Source: Flavipsychrobacter stenotrophus (lineage in GTDB: Bacteria > Bacteroidota > Bacteroidia > Chitinophagales > Chitinophagaceae). From it: a stretch of 64,000 bases of DNA. Below, piece after piece: positions 1 to 64,000 of the stretch (position 1 is its first letter; each line of letters starts with the position of its first letter). Under the pieces are notes generated by a model. The model did no database searches and was not told where the DNA came from. It worked only from the letters and a program-made list of their open reading frames with translations. Location: contig NZ_PPSL01000001.1 of NCBI RefSeq assembly GCF_002954265.1, positions 744,001-808,000 of the forward strand, given 5' to 3'. The position numbers and the translations under genes are program-made.

Positions 1-769
1 GATGTATCGCCATCTTTTCGATAAGCATAAAGCAGGCTGAAATCGCTGTAACAACAAGTACTTCTAATATTCCAAATATCTCAATGAACCCAAATGGCAA
101 CAGGCAGATAAACAGCAAGAGCGAGAAATGAATATACAGGCTGTAGGTAGAAGGGAACACAGTGTTCTTGATTCGTTCACACTTGCCCTGCGAATCGCAT
201 AACCTGCTTATGGTCCTGTCCAGTTCCACCTGCTGAAATCTGTTGATGTAGCCACTGTTTAGCGCATCTCTTATGTCATGAGCATGAAGATTAAGAATTG
301 CCGCAGGAACATTGGTGTATCGTGATACCGTTTCTATATCCTTTCTGGACAGAAATCTTTCCAGCCCTGTAAGTGGACTATGGCCCCGTAAGTTTTGGCC
401 CAGGCTGTGTGTCCAAGCTATCTGCCGCTTTACAAAACGGTTACGCAGCTGCTCCAATTGCTCACTTTCAAATTCTTCCTGCATAAAACAGAACACCTGC
501 CGGGCAAGGCTTCTGGAGTCGTTAACGATTGCTCCCCATATATGGCGTGCTTCCCACCACCTGTCATATGCCTGGTTAGATCTGAAGCCAAGCAGCAGCG
601 ATATTACAGTGCCCAGTATTGCCGGCACTGTAAGGGGAATAGAAATGCGGATGACATGAACATTATGATATAGTGCCCATACTAATACCGAATAGGCCAT
701 CACATAGGCAACCTCATACTTTATCTCGCCAAAAATGTATTTGAACGGTATCTTATCTTTAAGTAACAT
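1..769 (-). CDS. Bestrophin-like chloride channel family protein (partial, C-terminus off the window)
   Basis: The reverse strand stays open from an ATG at 769 to the window edge, about 256 codons without a stop. The translation starts MLLKDKIPFKYIFGEIKYEV and carries the bestrophin/UPF0187 signature: a first hydrophobic segment, then LLLGFRSNQAYDRWWEARHI at about residues 60-80, a charged helical middle, and a second hydrophobic stretch near LLLFICLLPFGF at about 220-232. Family members are pentameric inner-membrane anion channels; bacterial substrates are mostly untested. It lies 45 bp downstream of the universal stress protein gene in the same direction, so the two may be cotranscribed. 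The end of the protein is not visible. Confidence 0.85.
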   Translation of the reverse strand, partial: MLLKDKIPFKYIFGEIKYEVAYVMAYSVLVWALYHNVHVIRISIPLTVPAILGTVISLLLGFRSNQAYDRWWEARHIWGAIVNDSRSLARQVFCFMQEEFESEQLEQLRNRFVKRQIAWTHSLGQNLRGHSPLTGLERFLSRKDIETVSRYTNVPAAILNLHAHDIRDALNSGYINRFQQVELDRTISRLCDSQGKCERIKNTVFPSTYSLYIHFSLLLFICLLPFGFIEIFGILEVLVVTAISACFMLIEKMAIH

Positions 770-814
770 GATATTAGATTTATTTGGTTCACAAAGTCTC
801 TTCTCTTATTAGTA

Positions 815-1327
815 TTACATGTGCTGCAACATGGCAACAGGCTGCAAGTCTCTATCTTTCTTAATGGTAACAACCGGCTGCGCCACTTCTTCCTTTACGA
901 CCTTTCTTGGTGTAAGGCGCCTCATGATCTCAATGCCCGATTTTTTGAACATACGCTCAGGGTTCACGCTCTCCCTTACCACGGGCATAAACGTGTAGCC
1001 TTCGGGATAAACTATGAGATCTATATCGTTTGCTTCTGCATAATTTTCAAATACCGCCGGTGTACTGCCATGCATTATCTTGAAGCTGATATTATTGATG
1101 TTGTTGTACATCGACTTCAGTTTCTTACACTTGATACGCAGCGTTTCAGATATGAGCTGGTTGTGGTCTTTAAGTCCGGCCCGGCGCATTGCGTCTATAA
1201 GGTTATCGGGCATTTCAAGAGCGTGGAATAATAGAATGTTGATCTTGCCCGGAAGCGCCTGCGCCACATTGGCAATAAGATCAAGAGAAGCAGGCGAGAA
1301 GTCGGTTGGAATTAATACGTTTTTCAT
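815..1327 (-). CDS. Universal stress protein (UspA-like)
   Basis: A 170-residue protein beginning MKNVLIPTDFSPASL, the typical first beta strand and D-F-S turn of the Usp fold. The next visible parts are an alpha/beta core with KINILLFHALE (about 29-39) and NDIDLIVYPEGY (about 101-112). The ATP-binding G-x2-G-x9-G motif is not evident, so it may belong to the non-ATP-binding type. About 35 charged residues follow the usual domain end and are predicted to be flexible. The protein should be cytoplasmic. Usp proteins are stress-induced and their direct targets are rarely known. The gene sits just upstream of the bestrophin-like gene. Confidence 0.8.
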   Translation of the reverse strand: MKNVLIPTDFSPASLDLIANVAQALPGKINILLFHALEMPDNLIDAMRRAGLKDHNQLISETLRIKCKKLKSMYNNINNISFKIMHGSTPAVFENYAEANDIDLIVYPEGYTFMPVVRESVNPERMFKKSGIEIMRRLTPRKVVKEEVAQPVVTIKKDRDLQPVAMLQHM

Positions 1328-1457
1328 GACTCTATTTTTTAGTGTTGAATTGATGAATTATTTACACTGCAAAAATGAGTCGGCGGTATTAGTAGGTTAT
1401 AAGACCTGCATTAGATTGTATTAAAATGTAGATTAGAATGAGATAAGAAAAGGCGCA

Positions 1458-2828
1458 TCAGGCCGTCAGTAAAGGGATGGAGAGCATCACTTTTACACCA
1501 TTACCTGCGCTGGAGTGCACATTGATCTCACCTTTATGCAGTCTGAATATATTGCGGGTAAGGGGTAGCCCAATACCATATCCCTCATACTTACCAGTAT
1601 TAGAAGCCCTGAAGAACGGGTCATAAATATATTTCAGCTCGTCAGTTGGTATGCCGATCCCTTCGTCCAGTATAGTTAACAGTAGCATTTTATTGATGAT
1701 AGTTGCTTTTACAGATACTTTGTCATTATTGGAATATTTGCATGCATTTTCCATTACATTGCTCAGTCCAAGCTTTAATAAGTGATAATTGCCTTTTATG
1801 ACAACTGGTTCGTTTGCCGGTAATTCCGATAGATCAATATGTATCTGGTTTTCGGGAATAATGTTATTGATGGTGTCTTTTACATCCATCAATAGATCCT
1901 CAATTCTTATTTGCTGCAGGTTATGCTTTTTGCCGTCAAAGCCGGTCTGTGCAAGGTTTAGTAAGCTGTTGGTGAGGTGTTGTAGTTTTTCTGCCTGTTT
2001 TACGATTATTTCAAGGCTCTGCTTATATTCCTGTTCATTACGCTGTCGCGAGAGCGCAATTTCCGCCTCGCCATATATAGCGGTAAGCGGTGTACGAAGC
2101 TCGTGAGATGCATTGCTGACAAAGTTGTTCTGTGTTTCAAACGACGTTTCCAACCTGCTGAGCATGTCGTTGAATGTAGATGCTAAAACGGCTATTTCAT
2201 CATCATCTCTTCTGTCCTCCAGCCTTAGGTGCAGGTTCCCAATGCCTATGGTCTTTACTTTTTCTATGATATCTCTTACCGGTTTAAATGTGTGGCGAGA
2301 GAAGAATATACCCAAGGTATACGCCACTAATAGACCCGCTAACACGCATGTAACCAGTATTAATTTCAGTTTACGGGCATAGGCAATACTGTCTTCATTT
2401 TGAGCACCTACAATTACTACGTATTGCTTTCCTTTTTCATTATACAATAAGCCTGTATAGAACACACTTTCTTTGCGGAGGGTAGCCGACCGCTGTGTGA
2501 GAATGCCGGTATAAAATGATTCAGGGAGACCTGGTATAACCCGTGATTTCAGAAATACATCCAAACTGTCTTTGGGAAAGAAGTACTCTTTTTCACCAGG
2601 TAGTGGTTCCAGGTGCTTTTCTATAATGTCGCTGTATACCTCGCCAAGGTGAGGATGTTGCTTTTCTAACTCAGCTTTTGCTGTTATGATACCTCTTATT
2701 TCCAACCGCTTGTAGTAGTCCTGAAATGCGAAGCTGTTCATAAAAAAGTAAGCAACACAGCTAACCAAAATAAGAATGGTGCCGGTAATACTTGTGAAAA
2801 TAAGTGCCGTCTTCTTTTGTATGGTCAT
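1458..2828 (-). CDS. Two-component sensor histidine kinase (HAMP-HisKA-HATPase)
   Basis: A 456-residue membrane kinase. The first transmembrane helix is at about residues 8-30, followed by an extracytoplasmic sensor of about 120 residues with no recognisable fold. The second helix is at about 154-176, then HAMP at about 176-228. The dimerisation domain has SHELRTPLT with phospho-acceptor His242. The ATPase domain shows the N box (NVMENACKYS, about 357-366), G1 (DEGIGIP, about 388-394) and G2 (GYGIGLPLT, about 416-424). It starts 5 bp after the stop of the response regulator gene, so the two form an operon and a cognate pair. The overall type resembles Bacteroidota metal or envelope-stress kinases, but the signal cannot be read from the sequence. 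Confidence 0.93.
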   Translation of the reverse strand: MTIQKKTALIFTSITGTILILVSCVAYFFMNSFAFQDYYKRLEIRGIITAKAELEKQHPHLGEVYSDIIEKHLEPLPGEKEYFFPKDSLDVFLKSRVIPGLPESFYTGILTQRSATLRKESVFYTGLLYNEKGKQYVVIVGAQNEDSIAYARKLKLILVTCVLAGLLVAYTLGIFFSRHTFKPVRDIIEKVKTIGIGNLHLRLEDRRDDDEIAVLASTFNDMLSRLETSFETQNNFVSNASHELRTPLTAIYGEAEIALSRQRNEQEYKQSLEIIVKQAEKLQHLTNSLLNLAQTGFDGKKHNLQQIRIEDLLMDVKDTINNIIPENQIHIDLSELPANEPVVIKGNYHLLKLGLSNVMENACKYSNNDKVSVKATIINKMLLLTILDEGIGIPTDELKYIYDPFFRASNTGKYEGYGIGLPLTRNIFRLHKGEINVHSSAGNGVKVMLSIPLLTA

Positions 2829-2833
2829 TGCTA

Positions 2834-3508
2834 TCAGTCTTTAAGTATATAACCCATGCCTATTACTGTGTGCAGCAGTTTAGGTTCAAAGTCTTTATCT
2901 ATCTTTTTTCTAAGATAGTTTACATACACGTCCACCACATTGGTGGCCATATTAAAGTCCACACCCCACACATTTTCCAGCAGATCCATCCGCGATATTA
3001 CTTTTTTCTGGTTTTTGAGGAAATATTCCAGCATACGGTATTCTGTAGATGTAAGGCTTACTTCTGTATTGTTGCGCCTAACAATACGGGCATCAAGGTC
3101 CAGTTCCAGATCTGCAATTTTAAGTTTGTTTTCCTCAACAAAGCTTCCTGATTTGCGTCTCACCAATGCCCGTATCCTGGCCAGCAATTCAGCAAATTTG
3201 AAGGGCTTTATAAGATAATCATCGGCACCGGTATCCAACCCTGCTACCACATTGTCTGTAGTGCCTAGTGCCGTGAGTAGAAGGATAGGCGTATTATTTT
3301 TCGATTTCCTGATCATCCTACATAACTCCAGTCCATTGATCCCCGGCAGCATTATGTCAAAAATGAAGAGTTCATAGGTATTACCTACTGCCATCTGGAA
3401 ACCGGTGTTGCCATCGGGCGCAATGGTAACCGTATAACCAGCCTCTGTAAGGCCTTTATTTATCATTCCCGCTATGCTCGGTTCATCTTCCACAAGAAGG
3501 ATATTCAT
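2834..3508 (-). CDS. OmpR/PhoB-type response regulator
   Basis: A 224-residue regulator starting MNILLVEDEPS. I chose the ATG at 3508 because the receiver domain begins exactly there; the frame stays open for 49 more codons upstream but that stretch is Cys/Tyr-rich and not protein-like. The receiver shows the acidic pocket (VEDE), phospho-acceptor Asp51 in FDIMLPG, and the conserved lysine in LIKPF at about residue 101. The C-terminal winged-helix domain (about 125-222) contains LTSTEYRMLEYF and ends VIGMGYILKD, which is diagnostic of the OmpR class. It is the partner of the adjacent histidine kinase and probably binds promoter DNA as a phosphorylated dimer. Confidence 0.93.
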   Translation of the reverse strand: MNILLVEDEPSIAGMINKGLTEAGYTVTIAPDGNTGFQMAVGNTYELFIFDIMLPGINGLELCRMIRKSKNNTPILLLTALGTTDNVVAGLDTGADDYLIKPFKFAELLARIRALVRRKSGSFVEENKLKIADLELDLDARIVRRNNTEVSLTSTEYRMLEYFLKNQKKVISRMDLLENVWGVDFNMATNVVDVYVNYLRKKIDKDFEPKLLHTVIGMGYILKD

Positions 3509-3626
3509 GGCTCGTTGTATTTTAATTTGGTTGCTGCTGTCGTGGCAACAACAATTGTATTGCGAATATAAGGGTATATCGGCTAGTGGGAATTGGTAAG
3601 TCAATTTGAGAAAAGTACCCGCAAAA

Positions 3627-3660
3627 AAATAGTGCAGGAAAATGAATCCCTGCACTATTT
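3627..3660 (-). terminator. Intrinsic terminator of the T9SS Ig-repeat gene
   Basis: A perfect 12-bp inverted repeat (AAATAGTGCAGG / CCTGCACTATTT, arms 3627-3638 and 3649-3660) is followed on the minus strand by a T run (A run 3623-3629 on the plus strand). It lies 20 bp after the stop of the minus-strand gene at 3681. Confidence 0.8.
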
Positions 3661-3680
3661 ATAAACTATATAAGATCAGA

Positions 3681-4745
3681 TTAGTTTACCAATACCTTTT
3701 GTGTGTATGTTTTAGTACCTGTTTTGAGGGTAATAAAATAGATCCCGGGTGCAAATCCTGAAGTGATAGTGTAGTCTTTATTTGCTGCGATGTCCATCTT
3801 TTCAATTGCTCTGCCCATCATGTCGGTAATACTCAATACAGCCGTCGAATTTTCAGCAGTTTCAAATTTGACAGAAAAAGAACCATTGTTAGGATTAGGG
3901 AAGATATTCAATCCTGTTGCAGTAACTGCTGTGTTAGATACACCTGTTGCTGAATCGCAATTAACAATGCTTACTATCATTGTATCGAGGAATGATCCAC
4001 ATGCGTTGCTAACTGCATAGTAGATAGAAACAGTTCCTGCCTGGTAAGCTTGGAACCCTCCATTTGGAAATACGATATCAGCAATAGTAGCATCAGAAAC
4101 TGTAAATACTCCACCACGTGCAGTGTCTCTGATCCTGAACATAGAATCTCTGCAAACAATAGATGGTCCCATAAGCGGACCCGCAGGTACATTCACTCTT
4201 ATTCTCAATCTTACGCTATCAGGGCAATTGCCAGTTGTGATAGTATATACTACTCGTGTTGCACCAAAACCCGGGGCAACACCTGTAACAACACCTGTTA
4301 GTGAATCAACGGTGAATACGCTTGTATTTGTAGAATGCCAAACCCCACCTGCCACGCTATCAAAAAGAGCCAGGGTGCCACCTACGCATACGCTATCACC
4401 ACCGGTAATAATGCTTGGGTGTACAGATGCATTGACGGTCATTATGTGCAGGTTAGATGTATCAAGTACAGTATCTCCTGCTGCATTAGTAAGGTAACAA
4501 AAAACTGTATCGCCGGTCACAAGTGCATTGTTGCCATAATTTGGACCAATACCGCCTACAATAGTGCTGTTACGTATCCACCTGAACCGAAGTGAAGTAT
4601 CGGTGGTTGTTGCATGAAAGAACATGTTTGTGCCTGCGCAAATGGTATCACCGTGATTGGCGGTAACTGTTACAGTCTGACTTTTAGAAGAGAACGCGCT
4701 AACCAGCAACGTCATGATAAGGCTTAATTTTACCAGATATTTCAT
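3681..4745 (-). CDS. Secreted Ig-repeat protein with T9SS type A sorting domain
   Basis: A 354-residue exported protein. The N-terminus (MKYLVKLSLIMTLLVSAFSS, cleavage near SKSQ) is a Sec signal peptide. The middle holds bacterial Ig-like modules, the clearest being GGVWHSTNTSVFTVD followed by LTGVVTGVAPG, about residues 135-160. The last 80 residues (from GLNIFPNPNNGSF to YTQKVLVN) are a type A T9SS sorting domain, which directs the protein across the outer membrane and is then removed. The Ig modules resemble those in the giant surface protein at 28448-35323. The function is probably adhesive or structural; no enzyme domain is visible. Confidence 0.85.
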   Translation of the reverse strand: MKYLVKLSLIMTLLVSAFSSKSQTVTVTANHGDTICAGTNMFFHATTTDTSLRFRWIRNSTIVGGIGPNYGNNALVTGDTVFCYLTNAAGDTVLDTSNLHIMTVNASVHPSIITGGDSVCVGGTLALFDSVAGGVWHSTNTSVFTVDSLTGVVTGVAPGFGATRVVYTITTGNCPDSVRLRIRVNVPAGPLMGPSIVCRDSMFRIRDTARGGVFTVSDATIADIVFPNGGFQAYQAGTVSIYYAVSNACGSFLDTMIVSIVNCDSATGVSNTAVTATGLNIFPNPNNGSFSVKFETAENSTAVLSITDMMGRAIEKMDIAANKDYTITSGFAPGIYFITLKTGTKTYTQKVLVN

Positions 4746-4823
4746 TATTTAAAATTTTGGCAAAAGTAATTAGTAATTTGCTGTTTACGATTGCTGAAAA
4801 TTTGAAATGTGGTGAACTGGCTG

Positions 4824-5360
4824 TTAAAAGGGAGATTTAAATTCATTCAGTTTTATGAATGAAAGGTCTCTCTCGGATATAACTGGATTTTCTACGTCCC
4901 AATCCATACCTATACTGTCGAATTTGATACCCATATCGTGCGCCTTGTTATGTTCCGAAGAAACCAGGTAATAGGTCATGGCATCTTCAGAAAGGGCTTT
5001 AAACCCGTGTGCAAACCCCTCAGGAATATAGAGTGCTTTATGATTCTTTTGAGATAATTCATGTGCAAAGAACTGTCCGTACGTAGCAGACTCTTTACGA
5101 AGGTCAACGATCACATCAAGAATAGCACCTTGCGGGCAGAACACGATCTTACTGTGGTGATAGGGTGGTGTTTGAAAATGCATACCCCTGATGACATCTT
5201 TCTTTGAAATTGAAAAATAGCTCTCTTTCAGATCAAAATCAATACCAGCCGCTTTCAGAGTTGTATCGTGAAATGTTTTTACGAACAGTCCGCGATTATC
5301 TGTTGGTGCAGGTAAGGTAACAACAAGCGCGTCTTTAAGGGGTGTTACGTCAAATATCAT
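4824..5360 (-). CDS. rfbC: dTDP-4-dehydrorhamnose 3,5-epimerase family protein
   Basis: A 178-residue cupin-fold protein of usual family length. The catalytic-base motif RGMHFQTPP (His61) and the PEGFAHGF strand (about 130-137), near the active-site tyrosine region, are present. Classical RfbC epimerises C3 and C5 of dTDP-4-keto-6-deoxyglucose. Here the gene follows the CDP-glucose genes rfbF and rfbG, so the substrate is more likely CDP-4-keto-6-deoxyglucose (inference from context). No reductase or glycosyltransferase follows. The gap to rfbG is 111 bp and the T9SS gene lies downstream. Confidence 0.88.
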   Translation of the reverse strand: MIFDVTPLKDALVVTLPAPTDNRGLFVKTFHDTTLKAAGIDFDLKESYFSISKKDVIRGMHFQTPPYHHSKIVFCPQGAILDVIVDLRKESATYGQFFAHELSQKNHKALYIPEGFAHGFKALSEDAMTYYLVSSEHNKAHDMGIKFDSIGMDWDVENPVISERDLSFIKLNEFKSPF

Positions 5361-5471
5361 CTATAATTGTTATGGGTAGACTGTCTACCTTGCTGTGTAA
5401 TTGCTTCAAATCCTAGCTAGGTCAGACTCTGGCATCAAATCCATTAACTATTTACCGAATACGGGCACTTA

Positions 5472-6560
5472 CTATTCTCCAAAATATCTCTTTATCTGTG
5501 CCATGCATTTTTCATGGGCAGTGCTGGTTTTGTCTGCGTACCACTGGGCTGTCCACTGTATAGCAGTGCGGGCATCAAGTGCCGGTACCCAGCCTATGTC
5601 TTCCGCAACCTTGCTGCTATCTAGCAATAGTAGTTTAGCCTCATGTGGCGCACCTTCTTCAGCAAAAGACTTATAGCTGCCATGGCCATAGCACTCGATA
5701 AATATCTTCGTCAGTTCTTCTACAGTAAGCATGTCGCCCGGGTTAGGACCCATATTATATGCTGTGCTGAAGCGGGTAGGGGACTCACTCATTTTTGCTG
5801 CCAATAGCAGGTAGCCTCCCAATGGTTCCAATACGTGCTGCCACGGACGGATAGAATGAGGATTGCGAAGCCCTACTGTTTCTCCAAAAGATATAGAACG
5901 AACAATGTCAGGCACAATACGATCATCAGAAAAATCTCCGCCACCAATTACATTGCCGGCCCTTGCAGCTGCAATCGATTTCTCATGATTGGAGTAATCA
6001 GCAGGGTTAAAGAAAGAACGACGGTATGAGTCAATTACTATCTCAGCGGCAGCTTTACTGGCAGAGTAGGGGTCGTAGCCGCCTAACTTATCATCTTCTT
6101 TAAAAGGCAATCCACGTTCAGGATTATCATACACTTTATCTGTAGTGATCATCATACCAACACACGGTGGTACAAGGCTACGCATAGCATCAAGCACATG
6201 GGCGGTACCCTGCGCATTCACCATAAAAGTATACGAAGGCTGACTGTAGCCGCGCCTAACCAATGGTTGGGCGGCAAAGTGGAATATAAAATGTGGTTCA
6301 AACCTTACGATCTCGGTCTTTAGCTTGCTATCATCGCATATATCAGCAATTACTGAAGAGTAGCAAAGACTATCACCATCGATCAAATTATATAGATCTC
6401 CGGATTTTTCAGGAGCTAATGAATAGCCCTTTACCTGAGCACCCAGTGAGTGCAAAATCTGCAGCATCCATGATCCTTTAAAGCCTGTATGGCCGGTAAG
6501 GAATACACGTTTGCCGTGAAATATGGAGCGCAAATATTCGGTAGTTACCACTTTTTCCAT
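5472..6560 (-). CDS. rfbG: CDP-glucose 4,6-dehydratase
   Basis: A 362-residue extended short-chain dehydrogenase. The N-terminal Rossmann motif is G23-HTGFKG and the catalytic Y165-SAS-K169 lies in GYDPYSASK. TTDKVYDN (about 139-146) is typical of sugar-nucleotide 4,6-dehydratases of the CDP-glucose type, as is the late IRPWQHVLEPLGGYL. The enzyme makes CDP-4-keto-6-deoxyglucose from CDP-glucose, the first committed step to CDP-linked 6-deoxy or 3,6-dideoxyhexoses for O-antigen. It overlaps rfbF by 16 bp, showing cotranscription and probable translational coupling. Confidence 0.95.
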   Translation of the reverse strand: MEKVVTTEYLRSIFHGKRVFLTGHTGFKGSWMLQILHSLGAQVKGYSLAPEKSGDLYNLIDGDSLCYSSVIADICDDSKLKTEIVRFEPHFIFHFAAQPLVRRGYSQPSYTFMVNAQGTAHVLDAMRSLVPPCVGMMITTDKVYDNPERGLPFKEDDKLGGYDPYSASKAAAEIVIDSYRRSFFNPADYSNHEKSIAAARAGNVIGGGDFSDDRIVPDIVRSISFGETVGLRNPHSIRPWQHVLEPLGGYLLLAAKMSESPTRFSTAYNMGPNPGDMLTVEELTKIFIECYGHGSYKSFAEEGAPHEAKLLLLDSSKVAEDIGWVPALDARTAIQWTAQWYADKTSTAHEKCMAQIKRYFGE

Positions 6561-7318
6561 ATCGGATCAGTTTGCCAAAGGTTCTCTAATTCTTCTTTAT
6601 CACGCAGGGTATCCATACACTTCCAGAAGTCGTGATGGCGAAACGCGCCTATCTGTCTATCTGCTGCCAGATCATCCATTGGTTGGCGCTCCCACATAAT
6701 GTCGTCGGCGTCGTCGTGCAGGTATTTGGCTATCTCAGGCTCTATCACAAAGAAACCACCGTTGATCCATGTGCCCGAATCAGCAGGTTTTTCTTCAAAG
6801 CTATCTATAGTGCCATCTTCCTGCATTTCTATAACACCAAAGCGGCTGGTAGCCTGTATGGCAGTCATAGTGCATATCTTGCCACTTTCCTTGTGGAACT
6901 TCACAAGATCATCTAGGTTCACATTACATACGCCATCGCCATAGGTAAGCATAAAGGTTTCGTTACCTACAAACGGCAACACCCTTTTAAGACGACCGGC
7001 GGTCATTGTATCGAGACCGGTATCAATAAGCGATATCTTAAATGGCTCGGCAGAATTACGATGTACCTCTATAGAATTATTGGCCAGATCTACTGTTATA
7101 TCTGCATTGTGCAGGAAATAATTAGCAAAATATTCTTTGATCATCCATGCCTTGTAGCCCAGGCATACTATAAATTCAGTATGGCCATAAGCTGCATAGA
7201 TCTTCATTATATGCCATAAAATGGGTTTGCCCCCTATCTCTATCATAGGTTTCGGGCGTAGAGAGGATTCTTCGGATATACGGGTACCCCTGCCTCCTGC
7301 AAATATGACTACCTTCAT
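6545..7318 (-). CDS. rfbF: Glucose-1-phosphate cytidylyltransferase
   Basis: A 257-residue nucleotidyltransferase beginning MKVVIFAGGRGTRISEES. The GGRGTR nucleotide-binding loop (8-13) and the KPMIEIGGKPILWHIM motif are intact. The ATG at 7318 is chosen because the family starts at MKVVI; six more codons upstream are open but unlikely to be used. It makes CDP-glucose from CTP and glucose-1-phosphate, feeding rfbG, which it overlaps by 16 bp. It is the first gene of the three-gene sugar-nucleotide operon. The product is cytoplasmic. Confidence 0.95.
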   Translation of the reverse strand: MKVVIFAGGRGTRISEESSLRPKPMIEIGGKPILWHIMKIYAAYGHTEFIVCLGYKAWMIKEYFANYFLHNADITVDLANNSIEVHRNSAEPFKISLIDTGLDTMTAGRLKRVLPFVGNETFMLTYGDGVCNVNLDDLVKFHKESGKICTMTAIQATSRFGVIEMQEDGTIDSFEEKPADSGTWINGGFFVIEPEIAKYLHDDADDIMWERQPMDDLAADRQIGAFRHHDFWKCMDTLRDKEELENLWQTDPIWKKW

Positions 7319-7384
7319 GACAACAAATATATACAAAGCATTGGTGAGGTAATTACTTACAGGGTTAATTATTGCAAAAAAATA

Positions 7385-10261
7385 CTAGACCGCATGTGAA
7401 AAAGGAATATAGATGTCAAATGTAGCCCCTTTACCCAGTTCGCCTGTTGCTGTAACTACGCCATGATGGTTTTCCACAATTTTCTTTACTATCGCCAGCC
7501 CTATGCCTGTGCCATTATATTCCTGTCGGCCATGCAGTCGTTGGAACAATTCAAATATCTTGTCCTTAAAATGTGGCTCAAATCCAATCCCATTGTCCGA
7601 AAAGCTAATGTGGCAGTATTCAACATCTTCCGAAAGTCGATCGCATTTTAAAAGATCGCCCTTACATATTTCACTCCTGATAACTATGCATGGCGCAATT
7701 TCAGGCCGGGCAAACTTTAACGAATTGCTCACCAGATTATGCAACAGCTGGCGAAACTGAAAGGGGATGATATTTACTTTTGCCAGGCCCAACGAATCAA
7801 TCATAACATGCTTTTGCTCCAACTCCTCTCTTAGATCACCCTTTACCTCGTCTACGATCTCGTTCAGATCTGCATATTGAAATTTCCTTTCAGACGTTGC
7901 GGTTCGTGAGTAAACCAGCAGGTCATTGATCAGAGTTTGCATCCGAAACGCAGCATCCTGCATCCTCTTAAAATAATCTAGTCCTTTATCAGACAGATTA
8001 ACTGCTTCCGTTTCTGATATGCGTGAGGCGAAAGTCTGGATCTTGCGCAAAGGTTCCTGAAGATCGTGGCTGGAAATGTAGGCGAATGACTGAAGCTCTT
8101 TATTCATTTTCTCCAGTTCGATATTATTTTTCTCCAGTATTTCGGCACTCTTTTTTGCTATATCGTCGGCTTCTTTTTTTTCTGTCAGGTCATGGGTAAC
8201 CTTTGAAAATCCAATGATCTCATTCTTGTCATTGTGTACAGCAGTAATGACAACATTAGCCCAGAAGAGTTCTCCGTTTTTACGCACTCGCCAGCCTTCT
8301 TGGCCTGCCCGCCCGGTTTTGATCGCCAATGTGAGCAGCTTCAGCGGTAAATTGTTCTTTTTATCTTCGGCAGTGTAAAAGGTAGAAAAGCTTTTACCAA
8401 TGATCTCTTCTGCTTTATATCCCTTTATTTTTTCTGCGCCAATATTCCAGTTTTCTATAATGCCCTTCTGGTTGAGATAGATAATCGAGTAGTCCTGCAC
8501 TTCTTCCACCATAAGATGGTATCGTTCTTCACTCCTTTTCAGCGATTCATAGGTAAATATCAGTTCCTTCGTTCGTTCCTCTACTTGTTGCTCCAGTTCC
8601 TCGGAAAAGTTCTTCTGATCCTGGATATCGGTACTGGAGCCAACCCACATTTGGATCTTACCGTTTTCATCTCTATGTGCCGTTGCGCGGCTTAGTTGCC
8701 AGCGATATTCTCCATCAAACTTTCTGAATCTATGCTCCAATAAGAAATCATTGCCGGTTTTAACTGAATAAAGCCATTCTCTGATGTTTTTTTGCCTATC
8801 GTCGGGGTGCACAATTTGTAACCAACCATCGACATAAAGCTGTTCTGGCAATAGTCCCGAGTATTCGTATACAGACTTGTTAAAATAATTGAGGTTACCT
8901 TCTGAATCAGCGGTCCAAATGTGCTGCGGCATTGAATTGGCTAACAGACGGAATTGTTTTTCACTTTCCTCAATTTTCTTTCTCGCGTTAACCTTTTCGG
9001 TTACATCACTTACCGTAGCAATAACTCCTGATATTCTGCCATCTGCTTCCCGCAACGGTGAATATTCAAAATCGTTATAAGCTGTTATTGCCGGATTATT
9101 GTGTTGTATATATGATACTGCTTCAGTTTCTCGATAAACGATGCCTGTATTAAAAACACCATCCAGTAGCCCCGGAACAGGTCCTCCTATAATTTCCGGA
9201 AAAACATCGATGAGTCTTTTGCTCTCCAGGTTTTGCCCTGTTTTGCCCCATCTTTTCAACATCGCGCTATTGGCAATCTCAATAACATGCTCCGGACCGT
9301 TCAGCACCACCATTGCAACTGGCGATTGGTTGATAAGACTACGAAATCGTGCTTCGCCTGTCTCTACCTGCTTTCTCGCTGCTACTCGTTCAGTTACATC
9401 TTCCATGGTGCCATTAAACCGCCAGGCAATTTTATCATTGTTAAACCATGCCCTGCCTTTTGCATGCACAATGGTTTCTTTTTTTGAGTGCGGATGGAGG
9501 ATCACATATTCAACATCATAGTTGCCGCCTGATGAGTAATCAAGGGCTGTTTGTATGGCATTTGTCACCCGTTGCCGGTCACCGTCGTGGATGGCATTTA
9601 TCACATGTGCGAGTTCGATCTCTTCATTTGCCGCAATCCCGAACCATTTTTTCAATCTTTCGTTGGCTGTAAATGTATTTGTACTCGGGTTGTAGTCCCA
9701 TGTTCCCAACTCTGCGGCTTCTATTGCAAACTCCAGTTCGTTTTTGCTTTCCTCCAGTTTAGAGTGAACAATAACTTTTTCGGTGGTTTCGTGGCAGGTA
9801 ACAAATACACCCGCAGGCAAACCTGATTCATCGTTTACAGGGCTATAGCTAAAAGTAAAATATACGTCTTCTATCGTTCCATTTCGGTAAATAGGGATAA
9901 GCTGATCTTCGCTCCAGGTGGATTCTCCTCCGTCAAGTACCTGGTCTAACAACGGTTTAATTACATTCCATATATCTGGCCAGGCGTCTTTTCCTTTCAT
10001 TCCCAGCATAGCGGGGTGCCTTCCTTCTTTGCCCAGACTTGGCCGATATGCATCGTTATAAAAACATATCAAATCCTGTCCCCAGAAAAGGAACATTGGG
10101 AATTTTGAATTTAGTATTATACTAAGTGTTGTACGTAGGCTCTGAGGCCAGAACTCAGGTAAACCTAGAGATGTCTTACTCCAGTCTTTTTCTCTGGTCA
10201 ACTTACCCATTTCCCCACCTCCTGCAATAAACCGCATCTTGTCAGTATTTATAATTCCCAT
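7385..10261 (-). CDS. Multi-PAS sensor histidine kinase
   Basis: A 958-residue cytoplasmic-looking kinase with no clear transmembrane segment. About five PAS/PAC units can be placed: about 30-160, 175-295, 305-425, 430-550 and 575-690. Short coiled linkers such as SKLEESKNELEFAIEAAELG lie between them. The dimerisation domain contains AYISSHDLQEPLRKIQTFAS, with the phospho-acceptor His in SSHDLQ at about 735, the phytochrome-like subtype. The ATPase domain has NLVSNSLKF, DNGIGFEP and NGTGIGLAIV. The gene begins 8 bp after the stop of a single-domain response regulator, its probable partner. No DNA-binding output is encoded, so signalling probably goes through protein partners. Confidence 0.9.
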   Translation of the reverse strand: MGIINTDKMRFIAGGGEMGKLTREKDWSKTSLGLPEFWPQSLRTTLSIILNSKFPMFLFWGQDLICFYNDAYRPSLGKEGRHPAMLGMKGKDAWPDIWNVIKPLLDQVLDGGESTWSEDQLIPIYRNGTIEDVYFTFSYSPVNDESGLPAGVFVTCHETTEKVIVHSKLEESKNELEFAIEAAELGTWDYNPSTNTFTANERLKKWFGIAANEEIELAHVINAIHDGDRQRVTNAIQTALDYSSGGNYDVEYVILHPHSKKETIVHAKGRAWFNNDKIAWRFNGTMEDVTERVAARKQVETGEARFRSLINQSPVAMVVLNGPEHVIEIANSAMLKRWGKTGQNLESKRLIDVFPEIIGGPVPGLLDGVFNTGIVYRETEAVSYIQHNNPAITAYNDFEYSPLREADGRISGVIATVSDVTEKVNARKKIEESEKQFRLLANSMPQHIWTADSEGNLNYFNKSVYEYSGLLPEQLYVDGWLQIVHPDDRQKNIREWLYSVKTGNDFLLEHRFRKFDGEYRWQLSRATAHRDENGKIQMWVGSSTDIQDQKNFSEELEQQVEERTKELIFTYESLKRSEERYHLMVEEVQDYSIIYLNQKGIIENWNIGAEKIKGYKAEEIIGKSFSTFYTAEDKKNNLPLKLLTLAIKTGRAGQEGWRVRKNGELFWANVVITAVHNDKNEIIGFSKVTHDLTEKKEADDIAKKSAEILEKNNIELEKMNKELQSFAYISSHDLQEPLRKIQTFASRISETEAVNLSDKGLDYFKRMQDAAFRMQTLINDLLVYSRTATSERKFQYADLNEIVDEVKGDLREELEQKHVMIDSLGLAKVNIIPFQFRQLLHNLVSNSLKFARPEIAPCIVIRSEICKGDLLKCDRLSEDVEYCHISFSDNGIGFEPHFKDKIFELFQRLHGRQEYNGTGIGLAIVKKIVENHHGVVTATGELGKGATFDIYIPFSHAV

Positions 10262-10269
10262 TAGCGTAT

Positions 10270-10719
10270 TTATTGAACCTGGATGATAAAATTATCTTTG
10301 CTTATAGTATCTCCATTATTGATAGAAGCACTAGTAAGCGCCAGAAAAATAATTTCCTTTAGTTTTGAAAAATCACCGGGCTTGCGAATATAATGTAGCG
10401 CCCCTTTCTCGTACAGCAAATTTACTACGTCCCTATCTAACGAAGTTGAATAAATTATAACCGGCAGGCATTTTAATTGCTGGTTTGTCTTGATCTCTGC
10501 AAGGCATTCAAAGCCATTTTTACGCGGCATATTTAAGTCTAGAAACAGCATATCCGGAAGCGCACGAGGCCTGGATATCAACAACCTCATTAATTGTTCT
10601 CCATCACCAACCGTTTCCAAAGACGAGTCAATCGGAAGCTCTTTCAATGCCTCGTCAAAGAAGATACAATCATCTGCATCATCATCGGCAAGCAATAAAT
10701 GGAGCGGCTGCTTCGTCAT
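10270..10719 (-). CDS. Single-domain response regulator (Rcp1-like receiver)
   Basis: A 149-residue stand-alone receiver. The acidic cluster ADDDADD (11-17), phospho-acceptor Asp61 in LFLDLNMPRKNG, and the lysine of IRKPGD are all present. About 20 residues follow the receiver and contain no output domain. This form is the usual partner of phytochrome-type and multi-PAS kinases and acts as a phosphorelay shuttle or by protein contact. It is the first gene of an operon with the kinase, with an 8-bp gap. Confidence 0.9.
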   Translation of the reverse strand: MTKQPLHLLLADDDADDCIFFDEALKELPIDSSLETVGDGEQLMRLLISRPRALPDMLFLDLNMPRKNGFECLAEIKTNQQLKCLPVIIYSTSLDRDVVNLLYEKGALHYIRKPGDFSKLKEIIFLALTSASINNGDTISKDNFIIQVQ

Positions 10720-10925
10720 ATGGTATTATAGAAGTATGTATAAAAATAATGCCAAGCTAAAGTTAAAGATCAATTTACTGAATAAAACTGACATTTTCTC
10801 CGCTCGCCCAATATAAACGCCCCGGATTTTCCCATCAAAAAATCAAGTTAAACTTGCTACAGGGTGTTTAGAAAAAGTATAGCGGAAGGACATGCTTGTG
10901 GCATGTTGCTTCCGCTACATTAATG

Positions 10926-10997
10926 TGGTCTTGCCAGGAATCGAACCTGGATCTAAAGTTTAGGAAACTTCTATTCTATCCATTGAACTACAAGACC
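10926..10997 (-). tRNA. tRNA-Arg (anticodon CCT)
   Basis: The minus strand folds as a full cloverleaf. The acceptor GGTCTTG pairs with CAAGACC, with discriminator A. The D arm is GTTC/GAAT, the anticodon stem GAAGT/ACTTT with loop TTCCTAA (anticodon CCT, reads AGG), and the T arm CCAGG TTCGATT CCTGG. The 3' CCA is not encoded. Confidence 0.95.
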
Positions 10998-11110
10998 ATA
11001 GAACCGTTGGGTTCATTAGGGGTTGCAAAAGTAACGTTTTCGTGTAATTGAACAACTCATTTTTTCGATTGTTTGTAAAAAAGCACGTCAACTCCTGAAA
11101 CAATCGGTTT

Positions 11111-11701
11111 TTAGCTGAATCTGATAGTTTCAAGGAAGTGGTTTACATCCTGTTCAAGGAAATCAGCTGCCGGTTTTAGTGAATCGGCATTGGGGGTGAC
11201 GTCAAAGTAAAGTGCTCCCCGCAGAAAATGGTGTAGTGAATCGGTGGCGGTAAATTGAAAGCGCGAAGCAGAGTTTCCGCCCACCGTGTATATTATACCG
11301 GTAACTCCGTATTTGTTTCTGTAGGTTTCTTCCCTTATATAATCTGCTTTCTTTTCGTGAAAAGACGACAATCCGTAAGCGTCATTGACCATTCTGATAA
11401 ATCCATCTTTTGAGGGTACAGTGAGGTATGTAATGTTGATCATTGCACCGAGAGACGGCACGTTGATATTTAACCAGTATTTATTGTTCGGATTATCTTT
11501 TATAAAGACAGTATCTCTTTCCACATTGCTGTAGATTGGATATTCAAACTGATAAGGATATCCCGGATACATGAACTCTTTGTATTGATGGACCGCCGGG
11601 GTATCTATTTTAAAATAACCTGCAGGTTTGGGAGTAAACTCCGTTGGCCGACAAGAAGTAAATATTCCTGCTATTATGATGAAGAATAGTAAACGCTGCA
11701 T
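11111..11701 (-). CDS. gldD: Gliding motility lipoprotein GldD
   Basis: A 196-residue lipoprotein. The signal sequence MQRLLFFIIIAGIFTSC ends in a lipobox with Cys17. The mature start has the GldD hallmark PKPAGYFKIDTP, followed by YPIYSNVERDT and a C-terminal DVNHFLETIRFS. GldD is needed for gliding and T9SS function in Flavobacterium; here it probably supports secretion of the T9SS proteins elsewhere in the window. I use the ATG at 11701; a TTG three codons upstream is also open. A TAGTTTTG box on the minus strand at 11708-11715 resembles the Bacteroidota -7 promoter element and would leave almost no 5' leader. Confidence 0.88.
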   Translation of the reverse strand: MQRLLFFIIIAGIFTSCRPTEFTPKPAGYFKIDTPAVHQYKEFMYPGYPYQFEYPIYSNVERDTVFIKDNPNNKYWLNINVPSLGAMINITYLTVPSKDGFIRMVNDAYGLSSFHEKKADYIREETYRNKYGVTGIIYTVGGNSASRFQFTATDSLHHFLRGALYFDVTPNADSLKPAADFLEQDVNHFLETIRFS

Positions 11702-11840
11702 AATGGCCAAAACTAAGCAAATCAGTGGAAATTGTAAGCATTTAACAGTTGTCGGTTAAGATGATAAATATATCTATAGCCAATATTGGCTTTTGTATTT
11801 TGTATACTTACTTTTAGCTTTTTAGCGTAAATTCGATACT

Positions 11841-14093
11841 ATGCAGAACCAGGTGTTATTAACGTATGATAAAACTGATGAGGAAGAGAAGAAAATCATA
11901 CTTCGTGAATATAGAGCGCTATTAAGAGCATTAAGGCAGCGCATTAAGAAGGGCGATAAGAATAAACTGCGCCAGGCATTTGAAATGGCAGTAGAGGCGC
12001 ATAGGCACATGCGTCGAAAATCGGGGGAGCCGTACATTTTACATCCGCTGGCAGTTGCACGCATAGCGGTTGAGGAAATTGGACTAGGGGTGACATCCGC
12101 AATTTGTGCCTTGCTTCATGATACCGTTGAAGACACCGAAATATCGCTCGAAGATATTGAGCGTGAATTCAGCAAGCCGATTGCCAAGATAATTGATGGA
12201 TTGACCAAAATATCCAATGTTGTAGATATAAAAGGTGATTCAACTCTGCAGGCTGAGAACTTCAGAAAGATATTACTGACGCTTGTGGATGACCCAAGAG
12301 TGATATTGATAAAGCTTGCTGACCGGTTGCATAATATGCGGACGCTTGAAAGCATGAACCGGGAGAAGCAACTGAAGATCGCTTCGGAAACAACTTATAT
12401 CTATTCTCCTTTGGCACATAGGTTGGGTCTCTACGAGATCAAATCTGAAATGGAAGATCTGGCCATGAAGTATACTCAGCCGGATATTTATGCTGAGATT
12501 GCCCAGAATCTGAAAGAAACCAGGAGAGATAGAACCAGATATATTAATGAATTTATTAAGCCTATAAAGGATACGCTTATTACAAACGGGCTGGAGTTTG
12601 AAATATATGGCAGACCTAAAGCTATTAATTCTATCTACCAGAAGATGCGCACCAAACACGTATCTTTTGATGAGGTCTATGATCTGTTTGCTATTCGCAT
12701 AATTCTAAAATCGCCGCTTGATAAAGAAAAAGATGACTGTTGGAAGGCCTATTCTGTGGTCACCAATATTTACCACCCAAGTACAGAGCGCCTGCGCGAC
12801 TGGATTAGCGTTCCCAAAGGGAATGGCTATGAAGCCTTGCACACTACGGTGATGGGCCCTGGTGGTCGCTGGGTAGAAGTGCAGATACGCTCAGACAGAA
12901 TGAATGAGATAGCTGAGAAGGGGCTTGCCGCGCACTGGAAATATAAGGAAGGGTCTACATCACAACAGGAAAGCAAGCTGGATAGCTTCCTGGTACATCT
13001 GAGCGAGATACTGGCCAACCCTGATACAGACACGATAGACTTTATACAAGATTTCAAACTCGATCTGTTTACCGAGGAGATATATATTTATACCCCTAAG
13101 GGAGACATGCGTGTGCTGCCCAAGGGTGCTACCGCACTAGATTTTGCCTTTGATATTCACTCTGAACTGGGAATGAAGTGTATAGGCGCCAAAGTAAATT
13201 ACAAACTGGTACCTCTCAGCTACCAGATCAATAGCGGAGACCAAGTGGAGGTAATTACTTCATCTAAACAAAAGCCATCGGAAGACTGGTTGCAGTTCCT
13301 GATCACAGCAAAGGCTAAATCGAAAATAAAGAGCTACTTCAAGGAAGAACGGAGAAAAGTAGGTGAAGAAGGTAAGTTGATCCTTAAGAAGAAGTTGGAG
13401 AAGATAGGTGTGCCCATGTCGCACTTTAACCTGAACGAGATTTGCGCGCACTATAAAAGGATCACTCCTTTTGAGTTATTCTATGCTATAGCGGTAGGTG
13501 CTATCGATCTGAAGGATCTGAAAGACTTCAGTCCGCATGGAGAAAAACTATTGCAGCCTGCTCGTGAGCAGAAAAACGAATCGCTCAACCTTGTTAGTGA
13601 AGAAGATGTAAAGAAGACACTGCCGGGTAAGGGTGAAGTGGTCATATTCGGAGACAGTTCTGATAAGATATTGTATAAGTTAGCCAACTGCTGTCAGCCA
13701 ATACCGGGTGACAATGTATTTGGCTTTGTTTCTGCTGGAGAAGGATTAACTATCCATCGTACAGACTGTCCTAACGCTGCTAAACTACTGGCTAACTATG
13801 GTCATAGGATCATTAAGACCAAGTGGGCAAAAAACAAAGAGATATCATTCCTTACCGGTGTGCGTATAGTAGGTCTTGACGATGTGGGGGTAATACAGAA
13901 GATCACTAACATAATATCAGGAGACCTGAAGATAAATATGCGTTCATTGAGTATAGACTCTAATGACGGGATATTTGAAGGAACGATAATGGTTTATGTT
14001 CATGATCGTGAGGAGCTGAATAAACTTTGTAATGCATTGGCCACTCTTGACGGTATACAGAAGATAGAGCGCCTTGAAAACACCATTTCCTAA
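11841..14093 (+). CDS. spoT: Bifunctional (p)ppGpp synthetase/hydrolase (Rel/SpoT)
   Basis: A 750-residue RSH protein of standard length. The order is the HD hydrolase (about 45-200, with EPYILHPLAVA and the catalytic HDTVEDTE), the RelA/SpoT synthetase (about 245-365, with IYGRPKAINSIYQKM), TGS (about 405-465), a helical/CC region with NCCQPIPGD (about 615), and a C-terminal ACT domain (about 670-745). The intact HD motif suggests it both makes and degrades (p)ppGpp, as usual where one RSH serves the cell. It lies divergent from gldD. The M32 carboxypeptidase starts 2 bp after its stop, so the two are an operon. Confidence 0.95.
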   Translation: MQNQVLLTYDKTDEEEKKIILREYRALLRALRQRIKKGDKNKLRQAFEMAVEAHRHMRRKSGEPYILHPLAVARIAVEEIGLGVTSAICALLHDTVEDTEISLEDIEREFSKPIAKIIDGLTKISNVVDIKGDSTLQAENFRKILLTLVDDPRVILIKLADRLHNMRTLESMNREKQLKIASETTYIYSPLAHRLGLYEIKSEMEDLAMKYTQPDIYAEIAQNLKETRRDRTRYINEFIKPIKDTLITNGLEFEIYGRPKAINSIYQKMRTKHVSFDEVYDLFAIRIILKSPLDKEKDDCWKAYSVVTNIYHPSTERLRDWISVPKGNGYEALHTTVMGPGGRWVEVQIRSDRMNEIAEKGLAAHWKYKEGSTSQQESKLDSFLVHLSEILANPDTDTIDFIQDFKLDLFTEEIYIYTPKGDMRVLPKGATALDFAFDIHSELGMKCIGAKVNYKLVPLSYQINSGDQVEVITSSKQKPSEDWLQFLITAKAKSKIKSYFKEERRKVGEEGKLILKKKLEKIGVPMSHFNLNEICAHYKRITPFELFYAIAVGAIDLKDLKDFSPHGEKLLQPAREQKNESLNLVSEEDVKKTLPGKGEVVIFGDSSDKILYKLANCCQPIPGDNVFGFVSAGEGLTIHRTDCPNAAKLLANYGHRIIKTKWAKNKEISFLTGVRIVGLDDVGVIQKITNIISGDLKINMRSLSIDSNDGIFEGTIMVYVHDREELNKLCNALATLDGIQKIERLENTIS

Positions 14094-14095
14094 TT

Positions 14096-15613
14096 ATGTC
14101 AAACAAACAAATGTCTTCAAATACAGCTGATCTATATAATGAATACGTAGTCCTGATGCAGAAAGCGGCCGATATAAGCAATGCTGCTGCTGTGCTTGAA
14201 TGGGATCAGGAAACATACATGCCAGCAAAGGGTGCAGAAAACAGGGGCCGCCAACTTGCAACACTTGCTTCTCATGCGCATGATATACTCACCAGTCAAA
14301 GACTTGGCGAACTACTTGATGAATTAGCGGAACGTATTGATATGTCTGACACCCAACAGGCCAATGTGCGCCTGAGCAGGAAAGATTATGAAAAAAACAG
14401 AAAGCTACCATCATCATTTGTTGAGGCTATATCACGCCAGACAAGTGAGTGTTTTAATGCCTGGATAGAAGCCAGACGAAAAAACAACTATTCTATATTC
14501 GCACCCTCACTTACTAAAATGATTGCCTTGAAACAGGAGCAGGCCAAACTGTATGGCTATGATGGTCATCCGTACGACGCATTGCTGGATGATTATGAGC
14601 CCGGTGCTACAGTGGCTATGCTGGATCCTGTATTTGCTAAAATAAGAGAGCAAATGCCGCCACTACTGGCAAGAATAAAAGAAGGCCATCAGGTAAGTAA
14701 CGATTGTTTCCACAAAGAATATCCAAAGCAGGTGCAGTGGGATTTTTCTGAACAGGTGCTGAGAAAGATGGGATACGACTTTGAAGCGGGCAGACAAGAT
14801 TATGCGGAGCATCCGTTCACAACATCTTTTTCTAACAGCGACGTGCGCATAACAACAAGGGTAGATGAGCATAACTACGCGTCGCTATTATGGAGCACAA
14901 TACATGAAGGTGGACATGCGTTATATGAACAGGGATTGCAGGGAGATCAATATGGGTTACCTCTGGGTGCTGCTGCATCGCTAGGTATACATGAGTCGCA
15001 GTCGAGGCTATGGGAGAACTGTGTAGGCTGTGGGTTAAATAGCTGGCTGTATTTCTTCCCGGTATTGCAATCATACTTCCCCGAGCAGCTTAAGGGAGTA
15101 AGCGTTACAGATTTCTTTAAGGCTATGAATAGGGTGGAGCCATCTTTGATAAGAACAGAAGCCGATGAGGTCACCTATCATTTTCATGTAATGATACGCT
15201 ATGAAATAGAGAAGGGGCTGATGGAGAACAAGATCGATCCTAAAGACCTGCCAACTGTTTGGAATAGCATGTATGATAAATACCTGGGCATCACTCCGCC
15301 CGATGATGTGAGGGGTATACTACAGGATGTGCATTGGAGCCATGGTAGTTTCGGCTATTTCCCTACATATAGTCTGGGAAGTTTCTACGCTGCGCAGTTT
15401 TTTGCCAAGGCCCATGAAGAAATAACTGACCTTGATGAACAAATGGCTCGTGGCCAATTTGAGCCATTGCTGGTATGGCTGAGGGATAGGATACATCAAT
15501 ATGGACGCAGATATACATCGGAAGAGTTGTGCGAAAAGGTTACGGGCAAAAAACTGGATACAGAGTACTTTATGCAGTATATAAGCGACAAATATGCTGC
15601 CGTATATGGCTAA
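14096..15613 (+). CDS. M32 family metallocarboxypeptidase (thermostable carboxypeptidase 1-like)
   Basis: A 505-residue cytoplasmic peptidase of usual family length. The zinc motif is H270-EGG-H274 in STIHEGGHALYEQG. The M32-specific HESQSRLWEN follows, about 29 residues later. The N-terminal ALEWDQETYMP segment and the late GILQDVHWSHGSFGYFPTY are also diagnostic. The enzyme removes C-terminal residues from peptides using a divalent metal. It begins 2 bp after the rel stop, with a possible second in-frame start at residue 6, so translational coupling is likely. Confidence 0.95.
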   Translation: MSNKQMSSNTADLYNEYVVLMQKAADISNAAAVLEWDQETYMPAKGAENRGRQLATLASHAHDILTSQRLGELLDELAERIDMSDTQQANVRLSRKDYEKNRKLPSSFVEAISRQTSECFNAWIEARRKNNYSIFAPSLTKMIALKQEQAKLYGYDGHPYDALLDDYEPGATVAMLDPVFAKIREQMPPLLARIKEGHQVSNDCFHKEYPKQVQWDFSEQVLRKMGYDFEAGRQDYAEHPFTTSFSNSDVRITTRVDEHNYASLLWSTIHEGGHALYEQGLQGDQYGLPLGAAASLGIHESQSRLWENCVGCGLNSWLYFFPVLQSYFPEQLKGVSVTDFFKAMNRVEPSLIRTEADEVTYHFHVMIRYEIEKGLMENKIDPKDLPTVWNSMYDKYLGITPPDDVRGILQDVHWSHGSFGYFPTYSLGSFYAAQFFAKAHEEITDLDEQMARGQFEPLLVWLRDRIHQYGRRYTSEELCEKVTGKKLDTEYFMQYISDKYAAVYG

Positions 15614-15625
15614 GAAGCTGGGAAT

Positions 15626-16120
15626 ATGTCAACTGAGTTAACACACTACAAGGAGGCACTGAACGCCAACGAACTTGGTTTTCTTATTAAGAAAGAAGGC
15701 CGGGAACGCAGGCAATACGTAAAGGTGTTCACCATATTTATGGTAGTTAGCTTTGTTGTGCCCTATGTTGCCGCCTGGTATAGGGTGTATGATGGTGCGC
15801 CCAATGCCTTCTCTTATCCTAAGTTTTTTACTGCCGCCACTGTCTTACTCACTATATCCAGCTTTGCCACCTATTTTTCCTATCGGTATAATCTGCGCCA
15901 TCTGCAACACGATATTAAATACGGTACCAAAACGGTATCTACCAATCATGTGACCCGAAAAGTTCATGTGCCGTACAACGATACCTACCACTTCTACATA
16001 GATTCACACATAAAGCTGAGTATAGAGGTTTCGGCAAATGATTATGATTTCTTTAGCGAAGGCGATGAGATAAGCATAGAATACACCACTTATTCAAGGG
16101 AGTACCTTGGATACTTTTAG
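15626..16120 (+). CDS. Unknown two-helix membrane protein
   Basis: A 164-residue protein of no family I recognise. A soluble N-terminus (about 1-30) is followed by helix 1 (VFTIFMVVSFVVPYVAAWY, about 34-52) and helix 2 (FFTAATVLLTISSFATYFSY, about 71-90). The last 70 residues are a polar beta-rich domain (VTRKVHVPYNDTYHFYIDSH, then EGDEISIEYTTYS), probably cytoplasmic. It is 12 bp downstream of the M32 peptidase and likely ends that operon. Its stop codon overlaps the stop of the convergent potassium channel gene by 4 bp. Confidence 0.7.
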   Translation: MSTELTHYKEALNANELGFLIKKEGRERRQYVKVFTIFMVVSFVVPYVAAWYRVYDGAPNAFSYPKFFTAATVLLTISSFATYFSYRYNLRHLQHDIKYGTKTVSTNHVTRKVHVPYNDTYHFYIDSHIKLSIEVSANDYDFFSEGDEISIEYTTYSREYLGYF

Positions 16121-17091
16121 CTGGTTTTTGCCTTCACCTCATTATGTATATTCAGTTTATGAAGTTCCAAAATAGTCTTGCGTCCATCAGGACTCTCTCT
16201 GAACATAGGAATAAACTTGCGGTCAAATAGAATCTCATCATAGGTATAGGAGGTGCGCTGTTGCACATAGTTGGAGAATACCTCGTCAAAAGCCCTAAGG
16301 TTGATGTATAACTCTACATCAGCAGCTTTCATATCGTCTTCTGTAAATCCGTAAAATGGGCTTGTTTCTGTAATAGGGTGTACCACCGTCCAACTCATAG
16401 GCATGCTCTCTACCTTGTTCCTTTCCAGTTCAAGCGTGAAGTATTTGTAGGTAGGTGTATCGTTCTCTAATAGTTGCATAACTACATTTACACGTATGTC
16501 AAGGTCGGTAAGTGTGTGCTTGTCTTTATAGGCTACAAAACGGAACATTAATGCAGTTATTCCCTTGTATGGGCTTACCAGCGCATGATCACTGAACTTA
16601 AGATAGCCGCGGGGGCGGGAAAACCGGCCATAGATAAGACCGGTAGCAATTGCCAATGAAAGAAAGCCAGTCAGCGCTTCCAGCATGGCAACTATGTTGG
16701 CAGAATCGCCCACAGGATTTACACGACCATACCCCACAGTCGTAAACGTTTGTGCACTGAAATAAAATAACTCTTTAAATATCTTCCATTTATTGCCGGG
16801 AATTATGCCTATCAACTGATCGGGACAAAGTATATAATAGATAGTGGTAAATGCCAGGTTTATAGACAGGTAAAAAACGACGATAATGCCGATAAACTTC
16901 CAGACGGGTATATAGAGCATATCGTGAAAGAGACTCATTCTGTTGTAAAAGGGCATACCTTCCTTTTCCAGGTTGTAGGTGCCATCTTTATTTATGAAGC
17001 GGCCGCCTACGTCGGTATTGTTACTGGCAAAGCCTGTATCATTATTCTGTTTGGAGAATGGATTTATTTTTCGATGGCCGGGACTAGACAT
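16117..17091 (-). CDS. Inward-rectifier potassium channel (KirBac-like)
   Basis: A 324-residue channel. There is a slide helix near YIPVWKF (about 60-66), TM1 at about 66-88, a pore helix and selectivity filter TTVGYGRVNP (TVGYG at 118-122), and TM2 at about 135-160. The C-terminal immunoglobulin-like cytoplasmic domain (about 165-310) includes LMFRFVAYKDKHTLTDLDIRV and SMPMSWTVVHPI. The ATG at 17091 (MSSPGHRK) is preferred; 12 further codons upstream are open but rich in His and Tyr. It moves K+ through the inner membrane as a tetramer. The gene is convergent with the unknown membrane protein gene, with overlapping stops. Confidence 0.93.
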   Translation of the reverse strand: MSSPGHRKINPFSKQNNDTGFASNNTDVGGRFINKDGTYNLEKEGMPFYNRMSLFHDMLYIPVWKFIGIIVVFYLSINLAFTTIYYILCPDQLIGIIPGNKWKIFKELFYFSAQTFTTVGYGRVNPVGDSANIVAMLEALTGFLSLAIATGLIYGRFSRPRGYLKFSDHALVSPYKGITALMFRFVAYKDKHTLTDLDIRVNVVMQLLENDTPTYKYFTLELERNKVESMPMSWTVVHPITETSPFYGFTEDDMKAADVELYINLRAFDEVFSNYVQQRTSYTYDEILFDRKFIPMFRESPDGRKTILELHKLNIHNEVKAKTS

Positions 17092-17221
17092 TAGGCAGTA
17101 TGCATGTTTGTGAGTGTAAAAATGCACCAGAAAATGGAGGTATGCAAATAGGAAACATCTATACAGGAATGTGATTAATAAAAATATGTACTTTTATTGT
17201 GAAATTCAACACAGAATTACT

Positions 17222-17229
17222 TACCTTTG
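17222..17229 (+). promoter_or_regulatory. Candidate -7 box (TACCTTTG) of the tRNA-Met gene
   Basis: TACCTTTG is an exact match to the Bacteroidota TAnnTTTG element, 62 bp upstream of the tRNA. A TTG lies about 22 bp further upstream, a slightly long spacing for the -33 element. Confidence 0.5.
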
Positions 17230-17291
17230 CAGTCCCAAATTTCAGGAAACGAACAACATTCATTAACTGAAATTATAACCAACAATTTTCT

Positions 17292-17365
17292 GGCGAGGTA
17301 GCTCAGTTGGTTAGAGCACAGGATTCATAACCCTGAGGTCGGGAGTTCAAATCTCCTCCTCGCTA
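17292..17365 (+). tRNA. tRNA-Met (anticodon CAT), integration target of the adjacent element
   Basis: This is a 74-nt cloverleaf. The acceptor GGCGAGG pairs with CCTCGCT (first pair G-U) with discriminator A. The D arm is GCTC/GAGC, the anticodon stem CAGGA/CCCTG with loop TTCATAA (anticodon CAT), and the T arm GGGAG TTCAAAT CTCCT. The innermost anticodon-stem pair is A-C, a mismatch. A lysidine-type tRNA-Ile with the same CAT cannot be fully excluded, but the body resembles elongator Met. CCA is not encoded. The 3' half overlaps the antisense end of the serine recombinase gene. Confidence 0.92.
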
Positions 17366-18815
17366 CAGAAAGAGACAAGTCAGCATTTATGCTGGCTTTC
17401 TCTTTTTTAGCACCTTCTGAAACGCTTGTCAGGCAAGGGATTAGCTTGAAGACTTGGTTCATATTATCGGTTAGATATGACCTATTTTCGGGGATAACGA
17501 CCAAACCATCTGGAAATAGTACCTTTTGAATCCGTTGTTTATTATGAGAAGTCCCGACCTCCCATTGTTTACTGATGTTTCGGCAAACTGTAATGGCTCT
17601 TTCTATAAATTCATCGTGGTTAGATAATTTACTTTCTAAATCTGCAATGGTTCTTTCCTTTTTCAGTATTTGAGCGTCAATTTCATTCTTATGCTTCAGA
17701 TAAACGTCTTCAGTCACGCTATTACCGAACAGGAATTTCTTTTCAAGACTCTGCATGTTGCTGGTTAATTCTTCTAATGTGATTTTTTGCAACTTCAACT
17801 CGTTAGTAGCATCGAGGTTTAGTGTTTTAAATAGTTTCTGCAATTGGAGTTTAAACACACCGACATAATTTTCTTGAAGGTTCACCCCCTTCAGTAATTC
17901 TTTAAAGCTATCGTTCAAGCCCTCGTTTCTTGATGAACGTGTTGTACTTGCGTTCATGTTAACACCTGTACAGTGATTGCATTTGTAGTAGTGTACACCT
18001 TTCTTTTTAACCTCATAACCAGTAAGCAACGTACCACAGTGATAGCACTTCAGGAACCTTGCAAGAGGGCGATTATCGTTATTGCTGGACACTTGATACG
18101 TACCTTCTTTAGAAGGGTTGAGAATGGCTTGTATCTTCCAGAAATGGGCTTCGGTTATCATCGGTTCCCAGTTCCCTTTACATGGTTCATCGAGAAGTTT
18201 GTTTACTGAAATACCGCAGTAAAATGGGTTTCTCCAATTTTTACTAATCTGCTGCTTAGTTAACACTATCCCCAATCCCTCTAATCTCTTCAGGATTGCG
18301 GTATCTGTCTCGCCCTGTAACTTCCATTGCCATGCAGATGCAAACAGCCTTCCTTGCGCATTTATTTCTATTGTTTGTACAGCGCATTTACGATCATAGT
18401 CTTTTACCCTTGTGCCTTTTGTGGTGTAACCATATGGCGCTTTACCCAGTCTATTACCCTGTTTCAAAAAAGCCTTTAACCCAGGAAGTGTGGCAGCTAA
18501 TCTGGTTTGGTTTTCAGTCTGAGCATCCAATAATCTATGATAAATTTGGATTTTGTCCTTGACGTTTTCTGTTGATAAACCAGTTGATGTTTCTATTATA
18601 TGAACATTCAAAGTTTCTACCAATTCATGAACGATACTAATGGCATTTGCACCAGTACGAGAAAACCGATTAATAAATTTAATAGCAATTGCAAATGGGC
18701 GAATTTTACTTATTTTAATACCATCATACAATTTCTTAAACTCTTTTCTATCGAAGTCACCAGATGCGCTTTCGTATGTACCTCCAATAATCCTCTCCAC
18801 AATAAAGTGATTCAT
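17325..18815 (-). CDS. Large serine recombinase (integrase of the tRNA-Met element), N-terminus apparently truncated
   Basis: A 496-residue site-specific recombinase. Visible parts are the end of the resolvase domain (GGTYESASGDFDRKEF then FINRFSRTG, about 11-60), the recombinase domain (GLKAFLKQGNRLGKAPYGY, about 110-128), a zinc ribbon (KCYHCGTLL then YKCNHCTG, about 255-285), and a coiled coil (about 340-420). The usual first 30 residues with the catalytic-serine Y-x-R-x-S motif are missing: upstream the frame is open for only about 23 more codons, then TAA. The final 13 residues (VARRRFELPTSGL) and the stop come from sequence antisense to tRNA-Met. It presumably integrated the element here; whether it is still active is doubtful. 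Confidence 0.85.
   Translation of the reverse strand: MNHFIVERIIGGTYESASGDFDRKEFKKLYDGIKISKIRPFAIAIKFINRFSRTGANAISIVHELVETLNVHIIETSTGLSTENVKDKIQIYHRLLDAQTENQTRLAATLPGLKAFLKQGNRLGKAPYGYTTKGTRVKDYDRKCAVQTIEINAQGRLFASAWQWKLQGETDTAILKRLEGLGIVLTKQQISKNWRNPFYCGISVNKLLDEPCKGNWEPMITEAHFWKIQAILNPSKEGTYQVSSNNDNRPLARFLKCYHCGTLLTGYEVKKKGVHYYKCNHCTGVNMNASTTRSSRNEGLNDSFKELLKGVNLQENYVGVFKLQLQKLFKTLNLDATNELKLQKITLEELTSNMQSLEKKFLFGNSVTEDVYLKHKNEIDAQILKKERTIADLESKLSNHDEFIERAITVCRNISKQWEVGTSHNKQRIQKVLFPDGLVVIPENRSYLTDNMNQVFKLIPCLTSVSEGAKKEKASINADLSLSVARRRFELPTSGL
17359..17366 (+). repeat. Candidate attL core CTCGCTAC
   Basis: This 8-bp sequence forms the last seven bases of the tRNA acceptor region and one base beyond it. 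An identical copy is at 20371-20378. It also encodes, antisense, Val-Ala and part of Arg near the recombinase C-terminus. Confidence 0.6.
17379..17408 (+). terminator. Element-borne terminator behind tRNA-Met
   Basis: GTCAGCA (17379-17385) and TGCTGGC (17390-17396) form a stem with a TTTA loop. An outer AA/TT and a GAGA/TCTC extension follow, and then a T run at 17403-17408. It ends plus-strand transcription from the tRNA. It lies inside the coding region of the antisense recombinase gene. Confidence 0.7.
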
Positions 18816-18855
18816 TTTTGCAATAGAGATACCTGAATTATTAGTTAATATAAGG

Positions 18856-18918
18856 TCAAACCCACCGCTTGCTGCAAGTTCTTATATTACCAATGAAAAT
18901 GGACAAAGAAAATATCAT
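18856..18918 (-). pseudogene. Possible out-of-frame N-terminal fragment of the serine recombinase
   Basis: A 20-codon minus-strand frame (ATG at 18918, stop at 18856) encodes IFIGNIRTCSK, which resembles the strand carrying R-x-S in serine recombinases. Dropping one base after the AAG codon would join it to the downstream frame (GGFDLILTNN leading to AKMNHFIVERIIGGTYES), giving about the expected spacing to GGTYES. The catalytic position would still be ambiguous (Cys then Ser), so this is weak evidence. Confidence 0.35.
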
Positions 18919-18971
18919 TTAGATTTGGGTTTTAATTTTTGTTTTTTAAATTGATATTATTAAAAATCAAT

Positions 18972-19181
18972 ATGGATACAACAGTTTTTTTTGAAGAAAA
19001 TATAAAAGATGCAGGTGGTAAAAATGGCGAAGTTCATTTTGAAATGGGTAGGTCATCTTATTTAAACGGTAAAAATTTAATTTACCTTTCCATTGATGGT
19101 AAGAATCTAATTTTAGACGAAAATACAGGAAGAGAACTTGTTGATGCTTTTAACAAAATAGGCCATTATTTAAGCTACTAA
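18972..19181 (+). CDS. Unknown small protein of the tRNA-Met element (cargo 1)
   Basis: A 69-residue acidic protein starting MDTTVFFEENIKDAGG. I chose the ATG at 18972; eleven more codons upstream are open but rich in Phe, Leu and Ile. It looks soluble, with alternating beta strands (EVHFEMGRSSYL, NLIYLSIDGKNLIL) and a C-terminal helix (GRELVDAFNKIGHYL). I recognise no family. It is the first of three plus-strand cargo genes and is divergent from the recombinase, with which it shares about 150 bp of upstream DNA. Confidence 0.6.
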   Translation: MDTTVFFEENIKDAGGKNGEVHFEMGRSSYLNGKNLIYLSIDGKNLILDENTGRELVDAFNKIGHYLSY

Positions 19182-19221
19182 TAGGATGTATGGTGCTTTG
19201 CTGAACGATTAACCCAATAAC

Positions 19222-19891
19222 ATGAAAATTAAACTCAATACTGTCCCTGAAAATTCTTCAGCACACCAACAATTTTTTTTAATGACCCAAATAGCGCAAA
19301 AAGTAAGCGTGGTCAACGTCGATGGTTATTATTTAGGTAGAAACATTTTGTTCGATTTTGATTTAGATTACATTAATAATACACTATCAAATTGGGACAG
19401 TATAGATAAAGTAGATTTTGATGCTAAGCTGTGCGCAATTATCAATGAAAACCGTGATTGGATTATCAAGTATGCAATTGAAGCATTACCAAGTAGAAAA
19501 AATATAATAGAATCTATTTTCAAGTTGTATGATGAAAAAAAACTATGTAGCATTAATTCCATTAATTCTTACCCAGATAGACGGTATGGCAAAGGATATC
19601 ACACTCGGCAAGACGGGTTTCTATAATAGTAAATCAGATAAGCTGGTATTTCCAGTTACTAACCCATATGTTTTTTTTGTTTCTAATGCGTTACAACTAC
19701 ATTATGGCAACAGAAATGATTATGAGTTATTTAGGAAGAATATCGCTAATCCACAGGAATTTAATCGTCACGCCATTTTACATGGCGAGTCATTCCAGTT
19801 TGGAACAGAAAGAAACGCAATAAAAGCTATTCTACTTTTTGATTTCGTGCGTGAAATTTACTGTGCTAATATTGATTACGACTGGCTTTAA
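19222..19891 (+). pseudogene. Cargo 2 of the element, split by a frameshift at an A8 run; possible HEPN-like C-terminus
   Basis: Two overlapping frames read as one about 222-residue protein. The first (19222-19626) is protein-like up to KLYDEK and then degenerates. The second (open from 19529 to 19891) becomes protein-like at NYVALIPLILTQIDGMAKD. They meet at eight A residues (19535-19542); seven would give a continuous frame. The C-terminal part contains FNRHAILHGE, whose R-x4-H spacing recalls the catalytic motif of HEPN RNases, followed by the helix GTERNAIKAILLFDFV. The HEPN link is inference from a short motif. The split could be a real inactivation, slippage on the A run, or a base-count error. 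Confidence 0.6.
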
Positions 19892-19928
19892 TTAACGAAT
19901 TACATTTGTTGTGTTTAATTAATATTAT

Positions 19929-20222
19929 ATGGAGAATGTTGTTTATGTTTTATTGAGGGGGCATGTCGGCTATAATACTTTTGAAGGTATATATAAAGAT
20001 TTTGACGTTGCAAAAAAAATGAAAACCGATGAACATGTTATTTGGAGTAACAAGATTGACTCAGAGCAAGTAATTAATGATACCATTTATGTAGCTCAAG
20101 CATGGGACGTAGCTGCACATATCCATATTTACAGCGGTATTTTTTACTCTTATGAAAAACCGAAAGACTGGTTAGGCGAAAAAAGTATGATATTACAATA
20201 TAAACTCACTCAAATGGAGTAG
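19929..20222 (+). CDS. Unknown 97-residue protein of the element (cargo 3)
   Basis: It starts MENVVYVLLRGHVGYNTFEG. The N-terminal strand VVYVLLRGH and the phrase FEGIYKDFDVAKKM suggest a small alpha/beta protein that would be soluble, and it ends in YSYEKPKDWLGEKSM. I recognise no family and see no signal or membrane segment. It lies 37 bp after cargo 2 in the same direction, and its base composition is AT-rich like the rest of the element. It is the last gene before the right end. Confidence 0.55.
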   Translation: MENVVYVLLRGHVGYNTFEGIYKDFDVAKKMKTDEHVIWSNKIDSEQVINDTIYVAQAWDVAAHIHIYSGIFYSYEKPKDWLGEKSMILQYKLTQME

Positions 20223-20300
20223 ACATGTCTTTATTTTCTATTCCTTATCAAGTATACACTTTTCTCATTGCTGTAATAAATGTAATTAAGCCTTTAATAG

Positions 20301-20378
20301 TTAGGTAAGCCATTCGTATAGCTCAACCACCCTATAATAGTCCCGTATTAAGTTAGATATTTCATCCTTTCTCGCTAC
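20301..20378 (-). other. Right-end minus-strand coding tail that would complete the recombinase in the circular form
   Basis: Read on the minus strand from the CTCGCTAC copy, in the frame the recombinase uses at its own copy, the sequence is open for 25 codons to a TAA at 20303-20301. It encodes VAR, then a charged stretch ending RDYYRVVELYEWLT. There is no start for it in the integrated state. A 22-codon open frame can occur by chance, so the evidence is the matching frame plus the protein-like content. Confidence 0.45.
20371..20378 (+). repeat. Candidate attR core CTCGCTAC
   Basis: This is identical to the 8 bases at the 3' end of tRNA-Met (17359-17366) and is immediately followed by host-like sequence with a terminator. 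Confidence 0.6.
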
Positions 20379-20382
20379 TACG

Positions 20383-20416
20383 AAAAAGCCTTTCAGTTCA
20401 AACTGAAAGGCTTTTT
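20383..20416 (+). terminator. Probable native terminator of tRNA-Met, now separated by the element
   Basis: A near-perfect hairpin (AAAAAGCCTTTCAGTT / AACTGAAAGGCTTTTT) lies 4 bp after the attR copy and is flanked by an A tract and a T tract, so it works in both directions. It also ends the minus-strand DUF4337 gene at 20436. Confidence 0.8.
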
Positions 20417-20435
20417 TGTTGAATTAGTTCCTTTC

Positions 20436-21005
20436 CTACCCCAATATCTTCGATATTAAGTCAGAGTGCAGGCTAATATGAAGAAAAGCTGTTAGTCCGA
20501 ATATCATTCCTAGTACTGCTATTGATGATGCAAAATAGAGCAACCATTTCTTTTGGGTGAGGGCTGTGATGCCAAACATAGCTATGGCAATAGAAAGAAA
20601 GGCATCCGTCATGTCAAACTGGTCATCGAAAACGTTGATGGCCTCATATTCCTTTTCAAAGCCTTCTGCCAGCTTCTTTATTTCTCCTTTCTCTTTTTCA
20701 TAGCTCGCTATTTTTTGTTCATCTTTTTGCACCAGATCTTCATAACCCGGTGTTTTTTGCGCCTTTAGCAGATCTACCGCATTTTCTAATATTGCCTGCT
20801 TGGTACTTTTAGCCTGATAGTAAGACCATGCATCTATGCTATGTGCCTGCGCCTGAGACATAGCCTGTACCACATTGCCATCTTTGACATTACAAAGGGC
20901 CATAAAGGTAGCTGTTAGCGCTACCCATACAGCCACCTTAGCATTGATCTTGCTCTCACGGGCATGTTCCGTAGATTCCTGTATAGTATCGCTTAGGTCG
21001 CTCAT
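20436..21005 (-). CDS. DUF4337 domain-containing membrane protein
   Basis: A 189-residue protein. The start SDLSDTIQESTEHARESK is followed by TM1 (VAVWVALTATFMALCNV, about 25-41). The middle is a soluble helical coiled region rich in Lys/Gln/Glu (about 60-120, including AWSYYQAKSTKQAI). Two C-terminal helices follow (about 133-150 and 156-176). The A-W-x-Y-Y-Q-A-K-S motif is the hallmark of DUF4337. The function is unknown in any organism I know of. The N- and C-termini are probably in the cytoplasm and periplasm respectively; topology is inferred. Confidence 0.8.
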   Translation of the reverse strand: MSDLSDTIQESTEHARESKINAKVAVWVALTATFMALCNVKDGNVVQAMSQAQAHSIDAWSYYQAKSTKQAILENAVDLLKAQKTPGYEDLVQKDEQKIASYEKEKGEIKKLAEGFEKEYEAINVFDDQFDMTDAFLSIAIAMFGITALTQKKWLLYFASSIAVLGMIFGLTAFLHISLHSDLISKILG

Positions 21006-21090
21006 TTTTTTTTATTATAAAAGTAGTGGCAACAGAGGTTCTACAATACCCCGTTCTATTAAAATTGACTTAAAACTGAAATACAAATCG

Positions 21091-21849
21091 CTATACCTTA
21101 ACGATAGCCTGCTTCCTGTAATCCCCATGCTCATAATGGCTCACATAACCCAGTTGGTTAGTATGTAGGGTAGTGCCGCCTATCTTGAACTCAGGGGTAT
21201 TGGTGTGGTGGTGGCCATAGATCCATGCGCTTGCACCCGATGTAAGAATAAGATCATGCAGCTCAGTAGCAAACGCCTGGTTGATAGGGCTATTGATGTA
21301 TTGTTTAGGGTAATGCATCAACGTGGGTACATGATGGGTAACGACAATCTTTTTTCTGCCCTCATTGGCTTTTAAAGCCCGTTCCAGAAAGGTAAGATCA
21401 CTCTGGTGCATTCTGTTGAAGTCAGCAACAGTCAGCCGCTTGCCTTCATTTTGTATTATGTGAAAGTCCGACAGATTACGCTGTATTTCATACTCGTTTT
21501 CCAGCTGTACATGGCTCCAGAGTGTACAACAGATTATACTTACATCTTCATGATCAAATACCTGCTGATTGACCAGAAAAACGTTGTCCCTGATCTCTAT
21601 TTTTAAAGGTGAAGGGTAGTCAGCAACATCGCTTTTATAGTACTCATGGTTGCCGGGTATCCAATAAGTGTATGTAAAATTATCAGACACATAGTCAAAG
21701 AATGCTTTGTGCTGCTCTATGTTCCAGAGTAAGGTAATATCTCCCGCCAACAACAAAATATCCGCGCCCCGCTCTATCGGGTGGCAGTCTATATACTTTG
21801 CATTTTCTTTAAATTCAAGATGCAGGTCGCTACAATATTGGATCTTCAT
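21091..21849 (-). CDS. Calcineurin-like metallophosphoesterase
   Basis: A 252-residue protein starting MKIQYCSDLHLEF, the D-x-H metal motif. LLLAGDITLL (GD), WIPGNHEYY (GNHE), VVTHHVPT and WIYGHHHTN (GHxH) complete the dinuclear metal site. The ATG at 21849 is chosen because the fold starts there; nine further codons upstream are open. It is a cytoplasmic phosphoesterase of unknown substrate. It sits about 70 bp after the DUF3098 gene, but a terminator lies between them, so it is probably a separate transcript. Confidence 0.88.
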   Translation of the reverse strand: MKIQYCSDLHLEFKENAKYIDCHPIERGADILLLAGDITLLWNIEQHKAFFDYVSDNFTYTYWIPGNHEYYKSDVADYPSPLKIEIRDNVFLVNQQVFDHEDVSIICCTLWSHVQLENEYEIQRNLSDFHIIQNEGKRLTVADFNRMHQSDLTFLERALKANEGRKKIVVTHHVPTLMHYPKQYINSPINQAFATELHDLILTSGASAWIYGHHHTNTPEFKIGGTTLHTNQLGYVSHYEHGDYRKQAIVKV

Positions 21850-21867
21850 GATGGTGGAATTAATTGA

Positions 21868-21898
21868 AAAAGCCATTCAGCAGGTGCTGAACGGCTTT
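21868..21898 (-). terminator. Terminator after the ftsX-DUF3098 genes
   Basis: Imperfect hairpin arms (AAAGCCATTCAGCA and TGCTGAACGGCTTT) are followed by a short T run on the minus strand. It ends about 20 bp before the stop of the DUF3098 gene. Confidence 0.65.
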
Positions 21899-21920
21899 CT
21901 ATATGATCAGTTTTGTATAA

Positions 21921-22265
21921 TTATACAGTCTGTGCTGCCGCAGCTACTTCTTTTGGTTTCTTCATAATTGCATATACTTCTACTGCAAAGCCCAATAATA
22001 CTACTATTGGTGCAAGTGTAATACGACGGAAGCTATAGATCTCATCATAATGAAATTCATGAGGATTAGCGCTCTTACCACCGGCCATCAATACGAAGCC
22101 AAGAAGGATAAGCGCTACGCCACCGAGCATCCACATATAGTTTTCCTTATCGAAGAGGAAAGACTGGTTAGTCTGTGACTGGCCTGATGTTGATCTTGAT
22201 GTAGAAGCAGCTCTTGGAGCAACTTTAATAGGTTGTGGTTGTGGTACTTTTGGTATAGTAGACAT
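21921..22265 (-). CDS. DUF3098 family membrane protein
   Basis: A 114-residue protein. The disordered N-terminus is rich in Pro, Ser and Gln (1-40). LFDKENYMWMLGGVALILLGFVLM follows, with TM1 at about 49-65, then the conserved short turn HYDEIYSFRRITLAPIVVLLGF, with TM2 at about 85-105. DUF3098 proteins almost always follow ftsX in Bacteroidota, as here (23-bp gap), suggesting a role with the FtsEX-dependent division or envelope system. That role is inferred from gene order only. Confidence 0.9.
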   Translation of the reverse strand: MSTIPKVPQPQPIKVAPRAASTSRSTSGQSQTNQSFLFDKENYMWMLGGVALILLGFVLMAGGKSANPHEFHYDEIYSFRRITLAPIVVLLGFAVEVYAIMKKPKEVAAAAQTV

Positions 22266-22288
22266 ACTTGCAAAATTATAGAATTAAA

Positions 22289-23146
22289 TTAATATAGGTC
22301 GTCCAAATGCAATTTTAAATATTTTACTACTGATCGGTGCGTACTTACCAGAGATATGATAATACCAAGTAGTATCATTCCTCCCATAAGGCAAAGTACC
22401 AGGGTTGGGTCATTAAGCAGGCTAAGTACAGGCAATTGCTTCGTAGCGAAGGACATGACCACCCACAGTGCTATCACAGCAAGCACGCCACTTATAAAGC
22501 CGTTTAATAACGCACGCATGTCGAATGGTCGGGTTATGAACTGCTGTGTGGCACCTACCATCTGCATGGTCTTAATAAGGAACCTGTTGCTGAACATAGC
22601 CAACCTTACTGTATTGTCAATGAGGAATACCACAACAATAAGTAGCACAATAGAAATAGCCCCCAATATGATGCCTATCTTACGGAAGTTGCTGTTCATC
22701 TGGTCAACCACTACATTAGGCCATGTCACATCACGCACAATGTTGCTCTGCATGATGAAGGTCTTTATTTTGGCAAGACTATCCTTATTTACATACTCCT
22801 CGTGCAGTTTTACAGCAACTGAAGTAAACAGGGGGTTATAACCAAGGAAGTCTACCACATTGGTGCCTTCTACCTGGTTTTCCATTTTTACAGCTTCTTC
22901 TTTAGTGATTATTTTGGTGTTGCGCACAAAAGCCTGTTTTTCTAAAATGGCTTTCATTTTGGCAACATTTTCGTCGGTAGTATTGTCGTGAAAGTCAACG
23001 CTTATTTCAAGATCTTCTTTAAAAGCTCTGGAAAGCGAACGGCCATTGATAACCAGCCAACCCAATATACCCAGTAAGAACAGCACAAGAGCTACGCCCA
23101 GTATAGCATTGAAGTAGGTAGGTTTTGATTTTTTGCCTGTAGCCAT
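22289..23146 (-). CDS. ftsX: Cell division protein FtsX (permease subunit)
   Basis: A 285-residue membrane protein with the FtsX layout. TM1 is at about 17-35. It is followed by an extracytoplasmic domain with DFHDNTTDENVAKMKAILE and the typical VDFLGYNPL (about 45-150), and then three helices at about 160-182, 210-232 and 253-275. FtsX works with the ATPase FtsE to regulate cell-wall hydrolases during division. ftsE is not in this window. The gene forms an operon with the DUF3098 gene. Confidence 0.93.
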   Translation of the reverse strand: MATGKKSKPTYFNAILGVALVLFLLGILGWLVINGRSLSRAFKEDLEISVDFHDNTTDENVAKMKAILEKQAFVRNTKIITKEEAVKMENQVEGTNVVDFLGYNPLFTSVAVKLHEEYVNKDSLAKIKTFIMQSNIVRDVTWPNVVVDQMNSNFRKIGIILGAISIVLLIVVVFLIDNTVRLAMFSNRFLIKTMQMVGATQQFITRPFDMRALLNGFISGVLAVIALWVVMSFATKQLPVLSLLNDPTLVLCLMGGMILLGIIISLVSTHRSVVKYLKLHLDDLY

Positions 23147-23314
23147 TAGTTGTGGTTAATGTTCAAAAATATAAAAAACAGGGGCTATTTCCCAGATAAT
23201 TCCGCGAGTGCTAACCTTTTTTAACAATAAATATTATCGCTTGCTGAACAAGTGTGTGCAAAGTAATATTTTCCAGAGATTATTCTGTGGTTAATTATGC
23301 ACAAAGCTGATTTA

Positions 23315-23953
23315 TTAAACTATTCCAATCAATTCGTTACGGTGAATTCTTATCCACGATGCAGTGTGTGGGCCTTCAGAAAACAACAGGTCCAGAATAC
23401 TCAGATCGGGAAGGAAACCAATTCTGTCTTCAAACACCTGGTAGTAACGAGGAAATTCAGTTAGTTGCTCACCGCTTTTGTGCGGCTTTATCTTGCGTAT
23501 ATCCTGTATAGTCTCAGGGTAGGCTGCCAAATATTGCCCGGATTCTTCAACAGTGGTTTTTAATTTCAATTGTTGGGCCACCCATTTATAGGTGTCATTA
23601 TTAAAATCTGTAAGACTGGTATCTGATCTTTCAAAGATACTTTGTAGCCCCTGCTCGTAAAATTCCCAATAAGGTGTTTGTTTATAAACCGACACCAGAG
23701 TACGCCAGTGTTGTATTTGCCATTTCCCATCGTTAAATATCTGAACCGCGCTCATAGCGGATCGTTGCTCGCGTCCGTTTACCAAAGGAATGCTTAACTG
23801 TATTGGATTGTTGGCGCCTGATATCCGGTATTTGTTGCGGTAGCTCATTTTCTCAAAATGTTCAGCCCGATCAAAAGTGATCAGCGTGGCATCTATGACA
23901 TGTGCCCACCAACTTATAGGTGCAAAAGGCAAAAAGGAACTTACTACTTGCAT
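23315..23953 (-). CDS. WbqC family protein
   Basis: A 212-residue protein. The family features are the N-terminal FLPFAPISWWAHVIDATLI, then FEKMSYRNKYRISG, IQLSIPLVNGREQRSAM (the core, about 50-70), and WQIQHWRTLVSVYKQTPYWEFY (about 76-98). WbqC-like proteins are linked to O-antigen sugar biosynthesis in some bacteria, but their reaction is not settled. The gene is divergent from the GWxTD gene with a 91-bp gap and is not next to other polysaccharide genes. Confidence 0.85.
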   Translation of the reverse strand: MQVVSSFLPFAPISWWAHVIDATLITFDRAEHFEKMSYRNKYRISGANNPIQLSIPLVNGREQRSAMSAVQIFNDGKWQIQHWRTLVSVYKQTPYWEFYEQGLQSIFERSDTSLTDFNNDTYKWVAQQLKLKTTVEESGQYLAAYPETIQDIRKIKPHKSGEQLTEFPRYYQVFEDRIGFLPDLSILDLLFSEGPHTASWIRIHRNELIGIV

Positions 23954-24044
23954 ATCAACTACAAAGGAACGATGATAAAAGGTTAAAATAATGCCTGTGA
24001 AAATAATTATCTGCGGATTACTGTAATTTGCAAAAAAATCTGAA

Positions 24045-25547
24045 ATGTTGCGCAGGCTATCTTTTACCCTATTGTTGGTGGTTTCTTTTATACAGGTACA
24101 TGCACTTGAAGCCGCTTTTTCTCATGCGGTTTTCTATCTTGCCGACCCTATCTATGAAGGTAAGATCAATCCATATCTTGAAGCCTACTGGCAGATCAAC
24201 CCCGCCAAACTGCGTTACAACACTAATGCAGATAAGAAGACCATAGCTCGTATTAAGACTGAAGTGACCATAACGAATGATACCGGGCATGTGGTAAAAA
24301 ATGATCTCTATGTCTACGAAACAAAACCCGTAGATAATGCTGGCCAGCTCCAATACCTGAACATACTTGAATTAAAGAGATATTTTATTGCACCGGGCAA
24401 GCTGAAACTTAATGTTAAACTGACGGATCTGAATGACACCACAAACGTTACCGTTTACAATGATAGTTTTACCGTGTTGCCACAAGGTTCAGGCCCTTTT
24501 TATGGAGGGATAGAATTGCTGGATACGTCATATGTTTCTGATATCAGAACCCCATTCAGAAAGCATGGCAAGCAAAACATCCCCCTTTGTGAAAGCTTTT
24601 TTGATACCTACAGAGATAAGCTTAACTACTATACCGAACTGTATCAGGTAGAAAAAGTGAACAGCAGCGATATGCCGCTCTTTCAATCGGTCTTTATAAG
24701 TAAGAAGCAGGGTGAAGGCGTATTTGGTTCACTGATAAAAATTGATACCATTGTCAATAAAGAATCCACCTACTTCAGCGGCAGTTTAGATATCAGCAGT
24801 CTGCCATCGGGCAACTATTACCTGAATATTTCGCTGGGAGATAAACTTCACCAGACCATCACAAGCAAGACTTTGTTTTTTCAGCGAATGAATACAAAGC
24901 CAATTACCAAGGAAATGATCGCCAAGCGGTCTGCAGCAATTGATACCAGCCTTGAAGTGGTCAACGTGCTGGATATGACCAAAACCTTTCTAAAGAAATA
25001 CGACCTACCACAGATAACAGCTATTTTAAAAATGTTGCTTCCGGTTAGCGATGTTACCTCCGCTAGAGCAATAGAAGGTTTTCTGAAAAAGCCGGAAGAA
25101 TTGTACATGCGGTATTTTATTTATAATTACTTCCTAACCAAAGATGCTGAGAAGCCGGAGAAAGCATGGAAAGAATATTCAGCGAAAGTAAAGGAAGCTA
25201 ACAGGCTATATACTGCACATGGCAAACCCGGTTATGAAACTGAGCGTGGTTTTATGTTTTTGCGTTATGGTGCTCCGTCAGAGGTGGTTACTTCTGTAAA
25301 CGAATCAGGCGCTTTGCCTTATGAGATATGGCAATACAATACGCTTACAGAAACCGGCGGTAAAGAACTGGCCAATGCAGTGATCCTGTTTTATAAAACC
25401 AGCCAGTCAGACTTTGATTTTCGTGTACTGCATACCAACATTGGCGGCGAACCACATAATAATGGTTGGAGAGCTTTTCTTTACACCAATCAAGATGGTG
25501 GCAACAATATGAACTCAAGAGCGGAACAGTATATAGGTACGAAGTAA
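24045..25547 (+). CDS. GWxTD domain-containing exported protein
   Basis: A 500-residue protein with a signal peptide (MLRRLSFTLLLVVSFIQVHA). The N-terminal half is beta-rich and resembles the conserved N-terminal region of GWxTD proteins. The GWxTD-type domain lies near the end (about 375-480), with KEANRLYTAHGKPGYETERG, MFLRYGAPSEV and PYEIWQYN. The function of this Bacteroidota-restricted family is unknown; it is probably periplasmic. A shared terminator separates it from the convergent hppD gene. Confidence 0.85.
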   Translation: MLRRLSFTLLLVVSFIQVHALEAAFSHAVFYLADPIYEGKINPYLEAYWQINPAKLRYNTNADKKTIARIKTEVTITNDTGHVVKNDLYVYETKPVDNAGQLQYLNILELKRYFIAPGKLKLNVKLTDLNDTTNVTVYNDSFTVLPQGSGPFYGGIELLDTSYVSDIRTPFRKHGKQNIPLCESFFDTYRDKLNYYTELYQVEKVNSSDMPLFQSVFISKKQGEGVFGSLIKIDTIVNKESTYFSGSLDISSLPSGNYYLNISLGDKLHQTITSKTLFFQRMNTKPITKEMIAKRSAAIDTSLEVVNVLDMTKTFLKKYDLPQITAILKMLLPVSDVTSARAIEGFLKKPEELYMRYFIYNYFLTKDAEKPEKAWKEYSAKVKEANRLYTAHGKPGYETERGFMFLRYGAPSEVVTSVNESGALPYEIWQYNTLTETGGKELANAVILFYKTSQSDFDFRVLHTNIGGEPHNNGWRAFLYTNQDGGNNMNSRAEQYIGTK

Positions 25548-25606
25548 TTGGACAATTTGCCAATGGGTCAATGATCCCGTTGATGACTAATGATTAATAA
25601 AATAGT

Positions 25607-25637
25607 ACAGCCACCAGAAACATGCTCTGGTGGCTGT
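25607..25637. terminator. Bidirectional terminator between GWxTD gene and hppD
   Basis: A perfect 11-bp inverted repeat ACAGCCACCAG / CTGGTGGCTGT with a 9-nt loop lies between the two convergent genes. Confidence 0.75.
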
Positions 25638-25665
25638 ATTATCTAAATACTATTTACATTTTTAC

Positions 25666-26796
25666 TTAAAGATTTCCTCTCTTAGCTTGCTCTCTTTCTA
25701 TAGATTCAAACAGTGCTTTAAAATTACCAGCGCCGAAGCTCTGTGCACCTTTTCTCTGTATGATCTCAAAGAAAAGTGTAGGACGGTCTTCTACAGGCTT
25801 TGTAAACAACTGTAGTAAATAACCTTCTTCGTCACAGTCAACTAATATACCAAGTTCCTGTAGTGGTGCAATATCTTCGTCTATTTTACCTACGCGGTTG
25901 ATAAGGTCATCATAGTATGCTTTGGGCGGTGCATCCAGGAATTCAACACCACGTGATTTCAGATCACGAACTGTCTTTACAATATCAGCTGTAGCTATAG
26001 CAATGTGTTGCACACCTTCACCTTCATAGTAGTCCAGATATTCTTCTATCTGAGATTTTTTCTTTCCTTCTGCCGGCTCATTGATAGGGAACTTCACATA
26101 ACCGTTGCCATTACTCATTACCTTACTCATCAAAGCAGAGTACTCGGTATTGATCTGCGTATCGTCGAAAGAAAGGATATTTACAAAGCCCATTACCTCT
26201 TCATACCACTGTATAGTAGGATTCATGCGGTTCCAGCCTACATTGCCCACGCAATGGTCTACATATAGTAAACCAGCATCAGCTGGAGCATAGCTGCTTT
26301 TCCACTCCTTATACCCTGGCATGAAAATACCATTGTAGTTCTTACGCTCTAAAAACAGATGAACAGTCTCGCCATAGGTATAGATGCCGCTCATGCGCAC
26401 TTCGCCGTTTTCGTCTTTTATTGTCTTGGGCTCCATATACACTTTACCGCCGCGAGATGTAGTTTCTTCAAATGCCTTGTAAGCATCATCAACCCACAAC
26501 GCCAATATTTTTACACCATCACCATGTTTGGCTATGTGTTCCGTAATTGGGCTGTTTGAATTTAAAGGAGTTGTCAAAACCAGGCGTATCTTACCCTGTT
26601 GCAATACATAAGATACATGGTCACGCACACCGGTTTCAGGTCCCGCGTATGCTAGTGACTGAAAACCAAAAGCCGTCTTATAAAAGTGAGCAGCCTGCTT
26701 GGCATTACCAACATAAAATTCTATATGATCTGTACCGTTGATAGGCAAAAAATCTTTTGCCTCTTTCATTTTCTGGCTTACTGTTTGTGCTTGCAT
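25666..26796 (-). CDS. hppD: 4-hydroxyphenylpyruvate dioxygenase
   Basis: A 376-residue enzyme of usual length with two vicinal-oxygen-chelate halves. The iron ligands fit His181 (YVDHCVGN), His264 (GVQHIAIAT) and Glu344 (LFFEIIQRKG). The C-terminal gate helix (NFKALFESIEREQ) is present. The enzyme converts 4-hydroxyphenylpyruvate to homogentisate, the second step of tyrosine breakdown. It is downstream of hmgA in the same direction with 155 bp between, so it may have its own promoter. The pterin dehydratase gene at 36 kb may serve phenylalanine hydroxylation upstream in the same pathway. Confidence 0.96.
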   Translation of the reverse strand: MQAQTVSQKMKEAKDFLPINGTDHIEFYVGNAKQAAHFYKTAFGFQSLAYAGPETGVRDHVSYVLQQGKIRLVLTTPLNSNSPITEHIAKHGDGVKILALWVDDAYKAFEETTSRGGKVYMEPKTIKDENGEVRMSGIYTYGETVHLFLERKNYNGIFMPGYKEWKSSYAPADAGLLYVDHCVGNVGWNRMNPTIQWYEEVMGFVNILSFDDTQINTEYSALMSKVMSNGNGYVKFPINEPAEGKKKSQIEEYLDYYEGEGVQHIAIATADIVKTVRDLKSRGVEFLDAPPKAYYDDLINRVGKIDEDIAPLQELGILVDCDEEGYLLQLFTKPVEDRPTLFFEIIQRKGAQSFGAGNFKALFESIEREQAKRGNL

Positions 26797-26951
26797 TTTA
26801 ATTGATTTTTAATTAGTTACATTATAATGTCTTATTCGTAAATTGAATCAGTTTTATAATGTTTTGCTCCACATAGCCATGGCTGATGTTCTTAACAAGG
26901 CCCGTAGTTGTACAAGATATTTTGATTTCATATGAGATCAATTATTTAGAA

Positions 26952-28112
26952 TTATTCGATCCAACTTGATATATACCTGTCGTCTTCAATACCTACCGCA
27001 TCTACCGACATTTTCAGTGGGTGGAAGGTATCTACCATAACGGCTAGTTCCTTTGTTTCTTTCGCACCAATGCTTTTCTCGACAGTACCAGGGTGTGGAC
27101 CATGAGGAATACCTGCAGGGTGTAAAGTAATCATGCCACGCTCCACATGCTTACGGCTCATAAAATCACCATCTACATAGTACAGCACTTCGTCACTATC
27201 TATGTTACTATGGTTATATGGTGCAGGAACCGACATTGGGTGATAATCATACAAACGCGGCACAAATGAGCAGATCACAAAGTTGTGTGCATCAAAGGTC
27301 TGGTGTACCGGTGGTGGCTGGTGTACACGGCCTGTTATTGGCTCGAAGTCGTGAATACTTACTATATAGGGATATTCACAACCATCCCAACCAACTACAT
27401 CGAATGGGTGGCTGCCATACCATATAGGGTAGAGCAAACCCTTCTTCTTTACCTGTACCAAAAATTCGCCCTTCTCATCAATCGTTTGCAGATTCTCCGG
27501 CTGGCGGATATCTCTTTCACATATTGGGGAATGTTCCAATAGCTGACCGTATTTACTAAGATATCGTTTAGGGAAAGTGATCGGGCTAAATGACTCAATA
27601 ATGAAAAGGCGATTGTCTTCGGTATCAAATTCTATCTGGTAAATAGTACCACGTGGAATAACTACATAATCACCGTAGCTAAATGTCAACTGGCCATACT
27701 GTGTTTTTAGCGTGCCTGTGCCTTCATGAACGAATATTACTTCGTCTGTATCTGCATTCTTATAAAACACATTTCCTGTTAACCCTTTCTTTGGTCCTGC
27801 CAGTGTTATATGAACGTCATTGTTGAACAAAACAACCTTCCTACTTTTAAGATAATCAGCTTCAGGGGTAATTTTGAAACCCATAAAACTCCTGTGTTTC
27901 AGTATGTTATCTGATGCTGCTTTAGGAGAAACGTCAACCGGTTCTTCAGTTCTGATAATTCCTGTTGGTGCATATAAATGATAAAGCAGCGAATAGTTAG
28001 AAGAAAAACCTTCGGTGCTGAATAACTGCTCTGCGTATAGTGTCCCATCGGGCTTGCGAAATTGAGTATGCCTTTTATGAGGTATATTTCCCAGGGAATG
28101 GTAATGTGGCAT
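26952..28112 (-). CDS. hmgA: Homogentisate 1,2-dioxygenase
   Basis: A 386-residue cupin-type enzyme. The characteristic stretches are the N-terminal MPHYHSLGNIPHKRHTQFR, VIPRGTIYQIEFD, and the C-terminal iron site region HPAGIPHGPHPG (about 333-344) after DEVLYYVDGDFMSRK. It opens the ring of homogentisate to maleylacetoacetate. With hppD it forms the core of tyrosine catabolism. The next enzymes (isomerase and fumarylacetoacetase) are not in the window. Confidence 0.95.
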   Translation of the reverse strand: MPHYHSLGNIPHKRHTQFRKPDGTLYAEQLFSTEGFSSNYSLLYHLYAPTGIIRTEEPVDVSPKAASDNILKHRSFMGFKITPEADYLKSRKVVLFNNDVHITLAGPKKGLTGNVFYKNADTDEVIFVHEGTGTLKTQYGQLTFSYGDYVVIPRGTIYQIEFDTEDNRLFIIESFSPITFPKRYLSKYGQLLEHSPICERDIRQPENLQTIDEKGEFLVQVKKKGLLYPIWYGSHPFDVVGWDGCEYPYIVSIHDFEPITGRVHQPPPVHQTFDAHNFVICSFVPRLYDYHPMSVPAPYNHSNIDSDEVLYYVDGDFMSRKHVERGMITLHPAGIPHGPHPGTVEKSIGAKETKELAVMVDTFHPLKMSVDAVGIEDDRYISSWIE

Positions 28113-28447
28113 TGATATCTTGTTTGTCCAAAAATAGCATTTTTATTGTTCTTTTGATTAATGGGCAGTCAATTTATCCACACCCCAAAATGTAATGGAT
28201 TTCCCTTATTGGGATATTGTATATGAAATAATTTTATTTCATATCGGCAATTAACATGACGTTAAACCGTTAATGAACTTTTTTGACCGTTCATGAACTT
28301 TATTTGCACTCTCTTACCATGACGGCATAAATTTGGAATAAAATTATCTTGCAATACATCTGTTTTGTAGAATAATTTCTCATAGCATAAGTGAACCGTA
28401 ATATAGCAACCTTAGGTTGTGAATGTTACAAACTAAGCTACTCTCAC
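28113..28447. promoter_or_regulatory. Divergent control region of hmgA and the giant surface protein gene
   Basis: This 335-bp stretch has no credible gene. It holds a perfect 9-bp inverted repeat ATATGAAAT / ATTTCATAT (28221-28229 and 28236-28244, 6-nt spacer). It also holds two near-identical 15-mers, ACCGTTAATGAACTT (28266-28280) and ACCGTTCATGAACTT (28286-28300), exactly 20 bp apart. The second contains the perfect palindrome GTTCATGAAC. These look like operator sites. No clear TAnnTTTG box is visible. Confidence 0.5.
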
Positions 28448-31400
28448 ATGAAAGCCAATATGTATACACACACACTAAAAATATTTTTATTAACTGCATT
28501 AGCTCTCTTATTAAATTGGAGTGCTACTGCACAATATACTTGGTCCGGAGCATCAGGCGGAGCTTGGAGTACAACAACAAATTGGAATCCCTCAGGTACA
28601 CCAACAGGAACAGCAGTTGCGCAATTTAGCACTGCTCCGACTGGAACTCCTACTGTTACCACTAGTGGAACTACTACCGCGGGTGCTCTTTATGTCCTCT
28701 CTTCTAGAACCACATCTTTGTCGATCACTGGTACATTAATCACTCTTTCCGGCGCTACAATTTCATCTTCTACTGCAGTAGTTGTTGCCAATTTAGGGTC
28801 AAATATATTTAACATAGCTTGCCCCCTCGCGAATGGTTCCGCAAAGACTTATTTAACAGCGGGAGGTACTTCAAGCCTTACTACTGGTCCAACCATTAGT
28901 ATTTCAGGCGCAGTGTCAGGAAATGGCGCTAACACGTTTTTGGGTGGTGGAACCTGGGACGGATCAACTGGTGTTTGCGGTGGCATACTAAGGTTTAGCG
29001 GCGCAAATACGTTTACCGGCACATTAGCGGTAGGATCTAGTGTTACAACAACTGGTAACGGTATTCTTGAATTTGGTGCTTCTGGCTCAGCATCAAGTTC
29101 CCTTGTCATAAATAATTACAGTCAATTAAGCTTAGCTTCCGCTGGGACCTATGCCGCTCCCCTAACCTTAAATGGAATTGGAAATGGGGCAACGACCAGC
29201 AACTATGGGAGAGGGGCAATAAGAAGTGGGGCAATTGCGCCTGTTTGGAACGCAGCGGTTACACTTTCATCTAATTCAGTAATTTATGTAGGAGCCACAG
29301 GATCTTTAACAATGGGGCTTGCAGTGAGCGGTAGCGGGCAATTAATAAAAGAAGGCACTGGACTATTGATATTAAGTGGTAATGCAGGGAGTTTAACTTT
29401 CGCTGGGGGATTAAAGATATCAGAGGGGTCTGTTAGCATCACCAAGAATGGCTCTCTAGCCAATCCTATTGATGTGGTTCTCTCTCAGATCAACGGGAAC
29501 AGTACTTCCTTGTCTCTCAGTGGCTCTACCGCACAAACAGTCAATAGTTTGTCAAGTATTTTTAGTGGCACTTCGGGAACAATTACCCAAACGCTTGCAC
29601 TTGGATCAAATTGTTCTTTAACGATCAACCAATCTGCCAACACCACTTTCGGGTATGGAAGTACAACTTCTTTGAGTCTCAGTAGTATCATCACAGGAGG
29701 CTCTTCATCTTCCATTATTAAAACGGGAACAGGATCACTTACCTTTAATGGATGGCCTCATACTTTTACCGGTGGAGTGACTATTGCTAATGGTTCTATC
29801 ATTTTGGCACCCGCGGCTACTATAACCACAAGTAATGCCTTTACGTTATCAGGCGGCACATTGGCAACTACCGGTATAACTAATGCCGCTGTTTGTAGTC
29901 TTGGTGTGCTTAATAACGTATCTAATTCTACAATAGCGCTTGACGCAAGTCAGGCTCATACATTGCGGTTTGCCAGTTTAAATACAAATACCGGTGTTAT
30001 TACCATAACAGGTTGGCAAGGGGCGTTTGATGGTACAACCGGAACTAAGGGTAAGATAATCATTGGTACATCCGCCACGCTCACATCGCCGCAGCTGGCT
30101 CAGTTTCAATTTCAGGATAGTTATGGCAATATCATACCGGCGGCTCAAATAACTGGTGGGGAAGTTGTACCTAAAATATCGCTGAACATTGTAGCAGCCT
30201 CATACGGACCGTTTTATAACAATGTAGATAATACTATCTCCGTATCGTACAATACCACTGCCACATTTTTTACCGGCAATTTCAGAATTCAATTGTCGAG
30301 CAGCACAGGTACGTTTGCAAATACTACAAGTAACATCATTGGGACAGCTGCATGGTCTTCAAGTGGAACAATTACTGCCACAATTGCATCCGGCACCGCA
30401 GTAGGAGCACTTTATAGAGTCAGACTGCTGAGTACCAGCCCTTATGTTATTGCAACTACCGACAATGGCACCAATATATCTCTAGGTCTGCCTGTTCCCA
30501 ACATTACTTCATTAAGTGCCTACAATCATGTACTTCCCGGTACCACCATTACAATTTCGGGTAGTAATTTTAATACTACCGCGGCTAATAATATTGTATA
30601 TTTTGGTGCTGTAAAATCAACTGCAACGTCAGTATCACCCACGGTATTAAGTGTAACGGTGCCATTTGGAGCAACATATAGCCAGCTTACAGTTTATGAC
30701 ACCATCACCAAAAGCGCAGGCAGTTCTAATTTTCAGTTTTTGCCAGCATTCGATGCCAGTTTCTTTGTAGCTGACACAATTAAATTTTTGCCAAGAGTTG
30801 ACTACACGACAGGCAATAATCCGGTAATTGCTGCAATTGGCGATCTTGATGGCGATGGGTTACCCGATATGGTGGCTTTAAATAAGACGGGTGCTTCTCT
30901 CAAAATATTGCAAAATCAAGGTACCGGTGTATCTGCACTTACCATGAGTAATGCAATGACTTTACAGGGAAGTGGTCCTTTGAATGTAAAAATAGCGGAT
31001 ATTGATGGAGATGGGAGAAATGATATTGTTGTGGCGGGCGGAAGTGGATCACCTACGGTACAGATATTCAGAAACCTTACTAACTACTCATCATCAGTAA
31101 CGCCCCGTACACTAGTTTTTGACACCAGAGTAAATGTGACAGTGCCTACGGTGTCTACAGGCGTATTAGCTATATCTGATCTGGATGGTGATGGTAAGTT
31201 AGATATCGCAGCGGCATGTTATGATATAGGTGGTAGCATTGGGAAATTGGTTATTTTAAAAAACGGCAATAGCCCGGGATCTATATCTTCCGGCGCTTTT
31301 ACTTTTTATTCTTACAATACCGGAACAGTTTATCGGGCTACCTCCAGTGCTATTGCAATAGGCGATTTTAATGGCGACCTTTTACCAGATATTGCAGTTA

Positions 31401-34400
31401 CAAATATGATCGAGGCGCCGGTTCCAGCCTCAGTATCAGTATTCAAAAATGCTTCCACTCCCAATGCTATTTCATTTGCGTCGGCAATCACAGTGCCTAC
31501 CGGTGCATATTTGATAGACATTGTTGCAGTTGACGTAGATGGAGATTTAAAACAGGATCTGATTGTATCTGAAGCGCTTGATAGTACCGTTTCCGTTTTT
31601 AGGAATACTTGTACATCACCCGCATCAGCATTGTCATTCGCATCAAGGCAAGTTATAGCTAATCTGGCAACACCTGCGGGTTTGGCAGTAGGCGATTTAG
31701 ATGCTGATGGTAAGCCAGATATTGCAGTGGCCAGTTTTTTAACAACAGGTGTTATTGCATTGTATAAAAATACTTCCACATCTGGCACACCATCATTTGT
31801 AAATATCAACAATCTACCCGCAGCCCGTTACCCAACCGGAATTAATATCGGTGATATAGATAAAGACGGATATCCGGATATTGTTGTTGGCAATACCTCA
31901 TTTGACACATCATATGTAGGCACCATAGTATCAGTTTATAGAAACACGCCATTACCTATTGTAGGCACTATTTCTTCCGCAAGTGACTCAATTTGCATAG
32001 GGGCAACTACTTCACTCAATTATTCATTATCATTACCAACCGGTGAAACCGGTGCATGGTCTAGTAGTAATACATCTATTGCAACAGTAAGTCCATCGGG
32101 CATTATATATGGTGTAGCGGCAGGAACGGTTGATATTAGTTACACAGTGACAGTGACCCGTGGAAGCATCTCGAGAAGTGTATCCCGGACAATTGTCATA
32201 AAGCCACTCCCAGTGGTAAATATAACAGGGTACAGAGGTGTTTGCCAGGGCGTTACTACAACATTGACTGGTGCTCCATCTGGTGGCTTATGGGCGCACA
32301 GCAATGCAGTTACCTCTGTTACTTCCACAGGCGCTGTTACTGGAGTGGGGGCTGCAGGTACTGATATTATTTCTTACACTTACACCTCACCTGTAACCGG
32401 CTGCAGTAATGCAGATACTCAGGCTATGCCAATCATATCTCCTCCCAATCCGGGAACGATATCGGGTGCCGACAGCATTTGCCCCGGCGCAAGTACTACC
32501 ATGACTACATCTGGTGATATTGGTGGAAAATGGTTTTCCGACAATTTCCTTTTTGCGTCTGTTGACTCACTTACAGGAATTCTAACAGGTCAGAACACGG
32601 GGTCGCCAATTATTAACTATAAAATTGCAAATGGTTGCGGCATTTTCAACAGTTATAAAGCCGTAAATGTGCTCCCACTTCCTGACGCGGGTGCAATTAC
32701 AGGTCCTTCCTCAGTTTGCTCCGGTGCTGATATTTCTCTCAATAATCCGGTGACAGGCGGTACATGGTCCAGTAATAATACTGCGCAAGCTACAGTAAGT
32801 GCAGCTGGTATAGTTTCAGGTGTTGCGGTAGGTTCGCCTGTCATATCCTATACAAAGAGTAATTCTTGCGGATCTTCATCAGCAACCTTGGGTATTATTG
32901 TTAATACAGTCCCATCAGCTCCGAGTGCAATTTCTGGCAATTCTTCTGTCTGTATTGGTTCTGCTACATCATTAAGTAGTGCAACAGTTGGTGGTTTATG
33001 GACTTCAAGTAATATTTCGTTGGCGACTATTAATTCTTCAACAGGTATTGCTACGGGAATTGTTGTAGGGACACCTCAAATATCGTATACCGTTTCTAAT
33101 AGTTGTGGCTCATCTGCTCCTGCTTTGATGACCTTAAATGTGCTTGGCACACCAAATGCTAGTATTACTTCGGCTATTGTACCTTGTGATGGGTATAGTT
33201 CAAACATTATCTTTACCGGCACTCCGGGAGACGTTGTAAGTTATAGTGTAGATGGTGGGGCAAACATTGATGGTACGCTTACAGGTGGAACATTTAACTT
33301 ACCTACGGGTATCATTACATCTACGCATACCTACTTATTGCATACCGTCAGGAATGTAGCATGCGCTATTCTAAAAGACACTACAGTTACTCTTATTCCG
33401 CAACAAATGACGTGGTTGGGAGGAGCATCTGGTGCTGAAACTAGTTGGGCAACAGCTGCTAACTGGTCATGTGGTTCGATCCCACTAACATCCGACAATG
33501 TACTTATACCGCATGTTGTATATGTTCCGGTGATCTCTGCAACAGCTTATAGTAAGAATCTTACGGTATCCTCCTTAGCAGGACTATCAATAAATGGCGG
33601 AGGTTCAATTAATATTAAAGGAAATTTATTGAACCAAGGCATTGTTAATGGAAGTGGAACAGTAATTCTAAATGGCACTACGCTACAAACTATCACCGGT
33701 AAAGGCACTGTAAGTAATCTTGATCTGAATAATAGTTCAGGTGCAACAATAGATACAGGGTCGCATGTACTTATAACCGGAGCTTTATCAGTTAGCGCTG
33801 GAACATTTAATACGAATGATAGTCTTGAACTGGCATCGACAGATTCTGTTTCCACGGCCCGCATCGCAGCACTTCCGGCCTCCGGGGCGCTAATTACTGG
33901 AAAGGTGAAAGTTGATCAGTATGTAGTAGCTGGTTATCGCCGTTACAGATTCGTTAGCCATCCTTTTTCAGACACTATTTCACTTGGTCAGATACAAACT
34001 TATATTGACATCACAGGCCCGGGTGGTTCTGCAAATGGGTTTAGAAGCACATCTTCAAATGCGCCATCGGCTTTCCGGCTGGATCCCTCAACCGGAAACT
34101 CTTCATTAGGTTATGATCCGGGTTGGAAGCCCTTTACCAAGATCAACAACATCGCCGCTGACACAAACAAATTTCATCCCGGACAGGGACTCAGGATTTT
34201 CTTTAGAGGAGCTAAAGGCGAAGGGCTCGGCTATCTGGGTTACAGCGGTGGCTATGTGCCGTCTGCCACAACATTTAAAATGATGGGACACGTTAATCAA
34301 GGCCCGCTAACATTGAGACTTAGCAAAGGGACTGTTGATCCGGGTAATCAGGAATTTAACATGGTTGGTAACCCGTATCCATCTCCAATAGATATTGGTA

Positions 34401-35323
34401 CAATCATGCATAATGCCTGGGTATCTAACCAGGTGGTAGGGTCGGCATTTTATGTGTGGGATCCTACGATGAGTGCAGGTGGACAATTTGTTACTGTATC
34501 CATTGGCACGTCATCTGCTACGCCTTATTATATTCAAGCTAATACAGCCTTTCAGGTTCGTGCCCATCACGATGGTGCAATTATTAGCTTCGATGAGTCT
34601 AATAAGTCTGCAACTTCTTCAGGCTATTTGTTCAGGGAGCCGGCTAAATTCGTTGCATTAAATGTATACGATGCCAATTATCATTTGTGGGATATGCTGA
34701 AGTTCAATTTTATTGATGCTGCCACTGATAATGATGATGAAAAGTATGACGCAACCAAATTATTGAGCAGCGATTTTTCATTTTCCAGTAAGTCTGCTGA
34801 TGGTAAGAAATTATCAATAGATGCGCGACCTTATGTAGCTGAAAATACAATTCCGCTTGAGATACATAGTAACTACATGCAGGACTTTATAATAAGGGCA
34901 GATAATGTTGCTGTTCCGAATGACGGGTCAATAGTATTACATGATAAGTTGTTACAGAAGTATATTGTAATGACACAGGGGGCCGAATATAAATTTACAA
35001 TCAGTAATGACAAAACAAACCAGGGAGATAGATTTGAATTGGCTTTAAAATCATTGCCATCGGCAAGTGCCACAGGACTTTCGATCTTTATTGATCCCAA
35101 TCCTGCAACTAGTAATGTAAACATTCATTTCAAAAATAACACCGCAGATGCGACAAGTGTGAATATTATAGATATGAATGGAGTAAACATCTACAGTCAG
35201 TCAGTGGCAAAAACACAGAATGGTTCATTGAATGTTTCTTTAGACAAATTTGCTCCGGGATTGTATATGGTTGAAATTATTCATGGAAATGAAAGAGTAG
35301 CACAGAAATTGATTAAAGAGTAG
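28448..35323 (+). CDS. Giant T9SS-secreted surface protein with beta-strand, FG-GAP and Ig-like repeats
   Basis: A 2291-residue protein. I start it at the ATG at 28448 (MKANMYTHTLK); a GTG 19 codons upstream is open, but the signal peptide (IFLLTALALLLNWSATAQ) fits the later start. The order is autotransporter-type beta-strand repeats (about 30-560, e.g. GNGILEFGA, LTFAGGLKISEGSVSI), an IPT/TIG module (about 680-770), and seven FG-GAP/VCBS units with D-x-D-x-D-G calcium loops such as DLDGDGLPDM and DIDGDGRNDI (about 795-1150). Bacterial Ig-like repeats with GGTWSSNN-type cores follow (about 1170-1570), then a mixed region, and a type A sorting domain in the last 80 residues. The likely role is adhesion; the protein should be on the cell surface. 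Confidence 0.9.
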   Translation: MKANMYTHTLKIFLLTALALLLNWSATAQYTWSGASGGAWSTTTNWNPSGTPTGTAVAQFSTAPTGTPTVTTSGTTTAGALYVLSSRTTSLSITGTLITLSGATISSSTAVVVANLGSNIFNIACPLANGSAKTYLTAGGTSSLTTGPTISISGAVSGNGANTFLGGGTWDGSTGVCGGILRFSGANTFTGTLAVGSSVTTTGNGILEFGASGSASSSLVINNYSQLSLASAGTYAAPLTLNGIGNGATTSNYGRGAIRSGAIAPVWNAAVTLSSNSVIYVGATGSLTMGLAVSGSGQLIKEGTGLLILSGNAGSLTFAGGLKISEGSVSITKNGSLANPIDVVLSQINGNSTSLSLSGSTAQTVNSLSSIFSGTSGTITQTLALGSNCSLTINQSANTTFGYGSTTSLSLSSIITGGSSSSIIKTGTGSLTFNGWPHTFTGGVTIANGSIILAPAATITTSNAFTLSGGTLATTGITNAAVCSLGVLNNVSNSTIALDASQAHTLRFASLNTNTGVITITGWQGAFDGTTGTKGKIIIGTSATLTSPQLAQFQFQDSYGNIIPAAQITGGEVVPKISLNIVAASYGPFYNNVDNTISVSYNTTATFFTGNFRIQLSSSTGTFANTTSNIIGTAAWSSSGTITATIASGTAVGALYRVRLLSTSPYVIATTDNGTNISLGLPVPNITSLSAYNHVLPGTTITISGSNFNTTAANNIVYFGAVKSTATSVSPTVLSVTVPFGATYSQLTVYDTITKSAGSSNFQFLPAFDASFFVADTIKFLPRVDYTTGNNPVIAAIGDLDGDGLPDMVALNKTGASLKILQNQGTGVSALTMSNAMTLQGSGPLNVKIADIDGDGRNDIVVAGGSGSPTVQIFRNLTNYSSSVTPRTLVFDTRVNVTVPTVSTGVLAISDLDGDGKLDIAAACYDIGGSIGKLVILKNGNSPGSISSGAFTFYSYNTGTVYRATSSAIAIGDFNGDLLPDIAVTNMIEAPVPASVSVFKNASTPNAISFASAITVPTGAYLIDIVAVDVDGDLKQDLIVSEALDSTVSVFRNTCTSPASALSFASRQVIANLATPAGLAVGDLDADGKPDIAVASFLTTGVIALYKNTSTSGTPSFVNINNLPAARYPTGINIGDIDKDGYPDIVVGNTSFDTSYVGTIVSVYRNTPLPIVGTISSASDSICIGATTSLNYSLSLPTGETGAWSSSNTSIATVSPSGIIYGVAAGTVDISYTVTVTRGSISRSVSRTIVIKPLPVVNITGYRGVCQGVTTTLTGAPSGGLWAHSNAVTSVTSTGAVTGVGAAGTDIISYTYTSPVTGCSNADTQAMPIISPPNPGTISGADSICPGASTTMTTSGDIGGKWFSDNFLFASVDSLTGILTGQNTGSPIINYKIANGCGIFNSYKAVNVLPLPDAGAITGPSSVCSGADISLNNPVTGGTWSSNNTAQATVSAAGIVSGVAVGSPVISYTKSNSCGSSSATLGIIVNTVPSAPSAISGNSSVCIGSATSLSSATVGGLWTSSNISLATINSSTGIATGIVVGTPQISYTVSNSCGSSAPALMTLNVLGTPNASITSAIVPCDGYSSNIIFTGTPGDVVSYSVDGGANIDGTLTGGTFNLPTGIITSTHTYLLHTVRNVACAILKDTTVTLIPQQMTWLGGASGAETSWATAANWSCGSIPLTSDNVLIPHVVYVPVISATAYSKNLTVSSLAGLSINGGGSINIKGNLLNQGIVNGSGTVILNGTTLQTITGKGTVSNLDLNNSSGATIDTGSHVLITGALSVSAGTFNTNDSLELASTDSVSTARIAALPASGALITGKVKVDQYVVAGYRRYRFVSHPFSDTISLGQIQTYIDITGPGGSANGFRSTSSNAPSAFRLDPSTGNSSLGYDPGWKPFTKINNIAADTNKFHPGQGLRIFFRGAKGEGLGYLGYSGGYVPSATTFKMMGHVNQGPLTLRLSKGTVDPGNQEFNMVGNPYPSPIDIGTIMHNAWVSNQVVGSAFYVWDPTMSAGGQFVTVSIGTSSATPYYIQANTAFQVRAHHDGAIISFDESNKSATSSGYLFREPAKFVALNVYDANYHLWDMLKFNFIDAATDNDDEKYDATKLLSSDFSFSSKSADGKKLSIDARPYVAENTIPLEIHSNYMQDFIIRADNVAVPNDGSIVLHDKLLQKYIVMTQGAEYKFTISNDKTNQGDRFELALKSLPSASATGLSIFIDPNPATSNVNIHFKNNTADATSVNIIDMNGVNIYSQSVAKTQNGSLNVSLDKFAPGLYMVEIIHGNERVAQKLIKE

Positions 35324-35354
35324 TTTGATAATAGAATAGATACCCACAAAAAAA

Positions 35355-35381
35355 GAGCGCATCGACATGGTCAATGCGCTC
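35355..35381. terminator. Bidirectional terminator between the surface protein and lipoprotein genes
   Basis: Arms GAGCGCAT and ATGCGCTC are flanked by an A run on the left and ATACTATTT on the right, between two convergent genes. Confidence 0.75.
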
Positions 35382-35402
35382 ATACTATTTATAGAAAACA
35401 GA

Positions 35403-35903
35403 TTATTTTAAACCTGCCGCTTTAGAAGATTGCAGAGCTTTCATTGCTTCATTATAGTTCTTCCAGTTGGTGTTAGGGTTTGCCTGACGAAATGAACTTG
35501 GTATAACAACAGCTCTGAAAGTTACTGTTCCTGGATATGCTACTACTGAGTTATCTGTGTTGTAAACATATATGTCAAAATATCCTTGCCTGAAATTAAA
35601 AACTGTGGTTGTTTTACCATCCAAATCCGGCAGGTTGGTCCAGCCTAGTGAATTGTAAAATTTATACAGTTCGAACGAACCATAGTTGTAAACGTCAGCT
35701 GTCAGATTGGGGTCGCTAAACGTGGCAGAATAAGAAGTAGGATTGGTTGTGGTATTGGGGATCCATGTGCTAACTGTAAACGCATCCTCACCAATTACAT
35801 TGGCATTTCCTGTAGGGCCTTGTGGTCCTACTGGTCCGGTCTTTGTGCAGCTTGCGGCAAACAATGATACTCCTGCAAATAATACGAGCATTAACTTCTT
35901 CAT
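35403..35903 (-). CDS. Small lipoprotein with a short collagen-like motif
   Basis: A 166-residue lipoprotein. The signal MKKLMLVLFAGVSLFAASC gives a lipidated Cys19. It is followed at once by GPVGPQGPTG, a short run of G-P-x triplets common in Bacteroidota lipoproteins. The rest is beta-rich (STWIPNTTTNPTSYSATF, YGSFELYKFYNSLGW, FNFRQGYFDIYVYN) and matches no function I know. It is probably on the outer membrane. Confidence 0.75.
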   Translation of the reverse strand: MKKLMLVLFAGVSLFAASCTKTGPVGPQGPTGNANVIGEDAFTVSTWIPNTTTNPTSYSATFSDPNLTADVYNYGSFELYKFYNSLGWTNLPDLDGKTTTVFNFRQGYFDIYVYNTDNSVVAYPGTVTFRAVVIPSSFRQANPNTNWKNYNEAMKALQSSKAAGLK

Positions 35904-36056
35904 GATACTTAATTTTTATTGCCGTTCTTGCGGCGATTTATAATTGTTTGAAAATGGATAGATACTGAAACGCATCTGAAAGTAGCAGTTGCAAATTTAA
36001 TGCCAAATCTATTTTTCGCAAAGGTATCTATCAGACCGTGATTTTTAAAGGGAAGT

Positions 36057-36296
36057 TTAAATAGTCCATAGCTTATCAATGTTAGCCGCAAGGCTTCTAT
36101 CCTTTTCGGTCACAATATCTCCTTTGTCATGCGTATTCAACCATATCTCCAGTTTGTTGTAGGTGTTTTTCCAGGTCGGGTGGTGGTCGTGTTTTTCTGC
36201 CAGCAAGGCTACGCGTGTCATGAATGCGAATGCTTCGCTAAAATTCTTAAAGGTGTATGAATGGTATAACGTATTGTCTTTCTCTTCCCAGGCCAT
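36057..36296 (-). CDS. phhB: 4a-hydroxytetrahydrobiopterin dehydratase (pterin-4a-carbinolamine dehydratase)
   Basis: A 79-residue enzyme beginning [16 protein letters not shown]. The active-site E-K-H-D-H-H-P cluster (about 33-39) and the late strand [12 protein letters not shown] are diagnostic. The ATG at 36296 is chosen because family members start with this Trp-containing motif; twelve Lys-rich codons upstream are open. It recycles the pterin cofactor of aromatic amino acid hydroxylases. No hydroxylase gene lies nearby. It fits functionally with hppD and hmgA about 8 kb away. Confidence 0.92.
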
Positions 36297-36471
36297 ATTT
36301 TTTTTGCTTTTGGATATAAAGATAAAAAACATGCCGCACGGCAGTTAATTTAATTGCATCTGCTATAAAAAACAAACTTTATGCGTTTTTGGATACAGGA
36401 AAAATGACAACAATCAGTAAATAATACCATTAAAATGATGAAAAATACAATTGCTTAGTGAAACAGCGCTG

Positions 36472-36479
36472 TACCTTTG
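36472..36479 (+). promoter_or_regulatory. Promoter of the AraC-family gene (TTG-N18-TACCTTTG)
   Basis: TACCTTTG matches the Bacteroidota -7 element exactly, with TTG 18 bp upstream (36451-36453) as the -33 element. It ends only 4 bp before the apparent GTG start at 36484, so the transcript would have almost no leader. Confidence 0.6.
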
Positions 36480-36483
36480 ACAT

Positions 36484-37368
36484 GTGAAACAAAAAGTAAA
36501 AAATACCATTCCAGTGTACGATATCTGCTCATTGCACGATGCAGATAACAATCATAAAGATGTTATTGCACAACCATTTGCCGAGTATCTGAAAATTCAT
36601 CCTAACCTTCATTCATCACACAGGCATACATTTTATCACCTGCTTTTATTTATAAAAGGTGGCGGATATCACACAATAGATTTTGAACGTTTCCCTGTAA
36701 ATGTGGGTCAAGTCTACTTTATGATACCGGGACAAGTTCATAGCTGGAATTTTGAGGGCGATATAGATGGATATGTGATCAATTTCTCAGAAGACATTTT
36801 TCGGAACTTCTTGCTAAAACAAGATTATCTGGAACAATTTAGCTTCTTTGGAGGAATAGCAAAAGACAGTGTAATAAACTTGCCGCAGCAAATAGCAACT
36901 ACTGTAAGTGGCTTGTTTGCTGACATTATCTCCGACATCAATGTTTCGGATAGTTATCATGCAGATATTTTATGTGCCAGACTTATAGAAGTATTTATCA
37001 CTGTAAGTCGGAATAGTCCAATAAATCATAAGCATGTACCTATACAAAACCAGTTGATATTGTTCAATTTTAGAAAACTCTTGAACACATATTTCGCTGA
37101 AAAGCGTTTGCCAAAGGAATACGCGGAGATGTTGTACATAACACCTAATCACTTAAATGCGTTGTGCAATGATCTTCTGGGTATACCGGCCGGAGAATTA
37201 ATAAGAGATAGGGTACTACTTGAGGCAAAGAGATTGCTTGTAAATGTTGACGTTAGTATTAGTGAAATAGCTTACCAACTGAATTTTGCAGATAATTCAT
37301 ATTTCAGCAAATTTTTTAAAAAATATGCCGGTGTAACTCCGGAAGATTTCAGAAAAAGTTTTAAATAG
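36484..37368 (+). CDS. AraC-family transcriptional regulator
   Basis: A 294-residue regulator. The N-terminal cupin sensor (about 10-150) contains HRHTFYHLLLFIKGGGYHTIDF and the VYFMIPGQVHSW strand. The C-terminal double helix-turn-helix (about 195-294) includes LNALCNDLLGIPAGELIRDRVL and ISEIAYQLNFADNSYFSKFFKKYAGVTPEDFR, the canonical AraC motif. The GTG start at 36484 lies very close to a strong promoter box; a second GTG ten codons later is possible. The DUF983 gene follows 7 bp after the stop, so the two may be cotranscribed. The regulated genes are not evident. Confidence 0.93.
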   Translation: MKQKVKNTIPVYDICSLHDADNNHKDVIAQPFAEYLKIHPNLHSSHRHTFYHLLLFIKGGGYHTIDFERFPVNVGQVYFMIPGQVHSWNFEGDIDGYVINFSEDIFRNFLLKQDYLEQFSFFGGIAKDSVINLPQQIATTVSGLFADIISDINVSDSYHADILCARLIEVFITVSRNSPINHKHVPIQNQLILFNFRKLLNTYFAEKRLPKEYAEMLYITPNHLNALCNDLLGIPAGELIRDRVLLEAKRLLVNVDVSISEIAYQLNFADNSYFSKFFKKYAGVTPEDFRKSFK

Positions 37369-37375
37369 CAATCAT

Positions 37376-37798
37376 ATGTGTGCTCAGCATTCAGAAAGTA
37401 AAAGAGGCCTAATGGCCAGTGTATTTACCAACAGGTGTCCCCGTTGCAGAGAGGGTAAATTATTTTCAGGCAGGAACCCGTATAACTTAAAAACAACAAT
37501 GGATATGCCGGAACATTGCCCGGTATGCGGACAAGCATTTGAACTACAAACCGGCTTCTATTTCGGTACCGGGTATGTAAGTTATGGGCTTTCAGTTGGT
37601 ATAATAGGTATGTTCTTTGCCGCATGCTTTGCTTTGAAGCTGATCTCGATCTATGACAATAGTGTAGTTTATTCTCTCATTGTAGTGTCTGTGGTTCTGG
37701 TGTTATTGCAGCCATTATTACAGCGTTTGTCAAGATCTATATGGATAGCTTTATTTGTGAGGTATGACAGGGATGCGCGTAAGCATATTATTCATTAA
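37376..37798 (+). CDS. DUF983 domain-containing membrane protein
   Basis: A 140-residue protein. Two C-x-x-C pairs, CPRCREGKLF (about 22-31) and CPVCGQAFEL (about 47-56), form a likely zinc ribbon. It precedes two membrane helices (about 68-88 and 97-120). The phrase NRCPRCREGKLF with a following GFYFGTGYVSYG is the DUF983 signature. The function is unknown. It is 7 bp downstream of the AraC gene, and its stop region overlaps the convergent symporter gene end by 11 bp. Confidence 0.88.
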   Translation: MCAQHSESKRGLMASVFTNRCPRCREGKLFSGRNPYNLKTTMDMPEHCPVCGQAFELQTGFYFGTGYVSYGLSVGIIGMFFAACFALKLISIYDNSVVYSLIVVSVVLVLLQPLLQRLSRSIWIALFVRYDRDARKHIIH

Positions 37799-39491
37799 CG
37801 ACAGATGGCGGCCCCTTTTCCTTCAATATATCGGTGTAGTGTAATGCGCATATCATAACCACCAGCAGCGCACCAATAACGTTAAGCCAAAGGAAAGAAA
37901 CAATATCGCAGATGTAAACTGTAATAACGATTGCTTCTGTGATAAGTGCAGCTGCAAAAACAAAGGTGCCCTTCACCTTTTTCATGTAGAAAGCTACAAG
38001 GAATATACCCAATATTGTTCCATAAAAAAGAGACCCGAGGACATTCACCGCCTCAATTAGTGACCCTAGCCTAGCCGCAAACATAGCCACGCCTATACAA
38101 AACAGTCCCCATGCAAGGGTATGCATACGTCCGTAGTGTAGTTCTTGCTTCTCTGTAATATCGCATCGCCCCCTTATGTGAATATCCATCAATGAAGATG
38201 CTGCAAGAGAATTAAGTGCAGCCGATATGGAGCCCCATGAGGCGAGGATGATTACGGCGAATAACAATCCTATTATCCCTACGGGCAATGAATGTTTGAC
38301 GAAGTATAAAAAGATGTAGTTAGTATCATTTTTGTCGGGTGAATAATTACCGCTTGCTATTTTTTGTGCTACGGTATCTCTCAATGATCTTATTTGTTGT
38401 TGTGTATTTTTATATTCAAGTACAGTGTTGCCCGATGCCTTTCCAATTGCCTTTCGCTCATTTATTATAGCCAGAGATTGTTGCTCTTGCCGGCTGTGCA
38501 ACCGATCATATCTACTTTGAAGAGCAGATGCTGTAACGTGTTCCTGCTGATTGAATTTTTCATAGGCACCGGGGTTAAAATATAACGGAGCAGGAAAAAA
38601 ACTGTAAAAGGCGAAAACTAAAGCGCCTATGAGCAAGATCAGGAACTGCATAGGGATCTTAACCAGTCCGTTAAGTAAGAGCCCCAGCTTACCCTCAGTA
38701 TTGTCTTTTGCACTAATGTACCTGCCCACCTGGCTCTGGTCAGTACCAAAGTAGGAGAGGGCAAGGAAGAAACCACCTATTATACCGCTCCATATGTTGT
38801 ATTTATCTTTCCAGGAAAAGTCTGTAGTGATCACATTGAGTTTACCGGATTTCCCTGCTATGTAAAGTGCATCGCTCATATCTATTCCGCGCGGTAAGCG
38901 ATGCACAACAAGATAGCCGGCAATGCCCATGGCGCTGAGAATGATGAGAAACTGCAGTTTTTGAGTATGTGCCACTGCCTTAGCACCTCCGGCATAGGTG
39001 TAGATCAGCAACAGTCCACCTGTAACTATATTGGCCAGATAGATATTCATCCCCAGTATCGACGACAATATGATAGCGGGGGCATAAATACTTATTCCTG
39101 TAGATAGTCCCCGTGAAAGGAGAAATAGAAACGAAGTAAGAAGTCGTGTCTTTTTATCAAATCTCTGCTCCAGATATTCGTATGCAGTATACACATTCTG
39201 CTTCCTGAAAATAGGAATGAAAGTAACACTGATGACAACCATGGCTATAGGTAGCCCAAAGTAATATTGTACAAAGCGCATACCATCTGTGTATGCCTGT
39301 CCTGGTGCCGATAAGAATGTAATAGCACTGGCCTGTGTTGCCATAATGCCCAGCAATACTATATACCAGGGCATTTGCTTATCGGCTAGCAGGTATGAGT
39401 GTGCGCTGCTCTGCCGGCGGCCTTTATATAGGCCATAAGCGATCATTGAAATTAATGTAAGAAATAGTACTATCCAGTCGGTGATGCTCAT
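37788..39491 (-). CDS. Sodium:solute symporter (SSS family)
   Basis: A 567-residue transporter with about 13 hydrophobic helices starting SITDWIVLFLTLISMIAYG. The features are the SSS segments IVLLGIMATQASAITFLSAPGQAYTDG (about 50-76) and GFFLALSYFGTDQSQVGRYISAKD (about 240-263). There is a large hydrophilic insertion (about 310-400) with HVTASALQSRYDRLHSRQEQ and a coiled look. The ATG at 39491 overlaps the TGA of a tiny upstream gene (ATGA). It should import an organic solute with Na+; the substrate cannot be named. Confidence 0.92.
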   Translation of the reverse strand: MSITDWIVLFLTLISMIAYGLYKGRRQSSAHSYLLADKQMPWYIVLLGIMATQASAITFLSAPGQAYTDGMRFVQYYFGLPIAMVVISVTFIPIFRKQNVYTAYEYLEQRFDKKTRLLTSFLFLLSRGLSTGISIYAPAIILSSILGMNIYLANIVTGGLLLIYTYAGGAKAVAHTQKLQFLIILSAMGIAGYLVVHRLPRGIDMSDALYIAGKSGKLNVITTDFSWKDKYNIWSGIIGGFFLALSYFGTDQSQVGRYISAKDNTEGKLGLLLNGLVKIPMQFLILLIGALVFAFYSFFPAPLYFNPGAYEKFNQQEHVTASALQSRYDRLHSRQEQQSLAIINERKAIGKASGNTVLEYKNTQQQIRSLRDTVAQKIASGNYSPDKNDTNYIFLYFVKHSLPVGIIGLLFAVIILASWGSISAALNSLAASSLMDIHIRGRCDITEKQELHYGRMHTLAWGLFCIGVAMFAARLGSLIEAVNVLGSLFYGTILGIFLVAFYMKKVKGTFVFAAALITEAIVITVYICDIVSFLWLNVIGALLVVMICALHYTDILKEKGPPSVVNE

Positions 39492-39595
39492 TGCCAGTAG
39501 CGGGTAAACCAAAGATAGAACACGATCTGTATAAATAGCACAGCCACTACAGCTATATACCAATTATTCCATTTGATTGGGTTCTTTGTGTTCAC
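39488..39595 (-). CDS. Small single-helix membrane protein coupled to the symporter
   Basis: A 35-residue protein with a GTG start at 39595. It has a short basic N-terminus (NTKNPIKWNNW), one hydrophobic helix (YIAVVAVLFIQIVFYLWF) and an aromatic end (TRYWQ). Its TGA overlaps the symporter ATG by one base, so translation is almost certainly coupled. Bacterial SSS transporters sometimes have small hydrophobic partner proteins, and this could be one (inference). A longer open frame exists upstream but is Cys/Tyr/Asn-rich and not protein-like. Confidence 0.6.
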   Translation of the reverse strand: MNTKNPIKWNNWYIAVVAVLFIQIVFYLWFTRYWQ

Positions 39596-39609
39596 TTCTA
39601 CACGGCAAT

Positions 39610-40023
39610 TTAAATTGTAAACGCTATAATTATAGCAGCTATAAGAATTACCTGCAATGTACTGTAAGCACCTAATATTATACCCCACTTTGCACGGCTA
39701 AAATATTTATTTCTCCTGTCTGCACTCATAATTCCCAAAATAAGAGCTACTACTCCAAACGCAGGGAAAACAAGTAAACCTAAGATACCAAAGGTAAATG
39801 CTAGTTTGGCCTCTTTTTCGCGGTTGTGATATGGCTTATGCGGTTGGTTTCTATAAGTAGTTTTTTTGAAAAGAGTGTCTTCAGTTGTTACCGAATTTTG
39901 AGTAACCACTGTTAGATGGTTGTCTGTAGCTGCTTCAATATGTGATATTACCGGGAAAGCCGCAAAGCTATAATTACAGCAGGTCAACATTACAATCAAT
40001 AAGGTGAATAAGCGAAGTTTCAT
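39610..40023 (-). CDS. Small exported membrane protein, tandem paralog 1 (DUF4190-like C-terminus)
   Basis: A 137-residue protein with a signal peptide ending SFAAFPV. A variable Thr/His-rich linker (about 22-70) follows, and then two hydrophobic helices (AKLAFTFGILGLLVFPAFGVVALILG and WGIILGAYSTLQVILIAAIIIAF) around MSADRRNKYFSRAK. The F-G-I-x-G ... A-L-I-L-G-I pattern recalls DUF4190-type proteins. It shares this pattern and the A-A-F-P signal end with the next two genes. It lies 14 bp upstream of the small symporter partner gene, so it could be in that operon. Confidence 0.7.
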   Translation of the reverse strand: MKLRLFTLLIVMLTCCNYSFAAFPVISHIEAATDNHLTVVTQNSVTTEDTLFKKTTYRNQPHKPYHNREKEAKLAFTFGILGLLVFPAFGVVALILGIMSADRRNKYFSRAKWGIILGAYSTLQVILIAAIIIAFTI

Positions 40024-40044
40024 ATACATTTTGTTTTTATTAAT

Positions 40045-40476
40045 CTAGATCATTGCAAGCAGTACGATGAAGAATATTACTACCGCCAACATTGCAGCTA
40101 TCTCTAATGCTCCTAATATGAGTCCAATTACACCGAGCGAGCTGTAAGTGTTGCCCCTGTACGATCCTCTTATACCTAATATAAGCGCTGCAATGCCAAG
40201 TGGCCATATAAATATACCTACTATGCCGAATATTAATGCAAGTATGGCATCGGTCTCATTATTTTCGTGATAATGCCTGTCGCCGTGAGTATGAAAAAAT
40301 TGCTTGACGACCGGCACGGCGCTGCTACCCATTCTGATTAACGGGTTTGTGCGCTTTGCTGCAATGGTAGTTGATGAGGCTTCAGCTGTTCTTTGAATCG
40401 GTTGAACAACGAAAGCAGCATGGCTAATGCTGCATGATAACAATAAGATCAACATCGATAGATATGCAAATTTCAT
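40045..40476 (-). CDS. Small exported membrane protein, tandem paralog 2
   Basis: A 143-residue protein starting MKFAYLSMLILLLSCSISHAAF (ATG at 40476 chosen for the signal peptide). A polar linker with HTHGDRHYHENNET is followed by ILALIFGIVGIFIWPLGIAALILGI and a second helix (VIGLILGALEIAAMLAVVIFFIVLL). Between them lies RGSYRGNTYSSLG, at the same place as the basic loop in paralog 1. The gene is 21 bp upstream of paralog 1. The His-rich linker could bind metal, but that is speculative. Confidence 0.7.
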   Translation of the reverse strand: MKFAYLSMLILLLSCSISHAAFVVQPIQRTAEASSTTIAAKRTNPLIRMGSSAVPVVKQFFHTHGDRHYHENNETDAILALIFGIVGIFIWPLGIAALILGIRGSYRGNTYSSLGVIGLILGALEIAAMLAVVIFFIVLLAMI

Positions 40477-40556
40477 GATCATTCGTGCTAATGAAGTATT
40501 ATACAATAGGTTGTTCTTTGACTTACAGCAAATTGCGAGCCAAACTAATAAAAAAA

Positions 40557-40588
40557 GGAGGGAAACTGTTTTTATACAGTTTCCCTCC
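40557..40588 (-). terminator. Terminator between paralogs 3 and 2
   Basis: A perfect 13-bp stem GGAGGGAAACTGT / ACAGTTTCCCTCC with a 6-nt loop is followed on the minus strand by a T run (A run 40550-40556). It separates the third paralog from the other two. Confidence 0.85.
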
Positions 40589-40612
40589 CTTTTATAATAG
40601 ACTATCGTATTA

Positions 40613-41068
40613 TTATAACAGAGCTAACAATGCAAGTATACCTAGTATAAGACCGATAAGTGCCAGCAACCTACAGCTATAGCCATGTCCTACGCCTATA
40701 GCACCAAATATTACGGCACCTATAGAAAACAAAAGGAACGGCAATGCCAGAAATGCTGAAAATGCAGCTATACCAAATATAAGGGCAAGTATGCCCGGCC
40801 ATGCTGGTCCACCGCCTACTACTTCCACGTCGGGGTGGATAACTGACCTGATCTTCTGGAAGAAACTGAGGTGTTTTGCTTTTGCAACGGTTGTTGTTGC
40901 TGTAGCTGCTACTGCGTTGTTCTCATCTGATGTAACTGTATTGCTACTTGAAACTGCATGTGTGTTTTCGGTTGCTTCAGTATGTTTTACTGGGAAAGCC
41001 GCATAAGACACGTTCATACCTGCAAATGATACTAGCAAAAGGCAAAGAGTAATGATTCTGGTTTTCAT
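40613..41068 (-). CDS. Small exported membrane protein, tandem paralog 3
   Basis: A 151-residue protein. The signal MKTRIITLCLLLVSFAGMNVSYAAFPV is followed by EATENTHAVSSSN and an Ala/Thr/Val-rich linker. Three hydrophobic stretches come next (ILALIFGIAAFSAFLALPFLLF, SIGAVIFGAIGVG and LLALIGLILGILALLALL). It has the same signal end and E-A spacing as paralog 1. It is monocistronic, with terminators on both sides. Confidence 0.7.
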   Translation of the reverse strand: MKTRIITLCLLLVSFAGMNVSYAAFPVKHTEATENTHAVSSSNTVTSDENNAVAATATTTVAKAKHLSFFQKIRSVIHPDVEVVGGGPAWPGILALIFGIAAFSAFLALPFLLFSIGAVIFGAIGVGHGYSCRLLALIGLILGILALLALL

Positions 41069-41142
41069 AAAGTTTGTTTTTTGTGGTTAGTAATTTTCGT
41101 AACTCTTCTAATAAATGTGCCAACAAACCCTACCGCTACAAT

Positions 41143-41178
41143 AAAAAAGGTTGCTTCGTTATTGAAGCAACCTTTTTT
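41143..41178. terminator. Bidirectional hairpin after the PIG-L gene
   Basis: AAAAAAGGTTGCTTC and GAAGCAACCTTTTTT form a 15-bp perfect stem with a 6-nt loop. On the minus strand it lies after the stop of the PIG-L gene. Confidence 0.85.
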
Positions 41179-41205
41179 AAAGCACTCAAAATCAAATACT
41201 TATTC

Positions 41206-43686
41206 CTATTTACTTGCGCTGAGCATGTTCATAAACAACCTTATAGCTCCTTTATTACCTGCTGGCAACTGGCGCGAGAAAGATAGTGGAGTGTATATAT
41301 AATTCCCCTTTCCAAGCTTTGTATACAGTGTGCCACCGGCCAATGGCTTTTCATTGGCATCATTCATGCTGAAAAGTGTACTGTATTTTTCATCCCATTT
41401 TACAGGGAAATACAGACCACGTTCCTGCACCCAACCTGCAAAATCTGCATCGGTGATGGTATTAGGGTAATTAAGTAGTTTCGCCTTCGGGTCTGTGAAT
41501 GTGATCTTCGCATCTTCTTCCGTAACTCTTAACGTAGATAACGTGAGTGGGTAAGGGCCGATTTTGGTGGTGGCCATATCCTGCAGCGTATTATACTGCA
41601 TGATAAGTGTTCCTCCATTCTCAGCATATTTAAATAATACAGGCAACCAATTACCTATCTTCTTCTCCACATTTACTGCACGTATACCTGTTACAATGGC
41701 ATCGTACTTTCTAAGGCTGTTGGCATCTTTCAGGTCAGCATCCTTAAGTATATCCACCTGCAAGCCTGCTTCACGCAGTACACTTACTACAAGGTCACCC
41801 GCACCTTCTATATAACCTATTCTCTTCGCCGTCACTTTCCAATCACGGTGCAATACTTTGGCGTAAGGCGTGGTAAAATATTGAAGAGTAGGTATATGAT
41901 TATATTGGATCAAATGCTGTGAGCGGATGTAACCGTTGATGCCATCCTCTTCTCTTGCCATTGCGTAGATATAAAACTCTTTATCTACAGATGACGGAAT
42001 ACTTGCAGCTTTGATATGCACGGAGATCATTGTATCTGTATTAGCAGCAATATTTACATGTTGAAACGACACAAGTACCGAATTGCTGTTCGAAATATAA
42101 AGCGTGCCATTCTTTAGCTCTTTCTCGGCATGTAGTTTTACAATTGCGTCTACAGATCCATCAGCATTAGCAATGATCAGGTTACTAACAAACGACAAGT
42201 CAACCTTTGGTACTATTCTCGATTGCTCAACTACGTCTCCCTTAACAGGGTCAAGCTTTTTAAAAGATAGAGGGACATTAACCTTGAATGTTTCATCACC
42301 GATCATTAGAGATAATACTGCATTCAGCTTGTTAGGTGTTTCTGGCTGTCCTAACACGCCATTAGAAGGAATGCTAAACGCGCCCGGATTCTTAGGCGTT
42401 TCTGATAACCAATATGGCTCTGTTAATGGTGTACTTTCGGGAATAGTGATGTTATGTTCGTATTTGATTAGCGAATCATTATTGATGTTCTTCTCAATTA
42501 CCGTTTTCTCTTCACCTACCCACGTTATATTCTGCAACGTAACCGGGGTAGCAGAGCGGGCGATAACTTGCATGGTAAACGGAACGGTTGTTCCCGTCAC
42601 TGCCTGCGGTTGTTTGGTATACAATTCTGCCATAAACCCGGTACAATCCAATATTACTTTGTCCAGTTCCGCCAACTTCTCCATTCTCCAGTATGCATCT
42701 TTCACCGTGCATATTTTCTTACGCAGAGTCAATAATGCAGGTATACTTGCATCGGGATGGCGGAAGTTAAAAGCCTTAAGGATAACTTTAAGATCATCCC
42801 CAATGTCTTTCCTTCCCACACGGCCCCAGGTAATGTCTATGCCATCAAATAATGACTCGGTAACCGGTTCACCATCTACCAACTTAAAGTACTCGGTCTG
42901 TACTCCCGGTACACTGGGAGTACCAGCGCCCTGGCTCTTATGCACACTTCTGCTTGCACCCGCAAGTTCACCTGTACTCATACCTAGAGTAGATGAATAG
43001 TCACCTACAGTTATTTTCAATTGACTCTCAGACGTAGTATTCCTATCGCCAAACTTGTATGTATTCCAAAAAATACGTTTTGGTTGCCATGGTTTGCAAT
43101 ACATCAATTGATCAGCATATTTAGAACCGTCACCTGAAGCCTTGAATGCATTTTCTGCAATTATAGCAGATGCCGCGTGTTGTCCGTGTCCGGCCAGTGT
43201 ATCCGGCGGAAAACGGCAGATGACCACATCAGGGCGGAACTTACGCATTACCCACACAGCATCTCCCGTCAGTATCTTTTCGTCCCAATGTTTAAATGTT
43301 TCCTGGTAGCTTTTGGAAAAGCCAAAGTCAATGGCGCGTGAGAAAAATTGTTCCGCACCATCTAGTTTTCTTGCTTCCATCAGCTCATGAGTACGAATAA
43401 GGCCCAATGCCTCTCCTTGCTCACTACCCAATATGTTCTGCCCGCCGTCGCCACGGGTAAGCGACAAATAAGCGGTACGAATATTCTTATCATTGACCAG
43501 CCATGCCAGCAAGCGGGTATTCTCGTCATCGGGGTGGGCAGCTACGTACAGAACATTCACCAGGTGGCGCATTTGCGCTATCTCATGATATATTTTATCC
43601 GAACTGGCAGGACGAACTTGTTGTGCATTGCCCGTTACAGCCACTCCGGCTGCGAGACAAGTAAGAATGGAAAGCCTTTTGAGCAT
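41206..43686 (-). CDS. Exported PIG-L family deacetylase with C-terminal extension
   Basis: An 826-residue protein with a signal peptide (MLKRLSILTCLAAGVAVTGNA). The LmbE/PIG-L catalytic domain occupies about residues 40-300. It has VLYVAAHPDDENTRLLAW (metal and catalytic AHPDDE), LTRGDGGQN, LIRTHELMEARK and the second metal site GHGQHAAS. The later parts hold beta-sandwich stretches and a Rossmann-like region (about 630-780) with YDAIVTGIRAVNV and NGGTLIMQYN, reminiscent of a glutamine-amidotransferase-like fold. PIG-L enzymes remove acetyl groups from GlcNAc-type sugars; this one is probably periplasmic. A TM-free C-terminus is clear. Confidence 0.88.
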   Translation of the reverse strand: MLKRLSILTCLAAGVAVTGNAQQVRPASSDKIYHEIAQMRHLVNVLYVAAHPDDENTRLLAWLVNDKNIRTAYLSLTRGDGGQNILGSEQGEALGLIRTHELMEARKLDGAEQFFSRAIDFGFSKSYQETFKHWDEKILTGDAVWVMRKFRPDVVICRFPPDTLAGHGQHAASAIIAENAFKASGDGSKYADQLMYCKPWQPKRIFWNTYKFGDRNTTSESQLKITVGDYSSTLGMSTGELAGASRSVHKSQGAGTPSVPGVQTEYFKLVDGEPVTESLFDGIDITWGRVGRKDIGDDLKVILKAFNFRHPDASIPALLTLRKKICTVKDAYWRMEKLAELDKVILDCTGFMAELYTKQPQAVTGTTVPFTMQVIARSATPVTLQNITWVGEEKTVIEKNINNDSLIKYEHNITIPESTPLTEPYWLSETPKNPGAFSIPSNGVLGQPETPNKLNAVLSLMIGDETFKVNVPLSFKKLDPVKGDVVEQSRIVPKVDLSFVSNLIIANADGSVDAIVKLHAEKELKNGTLYISNSNSVLVSFQHVNIAANTDTMISVHIKAASIPSSVDKEFYIYAMAREEDGINGYIRSQHLIQYNHIPTLQYFTTPYAKVLHRDWKVTAKRIGYIEGAGDLVVSVLREAGLQVDILKDADLKDANSLRKYDAIVTGIRAVNVEKKIGNWLPVLFKYAENGGTLIMQYNTLQDMATTKIGPYPLTLSTLRVTEEDAKITFTDPKAKLLNYPNTITDADFAGWVQERGLYFPVKWDEKYSTLFSMNDANEKPLAGGTLYTKLGKGNYIYTPLSFSRQLPAGNKGAIRLFMNMLSASK

Positions 43687-43778
43687 TGGTAGTGTTGTGT
43701 TATTGGTCAAACGTCACGCCTAAGCGTATCATGTCAACCAAATATTGTTCAAAAAAGTATACCCTTTAGTAAGACAAA

Positions 43779-43815
43779 AGATTTGGCGATACCCAACGGG
43801 AGTATCACCAAATCT
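43779..43815 (-). terminator. Terminator of the DUF2911 gene
   Basis: A 14-bp stem AGATTTGGCGATAC / GTATCACCAAATCT with one G-U pair lies 26 bp after the stop on the minus strand. Confidence 0.7.
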
Positions 43816-43840
43816 GATGTTCTATAATATTGCTATGTGT

Positions 43841-44713
43841 TTAGTAAGTCTTCTTATCTGTGCCGAATTCACCCTTCTGAATTTCATTGATCAGCTTGGT
43901 ATTGTTGTGTATGTATTCAGCCTCAAATGAAGAACCCTTTGCAGTTTCCATTGATTTTTTTGCTGCTTCAATTGCCTTTTCATTGTGGTGCAGTTTCTTT
44001 TCTATACGTGCTTTCAACCACCACATGTAAAAAGCCTTTGGATCTTGCTCTAACGCTTTTGTTACATATTCCGAAGCCAGATTAAGGTTGGTGTTGTTCT
44101 CATTATAGTAGTTAGCTACCTGGAAGTAAGGGATGGTAGTGTGATTGATAGCCTTATCAATGCTGCTTGCTATAGCATCTGCATTTAGCGCTTTTACAGG
44201 AATTTGTAACCTTGTGCGCTCCCACATAAGTTCCAGTTTGCAAGTGTTGTAAGTAAGATCGGTAATATTGATCGTAAATGTCTGGCACATACCTTCCATA
44301 CGTATGGCCTTCACATTGAAACGCAATACATCTGTTTCTTTACTATAGCCATCCGCACCCCAGTTACCTGTGCCGGTGTTCAAAATAACTTCCCAGCTTT
44401 CTTTGCCCGGAATGGTATACAATGCATATTCACCTGCTTTTACTTTGTTACCCATGATCTCTACATCTTCACCAAACTTTACCTTGGTTGCAGAGTTGGC
44501 ACCGGTACGCCATACATTTCCATACTGCACCAGGTCTCCAAATATCTTGCGGTTACGCATTGATGGACGGCTGTAAGTGATGTCAATGCTCGAAGTAGCA
44601 AACTCCTGAGATACCTTAGCGGTAGGACTCAGAGAAGGTAGTTTAAGTCCACCCTGTGCAAAAGTGGTAACAGTGGCAGCTATTAGCATTGCCGATAGTA
44701 GTAATCGTTTCAT
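43841..44713 (-). CDS. DUF2911 domain-containing exported protein
   Basis: A 290-residue protein with a signal peptide (MKRLLLSAMLIAATVTTFAQ). The DUF2911 core is SSIDITYSRPSMRNRKIFG, VWRTGANSATKVKFGEDVEI and AGEYALYTIPGKESWEVILN (about 40-130). The second half is helical and TPR-like (ASEYVTKALEQDPKAFYMWWLKAR). The function is unknown; the domain is common in Bacteroidota, often with metabolic or lipoprotein neighbours. An ATG two codons earlier is equally possible. It is a single gene with its own terminator. Confidence 0.88.
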   Translation of the reverse strand: MKRLLLSAMLIAATVTTFAQGGLKLPSLSPTAKVSQEFATSSIDITYSRPSMRNRKIFGDLVQYGNVWRTGANSATKVKFGEDVEIMGNKVKAGEYALYTIPGKESWEVILNTGTGNWGADGYSKETDVLRFNVKAIRMEGMCQTFTINITDLTYNTCKLELMWERTRLQIPVKALNADAIASSIDKAINHTTIPYFQVANYYNENNTNLNLASEYVTKALEQDPKAFYMWWLKARIEKKLHHNEKAIEAAKKSMETAKGSSFEAEYIHNNTKLINEIQKGEFGTDKKTY

Positions 44714-44811
44714 GAACATGTGTGTTTTAAGATGCGTGAAATTACGAAGTATGTTTGTTTATTTGACTTGATTCATTCAATAAGGGTATTGGCGTTGCAG
44801 ACAAATACTAC

Positions 44812-46498
44812 TTATGCATCTTCCTTTCTTATGTTATCCCAGCTTGTATCCATATAACTCTGCCATAGTAACCAAAGCATTGCAGAGGAAAGAAGCACAA
44901 ATGTTAGCTTTAGCCACCATATATCTAAAGCGAAATAGTGGCCAATTCCTAGTGTGAAAGGGATCAGCATTGCGAGTAAAGATTTCAGTACTTTACCGCC
45001 GTTCTGCTTGGCCTGCTCCATCGAAGAGAATGGTAATTGCCTGAAACTGATTCGAACCAAGCAGGTAGACAACAGCAAAACATTCAGTAGAGCAAGTAGG
45101 ATGTCGGGTAAAACTCCCCATCCCCATATCCACAACACGAAAACAGTAATGAGTGTAAAGAACGGCAGGAATAGTTTTACACAAAGTGCCTTAAATGCGC
45201 CTATCATTATGTGCCCGGGGGTAGTTACCGGAGAGGCATAAAAAACCCAGGTGGCCTTATATTGATCTGATACGATCAAATAATTCATGCCGCTGATCAA
45301 CACATAAGAAGACATGTATAGCAGCAACAGATATTTTGACGTAGATGGAAGCGCAGCTATAGCTTCAGGTATAGACTTACCACCTTGCGTAAGTAGATAG
45401 ATAAAATAAATAGGGATGAACGCATAGGAAGGGTACACCCTCATACGGAACGTACGGCTGCGCGACGTTTGTAACCACGCAAGTATGAAACCCGCTTTTG
45501 CCGCATCACCCCTGTTGAAAATGTTGGCCAGTAACAGGTATAGTTTGCTTGCTTTTACGCTTTTCCCATTTGCTTTTTTCGCGGGTGCGCTTACTTCCGC
45601 ACCATCAATACCTTATCTTCCTCGAGAACTCAGGAGCCAGCCAACGAACCAAAATATAGATACAAACCAATGGTACAGCCAAACCCAACACCGCCAATAA
45701 CATACTGCCGCCTAGTGTAAGCGGATAGCCGATAAGCGACCAATAAGTGGCTAGCCAATAAGTAGGTACAAAGTGAACCCATTGATAATCAGCTGCTCGT
45801 AGTGTGCTATTTGTATCAAAAGAAAACATCTGTTGTGGGCGCAAATAAACAATGGCAAAAAATATCACTGATGAAATGACCTGGAAATAACTGATGACAT
45901 CCTTAAATCGTTCCGCCTTGACAAATTTTAGAATGATAAGATAAACACCATTCACCGCAAACAAACCCATAAACACCATCAGTATCAATGGTAATGGAAA
46001 TAACAATGCCGATCGCCACCCATCAAGATAAGCAAGTGATGCCCATGCAGCCAGCGACATGGGTATTACCATCCGCAACACATAAATAAACACGTGTAGC
46101 AGTTTAGCCAGCACTAACGTCCGGTCATTGATGGGACGTGGGAACAATGTGTACTTATCACGGTTGTCAAACAGGGCATTAGAAAAGTCTGTGATCAAAG
46201 TGAGTGTTATCATCAACAGCAGCAGCGTAAAGTACAAAGCCATGGATATGACCCTATCACTGATCACATAAACGGGTATAGCATAAAAGCACCCCATCAT
46301 AGTGAACATAAATGTGTGGATAAGCGTGCCGTGCTTAACATCCTTCTTTTGCGCCTGCCTTCTGCCAAACCCTATTGGCCTGCGATTGTCTATCATTAAC
46401 CGCATGTTCAGAATGGCGGTTAACTGGTCGGTGTCTGCACCCAAAATGCGCCATAGCGGAGCCGGCAACATAGCCAGCCATAGAAACAGCTTGTTCAT
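44812..46498 (-). pseudogene. ABC-2 type permease, split by a frameshift
   Basis: Two adjacent frames read as one about 560-residue permease. The first frame (start 46498) carries six or more helices and ends at a TGA at 45605-45607, just after LAPEFSRKI. The second frame is open immediately after a TAA at 45613-45615 and continues GIDGAEVSAPAKK, KLYLLLANIFNRGDAAKAGF, then FRMRVYPSYAFIPIYFIYL down to 44812. The crossing must fall in the 8 bases 45605-45612 and needs one skipped base. No slippery run is present, so programmed shifting is unlikely. The ATPase gene is 1 bp upstream, forming an ABC exporter operon. It is either inactivated or an indel error. Confidence 0.8.
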
Positions 46499-46499
46499 T

Positions 46500-47300
46500 T
46501 TAGTTTTCGGTATTTATAGAGTGAGTATCCCTGTCATTCATAGCAGCAGCAAGGTCATCTGCCTTTTGCATAAAGTCACCGTTCGATGTGAGTCTTGAGA
46601 ATATCTGTTCCAGGTTGTCGCTATTACTCTGTTTCAACTCTTCTATTGTGCCGTCAGCTATAATAGTACCCTTGTCTATCAATATGATACGGTCCGATAC
46701 CTTCTCCACAACATCCATCATGTGCGAGCAATAGAAAATAGTTTTACCTTCTGCTTTCAGGGCCTGCAATAATTCCTTTACCAATATCACAGCGTTGGCA
46801 TCCAACCCTGAAAGCGGTTCATCCATAAACACAATAGTAGGGTTGTGCAACAGCCCAGATGTGATCAGTACCTTTTGCCACATCCCTTTTGAAAAGCTAT
46901 CCATTCGCTGGTCAATGTTCTCCAGCAGTCCAAATGAATTAAGCATCTTGGTAGTGCGGTCATTAATAACCTCGTCCGATAGCTTATACAATTTACCAAT
47001 AAAGGTCAGGTACTCGCGCAGGGTAAGCAGGTCATAAAGTTCAGCCAGTTCGGGAATATAGCCCACCTTACTTTTTACTTCCAGCACATGGTCCTTAATG
47101 TCCTTTCCCATCACGGTCACCGTTCCATCGTAATCCTGTATTATACCGCACAATATCTTCACAGTGGTAGATTTTCCTGCACCATTGGGGCCTATGTATC
47201 CGATTATCTGACCGGGATTTACATCAAGATCAATGGTATTGAGTACAATTTTGTCGCCATATCTCTTACTGAGGCCCTTAATTGATATTATTGGTGTCAT
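46500..47300 (-). CDS. ABC transporter ATP-binding protein
   Basis: A 266-residue ATPase. Walker A is GPNGAGKST (about 38-46) and the Q loop is in GYIPELAEL. The signature is SFSKGMWQKV (about 137-146), and Walker B with the catalytic glutamate is TIVFMDEPLSGLD (about 155-167). The H loop is YCSHMMD. The SKGMWQKV form is typical of ABC-2 exporters. The permease starts 1 bp after its stop. With a broken permease the ATPase may have no partner. Confidence 0.93.
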   Translation of the reverse strand: MTPIISIKGLSKRYGDKIVLNTIDLDVNPGQIIGYIGPNGAGKSTTVKILCGIIQDYDGTVTVMGKDIKDHVLEVKSKVGYIPELAELYDLLTLREYLTFIGKLYKLSDEVINDRTTKMLNSFGLLENIDQRMDSFSKGMWQKVLITSGLLHNPTIVFMDEPLSGLDANAVILVKELLQALKAEGKTIFYCSHMMDVVEKVSDRIILIDKGTIIADGTIEELKQSNSDNLEQIFSRLTSNGDFMQKADDLAAAMNDRDTHSINTEN

Positions 47301-47348
47301 AACCTGAAGTCAAAAGTTAGTATTGGATTGGATTCACTATTAAATAAT

Positions 47349-47368
47349 AAAGGTAAGCGATTTGCTTA
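47349..47368 (-). terminator. Terminator of the NADP-binding oxidoreductase gene
   Basis: Arms AGGTAAGC and GCTTACCT, with AT-rich sequence after them on the minus strand, lie 17 bp after the stop of the gene at 47385. Confidence 0.55.
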
Positions 47369-47384
47369 CCTCTAATATATATAA

Positions 47385-48029
47385 TTACATTTTCATCAAC
47401 TTGAATGCGTGTGTCCATTCTCCTTTCTGTAACCCAGGTATACACCACAGCATACACAGCGGTTCAATAGCACGGGCGCTGGTATCTTTACCCATATCCA
47501 GTGTTTCCCAGCCAAACTCGTCCAGCAGGTCTGTCACCTCTTTTTTAGCGCCCATGTTATTGCCGCAAATAAACATGCTTGGCTTCTCGGTAAACTTAGG
47601 GTCTACCATAAACGCACTGCCAACGCTATTAAAAGCTTTTACAAAATGGATCTCAGGAAACTGTGTTTGCAGTCTTTCCATCAACGATTCATCCATTGTA
47701 GTAAAGTACTTCAATACACCGTTTTCAGGTGGAGCATCTGCAATAGGATTAGTAGTGTCTATAACCGTCTTTTGCTGCATGTTTTGTGGACCGGCAGCTT
47801 CCAGTACTTCAGCAGCAACCTTTCCTTTCACCGCCAGTACAACTATGTCACCAAATTTTGCTGCATCTTCAAATGAGCCAACATAGCCGTGCTCCCCGGC
47901 TTCTTCTTTCCAGTTTTTCAATTTATCTGCATCTCTGGTGCCAAGCATTACTTCGCAATTATGATTTAAAAAGCCATAACCCAATACACGTGCTACCTGT
48001 CCGGAACCTATAATTCCTATTTTTTTCAT
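47385..48029 (-). CDS. NADPH-dependent F420-reductase-like oxidoreductase
   Basis: A 214-residue Rossmann protein. The dinucleotide motif GIIGSGQVARVLGYGF (about 4-19) is followed by LGTRD, which suits NADPH. IVVLAVKGK and VIDTTNPIAD (about 89-98) match the F420-NADP oxidoreductase/DUF group. The mid-protein VKAFNSVGS is also typical. Bacteroidota do not make F420, so the second substrate is uncertain; homologues are often annotated only as NAD(P)-binding proteins. The protein is cytoplasmic and the gene single. Confidence 0.85.
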   Translation of the reverse strand: MKKIGIIGSGQVARVLGYGFLNHNCEVMLGTRDADKLKNWKEEAGEHGYVGSFEDAAKFGDIVVLAVKGKVAAEVLEAAGPQNMQQKTVIDTTNPIADAPPENGVLKYFTTMDESLMERLQTQFPEIHFVKAFNSVGSAFMVDPKFTEKPSMFICGNNMGAKKEVTDLLDEFGWETLDMGKDTSARAIEPLCMLWCIPGLQKGEWTHAFKLMKM

Positions 48030-48155
48030 GGTTATATTTTTTGGAAAATTAGATGGAAAACATCAATCAAAAAAACGTGCCTGCATTTATCTTTTTTATA
48101 GAGATATTGTTTTCATCGCAATTTATTTACCTATAGCAACACCTACAACGCTAAA

Positions 48156-49016
48156 CTAAAGGTATTGTTTTAGCCAAGCCGCAACAACACCTCTTGATTC
48201 TATCCAGCGTTGTTGATTCCACCCATGCCCGTTGCCTATCCACGAAAGATAAATTGACGGTACGCCTCTTGCTAGTAATGAATCCTGAAGCGCTAAAGAT
48301 TGCGATGCATGCACAAGTGAATCTGCTGTGCCTTGCATAATAAGTGTCGGCACTGCACCGGCCAGGTGATATATAGGGCTGGCATTATGCCATCGGTTGT
48401 CATTATAGGTATAAGGTCCCAGCATGGCTTCAATGAACGCTCCTAATTGACCGTTTACCACATCTCCCCGGGTAAAGTCTACCGGGCCAAAGCAATCGAC
48501 GACTACCTTTATTCTTCCGTCGCTGTTGCGAGTATAAGCGTATTCTAGTGCAAGATGTGCACCTGAGCTGCGACCAAACAAGCAGACCTTTGCCGGATTT
48601 ACATGCCAGTTTTCTGCATTATTATTGATATAGTCGAGCACCGATCCAATATCATCAAGCGCTGCAGGGTAGGGGTATTTGTCCGTTAATCGGTAGTTCA
48701 TGGAAATGACAGCACAATTCCTGGTCGTAAAAAACGTATCCATACCAAGGTTATTAAAGTCCTCTTTACTCCCTCCCGACCATCCACCACCATGTATGAA
48801 TATCACCACACCTGTAGTATTTATATCCGAGTTGCCAGGTAAAGTCAGGTCGAAGGTTTGTTGATTTGAATCCGGACCATATACCAGTCCGGGATAAGAA
48901 TTGAACAGTTTAGCGGCTCTCGCAGGTTCTAATGGGGCTACTATTGCACTTTTATGGGTGCATGAAATGTTAAAAAAGATGAAATAGCATAGAATAAATG
49001 CTGTAAACTGTCTCAT
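48156..49016 (-). CDS. Lipoprotein alpha/beta hydrolase (esterase/lipase, HSL-like)
   Basis: A 286-residue lipoprotein. The signal MRQFTAFILCYFIFFNISC gives a lipidated Cys19. The oxyanion motif is VVIFIHGGGWSGGSK (HGGG), the nucleophile is in CLFGRSSGAHLALEY (G-x-S-x-G), an Asp is in MQGTADSLV, and the catalytic His is in GNGHGW. It matches the BD-FAE/esterase group that cleaves acyl or feruloyl esters. The protein is probably anchored on the outer or inner membrane, facing outwards. The substrate is unknown. Confidence 0.88.
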   Translation of the reverse strand: MRQFTAFILCYFIFFNISCTHKSAIVAPLEPARAAKLFNSYPGLVYGPDSNQQTFDLTLPGNSDINTTGVVIFIHGGGWSGGSKEDFNNLGMDTFFTTRNCAVISMNYRLTDKYPYPAALDDIGSVLDYINNNAENWHVNPAKVCLFGRSSGAHLALEYAYTRNSDGRIKVVVDCFGPVDFTRGDVVNGQLGAFIEAMLGPYTYNDNRWHNASPIYHLAGAVPTLIMQGTADSLVHASQSLALQDSLLARGVPSIYLSWIGNGHGWNQQRWIESRGVVAAWLKQYL

Positions 49017-49221
49017 CGCATGGTTTGGATTATAAACGTTGGTTAAGACTATATATTTTTGAAGGGGACAAAATATTTATTTAGTCAATAGATGCTAATC
49101 GTGAATTGATAGTTAGGCAAACAAAAAGCTTTTATGTAATCAATTTTTTGTGTTGAGTATCATTTATTAAATAATTATCAGTCTTCGGCTATAAATTCGT
49201 CGTGTTGATCGGGAGAGAAAT

Positions 49222-50553
49222 ATGAATAAATCGCTAAAGAAAAACTGGATTAGGCTTACGGGTGACAGAGCGGAGTATTCCATGGAGAATAGGGCGTTCA
49301 ATTTCATAAGTGTTGTCACTTTTATAACACTGATATTCATGTTCATATTCGATGTGTTTATCGAACAGTGGACCATGTGCGTCGTTATTGCAGGGCTCGT
49401 AATCGTCCAATCTTTTCTTTATTACAATTCACTTTTCAAAAAGCAATACAAAAAGGAGATCATCGTTTTTGCAATAGTCAGCTATATAGGCGTCCTGATG
49501 AATTATTTCAATAATTCAGGCACGTTGGGGCCATCGCTGTTCCTTTTATTCCTTACGCTTCAGTTTTTGCTTACTGTATCTCCTTCTAAGTACAACCGGC
49601 TGTGGATCATTGTGCATATTTTGGTGGCCACAATTCTTATATGTACTGAATATTATTACCCGGACTTGGCTCCCAATACCTACTCAACCCGGTTCGACAG
49701 GTATTTTGATATTCTTTCAACATTTGTCGCCTGCATTCTTTTTGTACACTTTATTACCGCCTATCTTAAAAGGTATTACACAAATGAGAGAAGAATATCG
49801 CAGGAAAGGCTTTCAGCCATCTTAAAACAGAATGAACATATACTGCAACAAAATGTGGAGCTGGAGCGCTTGAATGACGAAAAGAACAAGATGTTCTCTA
49901 TCATATCACATGACCTCAGATCACCGGTAGATTCTATAAGAGGCTACCTTGAAGTGCTGTCCAATAATATTTTAGATCCCTACGAAAAGAAAGAAATAGA
50001 AGTGGAATTATTGGGGCAGGTGAAATATACTTCCGACCTCTTGCAGAATCTCCTATATTGGTCAAAGACTCAGATGAAGGGCGTAAACGTGAAGTTGGTT
50101 GCATTGAAACTGATCGACATGGTAGACGATGCCAGAAACTTTAAACTCGCCGGCGCGGCTAAGAAGGAAATTAAAATGACCTATTCCATCGGCAGAGATA
50201 TTGAGGTTATTGCCGATAAAGATATGCTGAAGATAGTTTTGCGTAATCTGGTTATGAACGCAATTAAGTTTACTCCTGTCGGCGGCGAAATTGCTATCAG
50301 AGTGGTTAAAGAAGATGAAATGGCGATTATATCAGTTAAGGATACAGGTATAGGTATTCCTAAAGAAAAGCAACAAGAGATATTCACACTGCGTTCAGGT
50401 TCTACATTTGGTACAAATGACGAGAAGGGTATTGGACTTGGACTTGTATTATGCAAAGAATTTATAGAGTATCAGAAAGGAAAGATATGGTTTGATAGTA
50501 TTCCCGGCAGCGGCACTACATTCTATATATCCTTACCTCTATCTAAGTTGTGA
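49222..50553 (+). CDS. Membrane sensor histidine kinase
   Basis: A 443-residue kinase. Six hydrophobic helices lie in the first 190 residues (FISVVTFITLIFMFIFD, MCVVIAGLVIVQSFLYY and further ones to FVACILFVHFITAYL) with little periplasmic sequence. A coiled linker (about 200-222) follows. The HisKA motif is SIISHDLRSPVDSIRGYLEVL with His at about 230. The N box is NLVMNAIKFTP, and the G boxes are DTGIGIPKEKQ and KGIGLGLVLCKEF. The type resembles 6TM or 7TM sensors in Bacteroidota. No response regulator lies beside it, so it is an orphan kinase. Confidence 0.9.
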   Translation: MNKSLKKNWIRLTGDRAEYSMENRAFNFISVVTFITLIFMFIFDVFIEQWTMCVVIAGLVIVQSFLYYNSLFKKQYKKEIIVFAIVSYIGVLMNYFNNSGTLGPSLFLLFLTLQFLLTVSPSKYNRLWIIVHILVATILICTEYYYPDLAPNTYSTRFDRYFDILSTFVACILFVHFITAYLKRYYTNERRISQERLSAILKQNEHILQQNVELERLNDEKNKMFSIISHDLRSPVDSIRGYLEVLSNNILDPYEKKEIEVELLGQVKYTSDLLQNLLYWSKTQMKGVNVKLVALKLIDMVDDARNFKLAGAAKKEIKMTYSIGRDIEVIADKDMLKIVLRNLVMNAIKFTPVGGEIAIRVVKEDEMAIISVKDTGIGIPKEKQQEIFTLRSGSTFGTNDEKGIGLGLVLCKEFIEYQKGKIWFDSIPGSGTTFYISLPLSKL

Positions 50554-50647
50554 TCGCTTCTATGTCTTTACCTGCTTCCCGCCAATTATTACCGATAAAT
50601 TGTGATAATTCGCCGACAGACATACATAACATGTAGTATTCCCTTAG

Positions 50648-50655
50648 TACTTTTG
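50648..50655 (+). promoter_or_regulatory. Candidate -7 box TACTTTTG of the lemA operon
   Basis: An exact TAnnTTTG match 18 bp before the chosen ATG. No convincing -33 TTG is visible. Confidence 0.45.
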
Positions 50656-50673
50656 ACAAAAATTATAAACAAA

Positions 50674-51252
50674 ATGAAAGGATTGTATATTTTCCTCGGC
50701 ATTGTAGTAATGTTAGTATTAATGGGTGGTTGCAGCTATAATGGCATGAACAGCAGCCGCGTAGTAGTAGACCAGAAATGGGCTGATGTACAAAGTAGCT
50801 ATCAGCGTCGTTCTGACCTTATACCTAACCTTGTAGAAGTAGTAAAGGGAGTGGCTGATTTTGAAAAAACAACGTTGACTCAGGTTATTGAAGCAAGAGC
50901 AAGTGCATCGTCAATTAAAGTAGATCCTAAAGATCTTACTCCTGAAAAACTGAAAGAATTCCAGGCTTCACAGGGCCAGTTGAGTCAGGCTTTAGGCCGT
51001 TTAATGGTTGTATCTGAGCAATATCCTCAGTTGAAGGCCAACGAAAACTTCAAGCAGTTACAGGATCAGCTGGAAGGAACTGAAAACAGGATCAAAACAG
51101 CACGTGATGCATTCAACGAGGCGGTAACTGGTTATAACATACAGGTTACATCATTCCCTAAGAATTTGTTGGCAGGCATGTTTGGCTTCAAAGAAAGAGC
51201 TATGTTCCAGGCAGACCCTGCAGCACAGAGCGCTCCAAAGGTTAAGTTCTAA
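50674..51252 (+). CDS. LemA family protein
   Basis: A 192-residue protein starting MKGLYIFLGIVVMLVLMGGC. I start it at the ATG at 50674; an upstream GTG would add 24 unlike residues. One membrane anchor (about 4-22), possibly lipidated at Cys20, is followed by a long helical domain. That domain holds the family core (QKWADVQSSYQRRSDLIPNL, VEVVKGVADFEKTTLTQV) and ends GFKERAMFQADPAAQSAP. LemA proteins are membrane-anchored helical scaffolds often encoded with TPM-domain genes, as here. The role is not settled. Confidence 0.92.
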   Translation: MKGLYIFLGIVVMLVLMGGCSYNGMNSSRVVVDQKWADVQSSYQRRSDLIPNLVEVVKGVADFEKTTLTQVIEARASASSIKVDPKDLTPEKLKEFQASQGQLSQALGRLMVVSEQYPQLKANENFKQLQDQLEGTENRIKTARDAFNEAVTGYNIQVTSFPKNLLAGMFGFKERAMFQADPAAQSAPKVKF

Positions 51253-51279
51253 TTATTCTCTAAGTAATCAATTGGTTAT

Positions 51280-51738
51280 ATGTTTTCATTATTCAGAAAG
51301 AAGGCTTTGCTGGACAAGCAGGTGCAGAAAAGAATAGAGGCCACCATTAGCGAGGCCGAAAGCAAAACCAGTGGTGAAATACGAGTCTTCATTGAAGGTA
51401 AGTGCAACACCTCCGATCCCATGGACAGGACAAAAGAGATCTTTGCTCAATTGGAAATGCATAAAACAGTTGCCCGAAATGCAATATTGGTTTATGTGGC
51501 CATGGAGGATAAGAAGTTTGCCCTTTACGGAGACAAGGTGATATATGAACTGGCAGGTGGTTCACTCTTTTGGGAGAAAGCGGCTGCAAGGCTTACAGGT
51601 CACCTCAGAAAAAATGAAATAACAGATGGACTGTGTAATTGTATTCTGGAACTGGGTACAGCACTTGCAGCTCAATTCCCTGCAGATCCTGATACGAAGA
51701 GAAATGAGCTGTCAGACGAAATAGTATTTGGTAAATGA
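51280..51738 (+). CDS. TPM domain-containing protein (first)
   Basis: A 152-residue soluble protein. The TPM fold is visible as VQKRIEATISEAESKTSGEIRVFIEG, EIFAQLEMHKTVARNAILVYVAMEDKKFALYGD and LGTALAAQFPADPD. It lacks a signal peptide and membrane segment, unlike its neighbour. It ends in ATGA, overlapping the start of the second TPM gene by 4 bp, which points to translational coupling. TPM proteins include the photosystem repair protein TLP18.3, and some have phosphatase activity. Confidence 0.88.
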   Translation: MFSLFRKKALLDKQVQKRIEATISEAESKTSGEIRVFIEGKCNTSDPMDRTKEIFAQLEMHKTVARNAILVYVAMEDKKFALYGDKVIYELAGGSLFWEKAAARLTGHLRKNEITDGLCNCILELGTALAAQFPADPDTKRNELSDEIVFGK

Positions 51739-52559
51739 AAAACATGATCAACAAATCGGTAGTCCGTTTACTGGTACTAATAGTTGCATTCCTGGTTGCA
51801 GGGTTTAATGTTATGGCTGAGGATAAAGTTTATCCCGATAAACCTAACCCGGAAAGACTGGTCAATGACTTTGCGCATGTATTGAACGAAGGCCAGATAA
51901 ACGACCTGGAAAGTAAGCTGGTAGATTTTGCTAATACAACATCTACCCAGATAACTATCGTGACGATCTCCAATCTTGGTGGACACGATATCTCTGAATA
52001 CTCTGTTCACCTGTTTAATGAATGGGGGCTCGGACAGGCCGGAAAGAACAACGGTGTACTTATACTCCTTACACTTGATGACGGCTACGGCAAAAAACGC
52101 GAGTGGACTACTGTAGGTAAAGGACTTCAAGGCGTACTTACAGATGCCAAAACAGGGCAGATATTCAGAAATGAAATGGTGCCAGCTTTTAAGGTCAATG
52201 ACTATTACACAGGCCTTGCAAAAGGCGCGGATGCCATAATAGCTGTTACAAAAGGTGAATATAGCGCCGATGGTAGTGAACCGCACAAACGCAAGAAATC
52301 GGGTAGGGGATTCATCATTGTCATTATCATCTTCGGTGTTATGATCCTTGCTACGCGTAACAGGCGTGGTGGCGGTGGCGGTGGCGGACGCGGCGGTGGT
52401 GGTGGTTTCGGCGACTTGGCCACTGGCCTGTTACTCGGCAGCATGCTGAATGGCGGACGCGGTGGAGGAGGTGGATTTGGTGGCGGAGATAGCGGCGGCG
52501 GTTTCGGTGGCTTTGGCGGTGGCAGCACCGATGGCGGTGGCGCTGGCGGAAGTTGGTAA
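51735..52559 (+). CDS. TPM domain-containing membrane protein with Gly-rich tail
   Basis: A 274-residue protein. The signal sequence is NKSVVRLLVLIVAFLVAGFNVMA. The TPM domain (about 30-175) contains NDFAHVLNEGQINDLESKL, TQITIVTISNLGGHDI, NNGVLILLTLDD and GLQGVLTDAKTGQI. A membrane helix (FIIVIIIFGVMILAT, about 196-210) precedes a Gly-rich C-terminus (RGGGGGGGRGGGGGF and repeats). This anchored layout is typical of the LemA-associated TPM protein. It forms the last gene of the lemA-TPM-TPM operon. Confidence 0.9.
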   Translation: MKNMINKSVVRLLVLIVAFLVAGFNVMAEDKVYPDKPNPERLVNDFAHVLNEGQINDLESKLVDFANTTSTQITIVTISNLGGHDISEYSVHLFNEWGLGQAGKNNGVLILLTLDDGYGKKREWTTVGKGLQGVLTDAKTGQIFRNEMVPAFKVNDYYTGLAKGADAIIAVTKGEYSADGSEPHKRKKSGRGFIIVIIIFGVMILATRNRRGGGGGGGRGGGGGFGDLATGLLLGSMLNGGRGGGGGFGGGDSGGGFGGFGGGSTDGGGAGGSW

Positions 52560-52607
52560 TAAAAATTAAATGATAATATAAAAGGCAATTGCCTAATAAG
52601 ATATAAA

Positions 52608-52640
52608 GTAAAATGGCTACCACTAGGGTAGCCATTTTAC
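52608..52640 (+). terminator. Terminator of the lemA-TPM operon
   Basis: A perfect 13-bp stem GTAAAATGGCTAC / GTAGCCATTTTAC is followed by TTTTAG. Confidence 0.8.
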
Positions 52641-52917
52641 TTTTAGACTATTGGATGTTCATTATAATACCAATTATACAGCAAAGTACGGCACGAATCA
52701 TGTCATTGCCCCGTTAGGCGGCAAAAAGCTTTGTAGCATATTGACCAACTCTCTTACGCAGCGCCCTGTAGGGTCGCAACAATTATAGCTGTGCCTGTTT
52801 TTGATGTCTAATCGGTATAAAGACATTTTTTACGTGTATCAACCACTCTCTTCTTTTGAAAGTGGCAAATTACTGATATGTATTGGGTATCGACCCTATA
52901 GCTCACCCAGGTTTCCA
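52641..52917. other. Intergenic stretch with short palindromic pieces and no gene
   Basis: I see no credible gene. Short pieces such as GCCCCGTTAGGCGGC (around 52710) and GCGCCCTGTAGGGTCGC (around 52760) are GC-rich, partly self-complementary, and unlike the AT-rich intergenic DNA around them. They could be a dispersed repeat or remnant. No copy elsewhere in the window was noticed. Confidence 0.3.
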
Positions 52918-53718
52918 CTAAAAAAACACACTCATCTCCTTCTGGTACTGCACCGCTGCATCATGCGCCTTATCAGCAAACGACTCATCATTGGCTACGT
53001 AAATAATGCCGCGCGACACATTGATCAATACACCACCATCTTCATTCATGGTATTGCGGCATACGGTATCAACATCACCACCCTGCGTACCTACACCTGG
53101 CACAAGGAAGAAATGATGGGGTAGTAATGCCCTTACCTCCTGCAGTTGCTCTTTGCGGGTAGCACCTATCACAAACATGATGTTTTCTGGCGTTCCCCAC
53201 GATGCTACAGTTTTCAATACCTTCTGATACATCAACTCATCACCACTTGGCTGTAGCTGAAAATCTGCACTGCCGGCGTTAGAGGTCAGCCCCAACACAA
53301 TAGCCCATTTATCTTCAAACTTCAGGAATGGCTGCACACTGTCACTACCCATGTAGGGTGCCACGGTAACGCTATCAAATGGATAGGTATGAAAGAACGT
53401 TCGGGCGTATTGCTCGGATGTATTACCTATATCCCCACGTTTGGCATCCGCTATGGTAAAAATATCCTTGGGTATATAGTTAAGTGTTTTCTCCATGCTT
53501 ATCCAACCCTTCAAACCCTGTGCCTCATAAAAAGCTGTGTTTATCTTATAAGAAACCGCCTGATCTTTGGTTGCATCTATAATAGCCTTGTTGAATGCAA
53601 ACACAGGGTCTTCCTCTTTCAGCAAATGAGCTGGTATTTTAGTAAGATCGGTATCCAACCCTACACACAACACTGATTTTTTACTGAAGATATTTGCTTT
53701 TAACTGCGCCCTGTTCAT
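52918..53718 (-). CDS. pyrF: Orotidine 5'-phosphate decarboxylase (read in frame from an upstream lipoprotein)
   Basis: A 266-residue class 2-type OMP decarboxylase starting MNRAQLKANIFSKKSVLCVG (ATG at 53718). The catalytic region FTIADAKRGDIGNT (DAKRGD), VAPYMGSD, and the C-terminal phosphate-binding FFLVPGVGTQGG are intact. It makes UMP from OMP in the cytoplasm, the last step of de novo pyrimidine synthesis. The frame is open upstream into a 227-codon lipoprotein gene, so a 493-residue fusion is possible. I prefer separate translation from this ATG, since a lipoprotein signal would carry the enzyme out of the cell. Confidence 0.88.
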   Translation of the reverse strand: MNRAQLKANIFSKKSVLCVGLDTDLTKIPAHLLKEEDPVFAFNKAIIDATKDQAVSYKINTAFYEAQGLKGWISMEKTLNYIPKDIFTIADAKRGDIGNTSEQYARTFFHTYPFDSVTVAPYMGSDSVQPFLKFEDKWAIVLGLTSNAGSADFQLQPSGDELMYQKVLKTVASWGTPENIMFVIGATRKEQLQEVRALLPHHFFLVPGVGTQGGDVDTVCRNTMNEDGGVLINVSRGIIYVANDESFADKAHDAAVQYQKEMSVFF

Positions 53719-54399
53719 GATAGCTGTATTGTACTTTTTTTGGTTTTTGTATAGATTATCGGTAATGGAAAACGACTTTGTCTCTATTTGGTCCCGGTTA
53801 TCTCGCACCATCCTGATATCAAAAGTAAGCCTACCTTTTGAAAACTCACCTTTTCCCACACAAGCAATATACGATGGACATGCAGGTATCTCAGTGAATG
53901 TGTACTCCATTTTCTGAAGAGTATGGACATTCTCTATAGTCATGCAATAATTGTCGGTAAAGTAGGCTATCAGGTGATTGGTCCTGTCAAATGCAAACAC
54001 ATTTTCGCGCCTGTAAAAGTTATTTGTACCAACAATAAAGTAGACATGTTTGCTACAATTATTGCCGCCACAGCCATTGCGCAGAGCAATTACCTTTTCA
54101 GAAGACCATTCATATTTGGGTATTGCTGCTTTAGGAAAACTACACTCAATATCATCCCTCCACCTGGTTTGCCATGTGCCATTGCCAACAATTAGGCCAT
54201 AGGTTGTATCGTACTTCACATACTTCACAAATGCACCCGTTGCCACGTCTGCGGTATCATGCGGCATACATTTGGTTACGTCTTTTTCTACAGGAATTAA
54301 TGTACTACCGGAATCCACATTTTGATTGGCACCACTTTGTAATTGATTACATGATGTAATACCTGCAGCAATGACCAGAAAGGCAAATAGTAGTTTCAT
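53719..54399 (-). CDS. Unknown lipoprotein, stop codon missing and read into pyrF
   Basis: This 227-codon upstream part begins MKLLFAFLVIAAGITSC, a lipoprotein signal with Cys17. It is followed by GANQNVDSGST and a domain with four or more cysteines (LRNGCGGNNCSKHVYF, EIPACPSYIACVG). I recognise no family. It ends without a stop and continues into pyrF. An A7 run (T run 53735-53741 on the plus strand) lies six codons before the pyrF ATG. With six A residues the frame would end in TGA overlapping that ATG (ATGA), the usual coupled layout. The present fusion is therefore suspect. Confidence 0.6.
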
Positions 54400-54422
54400 G
54401 TAATAATATCAGGTACGCGTAA

Positions 54423-55034
54423 TTAAAGCTTCCAGGTCATTTTATTGCCGGATGACGCATTGTCCTCATCTTCATCATAACCGGGATTGCCTACTTCATT
54501 TATCTTTACTTTGGCCTTTTCCACTGGTAGGCTAATTCCCGATACATTCAGCATATGGCGTTGTTCCAGTGTGTCAATTGCAGCAGAGCGCTCCAGGTGC
54601 ATACCCAGTATTTCCTTTATATCCTTACCGGCCTGGTGTAGTATCTCATTTTTCAATCTTATTACCCGTGCCATACGAGCAATTACCAGGAATAGAATAA
54701 CACCAACAGCTACTATACCATATCCCGCCAACAGGAAATTATTGACATTTGGTCCACCCAGCCTATTGCTGATCTCCGGAGTATGATAGATGGTACTGCC
54801 AACTGTAAACGGATAAATGGTGTGCATCATTACCATAAAAGCAATGCCCGCAAGAAATATAGCATAGCAAAGTATCTCTGTAATTATTAGAGTGGTAGTA
54901 CTGATAAGCCTTTGAGCAGCGGGTTTGCGCAGAGAAGTGCCCAATGGGTCAAGAATTTCCATCTGCTCCCGTATCATTATACACTCTTCCCTGAATTCCT
55001 GCATGAGATCATCTCTCAACGTAGTCAATGCCAT
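54423..55034 (-). CDS. Unknown two-helix membrane protein
   Basis: A 203-residue protein with no family I recognise. A charged N-terminal helix (FREECIMIREQMEIL) precedes TM1 (LIITEILCYAIFLAGIAFMVMM, about 49-70). A short extracytoplasmic loop with GSTIYHTPEIS follows, then TM2 (FLLAGYGIVAVGVILFLVIA, about 100-119). The C-terminus is a long coiled and acidic tail (GNPGYDEDEDNASSG). It lies 23 bp upstream of the lipoprotein-pyrF frame in the same direction and may share its transcript. Confidence 0.65.
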   Translation of the reverse strand: MALTTLRDDLMQEFREECIMIREQMEILDPLGTSLRKPAAQRLISTTTLIITEILCYAIFLAGIAFMVMMHTIYPFTVGSTIYHTPEISNRLGGPNVNNFLLAGYGIVAVGVILFLVIARMARVIRLKNEILHQAGKDIKEILGMHLERSAAIDTLEQRHMLNVSGISLPVEKAKVKINEVGNPGYDEDEDNASSGNKMTWKL

Positions 55035-55195
55035 CTAGCCCGTTATTGGTTTGCTGCAAATATAAGGTTTGATGACCCCCTGCAACTTACACGCTTTCCA
55101 CATGGTGTGGGAAAGTAGGTAGAAAAATAATGTTCTTTCAAGTCAAAAAATCATTATATTTTGTGTATTATTCATCCTTCTGAACCTAAGATGAA

Positions 55196-56083
55196 ATGGC
55201 AAATTTATTAAAGAGCAAAGCGCTTTACCTCGGTGTTGTTCGCTACTTGCTTGCAGTAGCCATGATATCTTATGCAGTTCCTAAAATATTGGGTGTACAA
55301 TGTATAGTGAAGCCCTTTTATGTGTGGCAATTGCCGTTAGAGCAACTTTCGGGTAGCCAGCTCATGTGGGCTTTCCTGGGCCACTCACTTTGGTTCCAGG
55401 CATTACTTGGGTTGCTGGAACTGGTGCCGTCTATTCTATTGTTTTTCAGACGCACTGCTTTGTTAGGTGCGATACTCTTGTTACCAGTTTCGCTTAATAT
55501 ATTTTTAATTAATCATGCATTAAATGTATGGGTCGAAACTAAAATATTGTCGGGTATATTACTTTCGTTTAACCTCTTGGTATTTGCGTTTGAGTGGAAG
55601 AAGGTTGTTGCTATTATACACGCAATATTTCCTGGTGCTGAACAACTTAAAGGTCGATTATTAGAGTTTGCTATTAATTCGACGGTGCTTATTTGCTTAT
55701 TAATATTTCTCTTCAAACATGCCAGCCCTAAAATAGGTGACACCAATGTTTTTACCGGCGACTGGCGGCACGGCCATCCTAATGAATGGATTTTGGAGGG
55801 TTCTAGAATTCGAGACAATGTTGAAGTTTTTAGGCAGGTCAAGCTATACTTTCAACCAGAAAAACGCTATTATGAAACTGACAGCAATAAAACTATTGGT
55901 GGAATCAATTATATTCTTAATGAAAAGGAAAAAAGCTTAGAAATATTAACAACGAATAGATCTAAAATTGCCGGCAAATCGGCATATACTTTTGTTGATG
56001 ATTCAACAGTAAAGCTGTATAGGCTTAGTGACGGAGGCATATTTTATCTTAAAAGGAGAATAATGAATGGCAAACACCCATGA
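55196..56083 (+). CDS. DoxX-like membrane protein with C-terminal extracytoplasmic domain
   Basis: A 295-residue protein. The first half has four or five hydrophobic helices (YLLAVAMISYAVPKILG, FQALLGLLELVPSILLFF, AILLLPVSLNIFLINHAL, ILLSFNLLVFAFEW) with the DoxX-like layout. A further helix (STVLICLLIFLFKH, about 162-175) precedes a soluble beta-rich domain (about 185-290) with WRHGHPNEWILEG and YLKRRIMNG. The second part resembles a small lipocalin-like or sensor fold, but I cannot name it. The function is unknown. Confidence 0.6.
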   Translation: MANLLKSKALYLGVVRYLLAVAMISYAVPKILGVQCIVKPFYVWQLPLEQLSGSQLMWAFLGHSLWFQALLGLLELVPSILLFFRRTALLGAILLLPVSLNIFLINHALNVWVETKILSGILLSFNLLVFAFEWKKVVAIIHAIFPGAEQLKGRLLEFAINSTVLICLLIFLFKHASPKIGDTNVFTGDWRHGHPNEWILEGSRIRDNVEVFRQVKLYFQPEKRYYETDSNKTIGGINYILNEKEKSLEILTTNRSKIAGKSAYTFVDDSTVKLYRLSDGGIFYLKRRIMNGKHP

Positions 56084-56207
56084 TGCAATTGGACTTGCGC
56101 CTCCATGTTGTTTCTGTTTTTTGAGATTTTATACTCCTGTCCGAAGTAAATATTTTACACGTTGAGATATTCTATTTCATCTAACCTTATACCATTATAT
56201 TTTTTAA

Positions 56208-56795
56208 TTAGCCGTGTCTTCCTTCTCTCTTTCTCGAAACATTGAAGATACTTGAACCGGCTATAATTTTGTTTTGCTCGTCAACCTGGTACATGAGTCC
56301 ATTGTAGCTATTGAGCAATCTTTTATTGACTATTAACGAGTCTATCCAGTTCTTTTCCAAAATAAATATGCTATCGTGCATGGAGTAATGCCCGTGGCTA
56401 AAAACTGCCCCTAAGCCTTGTGTTATAATCTCATAAGTGCCGTTTTCTTTGAAATCAATATGAATTTCAAAATTGTTCAGAGGATCAGAATTACAGTATA
56501 ATACGGAGGGGGAAGATATTATTTGATTCTTAATTAAAACAGGAATTGCTAACAACATCGCTATAATTAAGGAAATATACATTGGTCTGAATTGAGTTCT
56601 ATCCTTTGTTCTGTGGTATTTCACATACCCTACGACGGACAAAATCAAAAAGACAAATGCGTTCAGCAAGGTCAAACACATATTGGCTAGGAATGTAAAT
56701 ATACTCTCATGAAAGAAACTTAAGGTGAAGTGCAACGCTGTAAAGGCTTCAAGAAGAATCATGACTGAAAGTAGAACGGATAGTGTCTTCGGCAT
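56208..56795 (-). CDS. Unknown membrane protein with soluble C-terminal domain
   Basis: A 195-residue protein. Hydrophobic segments at about 5-28, 33-57 and 72-90 are followed by a beta-rich domain (about 100-190) with FEIHIDFKENGTYEIITQG, HGHYSMHDSIFIL and NKIIAGSSIFNVSRKREG. The layout (helices then a small beta domain) parallels the neighbouring convergent gene at 55196, though the sequences differ. No family is recognised. An IR-rich leader of prfC lies upstream of it on the other strand. Confidence 0.55.
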   Translation of the reverse strand: MPKTLSVLLSVMILLEAFTALHFTLSFFHESIFTFLANMCLTLLNAFVFLILSVVGYVKYHRTKDRTQFRPMYISLIIAMLLAIPVLIKNQIISSPSVLYCNSDPLNNFEIHIDFKENGTYEIITQGLGAVFSHGHYSMHDSIFILEKNWIDSLIVNKRLLNSYNGLMYQVDEQNKIIAGSSIFNVSRKREGRHG

Positions 56796-56960
56796 ATAAT
56801 TCAGGTAAACAGGTTAGACTTAAACAGCACCAAATATATAATACTTACTAAGAGATTCTAGTACATTTGGTCAACAAATTGATGACAACGTTGTAGCCCG
56901 GTATTGAGTAGATAAACTACATATTTTAATCTCCCCACTTTTTCCGACCTTTGCGCATTT

Positions 56961-57051
56961 TAGTAGATAGTAAATAGTCGTTAGTAGATAGATTTCATAA
57001 ATTAAGAAATATCAGTCGGAACTATCTACTATGTACTAACGACTATCTACC
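56961..57051. repeat. Inverted repeat in the prfC leader
   Basis: The left arm at 56961-56991 and right arm at 57021-57051 are built from the unit TAGATAGTCGTTAGTAGATAG and its complement, imperfectly matched. They lie 21 bp before the prfC start and could form a long hairpin in its mRNA leader. Confidence 0.6.
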
Positions 57052-57071
57052 ATAATTAACCAAACGAGTAA

Positions 57072-58667
57072 ATGAGTTTCGAAAAAGAAATAGCCAAGCG
57101 CAGAACCTTTGCCATCATATCGCACCCCGATGCGGGTAAGACCACTTTGACAGAAAAACTGTTGTTGTTCGGTGGCGCCATACAGGTGGCAGGTGCTGTA
57201 AAGAGCAACAAGATAAAAAAGCATGCAACCAGCGACTTTATGGAAATTGAGCGCCAGAGAGGTATCTCGGTGGCAACTTCCGTAATGAGCTTTGAATATA
57301 ACGATACCCTCATCAACCTCCTCGATACGCCCGGTCACAAGGACTTTGCCGAAGATACCTACCGCACACTTACCGCAGTAGATAGTGTAATACTGGTTAT
57401 TGATAGCGTGAATGGTGTGGAAGATCAGACTCGTAAGCTGGTTGAGGTTTGTCGCATGCGTGATACGCCTGTCATTGTATTTGTCAACAAGTTAGACCGT
57501 GATGGTAAGTATCCTTTCGACCTCGTTGATGAAATAGAAAAGGAATTGAAATTGTCACTGCACCCTATGTCATGGCCTATTAACATGGGTAAGGAATTTA
57601 AGGGTGTATACAACCTGCACAATAGCAGCCTCAATCTGTTTACTGCAAGTCAGAAAGCAACCGAGGAAAATACAGTTCCTATCGCTGACCTTAATGATAA
57701 GTTGCTTGATGAAAAGGTAGGCGAGCGCAATGCTACCCAGTTAAGGGAAGACGTTGAGTTGTTGCAAGGTGTTTATGGCGAACTGGATACGGAAGAGTAT
57801 CTGAAAGGAAAGGTTTGCCCTGTTTTCTTTGGTAGTGCTGTTAACAACTTTGGGGTAAAGGAATTACTCGATACGTTTATTCAGGTAGCACCACGCCCGC
57901 AAGGCCGCAACACCGATACTCGTTTTGTTGCCCCTACAGAAGCAAAGTTCACCGGTTTTATCTTTAAGATACATGCCAACCTCGATCCCCGTCACAGAGA
58001 TAGAGTAGCATTCCTCAGGGTATGTTCCGGAAGGTTTGCACGCAATACCTATTACAAACATTGCCGCCTGAATAAAGATGTTCGTTTCAGCAATCCGTAT
58101 TCATTTATGGCGCGCGAAAAGGACATTATTGAAGAAGCTTATCCCGGCGATGTGGTGGGTCTGTTCGATACTGGCAACTTCAAAATAGGTGATACACTTA
58201 CTGAAGGCGAGGTAATGCAGTTTACTGGTATACCGGTATTCTCACCTGAAATATTTAAAGAACTGGTGAACAAAGACCCTATGAAAACCAAGCAGTTGGA
58301 AAAGGGTATTCGCCAGCTTACAGATGAGGGTGTAGCACAGTTATTCACTCAGCATGGCGGGCAGCGCAAGATCATTGGTTGCGTTGGTGAACTCCAGTTT
58401 GAAGTGATACAATATCGTTTATTGCAGGAGTATGGTTCTTCATGCTCATTCACGCCACTATCATTCTACAAGGCTTGCTGGATAACCGGCGATAAAAAAG
58501 CAATTGATGATTTCGTGCGTTTCAAACAAGCTAACATCATGGAAGATAAGGACGGCAACCTTGTTTACCTGGCCCAGAGCGAATGGTTCCTGAATACCGA
58601 AAGACAAAACAACCCCGGCATTGAATTCCATACTACGTCAGAGTTCAAAACAGCAATGAGTAGTTAG
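57072..58667 (+). CDS. prfC: Peptide chain release factor 3
   Basis: A 531-residue translational GTPase of normal length. G1 is [13 protein letters not shown] (about 18-30), G2 [13 protein letters not shown]3 [11 protein letters not shown] (DTPGH), and G4 FVNKLDRDG (NKLD). The following domains match RF3 ([44 protein letters not shown]). RF3 removes RF1 and RF2 from the ribosome after termination. A leader hairpin precedes it and an intrinsic terminator follows. Confidence 0.96.
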
Positions 58668-58697
58668 AAAATTTTAGGTGTAAAATGATAGAGAATC

Positions 58698-58727
58698 AGG
58701 TGTACCGCAAGGTGCACCTTTTTTTAT
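58698..58727 (+). terminator. Terminator of prfC
   Basis: A stem AGGTGTAC / GTGCACCT with one G-U pair is followed by eight T residues. Confidence 0.8.
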
Positions 58728-59071
58728 GCATTCTTCGGTTGTCTCAATAAACTACCCGCCCAAGCGGATAATCCACCTATCAATCCACCCAAAACAGTCA
58801 CTACTAATATCAGCAAGCCATAGTTAGGTAGCTTGAACAACGTAGCCATTCTACGCGACAGAATGTGCTCATTAGGAATGTCTTTGATCAACACCGCTAC
58901 CAACCAAAACAACGCAATGCCGGCGAAACCCGCAAGAAATGACGTGCTGCCTTTCTTATTCATGATCATCGCCAGAAGAAAGGGTACTACAGCTATCATC
59001 CACCACGGCAGGAACACTTCAGCCACAGCAGATAAAACAGCGATAAGTATTATGAAAAGTATCGTACGCAT
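58724..59071 (-). CDS. Unknown four-helix membrane protein
   Basis: A 115-residue protein almost entirely hydrophobic: helices at about 2-20, 22-38, 45-63 and 84-108. Short basic loops (MNKKGSTSF and LSRRMATLFKLPNYG) lie between them. No family is recognised. It lies 12 bp downstream of the penicillin acylase gene in the same direction, so the two may be cotranscribed; a functional link is not evident. Confidence 0.65.
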   Translation of the reverse strand: MRTILFIILIAVLSAVAEVFLPWWMIAVVPFLLAMIMNKKGSTSFLAGFAGIALFWLVAVLIKDIPNEHILSRRMATLFKLPNYGLLILVVTVLGGLIGGLSAWAGSLLRQPKNA

Positions 59072-59083
59072 GTTTGGCTTAAA

Positions 59084-61480
59084 TTATTGATGGGCGGTTA
59101 ATGTATATTTCAGATGGCTATCATTCTGTTTCGGACCATTGGGCAGGAATAACAATTTGTTATACTTGCCTTCTGTCCAGAACGGCAGGAAGTCTGCATA
59201 ATACTTACTGCCGGGGTTACCTGATTGTCCGCCTGGATATACACCGTAAGCTTCTATCTCCTTACCCATCTGCACTACCATTCTCCACGATGGCCCATGG
59301 TTGCCCTTAGCTGCATTTACCGTGTTGCCCCAACCGCCTATCTTCAATTGGTCATAGCTAAATGCCGGTAAATTGGTCAGATGTTTTACACTGGTGTTCT
59401 TTACTTTATACCATTCCAACCCATGTTTCTCAGCTTTGGCCACGCTATCCATCGCTTGCTTAAAGCTCAGTTTCATCAGCACATTAAGATGTTCAAGTTG
59501 TGGCAATTTAGTTTTGCTTGTATCTGCCTGCGCCAGCAACTGCATCGTTCTTTCTGGTAACGGATAGAACTGCGATGGCACATTGCCAATTCCCTCCCAG
59601 ATCTTATTATAAAGGCAATACCACCATATCTGGAAGATCGTCCCTTCCTTACTATCTACTGCCAATTGATAGTTCCACTTCTTCAGGTTATCTATGTAGG
59701 TTTTTTCGTAACCTTTAAAATCATCAGGCAGGTTCTTCAGCATTATCGGAAGGGTGTTAGCTGCAAGTATCGAATAAGTATCATTCTGTAACGCAAACAT
59801 ATCATTGATAGATGCTTTTTGCATTCCGGTCAATACCTGGTTTACTCTCCATGCGCGCAATTCAACAAAATCGCCATCGTACCAATAAGGGTAGGTAGCG
59901 TCTGTAACGCATTGATTAGCAGAAGCAATAAAGCCTTGCGCCGGATTGAGCACATGCGGATTTTCACGCATCGGTATCAGCTCTCCCCATTTGGTCGATG
60001 ACTTCGATCCGTCCATTATATACTTACCCTGTCCTTGCCATTTGTTCACAAACTGCCCTTGTCCCCACAGTGCCACATTGCCTTTCCGGTCTGCAAAAGC
60101 CATATTCTGTCCGGGGCATTGGAAGTTGAGAATACCATCTACCCAGGTATCATAACTGGTCGCACGGTTCATCATGTACACCGCAAGTAACTCATTGGTT
60201 CCTTTATGTGCCATCCAGCACATAGCCAATGGTTTTTCCAATCCACCTTCAGCTTCAAACTGCTGATCGTAAGTTATAGGGCCGTATATGGTATACTTAA
60301 CAGTGTCTACAAAAGTGAGGTCGTTCTTTATGACTATCGTTTCCAGTCGTTGTTGATAAGACACCTGCTTACCATCCAGCCAGTATTTGCCTCCGTCGCC
60401 ATCCACTTTCTTTATCAGGTAGTAATCCTTTACGTCCCTGTAATTATTGGTAAAGCCCCACGATACACTATCATTAAACCCTATGATCACTCCAGGTGCT
60501 CCTGGTAATGATGCCCCATATACATTCATGCCTGGTGCCTGCAGTTGCACCTCATACCACAGCGATGGCAGATGCAAGCCAAGGTGAGGGTCATTACACA
60601 ATATTGCCGCGCCGCTCTGTGTTTTGCTGCCAGACAATGCCCAGTTATTACTTCCTATACCATCCTCGCGTTCTTCTGTAAAATCCTCACGCTTAAACCG
60701 GGGATACATTGTATCAGCTGGTGCTTTCGGCACGGTTAGCGACGGCTTCTCAAACGTAGTGCCCACAGGTATTACAGGCGATGAGCCGGCTAAACGCTCC
60801 GGGTACAGCAATTCCAACATCTCCGCTGACATTGTTTCGCGCAGGTAAGTAAGCGGAATATCATTGGGGCTACCAGTCAGATCATCAGCCATATATTTAA
60901 GCAGGAGTGCGCTCTTAATATTGGTCCATGGCTCAGGTGCAAATCCCATCAGTTTATATTCAAGAGGGTAGTCCCTGTATTTAAGTTGAGCTATATAGGC
61001 ATTTATACCTTCGCTGTAGGCATCCATCATCACTTTCGTGCGTGGGTCTGCTTCCATGGCTTTTAGTGAATTTTCAGCTGCATACACCATACCTTTCCTA
61101 CGCTGCTCCCTGTCATAGTCAAATGCCTTCTTCCCAACCACTTCACATATTCTTCCGGCAGCGGCTCTAGTCTCCATGTCCATTTGCCATAGGCGGAAGG
61201 TGGCATGTAAGTAGCCTTCCATAAAATAGATGTCATGGTCATTATCTGCATGAACATGTGGTACCAGGCGCTCATCCATCCATACAGTCACAGGCTGTTT
61301 CAACTGGGGCAACTTCAGGTCTGCGGCAAAGTTCTTGTTCGTGGGTTCGGCACTTGCCCAGCATCCGTTTACGGGGTCCAGTAACCGCCCTATAGCAGGC
61401 AGGTCGCCAATAGGATTGTCTAACAGGTAAACCAATCCACAGGTTGCAATCAACACTATTATTGCCAGCGCTATCCGCAT
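59084..61480 (-). CDS. Penicillin acylase family N-terminal nucleophile amidase
   Basis: A 798-residue precursor. The signal anchor is MRIALAIIVLIATCGLVYLL. The alpha chain holds FMEGYLHATFRLWQMDMETR (about 87-106). The linker ends before G276-S277 in DGIGSNNWALSG, where self-cleavage frees the catalytic Ser277 of the beta chain. Then follow ILCNDPHLGLHLPSLWYEV and VIIGFNDSVSWGFTN, typical of the family. Such enzymes cleave acyl amides, including acyl-homoserine lactones in some cases; the natural substrate here is unknown. The enzyme is probably periplasmic. Confidence 0.93.
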   Translation of the reverse strand: MRIALAIIVLIATCGLVYLLDNPIGDLPAIGRLLDPVNGCWASAEPTNKNFAADLKLPQLKQPVTVWMDERLVPHVHADNDHDIYFMEGYLHATFRLWQMDMETRAAAGRICEVVGKKAFDYDREQRRKGMVYAAENSLKAMEADPRTKVMMDAYSEGINAYIAQLKYRDYPLEYKLMGFAPEPWTNIKSALLLKYMADDLTGSPNDIPLTYLRETMSAEMLELLYPERLAGSSPVIPVGTTFEKPSLTVPKAPADTMYPRFKREDFTEEREDGIGSNNWALSGSKTQSGAAILCNDPHLGLHLPSLWYEVQLQAPGMNVYGASLPGAPGVIIGFNDSVSWGFTNNYRDVKDYYLIKKVDGDGGKYWLDGKQVSYQQRLETIVIKNDLTFVDTVKYTIYGPITYDQQFEAEGGLEKPLAMCWMAHKGTNELLAVYMMNRATSYDTWVDGILNFQCPGQNMAFADRKGNVALWGQGQFVNKWQGQGKYIMDGSKSSTKWGELIPMRENPHVLNPAQGFIASANQCVTDATYPYWYDGDFVELRAWRVNQVLTGMQKASINDMFALQNDTYSILAANTLPIMLKNLPDDFKGYEKTYIDNLKKWNYQLAVDSKEGTIFQIWWYCLYNKIWEGIGNVPSQFYPLPERTMQLLAQADTSKTKLPQLEHLNVLMKLSFKQAMDSVAKAEKHGLEWYKVKNTSVKHLTNLPAFSYDQLKIGGWGNTVNAAKGNHGPSWRMVVQMGKEIEAYGVYPGGQSGNPGSKYYADFLPFWTEGKYNKLLFLPNGPKQNDSHLKYTLTAHQ

Positions 61481-61601
61481 CTATATGGGTTAAAAGTTTG
61501 TTTTAATAGTTGCCACAACTTTCAAGTCGTGGCATAAATAACATTAATAAAAACGGCTTTAGCCAAAATATTAAAGACGCACTAATATAAACTAGCCACG
61601 A

Positions 61602-62528
61602 CTAGGCAGGTAATTGAATAATATATTTCTTCCCTAGTTTAACAGTCAGCTTATGCGCCCTTAGCCATGGGTTATATATCTTCAGCATCTTGTAAGTGGT
61701 GTTGTTGGCTTTTGCCCATACTGCCAGATCTGCAATAGTTGCTGTTACTTCTACATCCTTACCTTTCAGCGGCTTATATGCCTCTGCAGGGTCTATCATA
61801 TTCCCTGCTATCTTAGGGTTAGACAACAAGTATTTCAAAGCCAGTATCCTGAAAACGTACCGATTAGTTTCATCCGGAAAGATCAGGTCATAGTAATTGG
61901 TTGCTCCTTGAAAATCGGCCTGACTGTTATAGCCACCCATACCGCAGTTGTATGATGCTGCAGCTGCCGTCCATGTACCAAACTTATCATGAGCCTCCTT
62001 AAAATACTTACAGGCCGCATCTGTTGCCCTTGCTACGTTAAAACGTTCATCAACTTCATCGCTTATTTCAAGGCCATAGCGTGGACCGGTATCCTTCATA
62101 AACTGCCAGAAGCTGGACGCGCCGACACCCGACACCGCATTCTGCTGTAAAGAACTTTCAGCTACTGCTACATATTTAAAGTCATCCGGAATACCGTTGG
62201 CTTTCAATCGCTCCTCAATAACCGGCATATATCTGCCTGCTAGTTTCAGAATATACAGCTGACTACCATGCACATAGTAGTTAACTATCATTTCCCTGTC
62301 CAATCGTTCTTTTACTTCCCACCTGTCCAATGGCACCGCCTCACCGCTAAAGTCGAGGCTGGCTGGCAGGGCAGGGGAGAACCACTTATATTGTGGTCTG
62401 CCCTCATTATTCACTTCTACTGTTGTGGCTCCCGGTTCGATCTTGCGTGACGCTATGCCTGCAACCACGGCTACTCCAATAGCCAGCCCGCAGAAAAAGT
62501 AAATGACAGGTTTTGTTTTAAACTTCAT
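61602..62528 (-). CDS. Membrane-anchored lytic murein transglycosylase (MltD-like SLT domain, LysM-like end)
   Basis: A 308-residue protein. One N-terminal membrane helix (VIYFFCGLAIGVAVVAGIA) precedes an SLT goose-type domain (about 90-245). It contains YVAVAESSLQQNAVSGVGASS, with the catalytic glutamate in AES, then FWQFMKDTGPRYGL and AAASYNCGMGGYNSQ. The C-terminal 60 residues (ATIADLAVWAKANNTTYKMLKIYNPWL) look like a LysM peptidoglycan-binding module. It cuts peptidoglycan glycan strands in the periplasm. The ATG at 62528 is used; one three codons upstream is also possible. Confidence 0.9.
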   Translation of the reverse strand: MKFKTKPVIYFFCGLAIGVAVVAGIASRKIEPGATTVEVNNEGRPQYKWFSPALPASLDFSGEAVPLDRWEVKERLDREMIVNYYVHGSQLYILKLAGRYMPVIEERLKANGIPDDFKYVAVAESSLQQNAVSGVGASSFWQFMKDTGPRYGLEISDEVDERFNVARATDAACKYFKEAHDKFGTWTAAAASYNCGMGGYNSQADFQGATNYYDLIFPDETNRYVFRILALKYLLSNPKIAGNMIDPAEAYKPLKGKDVEVTATIADLAVWAKANNTTYKMLKIYNPWLRAHKLTVKLGKKYIIQLPA

Positions 62529-62588
62529 TTGTTGCATTTGACTATAAATTTACTCAATATCTCCCATTGTTGGTATGACCAAAATCAA

Positions 62589-62615
62589 AAAAGAGCGGAT
62601 GAACCGCCCTTTTTC
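62589..62615 (-). terminator. Terminator of the OmpA-family gene
   Basis: A short stem (AGGGCGG / CCGCTCT on the minus strand, with one G-U pair) is followed by a T run there, 20 bp after the gene's stop. Confidence 0.6.
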
Positions 62616-62633
62616 TAAAATAGGAATCATTTA

Positions 62634-63479
62634 TTAGTTCTTCATCGTGGTCGTATTGGTATTCAGCAGATCCATCAACTCGTCTAGTTTAGGTTCGAGT
62701 ATGATCTCTGTTCTGCGGTTTAGACCTCTGCCGGCTGGTGTAGTGTTCGTTGCGATCGGGTCATAATACGCACGACCACTTGCCACAACACGCTTTGGCG
62801 AAACATTATAGTCATCGATCAATACGTGTGCAATCGAAGTAGCACGTCCCACGCTCAAAGCCCAGTTGTCAGCATACATCTTATTGTGTATAGCTATACT
62901 GTCTGTGTGGCCTTCTACATCTATATTTATGTCGTTACTGTTATTCAGAACCTGCGCTACCTTAGACAATGCTTCTTTTCCCTTAGGATTCACAACTGCA
63001 CTACCTGATGGAAACAGTAAATTCTCCTGCATAGATATATATACTCTGCCATTCTTCATGCTTATGGTCAATTCATTGGCGTTAAACCCTGTTAGCGCAT
63101 CCGCTATTTTCTGGCGCAATGCCTCAGTAGCCTTTTGTTGCTGATCCAATAGTGCCTGCATTTGCTGCATACGTAGTCTCTGTGCAGCTACCTGCTCCTT
63201 GGTCATATTCAATTGACTCTTGGCCGAGTTCAGTTGATTATTGGTCGCCTGGTAATCAACGCCCAACTGGTTTAGGCGGTTGTTCATATCGCTAATACTG
63301 CCGGACAGCATACTTACTGTGTCGTTCAGGCCGCGCACTCTGCCGTTGAGCATATCGATCTGTTTCTGATTCATATCAGCTCTGTTTCTTTGGGCCAGGT
63401 ATTTCTTCTTGGCTACGCACGAACTTAGGAATATCATGCAAAGGCAAATGCAGATGGAACTTAATGCTAATTTTTTCAT
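62634..63479 (-). CDS. OmpA-family lipoprotein with coiled coil
   Basis: A 281-residue lipoprotein starting MKKLALSSICICLCMIFLSSC (ATG at 63479; upstream codons are open but do not extend the signal). A long coiled coil (about 35-130, with LNGRVRGLNDTVSMLSGSIS and AQRLRMQQMQALLDQQQK) precedes the OmpA C-terminal domain (about 155-270). The latter has LLFPSGSAVVNPKGKEALSKV, VEGHTDSIAI, and the peptidoglycan-contact LNRRTEIILEP. It should tie the outer membrane to peptidoglycan. Confidence 0.9.
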   Translation of the reverse strand: MKKLALSSICICLCMIFLSSCVAKKKYLAQRNRADMNQKQIDMLNGRVRGLNDTVSMLSGSISDMNNRLNQLGVDYQATNNQLNSAKSQLNMTKEQVAAQRLRMQQMQALLDQQQKATEALRQKIADALTGFNANELTISMKNGRVYISMQENLLFPSGSAVVNPKGKEALSKVAQVLNNSNDINIDVEGHTDSIAIHNKMYADNWALSVGRATSIAHVLIDDYNVSPKRVVASGRAYYDPIATNTTPAGRGLNRRTEIILEPKLDELMDLLNTNTTTMKN

Positions 63480-63560
63480 GGATGTGTTTTTATATACCCA
63501 TTCCAAAATCATGCCAATAGACTATTCATTCAATTTATTTTGCCATTCTTGTCAAGTATT

Positions 63561-63590
63561 ACCTAAATGTCACAGATTTAGGTATTTTTG
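63561..63590 (+). promoter_or_regulatory. Palindrome overlapping a TATTTTTG -7 box before the C1 peptidase gene
   Basis: ACCTAAAT (63561-63568) and ATTTAGGT (63576-63583) form a perfect 8-bp inverted repeat with a 7-bp spacer. The right arm touches TATTTTTG (63583-63590), a TAnnTTTG match 30 bp before the ATG. This could be an operator over a promoter. Confidence 0.45.
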
Positions 63591-63620
63591 TTTCACTTCT
63601 ACAAAAGAGGGTTCCAACTA

Positions 63621-64000
63621 ATGAAAAAACTCATGATGCTTTCGGTGGCTATTTTGCCACTTGTAGTTAACGCTCAGGACAATCTGGTGGCCAAACTGGA
63701 TGCCAACAAGAGCGATAACGCTAAGAAATATGAATTTACAAAGATCATCAACCTTGAAAATACAAGCATAAAAAACCAGGCTAGTTCTGGTACGTGCTGG
63801 AGTTACTCTACTAATTCTTTCCTCGAAAGTGAGATGATGCGTATGGGCAAATCTCCTGTTGAACTGGCTCAGCTCTACAGCGCACGCCGTGTTTATGAGG
63901 AAAAAGCAGACAATTATGTGCGTATGCATGGTTCTGTTGCATGGGGCGATGGCGGTGCCTGTCACGATGTGATCAATATGTACGCTAAGTATGGCGCAAT
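63621..64000 (+). CDS. Exported C1 family (papain/bleomycin hydrolase-like) peptidase, partial
   Basis: The first 126 codons of a longer gene cut by the window end. A signal peptide (MKKLMMLSVAILPLVVNAQ) is followed by LENTSIKNQASSGTCWSYST, which holds the catalytic Cys in SGTCW. Next is MRMGKSPVELAQLYSARRVYEEKADN, which fits the bleomycin hydrolase/aminopeptidase C group. The His and Asn of the triad lie beyond the window. An export signal is unusual for the cytoplasmic family but is common in Bacteroidota homologues. Confidence 0.85.
   Translation, partial: MKKLMMLSVAILPLVVNAQDNLVAKLDANKSDNAKKYEFTKIINLENTSIKNQASSGTCWSYSTNSFLESEMMRMGKSPVELAQLYSARRVYEEKADNYVRMHGSVAWGDGGACHDVINMYAKYGA

Follow-up and report, generated by a model that had tools for sequence, protein, structure and literature searches.

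A large serine recombinase gene of tRNA-targeting Bacteroidota elements that probably contains its own attachment site and would exchange its C-terminus on integration

Introduction

Serine integrases are one-way tools, and the control of their direction and amount in natural elements is still being studied. In the window analysed here, the whole 64-kb stretch of DNA from Flavipsychrobacter stenotrophus, a gene for a large serine recombinase (LSR) runs antisense into a tRNA-Met gene and stops inside it. The question raised by this locus is whether integration replaces the C-terminus of the recombinase itself, as an earlier note on the sequence had proposed from an 8-bp repeat and a preserved reading frame.

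Results

The element in the window is 3,012 bp long and has tRNA-Met(CAT) as its target. Its features are listed here with the evidence for each in brackets.

17292–17366, plus strand: tRNA-Met(CAT), the target gene, whose 3' end is the left core copy (ARAGORN)
17325–18815, minus strand: LSR open reading frame, 496 aa, integrated form, without catalytic N-terminus (ORF, Pfam, alignment to relatives)
17345–17350, minus strand: T-loop motif TTGAAC, +17 to +22 from the core start, proposed attB-type zinc-ribbon motif (sequence and family-wide comparison)
17359–17366, no strand: left core copy CTCGCTAC, tRNA side (sequence search)
17367–17412, plus strand: terminator-like hairpin for the tRNA, within the recombinase coding sequence (fold, -20.6 kcal/mol)
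18939–19181, plus strand: 80-aa cargo ORF without a family match (ORF call, family search)
19222–19626, plus strand: 134-aa cargo ORF without a family match (ORF call, family search)
19529–19891, plus strand: 120-aa cargo ORF, in another frame and overlapping the 134-aa ORF, without a significant family match (ORF call, family search)
19929–20222, plus strand: 97-aa cargo ORF without a significant family match (ORF call, family search)
20301–20369, minus strand: native tail KDEISNLIRDYYRVVELYEWLT plus TAA, in the recombinase frame if the cores recombine (joined sequence; the far-end tail of L103 is similar)
20352–20357, minus strand: TCTAAC, the proposed attP-type zinc-ribbon motif, at +22 to +27 from the core start, equal to the native-tail codons S and N (sequence)
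20371–20378, no strand: right core copy CTCGCTAC, far end (sequence search)
20379–20420, plus strand: terminator-like tRNA hairpin of the host, displaced by the insertion (fold, -24.6 kcal/mol)

ORF and tRNA predictions confirmed an LSR frame that ends antisense in the anticodon loop of tRNA-Met, and a search of both strands of the 64-kb window found the 8-bp repeat pointed out earlier only as the two core copies. The suggested look for an empty tRNA-Met site in relatives was rewarded in a same-genus genome, where a matching site (L200) has the same element boundaries and the host hairpin displaced here adjoins the tRNA. When 294 genomes from the same bacterial family were searched, the 134-aa cargo ORF turned up in no other one.

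As integrated, the LSR gene passes through the core in frame, and the protein ends in VARRRFELPTSGL. Joining both cores by script gave VAR followed by KDEISNLIRDYYRVVELYEWLT and TAA, a protein of 508 aa, which reproduces the alternative end of VAR plus 22 residues described in the note; rereading the minus strand placed the tail codons at 20369–20304 and the TAA at 20303–20301. That a 22-codon open frame alone is weak evidence agrees with our own rough estimate of its chance occurrence, about 1/4 for staying open times 1/3 for the right frame. We take the frame match to be more than chance because related elements share the same far-end build.

While the lengths of 496 and 508 residues were borne out, they belong to an incomplete enzyme that is missing the catalytic N-terminal part. 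The start-less open frame reaches about position 18881 and starts with ELAASGGFDLIL after a TAA, and the catalytic-serine stretch is absent. The window LSR had no Pfam match to the resolvase domain PF00239, which was matched in all four intact relatives checked (L105, L084, L005 and L103). The Recombinase domain PF07508 reached 22.3 bits (cut-off 21.1) and the Zinc ribbon PF13408 20.5 bits, below its cut-off of 25.3, with ribbon cysteines that align with those of the relatives. Compared with the intact relatives L083/L084, 303 of 498 positions were identical, the alignment covering their open frames of 553 residues only from residue 56 onwards. Because the catalytic N-terminus is missing, the window copy is probably dead or immobile, and its switch is a relic unless served in trans.

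Relatives were taken from genome contigs by alignment A1, with the best 80 of 238 kept; a genome-contig scan with the window protein as query returned no relative, and the plasmid and phage collections gave no relative of L008 at limits of E 1e-20 and 1e-15. IMG/VR yielded three relatives with A1, 12 with A2 (two being the same contigs again) and none with L105 as query; a native-type tail was found in none of the three A1 relatives, the ones whose C-terminus was read. Where an integrated relative has the complete gene, a single ORF contains the recombinase domains (domains shown for L084, L005 and L103). The antisense tRNA is entered in one frame at 76 of the 77 junctions examined, with 11 anticodons, in a count that holds five contigs twice and whose lone exception is a wrongly set coordinate. 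The resulting tRNA-encoded tails vary by target, and C-termini like GTGLEPVTFGL are tRNA-encoded.

At the opposite border, a DNA-only search of 75 elements for the core with TC[TG]AAC at +22 gave 35 far-end matches, spread over 34 elements, and none on the opposite strand. The 35 include the window itself and G000_Leu (an apparent chance match); the 75 exclude the duplicates L114, L123, L129, L148 and L130 as well as L098, which ends in no tRNA. Counted by offset, the hexamer was present 35 times at 21 and 9 times at 16, with a mean of 0.5 over the 74 other offsets that includes these 9. By this motif no far end was found in 41 of the 75 elements, nor in 7 of the 26 with at least 45 kb of upstream DNA. 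G000_Leu (GAATFNTSNLAAGVYF...) fits the search but resembles a secretion-domain tail; it was kept in the 35 and dropped from the codon-position and similarity tests. A far-end search on core length alone was swamped by chance matches, a count of the D motif (32 of 69 elements, 0 of 69 on the opposite strand) was set aside, the motif having been chosen after the tails were seen and five contigs being doubled, and a smaller DNA-only count (28 matches in 27 of 66 elements) was superseded by that of the 75 elements. According to the accessible part of PMC3783163, attP and attB of serine integrases differ by a 5-bp shift in the position of the zinc-ribbon motif. The putative sites of our group follow this rule, with the motif of attB closer to the centre by 5 bp: the related T-loop motif of the tRNA stands at +17, that of the far ends at +22.

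Past the motif, the frame remained open for at least 10 codons in 35 of 35 far ends, compared with 12 and 13 of 35 off frame. The native-type peptides are about 20 to 35 residues long and many are SNxFIxDYYKI-like, residue 14 being D in 25 of the 35 and residue 11 hydrophobic in 97%; seven of the 35 end in AS, all close relatives, and two in VS, while most end otherwise. The search for recombinases with a similar native tail, recommended in the note, thus led to the far ends of relatives, for example L103, whose tail shares 9 of 15 residues with that of the window (codons 10–24), 8 of 13 base differences being in third positions. The predicted joint of core and tail is present in nature in one tandem array, where the L105 recombinase is joined at the core to the native-type tail of the next element; the circle form was seen for no element. 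A second tRNA-Met element, in the genome from which the window comes, has the tail VGSTGEMSNQIFEDLLKIYQVAKKLGI; with just 4 core bases shared, it lies outside the 35. The idea of a tail swap is therefore strengthened by the empty site, the tails of relatives and the tandem joint. On both points that the note had named as refuting it, other boundaries at an empty site and homologues without the alternative tail, the evidence went in its favour. The idea does not concern one case only, the arrangement being common to many relatives.

For the native-type tails, the pN/pS ratio was 0.55 in frame versus 1.16 and 1.26 off frame (81 non-independent pairs), and the BLOSUM62 score per residue was 1.56 in frame versus 0.09 and -0.13 (138 pairs with 45–60% nucleotide identity); in 342 pairs below 45% nucleotide identity the score of the gene frame did not exceed that of frame 1 (-0.51 versus -0.49). 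Codon-position evidence on the tail was mixed: the contrast was reached by 110 of 20,000 column shuffles, but ten disjoint pairs had 24, 22 and 30 differences at codon positions 1, 2 and 3. In the AlphaFold2 model the tail of L105 was not ordered (pLDDT <50).

Discussion

Judged by its sequence, the window element is a small member of a Bacteroidota tRNA-targeting group with a putative attP inside the LSR gene. A fixed frame runs through the core, continuing on the tRNA side into the antisense T-arm and at the far end into the predicted attP-type motif and a similar peptide. We favour, with some confidence, the reading that attP lies within the element's own LSR gene and that its two DNA states give two isoforms of the integrase. 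In the circle the native tail is probably translated, to be exchanged upon integration, because the frames are open, relatives have similar tails and a tandem array contains the fusion; from open frames and protein-level similarity we infer that this tail is translated and selected. Should the circle form, it follows from the DNA that the recombinase encoded there would end in the native tail, for which integration would substitute a tRNA-encoded one. The native tail, with residues spaced as in a short amphipathic helix, may serve the circle form, either in attP x attB integration or in the control of its direction or amount, and the form with the tRNA-encoded tail would be the one made for attL x attR excision. 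More tentatively, there may be a Bacteroidota integrase clade in which the circle encodes a conserved helical tail, integrated copies wear an antisense-tRNA tail, the tail controls direction or dose, and about 130 bp pack a recombination site, a new tRNA terminator and two C-termini.

A neutral overlap, in which attP merely lies at the 3' end of the gene, the bases of the far end are retained as DNA to which the recombinase binds and neither tail has a role when translated, is unlikely in our view, if still to be reckoned with. It would fit that the most constant bases (core and TC[TG]AAC) are attP-type DNA motifs, that target-dependent tRNA-encoded tails must be tolerated, that the third-position excess is weak in disjoint pairs, and that the modelled tail is disordered. 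It does not sit well with a gene frame that stays open for at least 10 codons past the motif at every far end, against 12 and 13 of 35 in the other frames, with a protein similarity confined to that frame at 45–60% nucleotide identity, or with the conserved D at residue 14 and hydrophobic residue 11, both of which lie past the motif.

Improbable, too, is a switch in stability, in which the native tail either marks the integrase for degradation or stabilises it and the amount of integrase differs between circle and integrated form, as for the BPs repressor, which according to the available text of PMC4557955 loses an ssrA-like tag on integration. The AS and VS endings would suit this explanation, but the former are limited to close relatives and most of the 35 tails lack either. 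Mere coincidence, an 8-bp repeat combined with a frame that is open by chance, is scarcely credible: although we judge neither to be rare when taken singly, the empty site, the attP-type motif at the family position without opposite-strand matches and the similar tail of L103 all argue against coincidence.

Two integrase isoforms from two DNA states, the reading that we prefer, would share traits with several known systems. Intact relatives are like large serine integrases of the LI/A118, phiC31 and Bxb1 type in domain order and fold, and the 5-bp motif shift is that of the accessible part of PMC3783163; unlike in these, attP here appears to lie inside the gene, integration would change the C-terminus, the targets are tRNA genes, and the window copy is without the catalytic domain. 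In mycobacteriophage BPs, attP lies inside the repressor gene and the prophage form, having lost the tag, is 33 residues shorter (PMC4557955, in the part available). Both have attP in an open reading frame whose C-terminus is altered by integration, whereas here Pfam identifies the gene as a recombinase and the tail would be exchanged for a tRNA-encoded one. The archaeal SSV-type suicidal integrases, termed exclusively archaeal in the accessible sections of PMC8371274, likewise have the recombination site within the integrase gene, but are tyrosine recombinases whose gene is split on integration, in contrast to bacterial serine recombinases with domains that stay in one ORF. For the streptococcal serine-integrase element IME_Spy2096_SNF2, the recombination site is also stated to be within the integrase gene; unlike the present group it is a single element in a protein gene, and the available portion of PMC5357655 describes neither a tail exchange nor a conserved native tail. 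A Riemerella island, with a tyrosine integrase in the accessible text of PMC6764341, is hence not relevant. We found no account in print of an integrase tail exchange of the kind described.

For annotation, C-termini such as GTGLEPVTFGL call for caution, being tRNA-encoded, and an enzyme cloned from a genome would be the integrated form and not the native one. The far end of such an island, and with it the putative attP, may be sought by a simple rule: trace the reading frame of the gene across the core and search for TC[TG]AAC at +22. A clade in which integration rewrites the C-terminus of the integrase would offer a simple, testable two-isoform system.

Results

Re-reading of the sequence bore out the layout proposed in the earlier note, in which a recombinase frame ends in the anticodon loop of tRNA-Met and a core repeat, once joined, yields a 508-residue product. 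The core CTCGCTAC was confined to 17359 and 20371 in a search of the whole window, and once the two copies are joined, the gene frame encodes 508 residues, the last of them KDEISNLIRDYYRVVELYEWLT.

Features of the element and its surroundings (window coordinates)
17292-17366, tRNA-Met, target gene
17325-18815, minus strand, recombinase ORF, ending VARRRFELPTSGL in the tRNA anticodon loop
17367-17412, terminator-like hairpin for the tRNA, supplied by the element and lying inside the recombinase coding sequence
20379-20420, host hairpin, moved there by the insertion

An empty tRNA-Met site with boundaries matching the element is present in a genome of the same genus (G262, locus L200), where the left flank runs without interruption through an intact tRNA-Met into the right flank, which carries the host terminator; the tRNA lies at 1422-1496 and the right-flank alignment starts at 1501, the four intervening bases being unlike the window. 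Because the flanks are contiguous there, the element measures 3,012 bp and is inserted at the tRNA 3' end. A different species of the genus (L199, G424:C195) has, at this chromosomal position, a full tRNA-Met followed about 300 bases on by an 84%-similar partial copy, perhaps the scar of another insertion. Within the element (19222-19891), two cargo ORFs in different frames overlap by about 100 bases, and the 134-aa one of the two is without a relative in the 293 other genomes of the bacterial family searched (294 in all).

The window ORF is shortened at its N-terminus, a point missed in the earlier note. A Pfam scan found no resolvase domain in it, and found one in 4/4 full-length relatives scanned. 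The protein shares 303 of 498 residues with the relatives at L083/L084, the alignment starting no earlier than residue 56 in their open frames of 553 residues; a TAA closes the frame upstream, and the YTRVSSKEQ-like stretch of full-length relatives is missing. Judged by its sequence, the window copy is probably a truncated relic.

At E 1e-40, 72 of the 394 genomes searched from the bacterial family encode relatives, and a genome-contig collection yielded 238 stretches encoding them, the best 80 being retained. The ORF runs into or through an antisense tRNA at 31 of 36 loci of the first sets, which include bacterial-family genomes, and at 60 of 83 loci from IMG/VR and the best 80 of the 238 contig stretches; the two sets share a few contigs, and some non-matching loci are broken or cut by contig ends. 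Met is the commonest target, and Leu, Glu, Asn, Ser, Pro, Phe, Asp and Arg are also hit. Further recombinases of this type in the window's own genome (L002-L006) run into tRNA-Met and tRNA-Leu, and a fragmentary one runs into tRNA-Glu; L004 is almost identical to L005, yet ends in a degraded tRNA-like stretch.

Junctions with a tRNA start near the stop numbered 77: 56 from loci of the second set, 20 from retrieved elements and one from the window, with five contigs entering twice. The T-loop GA[AG] forms tail codon 7 in 76 of them, over 11 anticodons; the junction coordinate of the sole other one, a tRNA-Leu element (G000_Leu), had been mis-set. A terminator-like hairpin lies within the gene's last 60 bases in 63/70 distinct junctions, against 36/350 base shuffles.

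To find the far ends, opposite the tRNA, the DNA upstream of each gene was searched for a core that keeps the gene's frame. In the first examples the tail has SN at positions 8-9, in DNA TC[TG]AAC at +22 to +27, and the tRNA-side T-loop motif lies at +17 to +22. This is the same 5-bp shift as that given in an excerpt of PMC3783163, where the zinc-ribbon motif of a serine integrase is reported to be 5 bp closer to the centre of attB than to that of attP. Requiring at least five core bases plus the hexamer, a criterion blind to anything past +27, we found 35 gene-strand matches, spread over 34 of 75 elements; the opposite strand of the same elements gave none. The yield by length of upstream DNA was 0/13 (under 5 kb), 3/17 (5-20 kb), 12/19 (20-45 kb) and 19/26 (45 kb or more). 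At 1,261 gene-strand core places, the hexamer occurred 35 times at offset 21 and nine times at offset 16, the mean being 0.5 over the 74 offsets other than 21. Several att/tail ends stand in series at L056-L057 (G065, tRNA-Pro; compare L174-L175 and L166-L167), where five ends are spaced by 635, 2426, 1174 and 6494 bp with a hairpin-like stretch before most; the three shorter units have no recombinase among their listed ORFs and are perhaps cassettes that lack one of their own.

The L105 recombinase continues at the core into VALTGQFSNHFINDLKILG, its own far end upstream being VAGSIQLSNRFFDDFNEVLRLVS. About 27 kb beyond the fusion (L246-L247), tRNA-Met is overlapped by another recombinase, a distant one with about 26% identity. 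Our reading of this region is a tandem array: the first recombinase would be joined in frame to a native-type tail that belongs to the second element, and the junction between the two would mirror the core-to-tail joint expected in the circle. L098 carries a similar fusion (SVAPPEQMSNFFLEDLEKLLSIPITRNAS); the 39.8 kb that follow contain neither a tRNA nor another recombinase. AlphaFold2 modelled the body of L105 (mean pLDDT 79.7, pTM 0.47), residues 517-555, including the tail, falling below pLDDT 50; the top Foldseek matches were serine integrase complexes.

Discussion

The core lies within the gene, the frame is continuous on both sides of it, and the hairpin and the empty site are read directly from the DNA; it follows that two DNA states, if the circle forms, would give two C-termini. 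The native tail would then be translated in the circle form, and its simplest role would be that of a state-specific integrase isoform, because attP x attB is the reaction of the circle and attL x attR that of the integrated copy. As rivals, attP may overlap the gene end neutrally, or the tail might act as a stability tag by analogy with the BPs repressor, for which an excerpt of PMC4557955 gives the precedent.

On whether the tail is coding, at least 10 codons stay open past the motif in 35/35 cases in the gene frame versus 12/35 and 13/35 in the other two. In the 35 tails, residue 11 is hydrophobic in 97%, residues 15, 18 and 21 in over 80%, and residue 14 is D in 25, a pattern that we read as compatible with a short amphipathic helix. 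The pN/pS ratio is 0.55 in frame versus 1.16 and 1.26 (81 non-independent pairs, identity 60% or more), or 0.33 versus 1.31 and 0.84 (20 non-independent pairs, 70% or more), and BLOSUM62 per residue is 1.56 versus 0.09 and -0.13 (138 pairs, 45-60% nucleotide identity). Against coding count the only moderate codon-position contrast, reached by 110/20,000 column shuffles, and ten disjoint pairs in which positions 1/2/3 differ 24/22/30 times; below 45% identity, in-frame similarity was no higher than in frame 1 (342 pairs). Recombinases with a tail like the window's alternative one had been suggested as a check, and the far end of L103 is indeed related (SNLIRDYYRVVELYEWL versus SNFLRDYYQVVDLYDYL), with 9/15 residues identical over codons 10-24 and 8/13 base differences at third positions. 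With moderate confidence, we consider the native tail to be translated and selected.

The closest known systems are BPs-type switches, archaeal suicidal integrases and the streptococcal IME_Spy2096_SNF2. In BPs-type integration-dependent switches, as excerpted from PMC4557955, the affected gene is another one and not the recombinase. Suicidal integrases, termed exclusively archaeal in a passage of PMC8371274, have their gene split on integration. For IME_Spy2096_SNF2, one sentence of PMC5357655 places the recombination site within the serine integrase gene. Among the titles and abstracts listed by searches of an open-access library, none describes the present arrangement.

The main idea of the earlier note holds: the observation is confirmed and reaches further than first described, extending beyond one case to a frame shared by 76/77 junctions and to far ends in 34/75 elements. 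The intact relatives make the idea of a tail exchange testable.
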